This document shows, in pieces, positions 1 to 40,169 of a stretch of DNA of 40,169 nucleotides. Position numbers and translations under genes: made by a program. The notes beneath the pieces were generated by a model that saw only the letters and a list, made by a program, of their open reading frames with translations, searched no databases and was not told the DNA's origin. How positions within the stretch are numbered: position 1 is the stretch's first letter; the number at the start of each line of letters is the position of its first letter. The DNA is from an uncultured Candidatus Saccharibacteria bacterium. GTDB lineage: Bacteria > Patescibacteriota > Saccharimonadia > Saccharimonadales > Saccharimonadaceae. The DNA is taken from NCBI GenBank assembly GCA_937858705.1, contig CALLZM010000008.1:1-40169 (forward strand), given 5' to 3'.

Positions 1-1576
1 GCGTGGTGTTTTTCGTCGCTGGACTCGTGCTTCGTGATGGCAGCTCTCGTGGCAAGCGGTCAAAACCGTACAACCGGCCAACTTCTTCGACGATATCTTC
101 GGGCAGTTCTATGTCCGTCCGCCAATACGGCGCGGTAATCGATAATAAACTCTTATCTTTCTCCGATGGATAGCTCGCGAAATTTGCCGCGCGGAGAATA
201 TTGCCTATCTGCGTGTCCGTAAAATCAGTCCCAAGTCGCTCGTTCACAAACGCAGCACTCGCCAGAACTTCGCCGTGTATACTTTCTTCTGTAAGCTGCC
301 CCGTTTTGTCGGGCAAGTCAAACACCGGACTCGCTTGTGTACCTGACACCATATCTATAAGTCGCCTCAAAACGCGGGTGGTTTGCAGTGGTGATTGACC
401 TTTATTGAACCGCGTTACCGCGTCAGTAAACAACCCGTAGCGCATACTCGTTTTACGGATAGTATACATGTCGAAGTTGGCGACTTCTAGCACGATGTTC
501 TTCGTTTCGCTCGACACCTCACTATCCAAACCGCCCATCAAACCACCAAGTCCAACTACGCCCTCGCCATCAACGATGACGATATCGTCTGGGGTGAGTT
601 CATATGTTTTGTCATTCAAAAGTGTGACTTTTTCGCCAGTTTTTGCCATGCGCACGCCAATTGTATACCCACGAAGCTTATCATAGTCATACGCATGCGT
701 TGGTTGCGCTGTCATGAGCATAATATAGTTCGTCGCATCGACGATGTTGTTGATTGGCTTCGCGCCCATAGCGACCAATTGGCACTTGAGCCACAGCGGA
801 CTTTCGCCAACAGTTATATCCTTCATGGCTACCGCCATAAATCGCGGAGAAGCCTCAGGAGCATTATTAAATACCTCCAACTTCAAACCTTCGCCCGTCG
901 CAAATTCTGGGTGCAACCAATACCAATCGGGGTTTTCAAATCGGTTATCAATTACTTTGTCGGCGGGCACATCAGGTTGTAAAATGGCCGATATCTCTCT
1001 GGCGACACCCAGTTGCCCAAAGAGGTCGGGTCGGTGTGTAAACATCTTGTTTTCGATATCGACAGTGTAGCCGTCCAGTCCAAATGCCTCAGCAAAGCTC
1101 ATGCCTGGCTGTAGCTCTACACCTTCGGGTAAATCTTGCTCAGTTATCTCAATAATCCCGCTATGGTCCGTGCCAATCCCTAGCTCGTCTGCCGCCGCTA
1201 ACATGCCATGGCTCATCACCCCACGAAGCTCTCGTGCGCCGAGTACGAACGGCTCTGCGTCATCAAAGGTCGCCGGTACAGTGCTACCCGGTGGCAACCA
1301 AATCGCTAGCATGTCCGCGTGAACATTTGGCGCACCGCACACCACCTGTACCAACTCGCCCGAGCCATCGTCAATCTTGCACACACTCAGCTTGTCGGCA
1401 TTTGGATGCTTCTCACACTCGACAACTTTCACAATTTTCGCGTCTTTATACTTTGCACCAAGGTCAATAATCTCTTCAACTCCGCCCAGCTGCGCATTTA
1501 CCCGCGCTACTAATTCATCAACTGGCGGCAACTTAAAGCCGACCAATTTTTCAACAATATTCAAATTTACTTTCAT
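1..1576 (-). CDS. pheT: Phenylalanyl-tRNA synthetase beta subunit, N-terminal part (runs off the window)
   Basis: Beta chain of the alpha2-beta2 PheRS, which charges tRNA-Phe in the cytoplasm. The reading frame opens at ATG 1576 (MKVNLNIVEKLVGF) and stays open to base 1, giving 525 codons of a protein usually near 800. Residues about 40-150 are the EMAP/tRNA-binding domain (HPNADKLSVCKIDDG, VVCGAPNV). A B3/4 editing-type region follows (NNIVDATNYIMLMTAQPTHAYD), then a B5 region that ends near GRLYGFDRLPRELP. The catalytic-like core and the anticodon-binding domain lie outside the window. An extended -10 box TGC-TATAAT at 1587-1595 sits 10 nt before the ATG, so the 5' UTR should be only a few bases. 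pheS lies upstream on the same strand but two unrelated genes separate them. Confidence 0.96.
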   Translation of the reverse strand, partial: MKVNLNIVEKLVGFKLPPVDELVARVNAQLGGVEEIIDLGAKYKDAKIVKVVECEKHPNADKLSVCKIDDGSGELVQVVCGAPNVHADMLAIWLPPGSTVPATFDDAEPFVLGARELRGVMSHGMLAAADELGIGTDHSGIIEITEQDLPEGVELQPGMSFAEAFGLDGYTVDIENKMFTHRPDLFGQLGVAREISAILQPDVPADKVIDNRFENPDWYWLHPEFATGEGLKLEVFNNAPEASPRFMAVAMKDITVGESPLWLKCQLVAMGAKPINNIVDATNYIMLMTAQPTHAYDYDKLRGYTIGVRMAKTGEKVTLLNDKTYELTPDDIVIVDGEGVVGLGGLMGGLDSEVSSETKNIVLEVANFDMYTIRKTSMRYGLFTDAVTRFNKGQSPLQTTRVLRRLIDMVSGTQASPVFDLPDKTGQLTEESIHGEVLASAAFVNERLGTDFTDTQIGNILRAANFASYPSEKDKSLLSITAPYWRTDIELPEDIVEEVGRLYGFDRLPRELPSRSTSPATKNTT

Positions 1577-1586
1577 CTTACCCTTT

Positions 1587-1595
1587 ATTATAGCA
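1587..1595 (-). promoter_or_regulatory. Extended -10 promoter of pheT
   Basis: On the minus strand this reads TGC TATAAT, 10 nt from the pheT ATG. No good -35 box is visible. The predicted transcript start leaves about 4 nt of leader. Confidence 0.6.
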
Positions 1596-1642
1596 CTTCA
1601 TTCAGCTCACCGAACAAGCTAGCCCAGATTGTTCATAGCACA

Positions 1643-2065
1643 CTATTGCACGCTCTGTAGTTTTGTTCGAATTTCATTCAGCTGCGCTTCGTTCAACTCA
1701 ATATTTCCCAGTTCCGTTTTGCTCGGCCAGTCAGTATCAGCAAAGCTTTCGCCACCCACCTCGACAGGCTGCGAATAGCGCGGTACAAAATGAAAATGTA
1801 CATTCGGGTCCTTCATCATCAGTGCCAAGTAGTTAAACTTTTCCGCGCCAAACGCCTGGCGCGTCCATGCTTCGGCGTCACGAGAAACATCCGCAAACTC
1901 CGCCCATGACTCCCGACTAAGCTCTCCGAGATGTGTTGCCTCACTCTTTTCGACCAACACCAGCGTCCCAACTGTCGTTTGCTTCGGTTTTAGCAACATC
2001 ACCCAGTGTTCGTATTCTTTCACAAGCGTTCCTGGGTAGCCAAATGTTTGCATTGTTTCGTTCAT
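1643..2065 (-). CDS. HIT-family (histidine triad-like) hydrolase or nucleotide-binding protein
   Basis: 140 residues, the normal size of a small HIT protein. The family hydrolyses or transfers nucleotides at the alpha-phosphate of Ap4A-type or AMP-conjugated substrates. The signature region near residues 87-96 reads DPNVHFHFVPRY. The usual H-x-H-x-H has become N-V-H-F-H, so the first histidine is replaced by Asn while the middle (nucleophile) and last histidines remain. A strong AAGGAGAG site precedes ATG 2065. It sits between the NYN gene and pheT on the same strand and is probably cotranscribed with the NYN gene. The fold assignment is good; the substrate cannot be told from sequence. Confidence 0.8.
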   Translation of the reverse strand: MNETMQTFGYPGTLVKEYEHWVMLLKPKQTTVGTLVLVEKSEATHLGELSRESWAEFADVSRDAEAWTRQAFGAEKFNYLALMMKDPNVHFHFVPRYSQPVEVGGESFADTDWPSKTELGNIELNEAQLNEIRTKLQSVQ

Positions 2066-2092
2066 AATCTCTCCTTGTTGTTACTTTTGCTA

Positions 2093-2121
2093 TTGACTTT
2101 TTTGCCTTTTTTTGCTACACT
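2093..2121 (+). promoter_or_regulatory. Sigma70-type promoter for candidate small RNA 1
   Basis: TTGACT (2093-2098), 17-nt spacer, TACACT (2116-2121), with TGC just before the -10. It faces right in the gap upstream of the HIT gene and leads into a terminator about 60 nt downstream, with no ORF between. Confidence 0.65.
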
Positions 2122-2127
2122 GAAGGT

Positions 2128-2203
2128 ATCCAATGGTTGAATCCATTCAAACCGTCGGGGTATCACATCCAAGAGCACTCCTCCTAATCGAGGAGTGTTT
2201 TTA
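2128..2203 (+). ncRNA. Candidate small RNA 1 (about 76 nt), antisense to the HIT/NYN intergenic region
   Basis: A near-consensus promoter is followed by about 76 nt ending in an intrinsic terminator: stem CACTCCTC (2176-2183) with GAGGAGTG (2190-2197), six-base loop, then TTTTT. A second small hairpin is possible at about 2135-2153 (GGTTGAA / TTCAAACC). No start codon with a sensible frame lies inside. The 3' end overlaps the last codons of the minus-strand NYN gene. The U tract exists only on the plus strand, so the terminator does not serve the NYN gene. The family is not recognised. Confidence 0.55.
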
Positions 2204-2761
2204 TTTCCTTTGTTCACGATAGCGCAGGCCTTTCCCCCAGATGTCTTCAGTGACTTTTAATACATCCGTATAGCTGTGCCCGCCAGTTCGCATCTCGCTC
2301 GAGACATTGTTGCGCGATGAAAAAATGTGTACTTTTTTGGCACGATTCTTAACATAATTCACCAATGCCAAGAAGTCAGAATCACCGGTAAATAGCACTA
2401 CTGTATCGTACTGATTGACCAAGTTCACCACATCAATCGTCATCTCTACATCCATATTGCCTTTCTCCTCGATGGCTTCACCCTCTGTCGTCACTGTCCT
2501 TAGGCGTTTAAGCGGTTTTTTGCGAACGACAAAACCAAGACCTTTTTTGAGATACGCATAAAACTTGTGTTTCGAATCGGTGCTATAGTCACGAGTCCCT
2601 TCAGCTGGATATGCAGTGTAGTAATATGCCTTAATTTCTGTCGCCTGATAACAACGCTTTAGATACTTCTGTAGCTTATCAAGGTCAAAAAACTGCCCCT
2701 TAGTCTTCTGAGCTTCCCATAGGTTTGATGCATCGATAAATACATATACTCGCTGCTTCAT
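2201..2761 (-). CDS. NYN domain protein (LabA/DUF88 family), predicted PIN-like ribonuclease
   Basis: 186 residues. The NYN fold is a PIN-like nuclease with clustered acidic residues that bind a metal and probably cut RNA. Visible markers are YVFIDASNLW (Asp10 and Asn13), MDVEMTIDVVN near residues 103-113 and the motif VVLFTGDSDFLALV near 121-134. A basic stretch (RKKPLKRLR) lies near residue 80. A -10 box TATAAT (2768-2773) ends 6 nt before the ATG, so the message is predicted to be leaderless. Two plus-strand candidate small RNAs lie on either side. The RNA target is unknown. Confidence 0.85.
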   Translation of the reverse strand: MKQRVYVFIDASNLWEAQKTKGQFFDLDKLQKYLKRCYQATEIKAYYYTAYPAEGTRDYSTDSKHKFYAYLKKGLGFVVRKKPLKRLRTVTTEGEAIEEKGNMDVEMTIDVVNLVNQYDTVVLFTGDSDFLALVNYVKNRAKKVHIFSSRNNVSSEMRTGGHSYTDVLKVTEDIWGKGLRYREQRK

Positions 2762-2767
2762 GCTGTC

Positions 2768-2773
2768 ATTATA
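2768..2773 (-). promoter_or_regulatory. -10 box of the NYN gene, leaderless spacing
   Basis: TATAAT on the minus strand, six bases (GACAGC) before ATG 2761. There is no room for a Shine-Dalgarno site. The plus-strand -10 of small RNA 2 (2787-2792) lies only 13 bp away and points the other way. Confidence 0.6.
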
Positions 2774-2783
2774 CCCTTCTCTC

Positions 2784-2792
2784 TGCTATAAT
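2784..2792 (+). promoter_or_regulatory. Extended -10 promoter of candidate small RNA 2
   Basis: TGC TATAAT with only a weak -35 (CTGTCA, 2763-2768, spacing 18). It is divergent from the NYN gene. Confidence 0.55.
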
Positions 2793-2798
2793 AACAGA

Positions 2799-2940
2799 GC
2801 AATTGCGGTGACAGCGTGCCGGCGAAAGCGGGTATTCACGCGGCCAACCATGTCTGGATGCGCCTCGGGTTTTGTCCCGATTGCTCACGCCAGACGGCAC
2901 TACCACCCTACAAGTTTCGGCTCATGGGTGGTTTTGTTTT
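2799..2940 (+). ncRNA. Candidate structured small RNA 2 (about 142 nt)
   Basis: A promoter-to-terminator unit in the NYN/pheS gap with no downstream plus-strand gene for 1.4 kb. Helices seen by eye are GCGTG 2814-2818 with CACGC 2837-2841, capped by an inner GC-rich stem with a GAAA tetraloop (2824-2827); GTCTGG 2852-2857 with CCAGAC 2890-2895, enclosing TCGGG/CCCGA (2865-2869/2876-2880); and the terminator ACCACCC 2902-2908 with GGGTGGT 2926-2932, followed by TTTTGTTTTG. GTGCCG (2816-2821) can also pair with CGGCAC (2895-2900), so two exclusive folds or a pseudoknot are possible. It does not show the hallmark sequences of SRP RNA, RNase P RNA or tmRNA. Confidence 0.6.
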
Positions 2941-2955
2941 GCCCTATTGACCCCC

Positions 2956-3999
2956 CTAGAACTGCCTCAAAAAGTCCAATTTCCCACTCTCAAAGTGGCG
3001 GACATCTTCGATGCCGTATTTCATCATTACCAGGCGGTCGATGCCGCAACCGAAAGCAAAGCCAGTGTAGACTTCGGGGTCGATGTCGGCAGCGCGCAGG
3101 ACATTTGGGTGAATCATGCCGCAACCGAGGAGCTCTATCCAGCCTTCGCCAGAACAAACCTTGCAATTATCGTCCCGACCCTCACAAAACGGACAACTCA
3201 GCGCAAACTCAAAACTCGGCTCAGTAAACGGAAAGTAAAATGGATTAACCCTAACATCGAGCTTTTTACCATAGTACTCTTGCAAAAACGCCTGTAATGT
3301 CGCAATCAAATTCCCCACCGTCACGCCCTTCGACACATACACGCCCTCTACCTGGTAAAAAGTGTGCTCATGCCGTGCGTCGAGGTCTTCGTTGCGAAAT
3401 ACGCGGTCGGACACGATAGCGGCGATAGGCGTGCCACTTTCCAACCTGTCACGATATTTCCGCAGCACACGATTTTGCATGGTCGAAGTATGTGCTGGCG
3501 CAATCAGCCGCTCACCATCGGCGTCGGTCTCTTCGGTCATAAAGGTGTCATAATCATCACGCGCTGGGTGGCCCTTCGGAAAGTTCAGACTCTCAAACAT
3601 ATTGAACTGGTCGTCAATCTCGCGTGACTCTTCCGTCTCGTAGCCCATGCGATAAAAAATATCAGAAATCGTCTCTATTTCGCGCATCAACGGATGAACC
3701 GACCCCTGCTCGCTCGGCAAAAGCGACGGAATCTCCGCATTCACATCCATCGGTGCGGTCACATCGATGGCCGGCATGTCAACCGCCGCCAATTCCATCT
3801 CTCGTACCTCTATCGCCCGTTCAAGTTCGACCTTCAGTTCATTGATTTGTTTGCCAAACTCACCTCTCTTCTCTGGCGCTACTTGTGGAATTTCGGCATA
3901 CAATTGGCGTAGCTCTTTAGCTCGCAATATACTACGCGGCGGATCACTCGCTGCGACTGCCTCCAGAAGTTTCTCTCGTATTTCTGCTATTCTTTCCAT
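2956..3999 (-). CDS. pheS: Phenylalanyl-tRNA synthetase alpha subunit
   Basis: Catalytic chain of PheRS, 347 residues, normal length. An N-terminal coiled-coil of about 90 residues (tRNA binding) is followed by a class II core: RVFRNEDLDARHEHTFYQVE is motif 2, and GFAFGCGIDRLVMMKYGI near residues 313-330 is motif 3. The FYFPFTEPSFE stretch is typical of PheS. A zinc-ribbon-like insert CPFCEGRDDNCKVCSGEGW near residue 270 is seen in many bacterial PheS. A strong GAGGAGAGG site lies just before ATG 3999, 15 nt after the stop of the small tail-anchored gene, so these two form an operon. pheT is separated by the NYN and HIT genes. Confidence 0.97.
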   Translation of the reverse strand: MERIAEIREKLLEAVAASDPPRSILRAKELRQLYAEIPQVAPEKRGEFGKQINELKVELERAIEVREMELAAVDMPAIDVTAPMDVNAEIPSLLPSEQGSVHPLMREIETISDIFYRMGYETEESREIDDQFNMFESLNFPKGHPARDDYDTFMTEETDADGERLIAPAHTSTMQNRVLRKYRDRLESGTPIAAIVSDRVFRNEDLDARHEHTFYQVEGVYVSKGVTVGNLIATLQAFLQEYYGKKLDVRVNPFYFPFTEPSFEFALSCPFCEGRDDNCKVCSGEGWIELLGCGMIHPNVLRAADIDPEVYTGFAFGCGIDRLVMMKYGIEDVRHFESGKLDFLRQF

Positions 4000-4014
4000 C
4001 TTTTCCTCTCCTCA

Positions 4015-4260
4015 TCATGAGCGACCAAAATATACAACTAAGCCAAGCACTACAAAAAGGGCAATAAATATCATCGCCCACACTGGAGCGAGTGAAGTCG
4101 TGGTCTTGGTGCCTTTTGTGAAATTCTCAAAAGTAGTATCATTTAATACCTCATGATCCTCTTGCTTACTTCTAGCGGCCATCTTAGCCCGTAATTCAGC
4201 ATTGAGCCTTTGCTGCAACTCTGAACGGTTCTCCATATCTTGTTTTAAGTGTAGTCCCAT
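4015..4260 (-). CDS. Small tail-anchored membrane protein of unknown function
   Basis: 81 residues from ATG 4260 (MGLHLKQDMENRSELQQRL). A charged, probably helical N-terminal part is followed by one membrane segment at the C terminus (APVWAMIFIALFVVLGLVVY), so it should be tail-anchored with the N terminus inside. A -10 box TATACT (4267-4272) ends 6 nt before this ATG, which supports the start; a second ATG at 4236 would give 73 residues. The open frame continues further upstream, but that part only mirrors the repetitive aquaporin N terminus. It is followed after 15 nt by pheS. I do not recognise the family. Confidence 0.7.
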   Translation of the reverse strand: MGLHLKQDMENRSELQQRLNAELRAKMAARSKQEDHEVLNDTTFENFTKGTKTTTSLAPVWAMIFIALFVVLGLVVYFGRS

Positions 4261-4266
4261 AAATAC

Positions 4267-4281
4267 AGTATATGCTATACT
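4267..4281. promoter_or_regulatory. Symmetric divergent promoter (tail-anchored gene / aquaporin)
   Basis: The 15-bp palindrome AGTATA-TGC-TATACT holds two back-to-back -10 boxes. The minus-strand one (4267-4272) lies 6 nt from the ATG of the small gene. The plus-strand one (4276-4281, with TGC before it) serves the aquaporin and leaves a leader with an AAAGGAGG site. Neither has a clear -35. Confidence 0.6.
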
Positions 4282-4318
4282 ACTTGTATATTCTAGTTTT
4301 AAAGGAGGGAATATAGCA

Positions 4319-5239
4319 ATGGCAACAAAATCAGCCGCAAAAAAGTCGGCAACTAGTGCTAAAAAAGCACCGACCAAAAGTACAACAACAAAAGTAAGTA
4401 CCATCAGTACGACCACAAAACCAAGCACCAACAGTACAAAAACAACAAAAATCGATAACAAGGTGATCAACATTGTCCTCGCCGAAGTCTTCGGCACCTT
4501 TATCTTGACCGTCGTAGCTCTTTCAGCTATTCAGACGCAAGATCTCGTAGGGCTCTTCGTTGGTCTTACACTTGCTGTCGTCGTTATGGCTATTGGTACT
4601 ATTTCTGGCTCACATATCAATCCAGCCGTCACCTTTGGTCTATGGGCAACCCGAAAGCTCAAGACTGTTATGGTGCCATTTTACTGGGGTGCTCAGTTCA
4701 TCGGTGCAGCTGCTGCGCTCGTAGTAATGAACCTTGTCTCACAAACTCAACACGGCATCAGCTTTGCTCATATCGGGCAATTTGACGGAACTCTATTCGG
4801 CATCGAACTCGTCGGTACTGCCGTCTTCTTGTTTGGTCTCGTAAGTGTTCTTAACCGAAAAGAGCTTACCGATGGCGCTAAGGCACTCGGGATTGGCCTT
4901 TCATTGCTTGTCGGTGTTGCAGTAGCAAGTAGTGTCAACGCACAAGCTCGATCAACTGCTATCGCCAACTATCAAAAAGCTGCAAGCAGCGTGACAGAAG
5001 ACAACAAGGAAGAACCAACCATTCCAGCTGTTCTATTCTCGAAAGGTGCTACACTCAACCCAGCTATTTCATTCGTACAGACTGAAATGACCGAATCTGA
5101 GCTAAAAGGCACGAGTGATGGCGGTGAAACCGAGCAACACATCTCACGATTTGCCCTCGACAGCATCTTGGGTACACTCATTGGTGCAGCACTTGGTGCA
5201 AACCTTGCCCTACTAGTAAACTACCGTTTCCGCGGCTAG
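4319..5239 (+). CDS. Aquaporin / MIP-family channel with a long basic N-terminal tail
   Basis: 306 residues. MIP channels pass water or small solutes across the inner membrane. Both half-helix signatures are present: SGSHINPAVTFG (about residue 98) and SKGATLNPAISF (about residue 240). The usual Arg after the second NPA, which forms the aromatic/arginine filter, is Ile here. The first about 46 residues are a low-complexity Lys/Thr/Ser/Ala tail (SAAKKSATSAKKAPTKS) not found in standard aquaporins. A long polar loop (about 40 residues) lies before the second NPA. The start at 4319 follows AAAGGAGGG. It converges on rmuC through a shared terminator. Substrate selectivity is uncertain. Confidence 0.9.
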   Translation: MATKSAAKKSATSAKKAPTKSTTTKVSTISTTTKPSTNSTKTTKIDNKVINIVLAEVFGTFILTVVALSAIQTQDLVGLFVGLTLAVVVMAIGTISGSHINPAVTFGLWATRKLKTVMVPFYWGAQFIGAAAALVVMNLVSQTQHGISFAHIGQFDGTLFGIELVGTAVFLFGLVSVLNRKELTDGAKALGIGLSLLVGVAVASSVNAQARSTAIANYQKAASSVTEDNKEEPTIPAVLFSKGATLNPAISFVQTEMTESELKGTSDGGETEQHISRFALDSILGTLIGAALGANLALLVNYRFRG

Positions 5240-5255
5240 CCTAGTACAACAAAAC

Positions 5256-5289
5256 GAAAAATACCCGAGAACAACGCTCGGGTATTTTT
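5256..5289. terminator. Bidirectional intrinsic terminator
   Basis: Stem ATACCCGAG (5261-5269) with CTCGGGTAT (5277-5285), flanked by A5 on the left and T4 on the right. It lies between the convergent aquaporin and rmuC genes and can stop both. Confidence 0.9.
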
Positions 5290-5296
5290 ATATGAT

Positions 5297-6361
5297 TTAT
5301 TCTTGCCTCGGCTTATCAATCTGAAGCGGTTTTTCGGTTGGTTCGCCTCCAGCAATCTTTACGATATCTTTATCTACTTTCACAAACTCTTTGTGGGCAT
5401 TGTTATAGTGATTCACCGTCGTACTAAGGCTCACGCCAAGCTTATTCAAAAACTCACTATACTTCGACAAATGCTGTCCCAGTTTTCCAACACGGACCTG
5501 AATATCTTTCGCCTGCTCTTCGATCTGCAAGCTCCTCAACCCTTGGAGTACAGTTTGCAAGTATGCCATAAAGCTTGTCGGACTCACGATAATAACTCGC
5601 TTGTCACGAAACGCATATTCTATGAGATCTCGCGAGCTCCCGCCGGTACCAACATTATTGATAAGCAAATCGTAATACAAGGACTCACTCGGAATAAACA
5701 TAAAGGCAAAGTCCATGGTCTTTTCACTAGTTCGAATATATTTGCTCGTCTCATCGATACGCAGCTTGAGATCATTTTTTACTTTAAGCAAATACTGCTC
5801 CCGCTCTTTCCCCGAAGCTTCAATCATACGATTATAATTTTCAAGGCTAAACTTACTATCGACCGGCAATATATTGCCCTTGTCGAGAAAAATCACCGCA
5901 TCGGCTATCTCACCATCCTTAAACTTATATTGCATTTTAAATTGTGTAGCAGGCAAGACATTTTCCAGTACACTCTCCAGGTAAAATTCACCAAACACCC
6001 CGCGTTGCTTCGGGTTTGATAGAACATTCTGGAGTGTCTTCAGCTCATCGGCGACATCAACAACTCGCCGGTTCGTTTCATCGAGCTTGGCAAGCCGCTG
6101 CGTCACATCTGCCACCAATTTCGCACTTTCTGAAAGTTGTTTTTGCATGGAGCCATGAACCGTCTGACTACTTCTATCCAATTTATCGCTCATAGTAGTC
6201 GATAATTGCTGAATCGATCGCCCCAGCTCCACTACATCCGTCTTAATGAGGTCGACCGCTGTACCTTTCTTGAGCTCACTGATCCGTTGCAGCACAACAA
6301 ATAGCATGATGCCCATAACTATCACGAGCACTAGTAAAAATAGAGTAATGAGAGTGTCCAT
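5297..6361 (-). CDS. rmuC: RmuC family DNA recombination protein
   Basis: 354 residues. RmuC proteins limit DNA inversions and structural rearrangements; the core resembles a PD-(D/E)XK nuclease fold. An N-terminal membrane anchor (residues about 3-24) is followed by a coiled-coil to about residue 120, then the RmuC core: GVFGEFYLESVLENVLP, ADAVIFLDKGNILPVDSKFS, FAFMFIPSESLYYDL and VIIVSPTSFMAYLQTV. The C terminus is again helical. The -10 TACACT (6368-6373) lies 6 nt before ATG 6361, so a leaderless message is predicted. Confidence 0.93.
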   Translation of the reverse strand: MDTLITLFLLVLVIVMGIMLFVVLQRISELKKGTAVDLIKTDVVELGRSIQQLSTTMSDKLDRSSQTVHGSMQKQLSESAKLVADVTQRLAKLDETNRRVVDVADELKTLQNVLSNPKQRGVFGEFYLESVLENVLPATQFKMQYKFKDGEIADAVIFLDKGNILPVDSKFSLENYNRMIEASGKEREQYLLKVKNDLKLRIDETSKYIRTSEKTMDFAFMFIPSESLYYDLLINNVGTGGSSRDLIEYAFRDKRVIIVSPTSFMAYLQTVLQGLRSLQIEEQAKDIQVRVGKLGQHLSKYSEFLNKLGVSLSTTVNHYNNAHKEFVKVDKDIVKIAGGEPTEKPLQIDKPRQE

Positions 6362-6367
6362 ACTCTT

Positions 6368-6373
6368 AGTGTA
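6368..6373 (-). promoter_or_regulatory. -10 box of rmuC, leaderless spacing
   Basis: TACACT on the minus strand, six bases (AAGAGT) before the ATG, inside the short gap to the next gene. Confidence 0.5.
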
Positions 6374-6381
6374 CTACTTTT

Positions 6382-6882
6382 CTAGCCAACAAGCACGAGT
6401 CGAATGATCACCATGACCACAATACTTGTGATCACCGCAAGGATAAACGAACGAATACGAGCAATCCATACAAACAATAGATATGCCGCTCCGAACAACA
6501 AAGATAAAAGCGCAATACCAAGCCAAGTGTCAATCCCAGCCAGTAATACATTGAAGCCCCATAACGATACAGCGACTGCCAAAACTGCCAGCAATGGACG
6601 ATATATACGAATCTGCACCAGCGCGATAAGCCCTCCCAGGCTACCAATCACCATCGAAACAATCATGGCATACTTTGGTGCATCACTACAATCATTCACA
6701 GAAATATCACGGCACATTACTGCGCCAAATACGAACTTCTCAAGAAGATAGTATAGCAAGTTAATCGCAAGGCCCGTCCCTAAACCGACCAATATTACAT
6801 TGATGATATCTCGCCGCAAGATAGGAACTACTGGTTCAACTCTCTCGACGCTTTGTGCCACCACCCGATCTTGACTATTCAT
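6382..6882 (-). CDS. Polytopic membrane protein of unknown function
   Basis: 166 residues with about 35 cytoplasmic residues and then five hydrophobic segments (for example NVILVGLGTGLAINLLYY and FILAVITSIVVMVIIRLVLV). Two Cys (VMCRDISVNDCSDA) lie in the first extracytoplasmic loop and could form a disulfide. A GAGGAG site precedes ATG 6882. It starts 24 nt after the PAP2 phosphatase gene on the same strand, so the two are probably cotranscribed and may act together in the membrane. No family recognised. Confidence 0.75.
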   Translation of the reverse strand: MNSQDRVVAQSVERVEPVVPILRRDIINVILVGLGTGLAINLLYYLLEKFVFGAVMCRDISVNDCSDAPKYAMIVSMVIGSLGGLIALVQIRIYRPLLAVLAVAVSLWGFNVLLAGIDTWLGIALLSLLFGAAYLLFVWIARIRSFILAVITSIVVMVIIRLVLVG

Positions 6883-6906
6883 ATAGCTCTCCTCAATTGT
6901 TTAGAG

Positions 6907-7377
6907 CTATTTTACTACTTTTTTCGTACTTCGTCTATACCATAGTATCCCAACGGATGCGATGAGCAATCCGCCGAGGACATCGACTGGCGTATGCACC
7001 AAGGCCAACACCCGTCCTACGCCAACCAGTAGCGTCATGCCAAGCATCGCTCCTGCCAGCCATTTATTGCGAGTTGAATACCAAACCGCCAGCGTGAGAA
7101 ACATAGCAAAGAGTGCATGATCTGACGGAAAACCAGGGTTATTGAGAAATGCAGCACCTGGCTCGACGCCAAGCTTCTCAAATGGTCGCATAGTCTCTGG
7201 CTGAAAAAGCAAGCCCGCCAGCTTTGCCACCACATAAGTGGTAACGCCCGCCAGAAATACTCTAGGCCCCCAATATTTCCACTTTTTAACAGGCACAACG
7301 AAAGCAAAGGCATAAAACGCCAGTAATCCAATCGGTATCATGAGCCAATCGGCGATAAATTTTATGAAGACTTCCAT
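6907..7377 (-). CDS. PAP2 superfamily membrane phosphatase
   Basis: 156 residues, multi-pass. The PAP2 acid phosphatase signature is split as usual: a Lys then MRPF (C1-like, about residues 62-76), FPSDHALFAMF (C2, with the catalytic His) and GRVLALVHTPVDVLGG (C3, Arg...His...Asp). Family members dephosphorylate lipid phosphates such as undecaprenyl pyrophosphate or phosphatidic acid on the outer face. In this setting recycling of the lipid carrier is a reasonable guess. The -10 TACAAT (7386-7391) lies 8 nt from the ATG; the gene is divergent from trpS. Confidence 0.88.
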   Translation of the reverse strand: MEVFIKFIADWLMIPIGLLAFYAFAFVVPVKKWKYWGPRVFLAGVTTYVVAKLAGLLFQPETMRPFEKLGVEPGAAFLNNPGFPSDHALFAMFLTLAVWYSTRNKWLAGAMLGMTLLVGVGRVLALVHTPVDVLGGLLIASVGILWYRRSTKKVVK

Positions 7378-7385
7378 GGTTTTCC

Positions 7386-7448
7386 ATTGTACTCTCTTGT
7401 CCTCACGAACTCAATTCGGTTGTTGCTACCCGTTTTATATGCTACCAT
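7386..7448. promoter_or_regulatory. Divergent promoters for the PAP2 gene and trpS
   Basis: Minus strand: TACAAT at 7386-7391. Plus strand: TTGTTG (7420-7425), 17-nt spacer, TACCAT (7443-7448), then 6 nt to the trpS ATG. Neither leader has space for a ribosome site. Confidence 0.55.
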
Positions 7449-7454
7449 TACCCT

Positions 7455-8486
7455 ATGACAAAGCAAGTGATTTTAACTGGTATTCGCGCTAACAATGACC
7501 TCCATATTGGCAACTATTTTGGTGGTATGCTACCGCTTATCGATATGGCCAAAAAGCATTCTAGCAACTATCGCATACACATGTTTATCCCCGACCTCCA
7601 TAGTTTCACGACACCCATCGACCACTCGCTGCTCTTCGAGAGTATTCTGAATAATGCTAGGGTGTATGCAGCCGCTGGCCTGCCTCTCCATGATGATGCA
7701 ATAGCATTGTATCGACAAAGCCATATATCGGCTCATAGCGAGCTCACCTGGATACTCGATTGCTTTACTGGCATGGGCGAAATGGGTCGTATGACGCAAT
7801 ACAAAGATAAATCAGCCAAGCTTGGCGATGATCAGATCACGGTCGGGCTCTTCAATTACCCGGTTCTTATGGCAGCCGACATATTGCTCTATGACGCAAA
7901 CTATATTCCGGTTGGCGATGACCAAACGCAGCATATTGAGTTTACACGCGATATTGCTACTCGATTCAATAACCGTTTCGGCGAAGTATTTGTCATACCT
8001 GAACCCGCATCTAAGCAGCATGAATTTTTCGGCAAAGACCAAGGTTTGCGCATCAAAGACCTTGCAGATCCGTTGAAAAAAATGAGTAAGTCGGACGAAA
8101 CTGGCAAAGGAGTACTGTTTCTCACCGACTCGCCAGACCTTGCTCGCAAAAAAATCATGTCTGCCACCACCGACGATAGGGCATCTGTACAATACGACCG
8201 AGAAAATCAGCCAGGCATTACTAATCTCATCGACATCTTGGCACTACTCCGGGGCACAGATCCGCAAGCTGTCGCCAACGAATATAGTGGCATGAGTCGT
8301 TACGGTGATTTCAAGACTATCGTTGCCGATGAAGTGGCTCATTTCCTTGCCCAATTCCAAGAACGACTCGCCAATATCGATGATGCCGAACTATTCGCCA
8401 AATTAGAGTCTAGCGAAAAAGCTATGAATGACATCGCAAATGAAACACTTCTCCGCGCTCAAAAAGCTATTGGTTTGCGTCAGTAG
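7455..8486 (+). CDS. trpS: Tryptophanyl-tRNA synthetase
   Basis: 343 residues, class I synthetase that charges tRNA-Trp. The HIGH-type motif is ANNDLHIGNYFGG near residue 15, and the KMSKS loop is LKKMSKSDETGKGV near residue 208. Tryptophan-pocket features (GDDQTQHIEFTRDIA) lie in the middle. No extra domains. The start is fixed by a promoter whose -10 lies 6 nt upstream; no Shine-Dalgarno is present. Confidence 0.97.
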   Translation: MTKQVILTGIRANNDLHIGNYFGGMLPLIDMAKKHSSNYRIHMFIPDLHSFTTPIDHSLLFESILNNARVYAAAGLPLHDDAIALYRQSHISAHSELTWILDCFTGMGEMGRMTQYKDKSAKLGDDQITVGLFNYPVLMAADILLYDANYIPVGDDQTQHIEFTRDIATRFNNRFGEVFVIPEPASKQHEFFGKDQGLRIKDLADPLKKMSKSDETGKGVLFLTDSPDLARKKIMSATTDDRASVQYDRENQPGITNLIDILALLRGTDPQAVANEYSGMSRYGDFKTIVADEVAHFLAQFQERLANIDDAELFAKLESSEKAMNDIANETLLRAQKAIGLRQ

Positions 8487-8589
8487 CGCATGCCCGTGCA
8501 AAGCTCATCCATGCTTTAAATTCTATTATGTTTATGTTTTACTGTAATTAGTATCATAAGAGCAAAATAGAATAGAAAGGTCCAAATAT

Positions 8590-9255
8590 ATGAGAAATAA
8601 CGAAAAAGGGGTTGGAGCAATAGAAATATTACTCATAATCATTGTTATCGGGCTAATGATTGCCGTAGGATGGCTATTTTTCGATAGGCAGCAGAGCAAA
8701 ACTGCTGACACAACATCAGAGCAAAATAACAGTCAAACCAATGAATCTCAAAGTGCTGAAACCGCGGATAAGCCAGATGAAACGACTGGTTGGTTCACCT
8801 ATGCATCACCTGCTAACACCTACAACGCCAAAATTCCTGATGGATGGAACCTCGATGATATTTCAGCTGCTGGTACAGATGGCCTGTGGGCATGGAGCAG
8901 CGCGTCAATTCAACACACTCCTGGAAAGAAAGCTACAGTTACGAAAGTTGAAGGCGGACGAGATGGCGCGTCAATCGCTTTTGCACTAGTGTACGACTAC
9001 AAAGATCGGAATAATTTCAGCCTAGAGGGATCTGTGCAAAAAATATACAAAACAGATAGTGGATATGCCGTATCTAAATATCATTTCGTAGAACCTGGGC
9101 GAGAAGGTATGCATCCGCCAAAAGGCACAATTACATACTCATACGACATCACCCACCAAGCAAAACGCGTTGCCATAACACACACTATTCTCCCTGGCGA
9201 AACCGACCAATCCGCCCTCATAGAAAAAATGATAAATACTTTAAAGATAAAATAA
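8590..9255 (+). CDS. Type IV pilin-like (pseudopilin) protein
   Basis: 221 residues. The N terminus has a prepilin-like leader: after the short basic MRNNEKG comes VGAIEILLIIIVIGLM, with Glu at position +5 after the Gly, as prepilin peptidase substrates require. This helix would anchor it in the membrane and pack into a pilus. A Ser/Thr/Asn-rich linker (residues 40-65) leads to a soluble outer domain with many aromatic residues (WFTYASPANTYNAKIPDGW). AGAAAGG lies 11 nt before ATG 8590. No other pilus gene is in the window; a plain membrane-anchored surface protein is the alternative. Confidence 0.7.
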   Translation: MRNNEKGVGAIEILLIIIVIGLMIAVGWLFFDRQQSKTADTTSEQNNSQTNESQSAETADKPDETTGWFTYASPANTYNAKIPDGWNLDDISAAGTDGLWAWSSASIQHTPGKKATVTKVEGGRDGASIAFALVYDYKDRNNFSLEGSVQKIYKTDSGYAVSKYHFVEPGREGMHPPKGTITYSYDITHQAKRVAITHTILPGETDQSALIEKMINTLKIK

Positions 9256-9301
9256 CAGTCACATACAAATAGCTAGACCATTCTTCATAACCGTACGCGC
9301 C

Positions 9302-9331
9302 TTGACAATATAGCCATATGTGTGTTATAAT
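9302..9331 (+). promoter_or_regulatory. Consensus sigma70-type promoter, leaderless spacing
   Basis: TTGACA (9302-9307), 18-nt spacer, TATAAT (9326-9331) with TG one base upstream. The first ATG follows after six bases (GTAAAT). This is the best promoter in the window and the clearest leaderless case. Confidence 0.8.
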
Positions 9332-9337
9332 GTAAAT

Positions 9338-10011
9338 ATGAGACCCGAATTCATACAACCTTCCGAAAAATTTGACTGGGACACTCGGCCCCCTATTCCT
9401 CGTGCAGATTGGTTTACTCGAGCTTTAGTAGGGGGGGGGTACTGCCACAAGACTTTGACATGTCGCAAGTTGCCCCGGTTGCCATTGGCATTGCTAAGCC
9501 TATTGGTGCAACAACCGAAGCAATTCGCATATCTATGGCGGTAGAACCTCATTCAAGAGATCTTACCGAACCACCAACTACCCACGGCAGCTACAATCCA
9601 CACTATCACATAAAAGCACACACCCAAAAGCAATTAGAACAAGCAACTGCTGGCATTAAAAAAGGGCCCAAAGCACATTTACCCTTTGACACCACCATAT
9701 ATCCTGGGTTCCTATTCCCCCACATTGCAGGCGGCACCCTTTTACTCGACTCAGTGCAGACCGATCCAGCGTGTACCACAAAAAAAGTACGCGAGATTGG
9801 AGAACAAATCTCTGATCAGTACCAGCTCAAGACCATTTACGCAGGAACGGATAGAATCACGGGAGGACAGAATCTTCCGCCTATATGTTTTTCAGTCCCT
9901 ACGGTTGCTCGGATGGCTCTTGAAAAGCAAGTGACAGCAAAAGGCCGCCGCCAGAGCCTCTCAGACAGATTTGCCAGAGCAGCGGCAGACCTGATGCACT
10001 TGGGTGGATAA
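9338..10011 (+). pseudogene. Unknown protein gene frameshifted at a nine-G tract
   Basis: A perfect promoter points at ATG 9338 (MRPEFIQPSEKFDWDTRPPI), but this frame ends at 9544. The long downstream frame (to 10011) has no credible start. The frames meet at G9 (9431-9439): one extra G, loss of two, or a -1 ribosomal slip joins ALVGGG to VLPQDFDMSQVAPVAIG and gives about 224 residues. The product is soluble, with no recognised domain; YIPG-like and Gly-rich turns and HIAGGTLLLDSVQTD are notable. It may be phase-variable, may use programmed frameshifting, may be broken, or the base count may be a sequencing error. Confidence 0.6.
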
Positions 10012-10038
10012 TACATATCTAGAAGTAGACCTTTCTGC

Positions 10039-10395
10039 CTATAGTTGCGACTCAAACATACGGTAGAACGCGCCTTTTTTCACGATAAGTTCATCGCATG
10101 TCCCCTGTTCAACTATCTTGCCGTCTTGCATCATATACGCAACATCGGCTTTCTTAATGGTTGTTAATCGATGTGATATGGCTATGATTGTTTTTTTCTT
10201 GTCGGCGAACAGCTGCTTGAAAATTCGTGCTTCGGCAAGTGCGTCTATAGCACTCGTCGGTTCGTCTAATATAATCACCGGTGCGTCACGATAAAAGTTT
10301 CGCGCAAGCGCTAGGCGCTGCCACTGCCCACCCGATAAGTCAACGCCAGGTGCACCATCTTCGTCTTCAATCCACGGGCTAAGGGCTGTATAGGG
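10039..10395 (-). pseudogene. ABC transporter ATPase, C-terminal fragment
   Basis: About 110 residues of an exporter-type nucleotide-binding domain: signature LSGGQWQRLALARN, Walker B VIILDEPTSAID, H-loop AISHRLTT and the end DGKIVEQGTCDELI. The Walker A half and the membrane domain are missing. Upstream of WIEDEDGAPGV the frame stays open but has no ABC character; the plus strand there codes for a recombinase remnant instead. The boundary near 10390-10425 therefore looks like a deletion or insertion junction. It cannot be functional alone. Confidence 0.85.
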
Positions 10396-10423
10396 ACAAG
10401 ATAATGCAATAATTCTATCTTGT

Positions 10424-10780
10424 ACCAATGGACTAAATCGGCGACTTGAGCAGTTAAAACTAGAGCGAGGCAAAGCTATTAGAAATGCGCTCAATAGTAA
10501 CTTCAGTGAGGACATGATAAAAGATACACTTGATGCTATTGAGAAGGATATAAAGGATACTAGCAATGAACTTGAAGCTATCAATGAAATAGAGCAAGAC
10601 TTCATCGAGTTCGCCATTGATTTCGTAGAGAACTTACGCACAAAATTCTGGGAGTTAAACGCTGAAGATATTGCAATATGTAAACAGTTGCTATTTCCAG
10701 ACGGTTTTTCCGTATCACGAGACAAAAAAGTTTACACCCCCCACAATTAGCGACATTTACAGAGTAACGACCAAAGAAAA
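10424..10780 (+). pseudogene. Serine recombinase, C-terminal fragment with frameshift
   Basis: The frame reads as the coiled-coil and tail of a large serine recombinase: LNRRLEQLKLERGKAIRNAL, a charged helix, FVENLRTKFWELNAEDIAI and the typical ending LLFPDGFSVSRDKKVYTP. A C6 tract (10737-10742) breaks the frame; the next frame continues TISDIYRVTTK, as family members do. The catalytic resolvase domain is absent. The 3' end lies about 30 nt from the 3' end of tRNA-Gln. It is a relic of an integrative element. Confidence 0.75.
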
Positions 10781-10809
10781 AACACCTGCTAATACAGATG
10801 TTTCTACTT

Positions 10810-10884
10810 TGGCTGGGGATGAGGGATTCGAACCCCCGAATGCCAGGACCAGAACCTGGTGCCTTACCACTTGGCGAATCCCCA
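10810..10884 (-). tRNA. tRNA-Gln (CTG)
   Basis: The cloverleaf is complete: acceptor TGGGGAT/ATCCCCA, anticodon stem CCAGG/CCTGG with loop TTCTGGT (anticodon CTG), T arm GGGGGTTCGAATCCC. Discriminator G, and CCA is encoded. A TATAAT lies upstream on the minus strand at about 10900. Confidence 0.96.
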
Positions 10885-10928
10885 GTGCATAGTACAGTTT
10901 TGTATTATACACGACCCCCTCGCTCTTG

Positions 10929-11564
10929 TTAAGGGCGAGCTAGCTTCTTCAGCTCACTCTCCGTCGTATTCGCACCGAAAGCTGGCATGCCAGTCTCTAA
11001 AGCCCTACCACTTGCTAAATCACCTATAACCAATGCGTCAAAACCAATAGCATCGACCACTTGAGCGACCACAACCACACCCTCATGGTCATTGCCAGCT
11101 ATAGCAATTGCCTTCCGTCTAGACGCACCTCTAGGGCGAGCCTCATCCAGCAAATGATGATATCCCATATGATTCAGCGCCTTTATCACTCTCGCTGACG
11201 CAAAATACCGTTGCACCTCTTCACTTTGACTCATCTCTCCTGGAATAATATCTGACAATTCGCCATCAACCTCTGGCCAGTAATTCATCGCATCGACCAC
11301 AATGTTTCCAGAAAATAAACTACTATCGATGTGCCGAAAATTCTTCAGAGGTATCGCCAATATCACCAAGCCAGCCTTTTTTGCAAGCTTTTCAGTAGTC
11401 ACTGCCTGCGCACCTGGCGCTAAAACCTCAACACTCAGAGCAATCTTTGACGGGTCTCCTGAACCAGATATATACACTTCATACCCAGCTCGGAGACATA
11501 GCTGTGCGAGCACTATACCGAGTTTACCAGCACCTACAATACCGATGGTCGCAGGTCCAGACAC
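10929..11564 (-). CDS. NAD(P)-binding reductase, F420-dependent NADP reductase-like
   Basis: 211 residues. An N-terminal Rossmann fold carries GIVGAGKLGIVLA (GxGxxG). VILAIPLKNF follows in the position typical of the NADPH:F420 oxidoreductase and ProC-like family, then NIVVDAMNYWPEVDG. The later part (VIKALNHMGYHHLLDEARP and the ending GRALETGMPAFG) also matches that group. The start is a GTG that shares its first G with the last base of the upstream stop (TAGTG), so translation is coupled to the luciferase-like gene. It probably passes electrons between NADP(H) and a flavin or deazaflavin; which cofactor cannot be decided here. Confidence 0.75.
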   Translation of the reverse strand: MSGPATIGIVGAGKLGIVLAQLCLRAGYEVYISGSGDPSKIALSVEVLAPGAQAVTTEKLAKKAGLVILAIPLKNFRHIDSSLFSGNIVVDAMNYWPEVDGELSDIIPGEMSQSEEVQRYFASARVIKALNHMGYHHLLDEARPRGASRRKAIAIAGNDHEGVVVVAQVVDAIGFDALVIGDLASGRALETGMPAFGANTTESELKKLARP

Positions 11565-12607
11565 TATTCTTCCCCTAGTAATGCACGGACCCGAGGAATC
11601 ACCTCCCCGCCATACAGCTCGATCATCCGTTCACGGTCTCCTACCATTGTTGGGCCAAAACCGTACACAATGTCAAACCTCTCGATATCGAGCATTCGTA
11701 TGGTCGCCGCCATCTTTTGCGCCACCGTTTCTGGAGAACCAACATACAGCGAACCCTGTGAAATCTCTTGTTCAAACTGTTCTCGAGTAATATTCGGCCA
11801 GCCCCTCGTTCGCCCCACTCGTTCATGATGAAGCTTAAATAGCGGCCAAAATAGCTCTTTCGCTTCTCTATCCGTCTCGGCTATAAACCCCGGAGAGTGT
11901 ATGCCGACAGGCTGGATGGCATGTCCGTTCGATTTCAACGCACGATGATACAGCTCGATAAGCGGTTTAAATCGCCGCGGTGAGCCACCGATAACAGCAA
12001 GCATGAGTGGAAAACCATATTTTGCCGCACGAATAACTGATTGTGGCGAACCACCCACTCCTACAAGCGTCGCCAGCTTCCCCGACTCAGTCTTTGGGAA
12101 AATATCTGCTTCATCAAGACTTGGCCGCGTTGTACCCTCCCACGATACTGGTGTTTCCTTGAGTATCCGAGCAAAGAGTTCTATCTTCTCTTCAAATAAT
12201 ATCTCGTAGTCCCGTAAGTCATAGCCAAATAAGGGAAAAGACTCGGTAAACGAACCTCGGCCAAGAATTACCTGGGCTCTCCCATTCGACAGCGCATCAA
12301 GTGTTGAAAACCGTTGGTACACTCGCACTGGATCGCCTGAACTCAGCACCGTCACCGCCGAGGCAAGCTTGATGTGCTTTGTCTTGCCTGCAATACCCGC
12401 CAAAACCATTTCTGGACTCGATATCGCATATTCAAACCGATGATGCTCACCCAAACCTATCGCATCGATACCAAGCTTATCCGCCATGACCGCCTCTTTG
12501 ACTACCTGTCGTATCGATGCTGCACCACTCAAAAGATTACCATTATTATCTCGAGCAATATCACCAAATGAATCAATGCCAAATTCTATCTTTTTCTGTC
12601 TTGTCAT
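11564..12607 (-). CDS. Luciferase-like flavin/F420-dependent monooxygenase (LLM class)
   Basis: 347 residues, a TIM-barrel of the bacterial luciferase superfamily, which uses FMN or F420. Recognisable features are DAIGLGEHHRFEYAISSPE (near residue 50), LASAVTVLSSGDPVRVYQRF, DALSNGRAQVILGRGSF and the C-terminal YVGSPETVAQKMAA. It is first in a two-gene operon with the reductase, stop and start overlapping by one base, which suggests the pair share a reduced cofactor. The minus-strand -10 TATAAT at 12638-12643 leaves a leader with AGAGAGG before the ATG. The substrate is unknown. Confidence 0.88.
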   Translation of the reverse strand: MTRQKKIEFGIDSFGDIARDNNGNLLSGAASIRQVVKEAVMADKLGIDAIGLGEHHRFEYAISSPEMVLAGIAGKTKHIKLASAVTVLSSGDPVRVYQRFSTLDALSNGRAQVILGRGSFTESFPLFGYDLRDYEILFEEKIELFARILKETPVSWEGTTRPSLDEADIFPKTESGKLATLVGVGGSPQSVIRAAKYGFPLMLAVIGGSPRRFKPLIELYHRALKSNGHAIQPVGIHSPGFIAETDREAKELFWPLFKLHHERVGRTRGWPNITREQFEQEISQGSLYVGSPETVAQKMAATIRMLDIERFDIVYGFGPTMVGDRERMIELYGGEVIPRVRALLGEE

Positions 12608-12637
12608 ACGCCTCTCTTCTCATTTGCAGTACTCTGT

Positions 12638-12643
12638 ATTATA
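12638..12643 (-). promoter_or_regulatory. -10 box of the monooxygenase operon
   Basis: TATAAT on the minus strand, 30 nt before the ATG, with a poor -35 (ATGCTT). Confidence 0.45.
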
Positions 12644-12694
12644 CCAGCTCTTCCCCCAGGAAGCATAAGCCTGTTGTATTTTATACAAACTGCC

Positions 12695-12723
12695 TTGTAA
12701 TGGTCTCCTTAAAACAGTAGTAT
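12695..12723 (+). promoter_or_regulatory. Possible promoter of candidate small RNA 3
   Basis: TTGTAA (12695-12700), 17-nt spacer, TAGTAT (12718-12723). It matches only moderately, but is followed by a hairpin unit without an ORF. Confidence 0.35.
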
Positions 12724-12729
12724 AGACAT

Positions 12730-12825
12730 AAGCGAACATACAAAAACAAAAATCACCAAAAAAGTATACTTCGCTCTACGATATCCACCACAACTATGAT
12801 TGGAGGGGCTTTCCCCTCCATTTCG
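12730..12825 (+). ncRNA. Candidate small RNA 3 (about 95 nt)
   Basis: Begins with a stem AGCGAA-ATAC (12731-12741) pairing with GTAT-TTCGCT (12764-12775), which holds out a 22-nt A-rich loop. Then come a short single-stranded part and the hairpin GGAGGGG (12802-12808) with CCCCTCC (12813-12819) followed by ATTTCGTTTT, a weak terminator. There is no coding potential on either strand here. The family is not recognised, and the U tract is imperfect. Confidence 0.4.
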
Positions 12826-12845
12826 TTTTCTATAAGAAATGGTAT

Positions 12846-12876
12846 AAAAAAAAGCCGGCTGTTTTATTGGCCGGCT
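12846..12876 (-). terminator. Intrinsic terminator of the small membrane-protein gene
   Basis: On the minus strand, AGCCGGC (12876-12870) pairs with GCCGGCT (12859-12853), with a 10-nt loop, followed by T8. It ends transcription 24 nt after the stop at 12900. Confidence 0.9.
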
Positions 12877-12899
12877 GTTTCTTTAGCTTGAAGAGCTAT

Positions 12900-13226
12900 T
12901 TATTTCTTTGAAGCTTGGTCGAGGTATACACCGATGCCCCCTGAAGTACCAGCTATCGCATTGAACACGAGTCCATGTACATAGCCGATAAGCCAGCCAA
13001 TCGCAAAGTAGACAAGCGGTAGAATAATGATACCGAGAGCTCCTGTAACAAGACCGAATGAAAGTCCCGCCAAAACGCTACTTGTCTCTTGTGTGAGATT
13101 GATAGTGACGCGAAGCGAATAAACGATCGCGACAAAAAAACCAATAGCTGCAGCCAACACGCCCTCAAATAACGCAATCGAGCTCGCTTGTACACCAGTT
13201 ACTACAGTTTTTGTACCTTTAGCCAT
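12900..13226 (-). CDS. Small membrane protein of unknown function (DUF3566-like ending)
   Basis: 108 residues. Two to three hydrophobic segments (ALFEGVLAAAIGFFVAIVYS; GLVTGALGIIILPLVYFAIG). The ending GLVFNAIAGTSGGIGVYLD recalls the C terminus of small DUF3566-type membrane proteins, but the match is by eye only. GAAGGAGA lies before the ATG. It starts 27 nt after the next membrane gene on the same strand and is closed by a strong terminator, so the two form an operon. Confidence 0.7.
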   Translation of the reverse strand: MAKGTKTVVTGVQASSIALFEGVLAAAIGFFVAIVYSLRVTINLTQETSSVLAGLSFGLVTGALGIIILPLVYFAIGWLIGYVHGLVFNAIAGTSGGIGVYLDQASKK

Positions 13227-13252
13227 GAAATTATCTCCTTCTCTAGCTATAT

Positions 13253-13915
13253 TTACTTACTATTTTTCTGTGCATGCGTATATCCAAGATGCTCTGGAAA
13301 CGCTTCAATGAAAGCTGTTCTTAGTTGAGCAACCCGCATAATAACGGCGCCCGCAATCCAGACGAATATCCACCAGAACGAATCGCTCACTCGTTCAGCA
13401 ACTGTGGCTATAACGCCCTTTGAACCAAGACTTTCCATAGATACACTGCTGCCGATCAAGAAAATACCAGCCATCACAAAGCCCATGCCTACCAGTGAAG
13501 TTGCCAGCGTAACAAGGCTCGAACCGAGCAACGGTGCCGACAAGGCAATATGGAGGCCAATGATGAATCCAGCTAGCGATAGCATGAATAGCACAAAGCC
13601 ATTTTCCGATAGACCAAGCGCTACGCCAAATAGTGTCAATAGAGATGACATACCGAGCGCTACCAAGATAACGAGGGCGATATCAAAGAACGAATATGAC
13701 AATACTGCCATCACAAGTCCGAAGATACACGCTGTTAATATTGCAATGGTCGTGCTAGTGACTCCAGTGCCAAAGATCCCCTGGATGCCAGTAAAACCAA
13801 TGGTAGCACCTACCATAAGCCCCGCTATTGGCAGCATCGCCTTAAATAGTTTCAGCCCCAACAGTCCTATTGCTAGTCCAGCAACTATGAGACAGGTGGC
13901 TATAAAAATCTCCAT
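13253..13915 (-). CDS. Polytopic membrane protein, DUF4203/TMEM198-like
   Basis: 220 residues with about seven Gly-rich hydrophobic segments covering nearly all of residues 5-200. The Gly-spaced helices (GLAIGLLGLKLFKAMLPIAG, GLMVGATIGFTG) resemble the DUF4203/TMEM198 group, a weak assignment. The short C-terminal tail is polar. A GGGGGAAAG site precedes ATG 13915. It heads an operon with the 108-residue membrane protein. Role unknown. Confidence 0.7.
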   Translation of the reverse strand: MEIFIATCLIVAGLAIGLLGLKLFKAMLPIAGLMVGATIGFTGIQGIFGTGVTSTTIAILTACIFGLVMAVLSYSFFDIALVILVALGMSSLLTLFGVALGLSENGFVLFMLSLAGFIIGLHIALSAPLLGSSLVTLATSLVGMGFVMAGIFLIGSSVSMESLGSKGVIATVAERVSDSFWWIFVWIAGAVIMRVAQLRTAFIEAFPEHLGYTHAQKNSK

Positions 13916-13980
13916 TCTTTCCCCCTTTGATCACTAATAGTAGTCTCACAGTAGCATAGCCATAACAAAACTACAATAGG

Positions 13981-14367
13981 CTACTTGCCGCGTTGCTGCG
14001 CCAATGCTTTCTTAAAGAGCACCATCGGTAACAATATACCCGCAAGCACCGAGACGAGCCAGATGATGAGTGGAGCAATAATCCATGCCACCAAGCTGCT
14101 AATTTGTAGCCCGCTCGTAAAAGCAACTGTCAGCAAAAGCACCACAAATGTCGTCACCAAAGCGATACCACCGCGAAACGCCGGTGCGTATTTGATAGCC
14201 ATTTTGAGAACAAATGGCGCTAGCAACACCTGCATGAGCGTAAAAAACAGCACGCTCACAATAAACCCTACCGCATCGATACGAAAATCGGTCACCAAAA
14301 GTGCCGCTGCCAAAAGCCCCAAAGCATTCCCGCAAATCAACAATACTGTCTGAATCATAAACCGCAT
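13981..14367 (-). CDS. Four-helix membrane protein, phage-holin-4 (mycobacterial type) like
   Basis: 128 residues from ATG 14367 with four membrane segments. The length, order of segments and a start like FMIQTVLLICGNALGLLAAA resemble the widespread small membrane family labelled phage holin 4_2, which in chromosomes is not a lysis gene. GGAG lies 5 nt before this ATG; a GTG directly before it is less likely. The transcript comes from a good promoter at 14408-14435, between it and trmD. Confidence 0.65.
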   Translation of the reverse strand: MRFMIQTVLLICGNALGLLAAALLVTDFRIDAVGFIVSVLFFTLMQVLLAPFVLKMAIKYAPAFRGGIALVTTFVVLLLTVAFTSGLQISSLVAWIIAPLIIWLVSVLAGILLPMVLFKKALAQQRGK

Positions 14368-14407
14368 CACAACTCCACACCCCTTTCTCTATTACTGTAT
14401 AAACTTT

Positions 14408-14435
14408 ATTGTAGGCGTTTAATTGGTGCTGTCAA
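14408..14435 (-). promoter_or_regulatory. Sigma70-type promoter of the holin-like gene
   Basis: Minus strand TTGACA (14435-14430), 16-nt spacer, TACAAT (14413-14408). Confidence 0.7.
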
Positions 14436-14449
14436 GCCAAGAGTGTTAT

Positions 14450-15100
14450 TTAGGAAGTCAACGAATGCTCATCACGCCATTTTGCTATTTCGCCGTGATT
14501 GCCGCTTAAAAGTACACTCGGTACGCTCAAGTCATGAAACACCTCCGGCCTCGTGTATTGCGGAAATTCCAGCGTCTTGCCATCGGAAAAACTCTCAATC
14601 TCTGCTGATGTTTCGCCACCAAGTACCCCAGGTAGCAAGCGCACAATGGAATCGATAATCGTCATCGCGGGCAATTCGCCGCCCGTCAACACATAGTCGC
14701 CAACACTGATTTGCTCATCTACCAGCTCTAGTATTCGCTCGTCCACACCCTCATAGCGCCCGCAGATGAAGATATAGCCATGCTCCGCCTCGGCATATTG
14801 CCTCGCCACTTCTTGTCGCCAGCGTGTCCCTCGCGGCGTCATAAGGAGTACTTTAGCCGCCGGATCGTTCTTTTTCGCCTCCAAAACAGCATTCCACAGC
14901 GGCTCCACCATCAAAAGCATGCCGTCACCTCCACCGTATGGCGTATCATCCACTTGCTTTCGTGGGCCCAAACCAAATTCACGCAAATCAACCGTCTCCA
15001 GCGACACAATAGCATCCTTTTGCGCCTTCCACATCATCGAACTCTCGAACACGCCGCATAGCATACCCGGAAACAGCGTAATTACCTGAAATTTTCTCAT
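14450..15100 (-). CDS. trmD: tRNA (guanine-N1)-methyltransferase
   Basis: 216 residues, slightly short for the family. TrmD methylates G37 of tRNAs using SAM through a trefoil-knot fold, preventing frameshifts. Motifs: FQVITLFPGML at the start, DDTPYGGGDGMLLMVEP (near residue 51), ICGRYEGVDERILE and SVGDYVLTGGELPAM (knot and SAM site). The C-terminal helical domain is shortened. Its -10 TACAAT (with TGG before it) lies 7 nt from the ATG, directly after the terminator of khpA, so it is a separate leaderless unit. rimM and rplS, its usual neighbours, are absent here. Confidence 0.97.
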   Translation of the reverse strand: MRKFQVITLFPGMLCGVFESSMMWKAQKDAIVSLETVDLREFGLGPRKQVDDTPYGGGDGMLLMVEPLWNAVLEAKKNDPAAKVLLMTPRGTRWRQEVARQYAEAEHGYIFICGRYEGVDERILELVDEQISVGDYVLTGGELPAMTIIDSIVRLLPGVLGGETSAEIESFSDGKTLEFPQYTRPEVFHDLSVPSVLLSGNHGEIAKWRDEHSLTS

Positions 15101-15107
15101 ACCTTAC

Positions 15108-15116
15108 ATTGTACCA
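15108..15116 (-). promoter_or_regulatory. Extended -10 promoter of trmD, leaderless spacing
   Basis: TGG TACAAT on the minus strand ending 7 nt before the ATG and starting within a few bases of the preceding terminator U tract. Confidence 0.55.
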
Positions 15117-15118
15117 CT

Positions 15119-15144
15119 AAAAAACCACCCGCTATAGGGTGGTT
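15119..15144 (-). terminator. Intrinsic terminator after khpA
   Basis: Minus strand AACCACCC / GGGTGGTT with a 6-nt loop, then T6. It lies between khpA and trmD. Confidence 0.85.
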
Positions 15145-15229
15145 TCTCAGACAAATAAGGCTCTCAACTCTTATCAAGTTGCTCGCATAGAGCTTTTTCA
15201 GTTCTCGCATATGTTTGAACTACTAATGA

Positions 15230-15631
15230 TTATATATCGAGATCATCGAGTTCCGCAAGCTCTTTTCGAGACTTTTTTGCGAAATCAGACTCTGTTTCTT
15301 CACTAGTTTCCACAGCTTCATCAGTAGAGTTATCCACACCAGCAGCAGAATCGTCGTCTGAGCTAGCCTGACTGCCCCCATGATGGTCATCATTATTGAC
15401 AATTTTTAGGTTGTAGCGAGCGCTATTTTTGGTACCGAGAGCCCGTAATAGCGTTCGTAGGCTCTGTGCTGTCATACCACGACGGCCAATCACTCGTCCT
15501 AAATCTTCAGGATCGACAGTTAGCGTGAGTAACACGCCTTTTTCATCTATGATTCGCTCGACCACTACGGCATCTGGATTTTCTACCAGTGATTTAACGA
15601 TATATTCTACAAATTGTTGGTCAATAGTCAT
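15230..15631 (-). CDS. khpA: KH-domain RNA-binding protein (KhpA-like) with acidic tail
   Basis: 133 residues. Residues 1-78 are the single type II KH domain of KhpA/YlqC: VDPEDLGRVIGRRGMTAQSL carries the RNA-gripping GxxG loop. KhpA usually pairs with KhpB and binds many small RNAs and mRNAs. Residues 80-133 are an unusual acidic Asp/Ser/Glu-rich, probably disordered tail (the normal protein ends near 80). GGAGG precedes the ATG. It sits between rpsP and trmD as in many bacteria, but has its own extended -10 (TGCTATACT, about 15670-15678) after the rpsP terminator. Confidence 0.88.
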   Translation of the reverse strand: MTIDQQFVEYIVKSLVENPDAVVVERIIDEKGVLLTLTVDPEDLGRVIGRRGMTAQSLRTLLRALGTKNSARYNLKIVNNDDHHGGSQASSDDDSAAGVDNSTDEAVETSEETESDFAKKSRKELAELDDLDI

Positions 15632-15683
15632 ATTTCCTCCGTTACAGTCTCTTATTGTATTGTCGTGCTATCAGTATAGCATC

Positions 15684-15715
15684 AAAAACCGCTCGTCGGC
15701 AATAACCACGAGCGG
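15684..15715 (-). terminator. Intrinsic terminator after rpsP
   Basis: Minus strand CCGCTCGT (15715-15708) with ACGAGCGG (15696-15689), 11-nt loop, then T5. The khpA promoter begins a few bases later. Confidence 0.88.
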
Positions 15716-15738
15716 CATCGTTTATACTTTAAGTGTAT

Positions 15739-16110
15739 TTATTCGGCAGTTTCAGCCGCGACTTCTTCAGCAGGAGCCTCTTCAGCCTCCTCTTTTGGCT
15801 GATTTTTGCGCAGTTTGTCGGCTTTTTTGACTTGCTTTTGCTTGTCGCCTTCAAATTGCTTCACCCAAGCAGGAAGTTTTACACCAGCTTCTTTGAGAAG
15901 CTTAACAACTCGAGGTGTTGGCTGTGCGCCATTGTCGAGGTATTTCTGAGCTATTTCAACTTGAATATTAGTTTCCTTGGTGTGTGGGTTGTAGCTACCA
16001 ACATAGGCAACTACACGACCGCTTGACGGATGACGGTTAGATTCTTGAACCGCTAAACGATAGACTGGATATGCCTTTCGTCCCAAGCGTTGCAAACGAA
16101 TTGCGAGCAT
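15739..16110 (-). CDS. rpsP: 30S ribosomal protein S16
   Basis: 123 residues. The S16 core is residues 1-85: MLAIRLQRLGRKAYPVYRLA, a variant of the usual RLxRxGxKxxPxYRIV start, then GRVVAYVGSYNPHTKETN. S16 binds 16S rRNA helices in the body of the small subunit. The tail (residues 90-123) is Lys-rich and then Glu/Ala-rich (EEAEEAPAEEVAAETAE), an extension seen in several lineages. AAGGA lies before the ATG. Transcribed from a consensus-like promoter that overlaps the end of rnc, and closed by its own terminator. Confidence 0.97.
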   Translation of the reverse strand: MLAIRLQRLGRKAYPVYRLAVQESNRHPSSGRVVAYVGSYNPHTKETNIQVEIAQKYLDNGAQPTPRVVKLLKEAGVKLPAWVKQFEGDKQKQVKKADKLRKNQPKEEAEEAPAEEVAAETAE

Positions 16111-16155
16111 GTAGAATAGTTCCTTCTCTCTTAAAAATATTGTTACTTCTTACCA

Positions 16156-16184
16156 ATTGTACAGTGTTTTAGTAGTAAAGTCAA
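16156..16184 (-). promoter_or_regulatory. Sigma70-type promoter of rpsP
   Basis: Minus strand TTGACT (16184-16179), 17-nt spacer, TACAAT (16161-16156). The -35 lies in the last codons of rnc. The leader of about 40 nt has an AAGGA site. Confidence 0.75.
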
Positions 16185-16894
16185 TCTGTTTTAGCCTGAT
16201 ATTTTTCTAAAGCCGCTTCAGCAGCTTTTCGTTCAGCATAATGCTTTGACGGCCCCACTCCTTCGCCCATCTTTTTATCGCCCACGAATACGCCCAGAGT
16301 AAATATTTTTTCGTGATCTGGGCCTTCTTCGGATAGTACTTTATAGACAGGCGTACAATTATCGAGCCGTTGTGACACCTCTTGTAGATGTGATTTCGGG
16401 TCACGCCACGAGCCAACAGCTAAAATACCCTCAAGCTTTGCCGTGATATGCTTGTGAATAAATTTAGCCGCATCGTCATAGCCTCTTTCAAGATAGATAG
16501 AGCCGATAACCGCTTCAAAGGCATTTGCCAATATCTGCTGCCGAGCTCGTTCGCTCCCCTTCTTTTCACCTCGACTCATGCGAATCAGTGACTCATACCC
16601 CAGCGCTTCGCCCGCAGCCCCAATACTCTCAGTTCGCACCAAAGCCGCTCGCCACGCCGTTAATACCCCTTCGGGTTCGCTAAAGTTCTTATACAAATAG
16701 TCTGTCACCACGAGCTCTAGTACTGCATCACCCAAAAATTCTAATCGTTCATTGTGCTCCGACACCGATTTTTTATGCTCGTTCACATAACTACGATGTG
16801 TCAGGGCAGTGATAAGCAATTGTATATTCTCGTATTCGAAGCCGAGCACTTTCAGTGCAAAGTCTTGATACGGTGCAACCGACATTCCGCTCAT
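16181..16894 (-). CDS. rnc: Ribonuclease III
   Basis: 237 residues. RNase III cuts double-stranded RNA, including rRNA precursors. Catalytic domain with the signature ERLEFLGDAVLELVVTDYLY (residues about 49-68) and the second acidic site LANAFEAVIGSIYLERGYDD. The C-terminal dsRNA-binding domain (SHLQEVSQRLDNC to KHYAERKAAEAALEKY) is complete. The start follows the Nudix stop by 3 nt, so it is translated from the nusB-Nudix operon. With a strongly structured small RNA on this chromosome, RNase III substrates may include it; this is speculation. Confidence 0.97.
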   Translation of the reverse strand: MSGMSVAPYQDFALKVLGFEYENIQLLITALTHRSYVNEHKKSVSEHNERLEFLGDAVLELVVTDYLYKNFSEPEGVLTAWRAALVRTESIGAAGEALGYESLIRMSRGEKKGSERARQQILANAFEAVIGSIYLERGYDDAAKFIHKHITAKLEGILAVGSWRDPKSHLQEVSQRLDNCTPVYKVLSEEGPDHEKIFTLGVFVGDKKMGEGVGPSKHYAERKAAEAALEKYQAKTD

Positions 16895-16897
16895 ATG

Positions 16898-17395
16898 TTA
16901 TAGCCCTTCTTCCCGAATGCGCCGTTTCGCCAGCAGCATCAATTTTCCAATATCTTCGTATTCTATAAGGTCAAGTGCTTCATTGAACGGCACCCACTTG
17001 ATACCATTCATCCACTCTTCTTTCTGAATCGCATCGGTATCGCCCTTAGCGCGGACAAGATAGATTTGTGTTGTCATCAGCACAAGCTTATCTATGCGAC
17101 GATAGCGAAAGTGAATTTTACCAAGCCACCCAAGCATATCTACCTGTTTCAAGCCTGCTTCCTCGCCTATTTCTCGCCGCGCAGTATCAACCGCCGTCTC
17201 ACCTTCTTCAATATGCCCTTTCGGTATGGTCCACCTATCTTTTGCGTCTTGTATGAGCAAAATTTCTATATTATCGTGATTTTCCGCGCTATGACGAAAA
17301 ATAATACCACCACTCGTCGGCTCACGAACAATCTCCTGAATGGACGATTTGCGGTTAAAATACTTCTTAAATTTATCCAGTCGTGGTGCTACCAT
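16898..17395 (-). CDS. Nudix hydrolase
   Basis: 165 residues from ATG 17395 (MVAPRLDKFKKYF). Nudix enzymes split nucleoside diphosphates linked to another group. The box is complete: GHIEEGETAVDTARREIGEE, followed by AGL (G-x5-E-x7-REUxEExGU, near residues 80-102). WTIPKGH before it suggests the MutT/Ap4A-type subgroup. GGAGAG precedes this start, which lies inside the end of nusB (23-nt overlap); the longer frame upstream only copies nusB sequence in another frame. rnc follows after 3 nt. Confidence 0.92.
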   Translation of the reverse strand: MVAPRLDKFKKYFNRKSSIQEIVREPTSGGIIFRHSAENHDNIEILLIQDAKDRWTIPKGHIEEGETAVDTARREIGEEAGLKQVDMLGWLGKIHFRYRRIDKLVLMTTQIYLVRAKGDTDAIQKEEWMNGIKWVPFNEALDLIEYEDIGKLMLLAKRRIREEGL

Positions 17396-17837
17396 CGTTC
17401 GACTCTCCTTCCACAAGAGTACGGAAGGCAGTGCCCAGCACGCCATTCACAAACTTGCTCGAATTGTCAGAACCAAACGCCTTTGCCAGCTCAACCGCTT
17501 CATTGATAGCAACCTTCACTGGCACCGTATCTTGAAGATAGAGTAGCTCGTACAGTCCAAGTCGTAGCACGGAGCGATCTATTCGCGATATCTGGTCGAG
17601 TGGCCACTCTGGTGCCATCGGCGCTAGCGTTTCATCGAGTTCCGTCTGTCGCTCTAGAACTCCTCGAATCAGTCGCTCGACAAATTCACGATCAGCAATC
17701 GCCTCTTCGTACCGCTTGAAATTGCGGTCAAGAATACTATCAATATTTGCATCAATATCTCCCACTTGCAAGCGGAGTTCATATTCGTATAGCGTCTGTA
17801 GCGCTACAATACGGCCGAGATGACGATTCGATGCCAT
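17373..17837 (-). CDS. nusB: Transcription antitermination factor NusB
   Basis: 154 residues, all-helical RNA-binding protein that joins NusE (S10) on boxA RNA to keep rRNA operons from terminating. Typical features: GRIVALQTLYEYELR at the N terminus, WPLDQISRIDRSVLRLGLYE (near residue 80) and VPVKVAINEAVELAKAFG followed by FVNGVL. The Thr/Ser tail overlaps the Nudix start. It lies 54 nt after rpmF across a short inverted repeat (CCCTTTT/AAAAGGG) that may partly terminate. Confidence 0.95.
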   Translation of the reverse strand: MASNRHLGRIVALQTLYEYELRLQVGDIDANIDSILDRNFKRYEEAIADREFVERLIRGVLERQTELDETLAPMAPEWPLDQISRIDRSVLRLGLYELLYLQDTVPVKVAINEAVELAKAFGSDNSSKFVNGVLGTAFRTLVEGESNDGSTTTG

Positions 17838-17891
17838 GGGCGTTTAATTCTTTCTCTTATATTTCTTGTTAAACCCTTTTCAAAAGGGTGA

Positions 17892-18038
17892 CTAGGCTTT
17901 GGCGCTGCCTGTTTCGCGCTTTGTGGTTTTCACCTTCACTGGCGATGTAGCGTTGACCGCTCGAGCCAGCTTTAGTCGTAAATGACTTCGTCGCAAGCCA
18001 GTCTTTCGGGGGCTTGACTGCTTCTTTGGTTGTGCCAT
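17892..18038 (-). CDS. rpmF: 50S ribosomal protein L32, short zinc-less form
   Basis: 48 residues from ATG 18038 (MAQPKKQSSPRKTGLRRSHL). The start matches bL32 (A-x-P-K-x-x-x-S, then basic RRSH), and the protein is highly basic. The usual length is 56-60 and most forms have a CxxC zinc ribbon; this one has no Cys at all and ends early with TTKRETGSAKA. AAAGGAG lies before the ATG. The TTGAGA-17-TATAAT promoter suits a ribosomal gene. nusB follows in the same direction. Confidence 0.8.
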   Translation of the reverse strand: MAQPKKQSSPRKTGLRRSHLRLKLARAVNATSPVKVKTTKRETGSAKA

Positions 18039-18081
18039 AGTAAATAACTCCTTTTTCGGTTCATGATAACACTTACCAACA

Positions 18082-18110
18082 ATTATACCGATTTTTATGA
18101 AATTTCTCAA
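18082..18110 (-). promoter_or_regulatory. Sigma70-type promoter of the rpmF-nusB-Nudix-rnc operon
   Basis: Minus strand TTGAGA (18110-18105), 17-nt spacer, TATAAT (18087-18082). Leader about 38 nt with a strong ribosome site. Confidence 0.75.
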
Positions 18111-18140
18111 GCAGTTTACAAGATAAAGTGCAAAATACTA

Positions 18141-18169
18141 TTGACTTTTGATACAGCTTGTGATAATAT
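18141..18169 (+). promoter_or_regulatory. Promoter of the leader mini-ORF and lipoprotein
   Basis: TTGACT (18141-18146), 17-nt spacer, TAATAT (18164-18169) with TGA before it. The mini-ORF ATG follows after exactly 6 nt. Confidence 0.75.
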
Positions 18170-18175
18170 AAAAGT

Positions 18176-18229
18176 ATGAGGGCGGCGAAAGCGAACGCCC
18201 TGAAAGGAAATTGTTTGTTATATGAGTAA
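18176..18229 (+). CDS. Predicted leaderless 17-residue leader ORF
   Basis: ATG 18176 lies six bases after the -10, so it would be the first codon of the transcript. The frame reads MRAAKANALKGNCLLYE and stops at 18229, overlapping the lipoprotein ATG (18222) by 8 nt. The same bases form a hairpin (AGGGCG / CGCCCT closing a GAAA loop) at 18178-18200. Translating the mini-ORF would open the hairpin and deliver ribosomes to the lipoprotein start, whose own AAAGGA site is 13 nt away, rather far. A plain 5' UTR is the alternative. Confidence 0.45.
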   Translation: MRAAKANALKGNCLLYE

Positions 18230-18704
18230 CTTTTTGAAGAACGGAAACAGGCTTGCTGCTGCGCCACTTATAGTTGTATCCGGATTAGGACTCACCGCAT
18301 GCAACGAAGGAATTTCCCTCACGGATGAAGATATTGTGCCAGGCACTACTGCCATATCTATCTGTGATGGTGCCAACCTTCGCTCACGACCTAATACGGG
18401 AGACAAGTATGACTCGACTCTCCTAAAGACCGTAGATTTTGGAGATGCCCCAGATGGTACTTGTGTAGATATACCGACCGACGCGTCTATTTATCATGTA
18501 TATGAGGAAGCCAACGGAGTATGGTATGGCGTGCCTGAAACAGTTATCACAGATAGCCTTGGGTTAGAAGGCGTAGAAGGTACCCCTTCAAAAACAGGAC
18601 CTGACAACACAACCAAGATTATTTGGATAAATGGGCAGAAGATATTAATCATGCAAGGAGAAGGTGCCGAAAAGCACGCACCCCGCAATATCACTACTGG
18701 TTAA
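18222..18704 (+). CDS. Predicted lipoprotein with SH3-like domain
   Basis: 160 residues. The signal peptide RLAAAPLIVVSGLGLTACNE ends in a lipobox (LTAC), so Cys27 should be lipidated and the protein displayed on the outer face. ICDGANLRSRPNTGDKYDST (near residue 47) is an SH3-type motif of the kind found in cell-wall-binding proteins. The remainder is acidic and loosely folded. Its ATG lies within the end of the 17-codon leader ORF. A terminator shared with leuS follows. No specific function can be given. Confidence 0.75.
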   Translation: MSNFLKNGNRLAAAPLIVVSGLGLTACNEGISLTDEDIVPGTTAISICDGANLRSRPNTGDKYDSTLLKTVDFGDAPDGTCVDIPTDASIYHVYEEANGVWYGVPETVITDSLGLEGVEGTPSKTGPDNTTKIIWINGQKILIMQGEGAEKHAPRNITTG

Positions 18705-18720
18705 GCCCCTACAACATGAT

Positions 18721-18755
18721 AAAAACGACCAGAGAGAATCATCCTGGTCGTTTTT
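18721..18755. terminator. Bidirectional intrinsic terminator
   Basis: A5 CGACCAG (18726-18732), 11-nt loop, CTGGTCG (18744-18750) T5. It separates the convergent lipoprotein and leuS genes. Confidence 0.92.
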
Positions 18756-18771
18756 ATATTGTTACCTCTTC

Positions 18772-21243
18772 CTATACAACAACACTCACCAGCTTACCCG
18801 GAATATACATCACCTTTTTTGGCTCGCTAGTCAGAAATCGCTGGACATTTTCATCCGCTAAAGCAGCTTCTTTGATGGTTTGTTCGTCTGTATCGACCGG
18901 CATTTCCAATTTTGCTCGGAGCTTGCCGTTCACTTGCACTACTATAGTAATAGTGCCGACAGTCATGAGACTATCGTCCCATGACGGCCAAGCAGCAGTA
19001 TCGAGCATGTCACCGTTGCCAAGCTGCTGCCATAACTCTGCCGTAAGGTGAGGCGCAAACGGCGATAGCAGCTGAACAAGCGCCTCGATAGGCTCCCGCC
19101 ACGCAATGCTAAACCCCTGCTCCTTGAGCTTGTACAGTTCGTTGACATACTCCATGAGCGCCGCAATGGCGGTATTGAAGCTGAGCCGACGAATGTCATC
19201 GGTCACCTTTTTGACAGTTCGGTGCCTCAAAGCTACCAACTCAGAATTCTCACCTTTCTTAGCAGTGTCACTCGACTCGATATATTCTTGCGTCAGCGTA
19301 TAGGCTCGGTTCAAAAAGCGATATACTCCGGCGATACCACGGCTACTCCAGTTGCTATTTTCATTGATTGGACCAAGAAATAACTCGAAAGTTCGTAAGG
19401 AGTCAGCACCATAGCCAGCATCAATCACCTCGAGTGGATCAACGACATTGCCATAGCTTTTACTCATTTTACGACCATCTTCCGCCTGAATAAGGCCATG
19501 ATAGACCAGTTTCTTTACTGGTTCTTTGGTCGGCACTAAGCCCATATCGTGAAATACATGACTCCAAAAACGAACATATAGCAAGTGCGCCACTGCATGA
19601 TCACCACCGACATACATATCGAGTGGCATCCAATGATCGGCTTTTTCTGGCGACCACGCCTGCTCGCTATTGTGCGGGTCAAGATAGCGTAGCAAATACC
19701 AGCTGCTACAGGCATAGCCATCCATGGTGTCGGTCTCTCGCTCGCCCTCTACCCAAGAATCGCCTTCAGGTTTTGCCTCGGCCCTTGAGCGCGTCTCGCC
19801 AGTCTCTACATGTACCCACACCTTCACCCATTCTTCAACGCCAGCCAACACCGAGCCTTCGCCTGTTGGTGCATAATTTTCGACAAATGGCAGCTCTACC
19901 GGTAAGCAGCGTTCGCTCACTGCAATTGCCCCGTGGTCCTTGGTGTGAACAACCGGAATTGGCGCACCCCAGTAGCGTTGGCGACTGACCAGCCAGTCAC
20001 GCATCTTGTAAGTCACTTTTGGGCGACCCCGCTCTTCTTGTTCGAGCCAGGCTACTATCTGCTCTCTCGCATCTTCAGAGCGAGTGCCGTTAAATACACC
20101 AGAATTGATGAGCTCGCCCTCACCGTGATAGCAAGCATCGGTCGTTTCTTCTGGTGTATCAATGACTTTGACTATCGGCAGGTCAAATTGCTCCGCAAAC
20201 GCCAAGTCTCGTTCATCATGAGCTGGCACCGCCATAACAGCACCAGTACCGTATCCCCACAGCACATAGTCTGCCACCCAGATAGGTACTTGTTCGCCCG
20301 TAGCTGGGTTTGTGGCATATGCACCCGTGAAAACACCGGTTTTTTGTTTCGTCTCAGCCATGCGCTCAATTTCTGATTTCTTAATAGCGTCAGAAATATA
20401 TTGCTCGACCATCTCACGCGTTTCATTGTTCACGAGGTTTTTTATCAGTGGATGCTCAGGGGCAAGCACAATAAAGGTCGCGCCAAATAGCGTATCTGGG
20501 CGCGTAGAAAATACGGTGATTTCTTCTTGCGTATCGACCACTTGGAAGATAATTTCTGCGCCTTCACTGCGGCCGATCCAGTTGCTCTGCGCAACTTTGA
20601 TTTTGTTGGGCCAATCGAGGCTTGGTAGTTCTTCCAACAAGGCGTCGGCATACTGAGTAATTCTGAAAAACCACTGCGTCATGGACTTCTTTTCGACAAA
20701 TGTCCCGCAACGCCAGCATTTACCGCCCTCTACCTGCTCGTTCGCGAGCACTGTTTTATCGACTGGACACCACCATTGATTTGCCTCTTTTTGATAGGCA
20801 AGATCTTTCTTGAATAGCTGCGTAAAAATCCACTGTGTCCACTTATAATATTCTGGACTACTGGTGTTTATCTCTCGCGACCAGTCGATACTTACACCCA
20901 TGCGCTTCAGTTGCTCGGTGAAGTTACTGATGTTCACTTTCGTCACTTCGCTCGGTGCTGTACCCGTTTTTATGGCGTAGTTCTCGGCAGGCAAACCAAA
21001 TGCATCCCATCCCATAGGATTCAGGACATTTTTGCCGTGAGACCGCTGAAACCGAGCCACCGCATCGACAATAGCGTGCTCAAAAGCATGACCCGTGTGC
21101 ATGCCAGCACCGCTCGGATACGGGAACATGCATGAAATGTAAAATTTTTGTCGCGTATCACCATCGAGAGCCTGATAGCGATTACTCTTTGCCCAAATAT
21201 CTTGCCATTTTGGCTCAATTTCCGTAGGATTGTATCGTTTCAT
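18772..21243 (-). CDS. leuS: Leucyl-tRNA synthetase
   Basis: 823 residues, normal bacterial length. Class I enzyme: HIGH-type motif FPYPSGAGMHTGHAFEH (near residue 40), zinc-ribbon-like WWCPVDKTVLANEQ to CWRCG, CP1 editing domain (TRPDTLFGATFIVLAPEHP, AVPAHDERDLAFAEQF), KMSKS loop GRKMSKSYGNVVDP and an anticodon-binding helical domain. Its -10 TATTAT, with TGC before it, lies 7 nt from ATG 21243, and no ribosome site is present. The start MKRYNPTEIEPKWQ is typical for the family. Confidence 0.98.
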   Translation of the reverse strand: MKRYNPTEIEPKWQDIWAKSNRYQALDGDTRQKFYISCMFPYPSGAGMHTGHAFEHAIVDAVARFQRSHGKNVLNPMGWDAFGLPAENYAIKTGTAPSEVTKVNISNFTEQLKRMGVSIDWSREINTSSPEYYKWTQWIFTQLFKKDLAYQKEANQWWCPVDKTVLANEQVEGGKCWRCGTFVEKKSMTQWFFRITQYADALLEELPSLDWPNKIKVAQSNWIGRSEGAEIIFQVVDTQEEITVFSTRPDTLFGATFIVLAPEHPLIKNLVNNETREMVEQYISDAIKKSEIERMAETKQKTGVFTGAYATNPATGEQVPIWVADYVLWGYGTGAVMAVPAHDERDLAFAEQFDLPIVKVIDTPEETTDACYHGEGELINSGVFNGTRSEDAREQIVAWLEQEERGRPKVTYKMRDWLVSRQRYWGAPIPVVHTKDHGAIAVSERCLPVELPFVENYAPTGEGSVLAGVEEWVKVWVHVETGETRSRAEAKPEGDSWVEGERETDTMDGYACSSWYLLRYLDPHNSEQAWSPEKADHWMPLDMYVGGDHAVAHLLYVRFWSHVFHDMGLVPTKEPVKKLVYHGLIQAEDGRKMSKSYGNVVDPLEVIDAGYGADSLRTFELFLGPINENSNWSSRGIAGVYRFLNRAYTLTQEYIESSDTAKKGENSELVALRHRTVKKVTDDIRRLSFNTAIAALMEYVNELYKLKEQGFSIAWREPIEALVQLLSPFAPHLTAELWQQLGNGDMLDTAAWPSWDDSLMTVGTITIVVQVNGKLRAKLEMPVDTDEQTIKEAALADENVQRFLTSEPKKVMYIPGKLVSVVV

Positions 21244-21250
21244 ATCTGTT

Positions 21251-21259
21251 ATAATAGCA
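21251..21259 (-). promoter_or_regulatory. Extended -10 promoter of leuS, leaderless spacing
   Basis: TGC TATTAT on the minus strand, seven bases (AACAGAT) before the ATG. No T-box-like leader can fit. Confidence 0.5.
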
Positions 21260-21302
21260 CAAAATTGCTACCGAGAGAAATGAGCTGCTCCCCCGGGCTT
21301 CT

Positions 21303-22835
21303 CTAGATAGTGTAAAGAGTCGAGCTTGACTGGGTAGACTGTGGAGTCACGCCATAGATATTTTGCATCACTTCTTCGATTTCTTTTTGCAAGTCTTTCA
21401 GAGAAGTAGCGTCTTTCGGTATTTCGACTGTTTGTGGCGCATTCAGTTCGAAATCTGCCGCAACCGTTACCTCAGATACAGCGGTCGGACTCGTGTCTAG
21501 ATTATCGCCCTTTGCGACCATCTCAACGCGTTTGAGCTGATGCGTGAGCGGTGTCACCCACATACGGATTGTCGTAGCAGGCTGGTCGCCATTAGCAGTA
21601 GTATCGTTCGTACTGCCATTTGAGGTATCGGTCGTACCCTGGCACTTTTTCAGTTCTTTCGCTAGTTTCGACTCTGAAACTTGCTTGCCAAACGCTTCGG
21701 CGTTCTTTTGAGTCGTATCACCCATATCGAGCTCAAAGCCAACTGCTCCCTTGTAGCCCTCTACCGTCACGCCTCGCTTGGCAATAAGAAATGGGTTGTC
21801 GCGATAGGCTTTTGTCACTTCGTCGCGCATCGCTGGGTCTTCGTTGAATTTTTTCATGGTATCGGTGAGGCACTTTTGCATAGTACCGATACTTTCTTCG
21901 GAATCCGACAGGTCGCTCGGGTCAATCTTAATCCATCGTGAATCAACTTTTTTGATGAAGGGGTCGAGTGCTTGAAGCATCTGTGTAGCCATCTGTTGAA
22001 TATACCCTTGATCCTGCGTTGTGCCCGTCTGAGCCATCATTTTCACAGCATCTTCAACAGCCTTTCTGATACCATCGGCCTTAACATATGCCACGCCATT
22101 GTCGGCCAAAACGGCATCCAGCTTAAGTGTAATAGGGTCGGAACCTTCGGCTTTGAAACTGAAATCTACCGTTGCTTTCGACGAGCCAGCCTTACCAGCA
22201 GAGACTGCGTTCATCGTTACCGTACCACCTTGGTATTTGATGGAGGCTTCCGTGTTGGTCGCAACCGTCTTGGCATTAAACACACTCATCACGCCATCGG
22301 TGATCATCTTTTCAGGATTTGACCACCAGAAGAAATAAAGTAGTGCCGCAGCAATAAGAACAACTGCGCCAATGATAATTCCTATGAATAGGCCTTTCTT
22401 CTTGTTTGCTATCGGCTTTTGACCGCCTGGCTGCGGGTCGGTAGTCGACTGAGGAGCAATGATTGGGGCAACTGGGGCTGCTGAGGTTGGTGTACTTGCT
22501 AGTTCGTCCTCCATGGATAGCGTAGAAGCTGCTACTTCTGGTGAGGCCGCTGGTTCATCCTCGATAATCACCGTTGGAGCTTCCAATGCCGACACAGGGG
22601 CTGGTTCGGTCTCTACCACCTCCGCTGGTGAAACCATCATTTCTTCGGTTTCTGGCGAAAATGATGCAACTTCTGGTACTATAGTGTCTTCTACGGCTAG
22701 TGTATTACTAGGTTCTACTGCTGGTTCTTGAAATGTCGTTGGCTGAACGGCCGAAACAGATTCTTCTACTGGTTGGTTTTGATCTACTGGCATTGGTGGT
22801 TGACTAGTGTCGGCCTGATTTTCTTCTGGATTCAT
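21303..22835 (-). CDS. Single-pass membrane protein with large outer domain, unknown function
   Basis: 510 residues. Residues 1-145 are acidic and rich in Pro, Glu, Val and Thr, probably disordered and cytoplasmic. One membrane segment follows (LFIGIIIGAVVLIAAALLYF, near 150-170), then a soluble domain of about 330 residues on the outside, with beta-rich stretches such as VTMNAVSAGKAGSSKATVDF and the pair FELNAPQTVEIPKDATSL. The outer part loosely recalls lipid-carrier folds (LppX/LolA style), only an impression. AAAGGGG lies before ATG 22835. No signal peptidase site; type II orientation. Confidence 0.75.
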   Translation of the reverse strand: MNPEENQADTSQPPMPVDQNQPVEESVSAVQPTTFQEPAVEPSNTLAVEDTIVPEVASFSPETEEMMVSPAEVVETEPAPVSALEAPTVIIEDEPAASPEVAASTLSMEDELASTPTSAAPVAPIIAPQSTTDPQPGGQKPIANKKKGLFIGIIIGAVVLIAAALLYFFWWSNPEKMITDGVMSVFNAKTVATNTEASIKYQGGTVTMNAVSAGKAGSSKATVDFSFKAEGSDPITLKLDAVLADNGVAYVKADGIRKAVEDAVKMMAQTGTTQDQGYIQQMATQMLQALDPFIKKVDSRWIKIDPSDLSDSEESIGTMQKCLTDTMKKFNEDPAMRDEVTKAYRDNPFLIAKRGVTVEGYKGAVGFELDMGDTTQKNAEAFGKQVSESKLAKELKKCQGTTDTSNGSTNDTTANGDQPATTIRMWVTPLTHQLKRVEMVAKGDNLDTSPTAVSEVTVAADFELNAPQTVEIPKDATSLKDLQKEIEEVMQNIYGVTPQSTQSSSTLYTI

Positions 22836-22894
22836 TTTGTGTCCCCTTTTAACGATGGTGATGGTAAACTGCTATTGTTTACTAATATATCACA

Positions 22895-24181
22895 TCATTT
22901 CGCATCGCTAAAGCGTGAGAAAAGGTCATCTTTCATACGCATGTCCTCTGGCGACTGGCGAACCAACTGATGATCTTCAGACATATTGCATAGTATTTTC
23001 ACTGTTTCTTCTAAATGCGAGATGCGCGAGCCTTTCACAAGTATGATTGCTCCGTCTTCGGTGATGCTCCTCACAAATGCGCCCGCTTCTATAGCGTCGC
23101 GGCATACTTTTACCTGACATCCCCGTTGCTTCGCGACAGTTGCCAAATTGCCAGACGATTGCTCGCCAACTACAACAACCCATGCCAAAAAGTCGGGGTT
23201 GCACAAAGCGCCAATATGACCATGGTATTCCGCAGATCGTTCATGCAGATGATCCATATCGCCCAGTATGGCAATCCGTTGTGGTGCATCACTGAACGAA
23301 TAGAGTGTTTGCAACGCAGAGGCTGCATCTGCGGGCGATGAGCTTTTGGAATCGTCAAGAATAACTGTGCCTTGAATACCCCGCAAAGGATTCATGCGGC
23401 CGGGCATGGCCTGAACTTGCGGAATGGCAGTGGCTATTTCTTGCTCGGTCATACCTAACTGGCTCGCTACCGCGGTACTAGCAGCGAGCGCGCGAATACT
23501 GTGCTCGCCAACCAGCGCGGTCGTTGTTTCAATGGGCGCCTGCCATTCAGGTGCGCCAATTTGAATTTTCGTATCGAATGCCTGTTGGCTATCAGTCATC
23601 ACTACGCTATACTCAGCGATCACATCCGACCCATAGGTAGTAATATTCGGCGTAGTGATGAGTTCGGCAAATCTTCCTTCAACATCATCACGATTGATGA
23701 TAGCCAACCCCGCATGAGCTGTGATAGACATAATTTCTTGCGCCAGCGCATCAACCGAAGGAAATAGTTGTAAACGAACTGGTGAAATGGCGGTTATAAC
23801 AGTAATAGCTGGGTGGAGGTATTCGACATATTGCGCCACACTACCCTTGGCGTTCATAGGCAATTCCTGAACAATAACATCTACTACCGCTTCTTTTTTC
23901 ACTACTCTCCGAGCTGCCGATAGCGCTTTTAGCCCGGCGAATAGTCCCATTTTTTTCGGCATAGCAATACCCAAGATAGTAAATGGTATCGAAAATGGCG
24001 ATGGATCCACCTCATCATGCATTCGCACGCGATATTTCGTAGACAAAACAGTACCAATAGCTCGCTTCACACTCGCCTTGCCGACACTACCGACAACAAC
24101 AACGAGGCGAATATCTGGATGTTTGTCGAAATACTGCTTAACGAGTTTCTGCAATTTTTTGTGGAACATATTTTGTAGCAT
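22895..24181 (-). CDS. Divergent Mur ligase family protein (MurF-like)
   Basis: 428 residues. Layout of a Mur ligase: ATP-binding centre, then a C-terminal domain. The P-loop is VVVGSVGKASVKRAIG, where the usual GKTT/S reads GKAS. QELPMNAKGSVAQYVEYLHP marks the MurF-type central region, but the His expected in the following SHxxxF stretch reads PVRLQLF. LVGEHSIRALAASTAVASQL and ILDDSKSSSPADAASALQTL match MurF sequences around the substrate and ATP sites. It probably joins an amino acid or peptide to a nucleotide- or lipid-linked precursor; loss of standard residues makes activity uncertain. The -10 TATCAT lies 6 nt from the ATG. Confidence 0.78.
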   Translation of the reverse strand: MLQNMFHKKLQKLVKQYFDKHPDIRLVVVVGSVGKASVKRAIGTVLSTKYRVRMHDEVDPSPFSIPFTILGIAMPKKMGLFAGLKALSAARRVVKKEAVVDVIVQELPMNAKGSVAQYVEYLHPAITVITAISPVRLQLFPSVDALAQEIMSITAHAGLAIINRDDVEGRFAELITTPNITTYGSDVIAEYSVVMTDSQQAFDTKIQIGAPEWQAPIETTTALVGEHSIRALAASTAVASQLGMTEQEIATAIPQVQAMPGRMNPLRGIQGTVILDDSKSSSPADAASALQTLYSFSDAPQRIAILGDMDHLHERSAEYHGHIGALCNPDFLAWVVVVGEQSSGNLATVAKQRGCQVKVCRDAIEAGAFVRSITEDGAIILVKGSRISHLEETVKILCNMSEDHQLVRQSPEDMRMKDDLFSRFSDAK

Positions 24182-24187
24182 AGATAT

Positions 24188-24193
24188 ATGATA
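24188..24193 (-). promoter_or_regulatory. -10 box of the divergent Mur ligase gene, leaderless spacing
   Basis: TATCAT on the minus strand, 6 nt before ATG 24181. Confidence 0.4.
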
Positions 24194-24225
24194 GCGGATA
24201 ATGGTTGTTGTTTCTAGGGGGCAGA

Positions 24226-24254
24226 TTACATTCAGCCAAATTCTATTGTATACT
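24226..24254 (+). promoter_or_regulatory. Promoter of the small membrane gene pair
   Basis: TTACAT (24226-24231), 17-nt spacer, TATACT (24249-24254). The start would lie about 30 nt before the AGGAG site. Confidence 0.6.
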
Positions 24255-24293
24255 CAGGGTAAGTTATCCATAAGCTTTTAATAGGAGTAAATC

Positions 24294-24611
24294 ATAAGCA
24301 AAAAACCATCAAACCGTTCAGTGATACGCAAAGCGAAAAATCTGCAGAGCCCATGGGTAATCATACTGCAATCAGTAGTTATCATGATTGTAACAATAGA
24401 AGCTACGCTGTTGATGAAAGGCTACGCTTCAAGCGATAAAGAAATGGTATTCTTCTGGATAGCTCCCTGCCTGATATTCGTCGGTGCCTTAGTGCTATCT
24501 TTCACGGTGAAGGGTTGGTCTCGATGGATTTGGATAGGATTAACTATTCTCGTGGCGATTATACTATTGATTATGATGTATACTTTTTTATTCCTAAATA
24601 TCCAATACTGA
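24294..24611 (+). CDS. Small membrane protein, possible ATA start
   Basis: About 105 residues with three membrane segments (WVIILQSVVIMIVTIEATLL; FFWIAPCLIFVGALVLSF; WIGLTILVAIILLIMMYTFL). The only good ribosome site (AGGAG, 24283-24287) is followed 6 nt later by the codon ATA at 24294 and SKKPSNRSVIRKAKN, a natural-looking N terminus. The first regular start in frame is GTG 24321, which has no ribosome site. So the gene uses AUA, or has lost its ATG, or one base is wrong. It lies just left of the inverted-repeat island. Function unknown. Confidence 0.55.
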   Translation: MSKKPSNRSVIRKAKNLQSPWVIILQSVVIMIVTIEATLLMKGYASSDKEMVFFWIAPCLIFVGALVLSFTVKGWSRWIWIGLTILVAIILLIMMYTFLFLNIQY

Positions 24612-24638
24612 TCCAAATTATCAATCACAAAGATTTAT

Positions 24639-24812
24639 ATGGTCAACACAGTTATTAGTAGCCAGGGAATCCCTGACGGATGTAGGTATGGCTTTACTCG
24701 AGGTAACTGCTTTCTGCCCGATGGATTGGGCGAGGTAGTTTACCTTGCGATTATCTCTGCGTGTTTTATCGTTGGTACGATCCTCTTTATCACAAATAGA
24801 TGTAAAAACTAA
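24639..24812 (+). CDS. 57-residue single-pass membrane protein, tentative
   Basis: ATG 24639 opens a 57-codon frame ending at 24812: a Gly-rich polar N-terminal half, then one hydrophobic helix (VVYLAIISACFIVGTILFI) and a short basic tail TNRCKN. It starts 27 nt after the preceding membrane gene on the same strand. The ribosome site is weak. It ends 28 nt before the left inverted repeat. Could be a real small membrane protein or chance. Confidence 0.4.
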   Translation: MVNTVISSQGIPDGCRYGFTRGNCFLPDGLGEVVYLAIISACFIVGTILFITNRCKN

Positions 24813-24840
24813 CCATAGCTTGATTGCATGGTCGCGTAAG

Positions 24841-24872
24841 AGAAAATACCTCACGAATGTGAGGTATTTTCT
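24841..24872. terminator. Palindromic terminator-like hairpin at the island's left edge
   Basis: AGAAAATACCTCAC / GTGAGGTATTTTCT, 14-bp stem with loop GAAT and A/T-rich arms; it could end transcription in both directions. Confidence 0.7.
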
Positions 24873-25056
24873 TTGGTGCGATTTTACAACCAAGTCAGAA
24901 CCGATTTCGAGCAAAACGGCTGAGCCGTGCAGGCTCAGCCCCAACGCCTGCGCGGGCAAGCCCGCGCTCGCCCCACCAGAAAAACCCTTTGCCTTATTTT
25001 TTTGAATTTCCCCCCGCCGAGATTTCTTTTTTAGTTGTAAAGGGTGTTTCTGGTGG
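24841..25056. repeat. Left 216-bp inverted repeat of the defence island
   Basis: Nearly identical, in opposite orientation, to 28741-28956; by eye there are about four substitutions, two one-base indels and a flipped hairpin loop. It contains a series of palindromes: a terminator hairpin (24841-24872), GGCTGAGCC/GGCTCAGCC (24918-24940), GCGCGGGC-AA-GCCCGCGC (24951-24968) and CCACCAGAAA...TTTCTGGTGG, which closes the inner part (about 24974-25056). There is no coding potential. This and the next 84 bases make up the gene-free stretch 24813-25140. Confidence 0.95.
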
Positions 25057-25081
25057 TTCGACTACTGCACAAGCAATAGAG

Positions 25082-25130
25082 GTGTTGGGGCTTCGCCCAG
25101 GCGGCAAAGCCGCCGCGCTACGCGTTCTCA
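25082..25130. repeat. Cluster of GC-rich hairpins
   Basis: GGGGCTTCGCCC and GGCGGC-AAA-GCCGCC lie just beyond the stop of the tail-anchored island gene, between it and the left repeat. They may protect or end the leftward message, but no U tract follows. Confidence 0.55.
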
Positions 25131-25140
25131 GTCCGAAAGC

Positions 25141-25533
25141 TTAACTGCCAAACTGGATACTCAGTACCGAGCCGATAACATATAGCAATATTGCTGTAAT
25201 TAAACCAGCTATAACTCTGATGATAATTTTTTGTGTAGCCTCTGAGCGTGATTGTGCTGTTTTTTCTTTTTCTTGATGAGTTCTGGCAATAGGCTTCGAT
25301 TTCTTAGTTAGCTTGAGAACTTCATGGGTTGGCGACCAGTCGCCAACCGCTATACCAATGGACTCATCTTTTATATCGACAAATCCCTTGCTCACAGCAT
25401 TTTTGACAAAATCTTCGCTAAATTGCTTTTTGGCGCTATCAAGCGTGTAGCTGTAGCTCGTATTGGTTTTGACTAGGTCGAGCAGCTCAACAAGTTGTGG
25501 CTGAGTTAGCCTGTAAAATGTGCGGCGCACCAT
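25141..25533 (-). CDS. Tail-anchored protein of the TIR cassette, unknown function
   Basis: 130 residues. Residues 1-70 are soluble (FYRLTQPQLVELLDLVKTNT) and may be a small helical domain, possibly winged-helix-like. Residues 75-100 are basic and charged, and one membrane segment ends the protein (IIRVIAGLITAILLYVIGSV). It should be anchored in the membrane with the soluble part inside. Third gene of a leftward cassette, 6 nt after the TIR gene stop, so cotranslation is likely. A role as membrane partner or second effector of the TIR system is inference from position only. Confidence 0.75.
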   Translation of the reverse strand: MVRRTFYRLTQPQLVELLDLVKTNTSYSYTLDSAKKQFSEDFVKNAVSKGFVDIKDESIGIAVGDWSPTHEVLKLTKKSKPIARTHQEKEKTAQSRSEATQKIIIRVIAGLITAILLYVIGSVLSIQFGS

Positions 25534-25539
25534 TTTTCT

Positions 25540-25986
25540 TTATCTGCCAGCCTTTACTGCCGCATCTTCAATCCATTTTCCAAGGTTTGCTGCGCCATTG
25601 CTTGCGTTCCATTTGTAAACGGGGTATCCCGCTGGTAATGGGTTGGCTCCAAGATTGCCAGTGTTACCGTGCTGGTCTTTGATACCACTGATGTGTACAC
25701 CAATTAAGCCCTTGCCAAGTTCTATGCTCTTTTGGATTTCATATTTAACCCACCTTCGGCTGGCAGTTTGCTCTCCGATAAGCACCACTGTAACAGATGT
25801 ACCTTGTAATTGCCTGTCAATCCAATTCTTTATGGCAGTATCACCATTACGCTTGATTGACTCCCACTCGGCCTTATCGTAAAAAGGACTTTTCTCAAGA
25901 TTAGTAATTACTCCGCAGTTACGCACTTGCCCGACGCGCCATGCGTCGCGGGCGTAATGAAAACTAAAAAATACTTTACGAGCCAT
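25540..25986 (-). CDS. TIR-like domain protein of the ThsB type (PF08937)
   Basis: 148 residues, a single domain. KVFFSFHYARDAWRVGQVRN at the N terminus is the hallmark of the ThsB/DUF1863 group. GTSVTVVLIGEQTASRRWVK then YEIQKSIELGKGLIGVHI gives the TIR core, where Glu in WVKYEI matches the catalytic Glu of NAD-cleaving TIRs. In Thoeris systems ThsB senses phage and makes a cyclic ADP-ribose-type signal. Here no ThsA (SIR2-SLOG or macro effector) is present; the partners are two membrane proteins. GGAGGTGAGG precedes the ATG; overlaps the upstream gene by 11 nt. Confidence 0.88.
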   Translation of the reverse strand: MARKVFFSFHYARDAWRVGQVRNCGVITNLEKSPFYDKAEWESIKRNGDTAIKNWIDRQLQGTSVTVVLIGEQTASRRWVKYEIQKSIELGKGLIGVHISGIKDQHGNTGNLGANPLPAGYPVYKWNASNGAANLGKWIEDAAVKAGR

Positions 25987-26434
25987 GGATAATCCTCACC
26001 TCCAATCCATAATTATTTATCATTAACACGAGAAGAATAAGCATAATAAGCACTGTGCCATAGAACAGCACTAATACAGGGCGACCGAAGAAAGTCTTCA
26101 GCCAGCACTTGAATGACCTGTCGCCTTTATCTGGGGTTAGCGTGTAATCAATCTTTTCTGGCTCGATTACGGCGACTTTGTTATAAATATTCCGAAAAGC
26201 CCGCTCCAGCATGAGATAGTAGGCGTCAACGCTCCAAAATAGTAATGTTGATACGATAGGCACAGCCATAAGAGCTGTATTTGAGTCTTGCGCCGCAAAT
26301 GCCGATATACCAGCGATGATAGTGATTGACCACCCCTTGAATAGGAAAGAGTTTGACGCCATACGATTAACCACACCTTGTATGAGTTCAAGATGTTTGC
26401 GTTTATCTTCGGCTGTTGTACCTCCGTTTGCCAT
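25976..26434 (-). CDS. Multi-pass membrane protein heading the TIR cassette, candidate effector
   Basis: 152 residues from ATG 26434 (MANGGTTAEDKRKHLELIQG). Two close membrane segments (WSITIIAGISAFAAQ; ALMAVPIVSTLLFWSVDAYY), a cytoplasmic linker of about 45 residues (LERAFRNIYNKVAVIEPEKI), then a third segment (VLVLFYGTVLIMLILLVLMI). The FWSVDAYYLMLERAFRNIYN block looks like the conserved core of a small membrane family that I associate with TIR neighbours; I cannot name a Pfam entry. TTGCAA-17-TATAAT lies upstream, with the -10 6 nt from the ATG: leaderless. Membrane disruption on TIR signalling is the working idea. Confidence 0.8.
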   Translation of the reverse strand: MANGGTTAEDKRKHLELIQGVVNRMASNSFLFKGWSITIIAGISAFAAQDSNTALMAVPIVSTLLFWSVDAYYLMLERAFRNIYNKVAVIEPEKIDYTLTPDKGDRSFKCWLKTFFGRPVLVLFYGTVLIMLILLVLMINNYGLEVRIIHGS

Positions 26435-26440
26435 GGTGTT

Positions 26441-26469
26441 ATTATAGCTCCCCAAGAAGATATTTGCAA
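26441..26469 (-). promoter_or_regulatory. Promoter of the TIR cassette, leaderless spacing
   Basis: Minus strand TTGCAA (26469-26464), 17-nt spacer, TATAAT (26446-26441), then AACACC and the ATG. Strong match for a cassette expected to be constitutively ready. Confidence 0.75.
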
Positions 26470-26532
26470 TACTAACATTAGCATTTCATAATATGCTTAT
26501 GCTTTTATAGTCTTTCGCCCCATACGCCCATA

Positions 26533-26561
26533 TTCACCTTTTTTCAGTAGTGCGATATAAT
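26533..26561 (+). promoter_or_regulatory. Promoter of the structured RNA / methyltransferase unit
   Basis: TTCACC (26533-26538), 17-nt spacer, TATAAT (26556-26561). Divergent from the TIR cassette promoter, about 65 bp apart. Predicted start at GGG 26566-26568, which begins the closing helix. Confidence 0.7.
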
Positions 26562-26565
26562 AAAA

Positions 26566-26698
26566 GGGCAACAACTAAATAATCAAAGCGCCTCGGCATG
26601 AGGAGCTTAACGCTTGAAAGGCGGTCATTTGGCTTACTTTCAATTGGTGCGTTAAGCTCTGATTGTTTAGTTGTTGCAGCCAGTGGCTGCCTTTTTTG
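26566..26698 (+). ncRNA. Structured leader or free RNA ending in a terminator, before the methyltransferase
   Basis: 18 continuous base pairs (one G-U) join 26568-26585 (GCAACAACTAAATAATCA) to 26660-26677. Stacked inside are 11 bp (GAGCTTAACGC 26603-26613 with GCGTTAAGCTC 26649-26659) and 7 bp (TTGAAAG 26614-26620 with CTTTCAA 26637-26643), with a 16-nt apical loop, a 5-nt bulge and a 17-nt side bulge that can make its own CCTC/GAGG hairpin. GCAGC-CAGTG-GCTGC and T6 (26692-26697) form an intrinsic terminator whose first two bases are shared with the closing stem. A further hairpin GTAGTT/AACTAC lies right before the methyltransferase ribosome site. Not a class I recognise. Confidence 0.75.
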
Positions 26699-26747
26699 TT
26701 GGTTGGTAGTTCCGCGGCTTTTAACTACAGGAGGGACGACCAGACCA

Positions 26748-27686
26748 ATGACCAGAAAACAAAAGTACACCGTGGTATCTCTATTCGCTGGAGCTGGCGG
26801 CATGGATATTGGCTTTGACCTTGAGGGCTTTAAGACAATATGGGCGAACGATTTTGACAAAGATGCTTGTGAAACGCACAAGGCGTGGTCGGGCGCAGAA
26901 GTGGTTTGTGGCTCTATCGAGAAAGTTGATTTAGACACACTACCAAAGGCTGACGTTGTGCTTGGTGGCTTTCCGTGTCAGGGCTTTAGCCTTGCGGGGC
27001 CACGTAAGGTTGATGACAAGCGCAACGTCCTATACCAGTACTTTGTAAAGGTCATTGAAAAAGTACAGCCTCGTGCTTTTGTCGCAGAGAATGTCAAGGG
27101 TATTCTCACGCTTGGCGGCGGCGAAATCATCAAAGTGATTATTCAAGAGTTTTCAGATAAGGGGTATAACGTACAGTTCAAGCTACTGAACGCAGCCGAC
27201 CATAACGTACCCGAAGATCGTTTTCGTGTCATTATGGTTGGTATCCGCAAAGATGTAAAAACGGATTTTTCATACCCAGAGCCAGCAAAAGAAAAAGTAA
27301 CGCTTAAACAGGCGCTTGGTCATTTTTCTGAACCAAAAGACGGCGAGGTATTAGAGGGCGGCTTTTCGCCACGCTTTATGAGCCGAAACAGAAAACGAGG
27401 TTGGGACGAACAGGCATTTACAGTCCCTGCTATGGCAAAGCAAGTAACACTCCACCCCTCATCTCCAGACATGGTAAAGCTCGATAAAGACCTGTGGCAG
27501 TTTGGTAAAGGCAAAACACGGCGATTATCGTGGCGAGAGGCTGCTGCCGTTCAGACTTTCCCCGAGGACATGCACTTTGCTGGTAATCTGGTGTCTATTT
27601 ATAAGCAGATTGGTAACGCTGTACCCGTTAATTTAGCACGAGCAGTGGCGAGTGAGCTGTATAAATCACTGGGGCGTGCGGAGTAA
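26748..27686 (+). CDS. DNA cytosine-5 methyltransferase, M.HaeIII-like (predicted GGCC)
   Basis: 312 residues. Motif I VSLFAGAGGMDIGFDLEGF binds SAM; motif IV GGFPCQGFSLAG holds the catalytic Cys; motif VI is FVAENVKGIL; motif VIII VPEDRFRVIMVGIRK; then FMSRNRKRGWDEQAFTVPAM and motif X YKQIGNAVPVNLA. The variable region, including FMSRNR and the Q-x-x-LHP block, matches M.HaeIII closely, so methylation of GGCC is likely. The start at 26748 follows AGGAGGG (12 nt spacing); the open frame further upstream covers the structured RNA and is not protein. The nuclease gene overlaps the stop (TAATG). GGCC sites are common in the window. Confidence 0.94.
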   Translation: MTRKQKYTVVSLFAGAGGMDIGFDLEGFKTIWANDFDKDACETHKAWSGAEVVCGSIEKVDLDTLPKADVVLGGFPCQGFSLAGPRKVDDKRNVLYQYFVKVIEKVQPRAFVAENVKGILTLGGGEIIKVIIQEFSDKGYNVQFKLLNAADHNVPEDRFRVIMVGIRKDVKTDFSYPEPAKEKVTLKQALGHFSEPKDGEVLEGGFSPRFMSRNRKRGWDEQAFTVPAMAKQVTLHPSSPDMVKLDKDLWQFGKGKTRRLSWREAAAVQTFPEDMHFAGNLVSIYKQIGNAVPVNLARAVASELYKSLGRAE

Positions 27687-28663
27687 TGACCACCGCAAGG
27701 CTTAACCAGACAATACAGGGCAAAGCCTATGAATATGCTTGCATGCAAGCCATCGCTGATAGCGTTGGACACGTTAGGCGTGTGCGCATAGTGCATAATT
27801 CAAGCCTAACAGTTGCGCAAAATGCGTGGGAGTTAATCGATGACACGCAGAAAACGAAAATGACAAAATCTGCACGAGCTGGCGTTGAAACCCTACTGCA
27901 ACTTGAGCCAAAGATTGTAGAAGACGGCAATGATGATTTAGAACTATCTCTACAGGCTGACAAGAAAGGTGTCGAAGGCGACGTTCGCGATGTTCTCATT
28001 ATTCGGCGGAGCATTGCATGGGAGATTGGTATTTCAGTAAAGCACAATCACTCTGCAGTTAAACACTCTCGGTTATCGCAAAGTATAGATTTTGGCAAAG
28101 AGTGGTTTGGCGTGCCAAGCTCACCTCATTATTTTGATGAGATATTGCCAGTGTTTACTCGGTTAAATAGGTTAAAATCAGCGGGGGTAAGATGGGGTGA
28201 TATAAGTGATAAGGCAACAGCCATATACGTACCGCTTCTTAACGCCTTCATGAACGAATTGAGGCGGCTTGATACCGAAAACCCAAACGTAGTACCTGCC
28301 CGACTGCTTGAGTATCTACTAGGACGCAAAGATTTTTACAAGATTATTTCAAATGATGCTGGCAAGTTCACAATGCTACAATGTTTTAATCTACACGGCA
28401 CCTTAAATACTGCTTCAAGTACTAGCCAGCCATCGCTAAAGGTACGCGGCGTAGATATGCCAAGCAAGATATACTTCCTTGACTTTAGGTCAATGCAGAG
28501 TGGCGAGCAGTCGCAAACAACAATTCAGCTTGTGATGGACGGCAACTGGGCGGTAAGTTTTAGAATACATAGTGCCAGCACGATGGTTGAACCAAGTCTA
28601 AAGTTTGATATTCAGCTTACGGGTGTGCCTAGTTCTATGTTTAGTAATAGCGTTAGTTGGTAG
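27686..28663 (+). CDS. HaeIII-family type II restriction endonuclease (predicted GGCC)
   Basis: 325 residues. Matches the HaeIII endonuclease family (PF09556) as I know it: QGKAYEYACMQAIADSV at the start, LEPKIVEDGNDDLELSLQAD, then GVEGDVRDVLIIRRSIAWEI and SVKHNHSAVKHSRLSQSIDF, where the acidic residues, Glu and Lys form the likely PD-(D/E)XK-type centre, and the ending FRIHSASTMVEPSLKFDIQL. The ATG shares its A with the methyltransferase stop, so the nuclease is made after the protective enzyme. Appears complete. A 14-bp inverted repeat follows the stop. Confidence 0.93.
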   Translation: MTTARLNQTIQGKAYEYACMQAIADSVGHVRRVRIVHNSSLTVAQNAWELIDDTQKTKMTKSARAGVETLLQLEPKIVEDGNDDLELSLQADKKGVEGDVRDVLIIRRSIAWEIGISVKHNHSAVKHSRLSQSIDFGKEWFGVPSSPHYFDEILPVFTRLNRLKSAGVRWGDISDKATAIYVPLLNAFMNELRRLDTENPNVVPARLLEYLLGRKDFYKIISNDAGKFTMLQCFNLHGTLNTASSTSQPSLKVRGVDMPSKIYFLDFRSMQSGEQSQTTIQLVMDGNWAVSFRIHSASTMVEPSLKFDIQLTGVPSSMFSNSVSW

Positions 28664-28670
28664 ACGGAAA

Positions 28671-28712
28671 GATACGCTATATCTAGCGTATGTACACCAG
28701 ATATAGCGTATC
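28671..28712. repeat. 14-bp perfect inverted repeat after the endonuclease gene
   Basis: GATACGCTATATCT (28671-28684), 14-nt spacer, AGATATAGCGTATC (28699-28712). The spacer repeats AGCGTAT. It may cap the restriction mRNA or be a recombination or binding site; there is no U tract. A second hairpin GTCGCTAAAGCGAC lies at 28721-28734. Confidence 0.8.
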
Positions 28713-28740
28713 AACGCCAAGTCGCTAAAGCGACACGCCA

Positions 28741-28956
28741 CCACCAGAAAACACCCTTTACAACTAAAAAAGAAATCTCGGCGGGGGGAAATTCAAAAAA
28801 TAAGGCAAAGGGTTTTTCTGGTGGGGCGAGCGCGGGCTTGCCCGCGCAGGCGTTGGGGCTGAGCCTACACAGCTCAGCCGTTTTGCTCGAAATCGGTTCG
28901 GACTTGGTTGTAAAGTCGCACCAAAGAAAATACCTCACGAATGTGAGGTATTTTCT
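28741..28956. repeat. Right 216-bp inverted repeat of the defence island
   Basis: Inverted copy of 24841-25056, carrying the same hairpins. The GGCTGAGC stem has two changes relative to the left copy. Its outer end touches the encoded CCA of tRNA-Phe. Confidence 0.95.
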
Positions 28957-28960
28957 TTGG
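28921..28960. terminator. Palindromic terminator-like hairpin after tRNA-Phe
   Basis: 18-bp stem CCAAAGAAAATACCTCAC / GTGAGGTATTTTCTTTGG with loop GAAT. It starts within the CCA end of tRNA-Phe on the minus strand and could end the tRNA transcript. Confidence 0.75.
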
Positions 28961-29033
28961 TGGCTCCTCCCGGACTCGAACCGGGGACACAAGGCTCTTC
29001 AGGCCTCTGCTCTACCAGCTGAGCTAAAGAGCC
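28958..29033 (-). tRNA. tRNA-Phe (GAA)
   Basis: Acceptor GGCTCTT/AGGAGCC, anticodon stem GAGGC/GCCTT with loop CTGAAGA (anticodon GAA), T arm with GGTTCGAGTCC. Discriminator A and CCA encoded. Its 3' end faces the inverted-repeat island, a common integration arrangement. Confidence 0.96.
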
Positions 29034-29051
29034 GTAGTTTTCATTCTTCTA

Positions 29052-29127
29052 TGGTGCGGGTATGGAGACTCTAACTCCAGGCCTCTTCCATGGCAAGGAA
29101 GCGCTCTAACAACTGAGCTATACCCGC
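29052..29127 (-). tRNA. tRNA-Gly (GCC)
   Basis: Acceptor GCGGGTA/TACCCGC, anticodon stem CTTCC/GGAAG with loop TTGCCAT (anticodon GCC). Discriminator A and CCA encoded. Located 18 nt upstream of tRNA-Phe; probably cotranscribed. Confidence 0.96.
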
Positions 29128-29282
29128 ATGCAGTATATACCAAAACTGGTACTAGAATGTACGATTACCGTAAAGGTACCTAAAAAGTATAGCGAATTCC
29201 GAGAAGTATTGCAAGTGGCTTTCTCTATTTTCCTCTGGCCACCTCGTGCTATACTAGTAAGTAATACATAAAGGAGGTGCGC

Positions 29283-30035
29283 ATGCTATTTTTTATCATA
29301 TTATCTATCATTGTCATTTTCATTCTATCGGGTATCAAGGTTATTAACCAATACCAGCGAGGTGTCGTTTTAACACTCGGGAAGTTCACTGGTGTTCGCG
29401 AGCCGGGTCTTCGAATTGTGGTGCCTATTTTTCAGCAACTCATTCGCGTTGATATTCGTTCTACTCCGATCGATGTGCCAAAACAAGAGATTATCACCAA
29501 AGACAATGTCACCGCTGGCGTTGACGCCATTGTTTATTTCCGAGTTATCGACTCACCAAAAGCCGTACTGGAGACAACAAACTATGTTTATGCAACCAGT
29601 CAATTCGCTCAGGCAGCCCTGCGCGATGTAACTGGCAATTTTGAGCTAGACGATTTGCTATCGAAACGAGAAGAGATCAGCCAGCAAATTAAAGAAATCG
29701 TCGACAAGCAGACCGACCAATGGGGTATCGATGTCGAGGCAGTAAAGATCCAAAATATTGAGCTGCCGAGTGATATGAAGCGCGCCATGGCCAAGCAAGC
29801 TGAAGCCGAACGAGAACGCCGTAGCAATATCATCAATGCCGAGGGCGAACGAGCCGCCGCAGAGACATTGGCCGAAGCCGCAAGAATCATCGCCAGCACG
29901 CCAGGAGCTATCAATCTCCGTACACTTAACACCGTCGAGCGCATCAGCACCGAACCAAGCCAGAAAACCACCATCCTCTTCCCTGTCGAACTGCTTGAAG
30001 CGGTCAAAACCATTGGCGACAATATGAAACGATAA
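29283..30035 (+). CDS. Slipin / stomatin-like SPFH membrane protein
   Basis: 250 residues. An N-terminal membrane hairpin or anchor (FFIILSIIVIFILSGIKV) is followed by the band 7/SPFH domain (VINQYQRGVVLTLGKFTGVR, PGLRIVVPIFQQLIRVDIR) and a C-terminal coiled-coil (AKQAEAERERRSNIINAEGE). Slipins form membrane microdomains and often pair with an NfeD protease partner, which is not seen here. The start is ATG 29283, five bases after AAGGAGG; a GTG at 29277 overlaps that site and is not used. Extended -10 TGC-TATACT at 29247-29255 leaves a 20-nt leader. Confidence 0.92.
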   Translation: MLFFIILSIIVIFILSGIKVINQYQRGVVLTLGKFTGVREPGLRIVVPIFQQLIRVDIRSTPIDVPKQEIITKDNVTAGVDAIVYFRVIDSPKAVLETTNYVYATSQFAQAALRDVTGNFELDDLLSKREEISQQIKEIVDKQTDQWGIDVEAVKIQNIELPSDMKRAMAKQAEAERERRSNIINAEGERAAAETLAEAARIIASTPGAINLRTLNTVERISTEPSQKTTILFPVELLEAVKTIGDNMKR

Positions 30036-30073
30036 ATCTTCCCGATATCGTATACCGTTTCTGCCACCGATGA

Positions 30074-30079
30074 TACAAT
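30074..30079 (+). promoter_or_regulatory. Extended -10 of the five-gene envelope operon
   Basis: TGA TACAAT (30071-30079), 10 nt before ATG 30090; no ribosome site. The transcript would have a leader of about 3 nt. Confidence 0.5.
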
Positions 30080-30089
30080 AGTATGAGAT

Positions 30090-31364
30090 ATGCTACATAA
30101 ACTTAGATTAAAAAGAAGCCTCTATTTGCTGGTTGCTAGGTATTTCAAGCTCTGGTCTTCGATTTCTCTCAATAGATGGAAACCGAAAATTATTGCCGTC
30201 ACTGGTTCGGTAGGAAAAACTACCATGCTGCATTTGCTGGAAATCCAGCTCGGTGACACGGCGCATTATTCGCACAATGCAAATAGTATGTACGGCATTG
30301 CTTTTGATATCGTTGGCCTCAGAGGCATCACAAATAGTAGATGGCGCTGGTTCTTGTTGCTCATAGCCGTACCATTTCGCTCGCTATGGTTTCGCCACAC
30401 CGAAGACTACTATGTCGTAGAAATAGATGGCGAACGGCCCAAGGAGGCCGAGATGATCGCTGGCTGGCTCAAGCCCGATGTTTGCCTTTGGATAAGCGTC
30501 GGCAATAGTCATGCTGTCTACTACGATAGCCTGGTCAGTAGCGGGCAATTTACTACCGTTGAAGAAGCTATTGCAAACGAATTTGCCAGCATTCCCAAAA
30601 ACACCAAAGATTTGGTAGTTATCGATGCCGAGAATCCTCTCATGAAGCAGTTTACAGGTGATATCGATACTAAAGTCGTTGCCGTATCTGGCCAGCCAGA
30701 TAGCTATACCGTACTCGCCGACCATACTGCTATCACTGTGGATGGACATTCGTTTCAATTCGCTTTTCCTACGCCAAAGAGTATAACGACTCAACTGAAT
30801 ATGTTGGTCGTGATCGCACGCTATTTAGAAATACCAATTACGACAGACTTATCGCAGTTTGTTATGCCACCAGGGAGAAGCAATTATTTTGAAGGTAAAA
30901 AAGGTATAAAAATTATCGATAGCACCTATAATGCCCATCTTTTGAGCATGCAATCGATTCTTGACATGTACAGCCAGATAGACGAACCTCATAAGTGGCT
31001 GGTCATTGGCGACATGATCGAACAGGGAAAAAGTGAAGCCAGCGAGCACCAAAAATTAGCGAACTTACTACAAACTATGGAAGTCGAAACGATTATACTC
31101 GTTGGCAAGCGAACGGCGAAATATGTCTTGCCTATCCTCGAAGAGTCATCGCTCACATCTACTATAAAATCTTTTACTACAACGCAAGACGCACTGGCAT
31201 ATATCGAAACCAATGGTACTGGCAGAGAAACAATCCTCTTAAAAGGCAGCCAATACCTCGAATGGATCGTTGAAAAACTACTCGCTCACCCCGCTGATAT
31301 ATCGCACCTTGCCAGACAAGAACCAGCAGCCAAAAAAAGACGGCTCGAGCGAGGTTTGTCATGA
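30090..31364 (+). CDS. Mur ligase family protein (MurF-like), first gene of envelope operon
   Basis: 424 residues. ATP-dependent amide ligase layout: P-loop IIAVTGSVGKTTMLHLLEIQ near residue 35, central YYVVEIDGERPKEAEMIAGW then WISVGNSHAVYYDS with the conserved His, and the MurF-type MPPGRSNYFEGKKGIKIIDS followed by TYNAHLLSM. The C-terminal domain (WLVIGDMIEQGKSEASEHQ, ILLKGSQYLEWIVEKLL) is complete. MurF adds the dipeptide to UDP-MurNAc-tripeptide; this protein may do that or a related addition, since a second, more diverged copy lies at 22895-24181. Overlaps the hydrolase gene by 4 nt (ATGA). Confidence 0.85.
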   Translation: MLHKLRLKRSLYLLVARYFKLWSSISLNRWKPKIIAVTGSVGKTTMLHLLEIQLGDTAHYSHNANSMYGIAFDIVGLRGITNSRWRWFLLLIAVPFRSLWFRHTEDYYVVEIDGERPKEAEMIAGWLKPDVCLWISVGNSHAVYYDSLVSSGQFTTVEEAIANEFASIPKNTKDLVVIDAENPLMKQFTGDIDTKVVAVSGQPDSYTVLADHTAITVDGHSFQFAFPTPKSITTQLNMLVVIARYLEIPITTDLSQFVMPPGRSNYFEGKKGIKIIDSTYNAHLLSMQSILDMYSQIDEPHKWLVIGDMIEQGKSEASEHQKLANLLQTMEVETIILVGKRTAKYVLPILEESSLTSTIKSFTTTQDALAYIETNGTGRETILLKGSQYLEWIVEKLLAHPADISHLARQEPAAKKRRLERGLS

Positions 31365-32050
31365 AATTATTTATTATACACGGCTGGGCTTACAGTATAG
31401 AACCCTGGCAAAATACTGTCGATAATCTTAGAGAACAAGGCGTAGAAGTAGTACAGCTAAAAGTACCTGGGCTCACAGAGCCGAGCAACGAAATATGGAC
31501 GGTCGAAAAATATGTCGCATGGCTGGGTGAACAGCTCGTGCACGAAGACCACCCTATCGTCCTAGGTCATTCAAATGGTGGCAGAATAGCAATGCATTTT
31601 GATGTCGAACACCCGGGTAAATTCAGGAAATTGATGTTGTTGAATAGTGCAGGCATAGAAATACGCTCCGAAAGGCTATCTGTGAAGCGACGCATCATCA
31701 GAATAGCTGCGAAATTATTGAAACCCCTCAAGCATATTCCTGGGCTAAAAAAACTCGTCTATCGCCTACTAGGGAGCGACTATGGCAATGCTCCGAAAAA
31801 CATGCAGGCAACTCTTGCACACATGCTCGCAAGCGACCGCTCGTTTGATGCCACCAAAGTAACCGCACCGACGAGCATACTATGGGGCGAAGCAGATACC
31901 ACTACACCACTTGCTATGGGCAAAAAACTCCACCAGCTTATCTCGCAGTCAACTCTCAAAACGATTCCCGACTGGCACCATGCACCGTATCGCACGCACC
32001 CCGAACAATTGGCAACAGAAATCCTGAAGATACTCGAGGACACAGCATGA
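31361..32050 (+). CDS. Alpha/beta hydrolase
   Basis: 229 residues. LFIIHGWAYSIEPWQ carries the oxyanion-hole HG, VLGHSNGGRIAMHF the nucleophile elbow (Ser), ILWGEADTTTP the acid Asp and DWHHAPYRTHPEQ the catalytic His. A short basic cap (KRRIIRIAAKLLKPLKHIPG) could touch the membrane. It lies between a MurF-like ligase and a PLP enzyme with ATGA overlaps on both sides, so it probably acts on an envelope precursor or a by-product such as an aminoacyl or ester adduct; the substrate is not known. Confidence 0.85.
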   Translation: MKLFIIHGWAYSIEPWQNTVDNLREQGVEVVQLKVPGLTEPSNEIWTVEKYVAWLGEQLVHEDHPIVLGHSNGGRIAMHFDVEHPGKFRKLMLLNSAGIEIRSERLSVKRRIIRIAAKLLKPLKHIPGLKKLVYRLLGSDYGNAPKNMQATLAHMLASDRSFDATKVTAPTSILWGEADTTTPLAMGKKLHQLISQSTLKTIPDWHHAPYRTHPEQLATEILKILEDTA

Positions 32051-33204
32051 TATTTCAATCACTTGGTTCGAACTATAGTTACCGATATGCCTGGCGACAT
32101 CTATTCGCGACTGGCTCAACTGATTCAAGCACAAAACTATCCACTCAGCTAGCCGCGGCGTACGGCGGCGAAGTTTTTTTATATGCCAGAGGCCGCCATG
32201 CACTCGCTGCTGCACTTGCAGCAACTGGTAGTACAGCGGTCGCGCTGAACGGCATTACCTGCTCGGTTGTTCCAGAAGCTGCGTTAGCTGCTGGCTCAAC
32301 ACTGCACTTCATCGACATCGATGAAAAAACCGGCAATATGTCCCTTCAAAAACTCGAGCACACGCTAAAAGACAATTCACACATCAAAGCCGTAGTAATA
32401 CAAAACACTTTTGGCAATATGATAGATATAGCAAAGGTTGAGCAACTTGCTAAAAAATATACTTTCTCCATCATCGAGGATCTCGCTCATTCCGTGGGGC
32501 AAACATATGCTGATGGCCGTCTGGCTGGCACGGTGGGCGATGCGGTCATGCTATCGTTCGGCCGTGATAAAATCATCGATGCCGTCAATGGCGGCGCTTT
32601 AGTCATTCGCAACTCCGCATTATCTAGCAATATAACTTCCCCGAAACTTTTACCGAGCCGCATGCAACAATTCCGTGATCGTATATACCCTCTTCTTACT
32701 TGCGTTATCCGCTCTACTTATGCAGTTGGCCTCGGGAAACTCATCCTCATGACAGCTCTCAAAACAAAGCTCATCCCTCGTTCGGCTGATGGCGGTATTC
32801 ACCCAGACGAGATTTTACCGCATTGGCAAGCAAAACTTATACATCAACAACTGGGAACACTCGCTGAAAACATGACTCACCGACAAGCCATCATGAGTAT
32901 ATACGCGGACATACTAGAATCCAAACTTATCAATTCAGAAGGTTCCATTCGAGGAGTGATTCTTGCAGAACAACGCGAAGAACTTCTAGCTTCACTTGCG
33001 AATAAGGGTTTTCAACTGCAAGATACTTGGTATGATACACCCATCGGACCTACCAGAAAATACCACCAATTTCACTATCCCGAAAAACAAAATTCTCATG
33101 CCGTCGCCTTCACTGATACTGTCATCAATCTGCCTACGCACATATATATATCAGACGGTGTCGCCAAACAAATAGCTCAACACATAAAGGAATTTTCATC
33201 ATGA
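32047..33204 (+). CDS. DegT/DnrJ/EryC1-type PLP-dependent enzyme
   Basis: 385 residues from ATG 32047; a longer open frame before it only overlaps the hydrolase. Fold type I PLP features: FLYARGRHALAAALAATGST, VALNGITCSVVPEAALAAG, VVIQNTFGNMIDIAKVE, IIEDLAHSVGQTY (Asp for the PLP ring) and LSFGRDKIIDAVNGGALVI with the Schiff-base Lys. This group makes amino sugars or similar amines by transamination. It might supply an amino compound used by the FemX-like enzymes that follow, but this is only suggested by the operon. Confidence 0.83.
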   Translation: MIFQSLGSNYSYRYAWRHLFATGSTDSSTKLSTQLAAAYGGEVFLYARGRHALAAALAATGSTAVALNGITCSVVPEAALAAGSTLHFIDIDEKTGNMSLQKLEHTLKDNSHIKAVVIQNTFGNMIDIAKVEQLAKKYTFSIIEDLAHSVGQTYADGRLAGTVGDAVMLSFGRDKIIDAVNGGALVIRNSALSSNITSPKLLPSRMQQFRDRIYPLLTCVIRSTYAVGLGKLILMTALKTKLIPRSADGGIHPDEILPHWQAKLIHQQLGTLAENMTHRQAIMSIYADILESKLINSEGSIRGVILAEQREELLASLANKGFQLQDTWYDTPIGPTRKYHQFHYPEKQNSHAVAFTDTVINLPTHIYISDGVAKQIAQHIKEFSS

Positions 33205-34214
33205 TCAAATTCGCACCCATAACTGATGCCGATGAGTGGAATAACCTCACAGAGAACCATCCGGAAGGAAATTTCTTGCAGTCATGGCAATGGGGAGAAG
33301 CCCATAGACTCACTGGACATGCAGTTGAGCGAATAGCGATACACCGAGATGGCCTGCCTGTTGGCTGCTTTCAGGCAATTGTTCGTGAGGCAAAACGAGG
33401 TCGATATATAGAAATTCCTGGCGGTCCGCTTGTCGACTGGTCGGATAACACTATCGTACAGTCAATGACCGATGAGATAAAAATGATCGCCAGGCGGCAG
33501 CGAGCAGTATTTGTTCGTATACGCCCGCAAACAGAAAAAGCACATGGTATAGTCGCAAACATGAAACAATTCAATTGGCGGCCAGCACCTATGCATCTTC
33601 ACGCCGAGCATACTTCAATCGTTGACCTCACCATAGATCCCGACACGCTTCTAAAAAATATGCGTCAACAAACTCGCTATGAAGTTCGGCGAGTGGTCAA
33701 GCGAGGTATTCACATCGAATGGTCCTCTTCGCTAGCGGCTGTGCGGGAATTTCACAAGCTACAGACCAATACTGCCACCAGGCAGCACTTCATTCCATCG
33801 AGCCTCACATTTCTCGAGGCCTGCCAGCAAGTGTTTGGCGACTCACTTCGAGTGTATTATGCAAAAAAAGACGATCAATTGCTGAATATGAGTATCGCGA
33901 TTTTTTATGGCAATGAAGCCGATTATTTCGAAGCTGCATCGACCTTGACTGCTCGCAAGGAACCTGGTGCATATGGAATTATCTGGCGCATCATTGAAGA
34001 CGCACAAGCACTTGGCCTGACGCGACTAAACCTTTGGGGCATCGCAAGCTCTGACAGCCCGAGCCACCGCTATGCTGGCGTAACCACCTTCAAGAAAGGG
34101 TTTGGCGGTACTACCATGCACTATCTTCCAGCGCACGACCTAATCATCAACCCACTCACCTATCCGCTCAACTGGACTGTCGAGACAATTCGTCGTAAAA
34201 GGAGAAAACTATGA
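33201..34214 (+). CDS. FemX/FemAB-type peptidyltransferase, first copy
   Basis: 337 residues, two GNAT-like halves as in FemAB/MurM enzymes, which move amino acids from aminoacyl-tRNA onto peptidoglycan stem peptides. Markers: NFLQSWQWGEAHRLTGHAVE at the start, IPGGPLVDW, VFVRIRPQTE, MRQQTRYEVRRVVKRGIHIE (basic), ALGLTRLNLWGIASSDSPSH then YAGVTTFKKGFGG. Its ATG overlaps the PLP gene stop and its stop overlaps the second copy. Pairs of Fem enzymes often add successive residues of an interpeptide bridge. Confidence 0.9.
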   Translation: MIKFAPITDADEWNNLTENHPEGNFLQSWQWGEAHRLTGHAVERIAIHRDGLPVGCFQAIVREAKRGRYIEIPGGPLVDWSDNTIVQSMTDEIKMIARRQRAVFVRIRPQTEKAHGIVANMKQFNWRPAPMHLHAEHTSIVDLTIDPDTLLKNMRQQTRYEVRRVVKRGIHIEWSSSLAAVREFHKLQTNTATRQHFIPSSLTFLEACQQVFGDSLRVYYAKKDDQLLNMSIAIFYGNEADYFEAASTLTARKEPGAYGIIWRIIEDAQALGLTRLNLWGIASSDSPSHRYAGVTTFKKGFGGTTMHYLPAHDLIINPLTYPLNWTVETIRRKRRKL

Positions 34215-35230
34215 TTCACATAAAAACTATCGAAGACGCTACCGTCTGGGACACATTCGTTACCGCACACCCAGAAGCTAACTTTTTGCAGTCATGGCAA
34301 TGGGGCGAATTTCAGCTCTCACGAAATCGTACAGTAGTCCGTAGAGGAGTATTCGACGACGAAACGCTCATCGGTGTCTACACTGGGCATATTGAAAAAG
34401 CCAAACGAGGACACCATATGCAAATAGCTGGTGGGCCAATTATCGACTGGAAGAATCAATCAGCCGTCCAAGCATTGTTCACCGACATCAGACAACAAGC
34501 CAAAAAGCTACAGTGCGTCTATGTGCGAATTCGTCCACAAAAAGAAGAGTCTACGGAATTCCTCAGTGAGCTAAAAGCTCTTGGGCTACAACCAGCACCA
34601 ATATACCTTAGCGTTGAGCTCGCAGGCATTCTTGACCTTCGCCTCAGCGAGGAAGATATACTAAAAGGCATGCGCCAGCGACTACGACGAGCGCTTCGAA
34701 AAGCCGAAAAAAATGCTATTTCTATCGAAACAACGACCGATCCTGCGGCTATCGACGAATTTTACAATATTCAATTGCAAACAGCTGGTCGACAGCAATT
34801 CGTTGCCTTCTCAAAAGAGTTTTTACAAAAACAATTCGCCGCATTCGCAAAGACCGGAAATGCTGTACTCTACACCGCTCGACATGAAGGCGAAGTTCTC
34901 GCACAAAACTTTATGATTTTTTATGGCAATGAAGCATCGTATCACTATGGCGTCAGCACCGAGCTCGGCACAAAACTATCTGGTGCGCCTCTGCTTCACA
35001 TGCAGGCCATGCGTGACGCAAGAGAACGAGGTATAAAACGCTACAATTTCTGGGGTATCGTGAATGAGCAAGACACAAAACATCGTTTTTATGGTGTCAG
35101 TGTTTTCAAGCGAGGTTTTGGCGTACAAGAGCTGCAATACACCAAGGCGCACGACATGGTTATCCGGCCGCTTCCATATATCGTTTCGTTTGTTGTCGAT
35201 TCGATCCGCCGCCTAAAACGCCGTGTCTAG
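34211..35230 (+). CDS. FemX/FemAB-type peptidyltransferase, second copy
   Basis: 339 residues, same order of motifs as the gene before it: NFLQSWQWGEFQLSRNRTVV, IAGGPIIDW, VYVRIRPQKE, MRQRLRRALRKAEKNAISIE, KRYNFWGIVNEQDTKHRFYG then VSVFKRGFGV. The two are tandem duplicates that have diverged, although short DNA tracts remain identical. The basic RLRRALRKAEKN stretch could contact tRNA. Last gene of the operon; rarA follows from its own promoter. Confidence 0.9.
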   Translation: MIHIKTIEDATVWDTFVTAHPEANFLQSWQWGEFQLSRNRTVVRRGVFDDETLIGVYTGHIEKAKRGHHMQIAGGPIIDWKNQSAVQALFTDIRQQAKKLQCVYVRIRPQKEESTEFLSELKALGLQPAPIYLSVELAGILDLRLSEEDILKGMRQRLRRALRKAEKNAISIETTTDPAAIDEFYNIQLQTAGRQQFVAFSKEFLQKQFAAFAKTGNAVLYTARHEGEVLAQNFMIFYGNEASYHYGVSTELGTKLSGAPLLHMQAMRDARERGIKRYNFWGIVNEQDTKHRFYGVSVFKRGFGVQELQYTKAHDMVIRPLPYIVSFVVDSIRRLKRRV

Positions 35231-35252
35231 CGAACTCTGTCCCGACAAATGA

Positions 35253-35258
35253 TACAAT
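35253..35258 (+). promoter_or_regulatory. Extended -10 promoter of rarA, leaderless spacing
   Basis: TGA TACAAT (35250-35258); ATG 35266 follows after 7 nt. An earlier in-frame ATG at 35257 lies inside the -10 box and cannot be the start of this transcript. Confidence 0.6.
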
Positions 35259-35265
35259 GGGTACA

Positions 35266-36438
35266 ATGGAAAGAACGCCATTGGCCGAAAAAATGCGCCC
35301 CCAAACACTCGATGAAGTGATCGGGCAAACCCACCTTTTGGGTGATGCTGAAATTCTACGCAGCATCGTTTCCAATAAGCAACCTGTTAGCCTCGTTTTA
35401 TGGGGCCCTCCTGGTACAGGTAAAACTACTCTGGCGCGTATTATTGCAAAAGAAGTTGAAGCAGAATTTATAGAATTATCGGCTGTCACCAGTGGCAAAA
35501 AAGATGTCGAAAAAGTCATCGAACATGCCCGGCAGAACTGGAATTTACAACTCCGCACTATCCTCTTTGTCGACGAAATCCATCGCTTCAATAAAGCACA
35601 GCAAGACGCATTTTTGCCGCATGTTGAGTCGGGGCTCATCACACTGATTGGCGCAACAACGGAAAATCCAAGTTTCGAAGTCATCACGCCGCTCCTTAGT
35701 CGAACGCGAGTGCTCGTGTTACAACCGCTTGCCAAAGATGAAATCTTGAAGATTCTTAAACGAGCTCTGAAGCTACTCAAACAGGCGAAGAATGTCACAC
35801 CAAAAGCGCTCGATTATCTGGCCGAGCTTTCTGGCGGCGACGCGCGCGTGGCACTTGGCAACCTCGAACTGGCACTGAGTTTTCACGAAAAAGTCACGCC
35901 AGATATCGTCAAAGCCGCAGCTCAGAAAAAAGTACCTGGCTACGACAAAAAAGGTGATATGCATTACGATGTTATTTCGGCGTTCATCAAAAGCATGCGC
36001 GGTTCGGATGTGACGGCGGCACTGTATTATCTTAGCCGGATGATTGACGCTGGCGAAGACCCAAAGTTTATCGCTCGGAGGATGGTGATATTTGCCTCCG
36101 AAGATATTGGGCTGGCTGGTAATGGCGCCCTGGCGTTAGCAGTTGCAACATTTCAAGCAGTCGAACGAGTCGGTATGCCCGAAAGCAATTACATTCTCTA
36201 CCACTGTGCCACAGCACTGGCAAAAAGTGAAAAATCTCGCGAAATTACCGATCTCATGAACGAAGCAAAGTCACTCGCCAAACAATTCCCCGATTCACCC
36301 GTTCCGCTCCATATCCGCAACGCTCCAACAAAGCTCATGAAGGACCTTGGCTATAGCAAAGGTTACAAGTGGCAGGCCGACTTCAAGCACACAAAAGGGT
36401 TTTTGCCCGATGAAATCACGCGAAACAACAATACATAA
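35266..36438 (+). CDS. rarA: Replication-associated recombination protein A (AAA+ ATPase)
   Basis: 390 residues from ATG 35266 (MERTPLAEKMRPQTLDEVIG). RarA/MgsA works at stalled replication forks with SSB. Walker A LWGPPGTGKTTLARI, Walker B ILFVDEIHRFNKAQQD, sensor 1 IGATTENPSFEV, arginine finger LLSRTRVLVL, then the RarA tetramerisation domain (ISAFIKSMRGSDVTAALYYL, RMVIFASEDIGLAG). Complete. It ends 9 nt from the stop of the convergent trehalase gene, with no terminator visible between. Confidence 0.96.
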   Translation: MERTPLAEKMRPQTLDEVIGQTHLLGDAEILRSIVSNKQPVSLVLWGPPGTGKTTLARIIAKEVEAEFIELSAVTSGKKDVEKVIEHARQNWNLQLRTILFVDEIHRFNKAQQDAFLPHVESGLITLIGATTENPSFEVITPLLSRTRVLVLQPLAKDEILKILKRALKLLKQAKNVTPKALDYLAELSGGDARVALGNLELALSFHEKVTPDIVKAAAQKKVPGYDKKGDMHYDVISAFIKSMRGSDVTAALYYLSRMIDAGEDPKFIARRMVIFASEDIGLAGNGALALAVATFQAVERVGMPESNYILYHCATALAKSEKSREITDLMNEAKSLAKQFPDSPVPLHIRNAPTKLMKDLGYSKGYKWQADFKHTKGFLPDEITRNNNT

Positions 36439-36447
36439 TTTGTTACT

Positions 36448-38022
36448 CTAGTCCTTTTCATCAAATAACGCAGCATATACGCCATTCGTCCAGCCAAAGC
36501 CATCTTGCAGCGGATACTCACCGCCACCACCAACTCGAGAAGTATCGGTTACGCTATATTTTTCGATCATTTTCTGTTTATTTTCAAACACCAACTCCAC
36601 CGATTCTAGCCACCTGCTTCGAATCGTTTCAGCTAGCTCATCATATCCATATCGTCTTAGTCCCTGAATAGCCACCCATTGTAGTGGCGCCCAACCATTT
36701 GGCGCATCCCATTGTTGACCAGTTTGAATAGTTGTTGTTACCAGTCCACCATCTCGCAAGAATTCTTTCTCTAGCCGTTCAGCTACGGCGTTCGCTTGTT
36801 CAGCTGACGCAATTCCGCTCCATAACGCAAATACTCCAGCCACATGCAAACTATCTGTTTGCTTGCCTGCACGAAAATCATAGTCGTAATAATACTGCTT
36901 TTTCTCATTCCAGCAATACTCCTGAATGGCATCTGCTCGTTTTTTCGCCAATGAAGCAAACTTTTTCTCAAGTATCGGCTGTTTCATCAGTTTATATATA
37001 TCAGCGATCAATTGCTCCAAATCGTACAATAGACAGTTTAGATCGATCGGCATGATATCAGTCGTATATACTGTTCGAATATCGTTCGGTTCATGAAACC
37101 ACCGCGAACTAAAGTCCCACCCGCTTTCGGCAGCCGCTCGCAAGTCTAAAAACACCCTATTCTTGTCTTCATCGCCAAAACCATTGGCCGTCTCCATGTC
37201 TTCACTTAATGATTCGGGCCGTGGTGTCACTTTATTATCAAAATAGCGATTCGCTATCGTGCCGTTATTGAGCTTTACGGCCCTATAATATGCGCTACTA
37301 TCATCATGTCGCAATAAATATCTTCGTCCTTTCATCCAAAACCGATATTCCGCTAGCAAGTAAGGAAGATATTCGAAATACACTCGCTTTTCACCCTTAT
37401 GTGCTGCCAATAATCGTACCATGTGGCTAAAGAAAGGAGGTTGTGAGCGACTCGTAAAATAAGTACGACTAGCCGTAGGGATAAAACCAAACTTATTGAT
37501 CATGAATGTAAAATTTTGCATCATATTCTCTATCATGTCCCATTCATTATCCGCCGCAAGTCCGAGCATTATAAAATAAGTGTCCCAATAAAACTGCTCG
37601 CTAAACCGTCCGCCAGGCACCATATATTCACGCGGCAAAGCCATCAACGAACCTCGATTTTTACGATTTCGTCGCTTTAGTTGCGGCCATAACTCAGACA
37701 CATGCGCTCTTGCTGTTCGACCGTCTGTCAAAGATAACGACTGCAATTTATGCGGAGCAAATTCATAAAAATGCCGCTCCACAAACTCACTCAAATCAAA
37801 ATTCGGGTCTTGTCTTGCTAGCTGATATTCTTTCAAAATAGCCCGCGCTCGCCTTTTAGGCACCAGGTCAACAAAAGTCTTACCATCGCTAAATATTTTA
37901 GCCAACTGAACAATATGGAACAATTCCCCCAACGATTCGTCCGGGCTCTTTTCTGTTCTCATTAACAAACCAGCCGAACCTACGAGAGCCGTTTTCATTT
38001 TGTCAGTTGTACTTTCGGGCAT
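36448..38022 (-). CDS. treF: Trehalase, glycoside hydrolase family 37 (cytoplasmic)
   Basis: 524 residues, no signal peptide, so TreF-like. Splits trehalose into two glucose. Both family signatures are present: VPGGRFSEQFYWDTYF (near residue 137) and GQQWDAPNGWAPLQWVAIQG (near residue 425). The likely acid is Asp in AAESGWDFSSRW and the base Glu in GGGGEYPLQDGFGWTNG. In a small host-dependent cell it could use trehalose from an actinobacterial host or adjust osmolyte; that is inference. Extended -10 TGC-TACAAT with the ATG 6 nt on. Confidence 0.94.
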   Translation of the reverse strand: MPESTTDKMKTALVGSAGLLMRTEKSPDESLGELFHIVQLAKIFSDGKTFVDLVPKRRARAILKEYQLARQDPNFDLSEFVERHFYEFAPHKLQSLSLTDGRTARAHVSELWPQLKRRNRKNRGSLMALPREYMVPGGRFSEQFYWDTYFIMLGLAADNEWDMIENMMQNFTFMINKFGFIPTASRTYFTSRSQPPFFSHMVRLLAAHKGEKRVYFEYLPYLLAEYRFWMKGRRYLLRHDDSSAYYRAVKLNNGTIANRYFDNKVTPRPESLSEDMETANGFGDEDKNRVFLDLRAAAESGWDFSSRWFHEPNDIRTVYTTDIMPIDLNCLLYDLEQLIADIYKLMKQPILEKKFASLAKKRADAIQEYCWNEKKQYYYDYDFRAGKQTDSLHVAGVFALWSGIASAEQANAVAERLEKEFLRDGGLVTTTIQTGQQWDAPNGWAPLQWVAIQGLRRYGYDELAETIRSRWLESVELVFENKQKMIEKYSVTDTSRVGGGGEYPLQDGFGWTNGVYAALFDEKD

Positions 38023-38028
38023 ACAGCT

Positions 38029-38037
38029 ATTGTAGCA
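38029..38037 (-). promoter_or_regulatory. Extended -10 promoter of the trehalase gene, leaderless spacing
   Basis: TGC TACAAT on the minus strand, six bases (AGCTGT) before ATG 38022. Confidence 0.55.
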
Positions 38038-38087
38038 AAGTTATCCCGAGGCTTCGATATCTAAGATGCACCAAAAATACCTGGCAA

Positions 38088-39911
38088 CTACTTCTTCGCC
38101 GCTCGTTTTCGTTCATTTGCATCGAGGTAGCGCTTGCGGAGGCGAAGGTTTTTTGGTGTTACTTCAAGTAACTCGTCATCTTCAATGAAGTCGATACACT
38201 GTTCAAGGCTAAAGTTCGTGAATGGTGTCAACTGCACCACTCCATCGCTTGAGCTGGAGCGCATATTGGTGAGGTGTTTCGCCTTGCAGACATTGATTTC
38301 CATATCTTCTTGGCGGCGATTCATGCCAATGATCATCCCAGCGTATACTTCTACACCAGGTCCAATCAACAACTCACCGCGAGCTTCAGCCGCTTGAAGC
38401 GCGTATGGTGTGGTTGTTCCAGCTTCAAAGGCAATAAGCACACCATTTCGAGTCTGGGGCATCTTGCCGCCAATCGGCTGATAGCCGTGGGGGAGGCTAT
38501 TCATAATAACCGTACCTTTTGTGGCAGTTAGCAGGATGTTTCGCAGGCCAATGAGCGCGCGCGTTGGCAAAATATAGGTGAGCCGAGTAGCACCAGTCGT
38601 CGTCGTTTCCTGACCACGCATTTCCGCGCGCCTCGCACCAAGCTCTTGACTGATAACACCGACAAACTCACTGCCTACTTCGATGAGCAACTCTTCGACT
38701 GGCTCTTTTTCAACACCATCTTCCGTGATAGTCACTACCTGTGGTCGGCCAACTTCAAATTCAAATCCTTCACGACGCATAGTTTCGATGAGTACGCTTA
38801 AGTGCAGCTCGCCACGCCCAGAAATAGTAAAGCCGATGCCGTTTTCTTCAACCCGCAACGCTACATTCGTTTCCAGTTCGCGCTTCAAGCGGTCGCCAAT
38901 TTGCCTGGAGGTAGTAAACTCACCTTCTCTGCCTTTCATGGGGCCAGTATTTGGACCAAGATACATACTAATGGTTGGCGCTTCAATGTCGATGGTCGGC
39001 AAAGCTTCAGGTGCTTCCTTGTCGGCAATTGTATCACCGATGTGCGCATCTTGAATACCGACTAACGCTACGATATCGCCAGCCGATGCTTCAATAATTT
39101 CTTCGCGATTCAATCCACGATAGCCAAATATTTTATCGATTCGTGCCGAGCTAGCAATTTCACCATCCTTCAGCAAACTCACCGCTAGCCCACTCTTTGC
39201 CGTGCCACGAGCCACTCGCCCAATGGCATATTTTCCCTGGAATGTATCGTATTGCAAACTTGTAACAAGCATCTGAAACCCGCCTTCACTTGAAACGGTT
39301 GGCGCAGAAATATCATTGATGATTGCTTCAAAAATAGGTGACAAATCTGCTTCAACCGACGCGTCATTCGGTAGCCCTGCCCATGCCTTACCCTCACGGC
39401 CAATCGCATAGTACATAGGATAGTGCAGCTGCGAATCGTCTGTTGCCAGCTCCAAAAATAAGTCAGCCAGTTCATCTTCAACTTCATCAATCCGCCGGGC
39501 AGGTTTGTCGATTTTGTTGATAACAACTACCGGCTTCAGTCCCAATTCGAGCGCTTTCGATAGCACAAACTTGGTTTGTGGCATCGGCCCTTCCTGCGCA
39601 TCGACGATAAGCAATACGCCATCTGCCATCTGTAGCGTTCGTTCAACTTCTCCCGAAAAGTCAGCATGGCCCGGCGTATCTATGATATTGATTTTGTAGT
39701 CACCATAAAATACCGATGTTTGTTTGGCGGTAATAGTGATGCCTCGCTCATGTTCCTGATCGCCCGAGTCCATGATGAGGTCTTGGCTCATTTCAGCCTG
39801 ATTGTCGCGAAAAGTTTTTGACTGCTTGAGCAGCCCGTCCACCATAGTAGTCTTACCGTGGTCAACATGGGCAATGATGGCAATATTTCGTATGTTTTTT
39901 GGGTTAATCAT
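38088..39911 (-). CDS. typA: GTP-binding protein TypA/BipA
   Basis: 607 residues, the family's usual length. Translational GTPase related to EF-G that assists 50S assembly and growth under stress. G1 [18 protein letters not shown]2 [13 protein letters not shown]3 [15 protein letters not shown]4 [11 protein letters not shown], then the beta-barrel and EF-G III/V-type domains ([20 protein letters not shown]) and the BipA C-terminal domain ([19 protein letters not shown]). The ending is basic. The -10 TAAAAT lies 6 nt before ATG 39911. Confidence 0.97.
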
Positions 39912-39917
39912 ATAGCA

Positions 39918-39923
39918 ATTTTA
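39918..39923 (-). promoter_or_regulatory. -10 box of typA, leaderless spacing
   Basis: TAAAAT on the minus strand, then TGCTAT and the ATG. No ribosome site. Confidence 0.45.
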
Positions 39924-39987
39924 TCTCTGGCCTATTTTTTCAAGGCCCCTATCCTTTTATATTAGCACAATTTGAAACTAAAGTCAA

Positions 39988-40076
39988 TGGCGGAGAGAGA
40001 GGGATTCGAACCCTCGGTGACGAAACGCCACACTGCTTTTCGAGAGCAGCCAGTTCAACCACTCCTGCATCTCTCC
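39988..40076 (-). tRNA. tRNA-Ser (CGA)
   Basis: Acceptor GGAGAGA/TCTCTCC, anticodon stem CTGCT/AGCAG with loop CTCGAAA (anticodon CGA), a long variable arm as expected for Ser, T arm GGGTTCGAATCCC, discriminator G and CCA encoded. TATAAT lies about 15 nt upstream. Confidence 0.95.
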
Positions 40077-40119
40077 GCATCAGTGCTTCATTATACGCTT
40101 TTTTGGGTGAAAATAAAAG

Positions 40120-40149
40120 AAAAAAGGCCAGCAAAAGCGAGCCTTTTTT
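40120..40149. terminator. Bidirectional intrinsic terminator
   Basis: AAAAAAGGC (40120-40128) with GCCTTTTTT (40141-40149). It probably ends a gene that lies beyond the right edge of the window, before the tRNA-Ser promoter. Confidence 0.85.
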
Positions 40150-40169
40150 CTTGGTACAACTATCAGAGG

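Follow-up and report, generated by a model that had tools for sequence, protein, structure and literature searches.

In the preQ1 and ZTP riboswitch classes, a pseudoknot competes with a terminator in the 5' leader. The same kind of competition is predicted for the leader described here. Unlike in those classes, the hairpin loop here pairs directly with the 3' arm of the terminator, few unpaired nucleotides are conserved, none of the riboswitches in Rfam matches, and the genes that follow the leader (its clients) share no pathway. The leader lies in a 40,169-nucleotide stretch of Saccharibacteria DNA (the window), upstream of a type II restriction-modification (R-M) operon. According to a review, almost nothing is known of how Patescibacteria regulate their cell cycle or of the mechanisms behind their epibiosis (PMC11665869). 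An attenuator that is conserved and covaries in many of their genomes would be a concrete regulatory mechanism, testable in cultivated Saccharibacteria. It would also supply a new RNA family for annotation, add RNA attenuation to the known controls of R-M operons, and could be used as a native part to control expression in Patescibacteria.

The leader in the window and its flanking genes

The coordinates of the leader and the genes behind it are given in Table 1. Positions 26566-26698 fold with a minimum free energy of -57.5 kcal/mol (RNAfold, z = -6.29), and none of 200 shuffled sequences folded as well. The original prediction of a long hairpin with blocks of 18, 11 and 7 bp, placed behind a good promoter and ended by a terminator sharing bases with the closing stem, was thus confirmed; the bases common to P1 and the terminator are two, G26676 and C26677. 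The TATAAT box (26556-26561) ends about 6 nt 5' of the start of the leader RNA, and judged from its position the transcript should start at about 26567-26568, within the first bases of P1. The last base of the small hairpin P2 probably competes with P3; hairpins resembling P2 were seen by eye on the 5' side in many members of the family described below. An open reading frame in frame from ATG 26598 across the hairpin and a short leader peptide starting at TTG 26613 were both considered, and no support was found for either.

Table 1 Features of the leader and the following operon, in window coordinates
Feature	Position	Strand	Basis
Promoter TTCACC-17-TATAAT	26533..26561	+	Consensus match 10/12
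Leader RNA, predicted attenuator-family member	26567..26698	+	Covariance models R1, R2
P1 closing stem, 18 bp	26568-26585/26660-26677	+	RNAfold; P1 covaries in family
P2 small hairpin CCTC-GGCAT-GAGG, 5' side	26591..26603	+	Direct reading
P3 inner stem, 11 bp	26603-26613/26649-26659	+	RNAfold
Apical stem-loop, 7-bp stem (26614-26620/26637-26643) plus loop	26614..26643	+	RNAfold
Putative pseudoknot strand AAGGCGGTCATT, pairs with 26682-26693, 3 G-U pairs	26618..26629	+	Shuffle test; family covariation
Intrinsic terminator GCAGCC-AGT-GGCTGC-C-TTTTTT	26676..26697	+	Sequence scan
Loop, 3' arm and initial Us of the terminator, which can pair instead with the apical loop	26682..26693	+	Shuffle test; family covariation
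Shine-Dalgarno-like AGGAGG	26729..26734	+	Direct reading
C5 DNA methyltransferase, presumed regulated gene	26748..27686	+	Pfam DNA_methylase 6.7e-72
HaeIII-family restriction endonuclease, overlaps methyltransferase stop codon	27686..28663	+	Pfam RE_HaeIII 5.7e-123

The element was also correctly placed between divergent defence genes. To its left, on the minus strand, are PDC-M50A, a gene for a ThsB-like TIR protein and one further gene, and to its right, on the plus strand, is the HaeIII-type R-M pair. A sequence scan found no recognisable promoter between the terminator and the methyltransferase ATG, and the R-M operon therefore probably depends on read-through; an undetected promoter may lie inside the hairpin. 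On the minus strand, 6 nt separate a TATAAT (26446-26441) from an in-frame ATG of PDC-M50A at 26434, so that this gene may be leaderless, and nested GC-rich hairpins closing onto a terminator are present just downstream of the TIR cassette (24920-25098).

The best relative of the methyltransferase, with 88% identity, belongs to Candidatus Saccharibacteria NP70 (locus L002). The DNA upstream of the L002 gene cannot be aligned with that of the window, the global identity of 55% being equal to that of shuffled letters. Its layout is the same, with TATAAT, closing stem, inner stems, a terminator fused to the stem, and the gene. Hence, these two orthologous R-M operons have leaders that differ in sequence and share one architecture. 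A generic feature of HaeIII R-M systems was considered and rejected, as distant HaeIII-like systems from Saccharibacteria and other phyla gave no match to the covariance models. Upstream of Lachnospiraceae-type HaeIII methyltransferase genes (L011, L012, L014, L015, L018, L021), a conserved hairpin of roughly TTGTACGACCGACTATGGGTGAAACAA was observed, which may be another, distinct regulator acting on R-M systems of this type.

An RNA family and its divergent copy in the window

When 654 kb of the window's genome were scanned for stems that close onto a terminator, 11 candidates emerged; a single first-order random copy yielded none. Several of the 11 were coding DNA or a tRNA-like stretch, and meaningless; one, at L095:14588 (hereafter the canonical member), was located after a TATAAT and before a small gene. 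With this leader and the start of the following gene as blastn query, 27 of 151 related genomes were matched, about 20 of them through leaders, some weak matches being partial or to the gene. A covariance model of 19 leaders (R1), from which the window and L002 had been left out, recovered the window element exactly at 26567-26698 with an E-value of 5e-4 in 779 kb searched, all model E-values coming from short calibrations. On the window alone with filters off, R1 gave the element an E-value of 2.6e-5 and the next match 1.6, and it found the L002 leader at 8.5e-5 in the 6.9 kb of that locus. A second model (R2), based on 73 members and built without the window, L002 and L109, returned E-values of 3e-6 for L109, 7e-5 for L002 and, in 701 kb, 0.0056 for the window element. 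The window element scored 25 bits, compared with best background scores of 16.4 bits (R1) and 15.0 bits (R2) in 415 kb of other methyltransferase loci and 16.9 bits in its own genome. By blastn, the window element matched only itself among phages and its own genus, and in 394 genomes of its family it gave, beyond its own copy, short matches only, some of them to real members.

At E <= 0.01, R1 found members in 102 of the 394 same-family genomes, in 41 of 61 genera, and phylum-wide 14 of 240 genomes had a member, several of them in other families of the phylum. Among near-complete relatives, 17 of 26 carried at least one copy according to R2. The window's genome, which was searched whole with the models, has three copies (C6:254589, C21:6211 and the window element), a fourth match being the antisense of C6:254589. 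Judging from these comparisons, which cover about 120 family loci, the window hairpin is one copy of an RNA family common in Saccharibacteria; its assignment to the family rests on both models, on its distance from the promoter, on its overall design, on the complementary loop strand and on the leader of the orthologous L002 operon.

A TATAAT with at most one mismatch was found upstream of 91 of 96 members, and in 88 the distance from the end of the box to the element is 6-7 nt, a spacing that the window element fits. The downstream open reading frame lies on the same strand and usually begins no more than 60 nt past the U-run, with a Shine-Dalgarno sequence. Covariation of the fold in related genomes, by which the original prediction was to be checked, was present: P1 covaries strongly on an unfitted alignment, and its covariation was 0.612 versus 0.198 for shuffled data on a model-fitted alignment of 105 rows that includes a few reverse-strand matches and leans towards structure. 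The terminator hairpin itself is conserved across the family, and G-U pairs occur both in P1 and in the loop helix. P1 usually ends in GTC...GAC, shared with the terminator; the two nucleotides shared in the window are GC and not GTC/GAC, and L002 departs from the family here too. The window copy, whose loop pairing ranks fourth from the bottom and includes three G-U pairs and whose model score is low, is among the most divergent members.

Several matches stood out as side observations. Four IMG/VR contigs classed as viral (L253, L254, L255, L256) carry a family leader, and the leader of L253 precedes a small protein of a family found behind several chromosomal leaders. Remote matches in other families of the phylum (L261, L262) stand before serine-recombinase genes; in both the loop helix is present and the 5' arm of the terminator is not obvious. 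L241 and L275 are decayed members, L241 having lost its terminator.

Most downstream genes, by inspection of the sequences and not by a topology predictor, seemingly encode small membrane or secreted proteins (DUF4352, DUF5067, DUF4190, DUF2726, bacterial PH domain). Other clients are pilin-like and PDC-S11-like genes, resolvases, an N6/N4 methyltransferase and two HaeIII-type operons. Leaders 92-98% identical were observed ahead of unrelated genes in four pairs of loci (L171/L175, L158/L160, L234/L237 and L229/L233), with 96-98% identity before unrelated proteins in the first two. Such near-identical leaders suggest that genes or leaders were exchanged at the module. Where leaders are 85-95% alike, their flanks are barely more similar than random pairs; family leaders are far better conserved than flanking DNA, the opposite of the poor conservation that would have spoken against the original prediction. 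The leader behaves like a modular unit, either exchanged or under a constraint of its own. We tentatively consider, as a possibility somewhat short of even, that modular RNA attenuators occur phylum-wide in Patescibacteria, swapped among accessory genes and tied to one common cellular signal. If so, the accessory clients would be surface proteins, pilin-like proteins, nucleases and R-M systems, the R-M operon of the window being one client among them, and the common signal could be, for example, host attachment.

Loop:terminator pairing and the proposed attenuator

In all 95 members tested, a strand of the apical loop is complementary to the 3' arm of the terminator over 8-16 nt, mostly at least 10. 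The median score of this pairing was 28 versus 13.5 for shuffled interiors, and every member exceeded the 95th percentile of its shuffles. The window copy has a 12-nt match, a score reached by 1% of shuffled interiors. When 73 members were aligned by sequence alone, the helix of ten pairs between loop and arm was 99.2% paired, with a covariation of 0.498 compared with 0.158 when shuffled and at most 0.109 when slid. Double changes numbered 121 versus 23.7 in shuffles; as related rows enter counts of this kind repeatedly, these do not represent independent events. The distinct pairing types observed numbered 43. Since this 3' arm is also the partner of the terminator 5' arm, the pair immediately beyond the terminator stem was examined. 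Between loop and arm this pair is GC in 72 members, CG in 18, TA in 4 and AT in 1, and the terminator side can pair at the same position in only 6 of 95. Hence, the covariation at this position stems from the loop:arm helix. The As beside the loop strand, conserved at 93%, 93% and 72%, could extend the helix into the U-run. At the family level, both pairings of the terminator 3' arm exist and covary in the alignments; in the window copy itself the mutually exclusive pairings are present as complementarity only.

Formation of the loop:arm helix excludes the terminator hairpin and vice versa, as is characteristic of attenuators in which a pseudoknot serves as antiterminator, and the element is quite probably a cis-acting transcription attenuator of this type. 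RNA polymerase would start at about 26567, and the nascent RNA would open with the 5' strand of P1. Once P1 and the inner stem had folded, the apical loop would be displayed, and the 3' arm of the terminator, when made, would have two mutually exclusive partners. Pairing with the adjacent 5' arm would give the terminator hairpin with its U-run and a stop before the methyltransferase; pairing with the apical loop would give a pseudoknot, in most cases of 10-16 pairs, that destroys the terminator and allows read-through into the R-M operon. By occupying part of the terminator 5' arm (2 nt here, usually GAC), P1 would favour read-through. In vivo, the pseudoknot would thus be expected to work as the antiterminator.

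The mean raw helix energies, without loop penalty, are -22.3 kcal/mol for the pseudoknot and -11.0 kcal/mol for the terminator. As these energies favour the pseudoknot and P1 consumes part of the terminator 5' arm, read-through would be favoured when nothing is bound to the loop, a direction of switching that rests on uncorrected helix energies. A factor occluding the loop would then shift the leader to termination. Since little unpaired sequence is conserved, namely the A-rich joints, the factor would most likely be a protein or an RNA, and the scarcity of conserved unpaired nucleotides speaks mildly against a small-molecule aptamer.

Among the roles first proposed, an attenuator controlling the methyltransferase is supported: the element leads the R-M operon, L002 has a family member in the same placement, and the exclusive pairings covary across the family. 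A switch is likewise upheld by these pairings, but the two bases shared between closing stem and terminator, originally read as the switch, gave way to the loop:terminator pseudoknot. Base sharing as such was rejected as proof of a switch, as an unrelated RNA elsewhere in the genome (L087:17765) shares bases likewise and has no gene evident downstream on its strand.

The leader might alternatively be an independent small RNA, about 130 nt long and acting in trans, whose 3' end is normally set by termination, read-through to the R-M genes being secondary. Its paired 5' and 3' ends and the terminator abutting the stem resemble stable small RNAs, and L087:17765 is a different RNA of that design in the same genome. 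This reading is nevertheless improbable, as a helix between loop and 3' arm that competes with the RNA's own terminator is needless in a plain small RNA, nearly all members stand 13-60 nt ahead of a same-strand open reading frame, and the R-M operon showed no further promoter. Somewhat less improbable, but still unlikely, is a constitutive limiter of dosage in which the competing pairings set a fixed partial read-through and sense nothing. The very diverse client genes and the little unpaired sequence conserved apart from A-rich joints agree with it; a plain terminator would be enough for a fixed level, however, and an alternative pairing kept so strictly suggests use.

Leaders that are 95-98% identical can precede unrelated genes and have unrelated flanks, which suggests exchange of the unit and would fit a DNA-level element, such as a mobile inverted repeat or an attC-like single-strand recombination site, that happens to lie between promoter and gene. 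We give this very little weight, because the G-U pairs in P1 and the loop helix, the loop covariation, the fixed -10 spacing and a terminator with a U-run argue for RNA; a leader could in any case be mobile and still function as RNA. Least probable of all are roles as a substrate of RNase III or as an RNA that partners the TIR cassette. The duplex is long and PDC-M50A and the ThsB-like TIR gene adjoin, but the RNA is transcribed away from the TIR genes and the other family loci examined carry other, often unrelated, downstream genes, which leaves the proposed link to the TIR cassette without a basis. The RNase III and free-RNA ideas are less economical than the attenuator.

Comparison with described RNAs and regulators

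Neither the window nor the canonical member matched Rfam 15 at the gathering score, and a relaxed threshold gave chance-level matches only. The 6S RNA and the small SRP RNA were rejected as candidates, RF00013 and RF00169 being without a match in this genome at E <= 10. A search of open-access literature, mostly by title and abstract and as such weak evidence of absence, brought up neither an RNA of this kind from Saccharibacteria or Patescibacteria nor a type II R-M operon under the control of an RNA attenuator; the putative RNA switch family is apparently new to the literature. Two other RNAs were observed along the way. At L087:17765-17916 (G000:C6, adjoining argS), an RNA with promoter, long hairpin and terminator contains GGGTCC-AGCGAAG-AGCAACCC, which by eye resembles the apical domain of SRP RNA; it has no Rfam match, including to RF00169. 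An AdoCbl-II riboswitch above threshold is present in this reduced genome at L095:6979-7050 on the minus strand.

Like the 6S and SRP RNAs, the element is a long self-closed hairpin with its own promoter and a terminator after it; unlike them, it occurs in several copies before coding genes and has the loop:terminator pairing. The order of promoter, RNA, terminator and gene recalls type III toxin-antitoxin loci (ToxIN-like), but here there is a single hairpin without tandem repeats, a methyltransferase and an endonuclease follow in place of a toxin, and the clients are diverse. With classical attenuators and T-box leaders it would share one strand with two alternative partners, giving terminator or antiterminator. 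It differs from these in that no covarying leader peptide or tRNA-binding elements were recognised, and in that the strand for antitermination comes from an apical loop some distance away and would form a pseudoknot, not a local hairpin. If the mechanism is right, the element governs a type II R-M operon, as C-proteins, methyltransferase repressors and antisense control do, but by RNA attenuation in the leader.

Follow-up and report, generated by a model that had tools for sequence, protein, structure and literature searches.

What step of envelope construction is served by an operon that couples a Mur ligase to an alpha/beta hydrolase, a DegT-type PLP enzyme and two FemX-like transferases? 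Such an operon lies on a 40,169-base contig (the window, meaning the whole stretch of DNA analysed here) of a 0.91 Mb Saccharibacterium genome. The sequence-only reading of this stretch had proposed that the genes form a pathway in which an amino compound is made, ligated and attached to peptidoglycan stems. Here, based on surveys of the organism's own family and of a class-wide genome set, we propose with a probability of about 0.52 that the operon serves as a module for cell-wall precursors in Saccharibacteria, standing in for the MurF/Ddl step. Judged by sequence, the unit is conserved, comes close to excluding Ddl, shares a genomic site with an alternative module and, in its own family, accompanies an ordinary MurF that is decayed or absent; likewise, the catalytic motifs of the PLP enzyme and the hydrolase and the P-loop of the ligase are intact. 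What the ligase would add and what DegT would aminate is inferred. No description of the unit or of its link to Ddl was found in the open-licence literature searched, including passages of PMC4814524, PMC8651080 and PMC10768705.

Operon layout and gene identities

All five reading frames are open on the plus strand between 30090 and 35230 (Table 1), and the claim that they are joined by ATGA overlaps was confirmed at four of four junctions. The claimed gene identities stand as well, each product scoring above the Pfam cut-off for the domain named. Mechanical gene calls give 28 pairs of same-strand neighbours in the window, and four of these have ATGA-type joints, all within the cassette, so this confinement is more than chance. 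The DegT frame starts at 31882 in the mechanical ORF list; the in-frame ATG at 32047 was used because it fits the homologues.

Table 1. Features of the window discussed in the text
Feature	Position	Strand	Length	Description
MurFL	30090-31364	+	424 aa	MurF-like Mur ligase without N-terminal substrate domain; Pfam Mur_ligase_M and Mur_ligase_C above cut-off
Alpha/beta hydrolase	31361-32050	+	229 aa	Abhydrolase_1 above Pfam cut-off; ATGA overlap with MurFL
DegT-type PLP enzyme	32047-33204	+	385 aa	DegT_DnrJ_EryC1; ATGA overlap with hydrolase
FemX1	33201-34214	+	337 aa	FemAB 136 bits; ATGA overlap with DegT
FemX2	34211-35230	+	339 aa	FemAB 131 bits; ATGA overlap with FemX1
Band 7/SPFH gene	29277-30035	+		Cassette flank
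RarA-type AAA ATPase	35257-36438	+		Cassette flank
leuS-locus MurF	22895-24181	-		Motif-degraded; outside operon, one gene from leuS

The first product, MurFL, has the middle and C-terminal Mur ligase domains and an intact P-loop (G42-K43-T44-T45, invariant in 19 orthologues), as expected of a MurF. The N-terminal substrate-binding domain is absent, the P-loop beginning at residue 39 after one helix, and the general Saccharibacterial MurF is likewise without it. Against NCBIfam, the best match of MurFL is murF (TIGR01143) at 130 bits, below the cut-off of 288.6, which is reached by no gene in any of the 48 genomes searched. Its AF2 model (pLDDT 90.6) has the MurF of T. maritima (3zl8) as top VIA match (Z 30.8, rmsd 2.7, 341 aligned) and that of A. 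baumannii as second; MurC, cyanophycin synthetase and MurT rank further down. A carbamylated lysine is one of the invariant Mur residues; by eye, in a sequence alignment, this position is not lysine in MurFL, nor is it in most of the Saccharibacterial MurFs aligned, so it does not single out MurFL and was set aside as a sign of a dead enzyme. A membrane helix at residues 84-100 was also set aside, this segment being hydrophobic in the window genome but less hydrophobic in orthologues from distant families. G055 and G032 have MurE immediately before MurFL, identified in G032 from position and sequence, and in G085 another gene stands between the two; MurE calls were above the TIGR01085 cut-off for L122, L125 and L143.

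In the hydrolase, S71, D179 and H207 are invariant across the cassette copies and those linked to another ligase, MurF470, a MurF of 470 aa that has a membrane domain at its N terminus. DegT (Pfam PF01041, 102.7 bits vs a cut-off of 19.8) has its PLP lysine K175 together with D145 and H148 invariant in 16 orthologues and in distant families. Foldseek and VIA both place nucleotide-sugar aminotransferases closest to its AF2 model (pLDDT 90.6), with tied scores of Z about 35 at rmsd 2.5-2.9, and AHBA synthase and cyclitol enzymes follow slightly lower. In this subgroup comparison ranks within Z 1 count as tied and nearly all solved members of the family are sugar or cyclitol enzymes, so the ranking does not discriminate between a sugar and an amino-acid role. 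FemX1 and FemX2 are both above the cut-off of PF02388; the best solved relative of the former is the S. aureus lipid II:glycine glycyltransferase 6snr, which is also the best profile match of the latter (E 1.4e-27). Similarity to 6snr and 1ne9 suggests an aminoacyl-tRNA as donor and lipid II or a UDP-MurNAc-peptide as acceptor.

Conservation of the unit

The expectation that the genes would be syntenic in relatives was borne out, the unit being found in 20 of the 121 genomes of its own family and in distant families. Seventeen of the family genomes carry MurFL-hydrolase-DegT-FemX1-FemX2, including G045, G032 and G092, where the cassette is split over two contigs, and G019, whose contig ends before MurFL and in which MurFL was not found; the cassettes of the other three (G011, G094 and G119) are without DegT, which is therefore not essential everywhere. 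Gene order is the same in 19 relatives, and their junctions, with start codons picked by script and the tally made by hand, are four-base overlaps in 29 of 71 cases and overlapping or abutting in 55 of 71. Joining by ATGA throughout is exact for the window genome only; tight coupling is general.

Within the family set, close homologues of the cassette DegT (E < 1e-20) occur only in cassette genomes, the non-cassette genomes giving weaker, ordinary DegT matches only. In families f22, f10, f6, f35 and f29, the unit takes the form MurFL-hydrolase-DegT-FemX, with a single FemX, and adjoins leuS or lies one gene off (leuS was recognised in these distant families by its resemblance to the copies in the window and in G096). 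The leuS neighbourhood is the usual place of MurF. In family f25, G338 carries MurFL, the hydrolase and a single reading frame in which DegT is fused to a following FemX; in G319, a search of the interval from hydrolase to FemX found no DegT. FemX1 forms one group in the tree and FemX2 another, the latter including a long-branched copy from G319; the two are paralogues, and the grouping fits one duplication in the organism's own family. Among the MurFL matches listed from named genomes, the top ten loci show 45-54 % identity and are all titled Candidatus Saccharibacteria, and the others reach at most 29 % identity in the best segment.

An origin of DegT in an unrelated pathway, which would have spoken against the proposal, is not what the cassette-bound homologues and the fusion with FemX indicate. 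Given the conserved unit, this cassette-bound DegT, the fusion in G338 and the MurE upstream, a role in the envelope or the stem peptide is therefore likely. To this extent, the proposed making, ligation and attachment of an amino compound gains support, with a bridge as only one option for the outcome.

Near mutual exclusion with Ddl

Ddl was called by PF07478 at E<=1e-12 and MurFL, across a class-wide set comprising 392 genomes, by a profile match at E<=1e-40. In the family set, Ddl is present in 0 of 20 cassette genomes vs 71 of 101 others, and five of the cassette genomes show weak ATP-grasp matches only (E 4e-7 or worse). Across the class, 138 genomes have MurFL, 207 have Ddl, three have both and 50 have neither, so that Ddl accompanies MurFL in 3/138 genomes vs 204/254 of those free of MurFL (Fisher's test, kinship ignored, p 6e-58). 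Genus g2 supplies 103 of the MurFL genomes; when these are dropped, the comparison becomes 1/35 vs 204/254 (p 5e-20, kinship again ignored). The three genomes with both (G294, G381 and G415) have weak Ddl matches, with E from 1e-13 to 1e-17.

The swap also occurs within genera. Genus g12 holds 20 MurFL genomes without Ddl alongside G068, G108 and G322, which have Ddl and no MurFL, and in genus g16 the same swap sets G015 against G071, G109, G304, G315 and G366. As G015 is a single contig at 99 % completeness, and G001 and G011 are listed at 100 %, the absence of Ddl is not an assembly effect.

Decay of the ordinary MurF and a shared site

Nearly all Saccharibacterial genomes searched have a MurF-type ligase. 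In the window, the MurF at the leuS locus has changed GKT to GKA and DDTYNSSP to DDSKSSSP and has lost EH, and its motifs are broken in every family cassette genome that yielded the gene, seven including that of the window. Scored by eye from the alignment, the motif DD[ST]YN[SA]SP is kept in 0/7 cassette vs 11/11 non-cassette rows, the N-rich motif in 0/7 vs 11/11, the EH histidine in 1/7 vs 11/11 and GKT in 4/7 vs 11/11. With MurFL and MurF470 as queries, no leuS-locus MurF was found in 12 further cassette genomes, from g2, g10 and g12; G019 is incomplete in this survey. Outside the family, G133 has a less damaged copy (GKT, DDSYNSSP) beside MurFL. The leuS-locus MurF is thus broken or missing, and in those genomes MurFL is therefore probably the working last Mur ligase; the degraded gene is probably the displaced counterpart of the operon. 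In g12, a Mur-like protein of 318 aa next to ParA was considered as a remnant of this gene and rejected, as a similar protein is present in those g12 genomes whose leuS-locus MurF is intact.

The site between Band7 and RarA, which holds the cassette in G000 and G057, is shared with a second module: RarA, hydrolase, MurF470, a 390-aa Ddl and Band7 occur together in L144, L146, L150 and L151. The series RarA-hydrolase-MurF470 is found in L145, and L147 and L149 have the pair of hydrolase and MurF470 at a place separate from RarA and Band7. Beside MurFL, G294 has a 140-aa gene that keeps nothing of MurF470 but its membrane domain. Since the hydrolases of the two modules share their conserved residues, hydrolase and MurF are the common part and Ddl corresponds to DegT-FemX. 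Compared with the idea of a bridge pathway, the stronger signal is thus a unit in place of the MurF/Ddl step, to which Ddl exclusion, MurF decay and the shared site all point and which the sequence-only reading had not considered.

Possible mechanism and alternatives

If the operon does replace this step, MurFL, as the working last Mur ligase of these lineages, would extend the MurE tripeptide by a group that bears an amine and is not made by Ddl, and DegT may supply or install the amine. FemX would add one amino acid from aminoacyl-tRNA, or two where both FemX1 and FemX2 are present, its acceptor being either the amine-bearing group or the residue-3 side chain. The hydrolase may act as a companion of MurF-type ligases, and DegT-FemX would take the place of Ddl. 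Nested inside this reading is a more specific chemical version, which we regard as distinctly unlikely, in which DegT and FemX, working with PLP and tRNA, would together substitute for D-Ala-D-Ala ligase: the amine would come from DegT, FemX would couple it to an amino acid carried by tRNA, and MurFL would add the product to the MurE tripeptide, giving a stem end or bridge without Ddl.

A more conventional arrangement, in our view somewhat unlikely, is that MurFL is an ordinary MurF using D-Ala-D-Ala or a similar dipeptide imported from the host bacterium, so that Ddl became dispensable and was lost, with FemX1 and FemX2 building a normal cross-bridge at residue 3 and DegT and the hydrolase tailoring the envelope. 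The MurF-like fold and C-terminal domain of MurFL agree with this, as does the lipid II transferase that is the best relative of FemX. The C-terminal domain of alanine racemase was found in just 4/48 genomes, which makes it useless as a discriminator and means that most must import D-Ala or a D-Ala-containing compound, whatever their Ddl state; moreover, as 50/254 MurFL-free genomes are also without Ddl, its loss does not need the unit. Penicillin-binding proteins (PBPs) are intact, with transpeptidase domains in 48/48 genomes checked, none having lost them, and with SxxK, SxN and KTGT preserved in 8/8 PBPs of three cassette genomes. S11 DD-carboxypeptidase is present in 7/28 cassette vs 4/28 other genomes, a difference that is uninformative for telling the two groups apart; given the intact PBPs and these seven genomes, D-Ala-D-Ala-like ends may still exist. 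Together with possible import of D-Ala-D-Ala, the intact PBPs thus keep an ordinary stem possible. Import leaves unexplained, however, why Ddl loss tracks the unit so closely, why the ordinary MurF decays beside MurFL and why DegT travels and fuses with FemX. According to a suggestion in PMC8651080, the ends made by candidate-phyla bacteria may be D-Ala-D-Lac or D-Ala-D-Ser.

We consider it very unlikely that the product is instead a non-peptidoglycan surface polymer or glycolipid, with DegT providing an amino sugar, FemX-type aminoacylation, MurFL and the hydrolase finishing the molecule, and shared ancestry or host dependence accounting for the link to Ddl. The nearest structural matches of DegT would suit this, and FemAB-like proteins also occur in polysaccharide clusters (TIGR03019, a weak match). 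However, in none of the loci read could a cassette gene be recognised as a sugar dehydratase, dehydrogenase or glycosyltransferase, MurE adjoins MurFL in two genomes, and the decay of MurF and the exclusion of Ddl both indicate the stem peptide.

Comparison with known systems and significance

The unit is like the MurF and Ddl pair in the middle and C-terminal domains of MurFL, in its best structural matches and in occupying the site of MurF or MurF-Ddl in relatives, and differs from it in the missing N-terminal substrate domain, the absence of Ddl from the genome and the partnership with hydrolase, DegT and FemX. Tandem FemAB-family transferases, with S. aureus FemX (6snr) as best match, recall the FemX/FemA/FemB and MurM/MurN sets; to our knowledge, however, these include no Mur ligase, DegT enzyme or hydrolase and show no exclusion of Ddl. 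MurT, which is also without the Mur N-terminal domain, is among the fold matches of MurFL (Z 23), but an identity with MurT/GatD was rejected, as MurT ranks below MurF and no GatD-type amidotransferase is present among the cassette genes. The unit shares with the Van type (VanH-VanA-VanX) a change in the terminal dipeptide step; Van systems use a ligase of the Ddl fold, whereas this fold is nearly always missing from cassette genomes, both in the family and in the class-wide set. Finally, the cassette DegT has the family, fold and PLP lysine of the DegT/DnrJ/EryC1/StrS nucleotide-sugar aminotransferases, but its sequence matches stop near residue 200 and it tracks MurFL and FemX, not sugar genes.

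The D-Ala-D-Ala stem end is among the most conserved features of the bacterial wall and is the target of glycopeptides and D-cycloserine. The replacement reading gives a clear biochemical question for purified enzymes and muropeptides. If it is true, a DegT-Fem-Mur unit swapped for Ddl and MurF would show that the stem-end step is replaceable, and it would predict how these tiny parasitic bacteria behave towards glycopeptides and D-cycloserine.

Genes near the cassettes and in the window

The coordinates below combine features of the window with those at loci (L) read in other genomes (G) and in the cassette-bearing genome G000.

Locations of additional features
Feature	Location	Strand	Context
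C5 cytosine methylase and HaeIII-type restriction endonuclease	window 26598-28663	+	PF00145, PF09556
510-aa ORF	window 21303-22835	-	flanked by degraded MurF and leuS
TMEM43-like gene (PF07787)	L130:7976-8848; L264:9718-10575		genus g12
Mur-ligase-like protein, 318-325 aa	L130:10570-11526; L264:12306-13262; L265:1666-2643		close to g12 cassette
FemX, arginine-deiminase-like (DDAH), MurE, TsaD-like, FemX	L143:7063-12452 (G000:C6)		general locus
Lone N-terminal membrane domain of MurF470	L258:9698-10120		G294, adjoining MurFL
Short frame resembling that domain	G060:C1:51396-51737

The TMEM43-like gene separates FemX1 from FemX2 in the DegT-less g12 cassettes, and at the same two loci the Mur-ligase-like gene is adjoined by a ParA-like gene. 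Because its P-loop is missing, the L130 protein is classed by sequence as a pseudo-Mur ligase. The general locus gives G000 a second pair of Fem genes, with MurE on the opposite strand. In the window, the methylase and endonuclease genes are joined by a one-base overlap and are a predicted HaeIII-like restriction-modification pair. The 510-aa ORF had no match in Pfam or NCBIfam at the thresholds applied.

Genomes lacking both Ddl and MurFL

Searches of G060, which carries the short frame, for Ddl (D-Ala-D-Ala ligase) and for a close MurFL, the MurF-like ligase of the cassette, matched neither. Both are absent from 50 of the 392 genomes in the class set, and the stem end in these genomes must therefore come from some other source, perhaps import.
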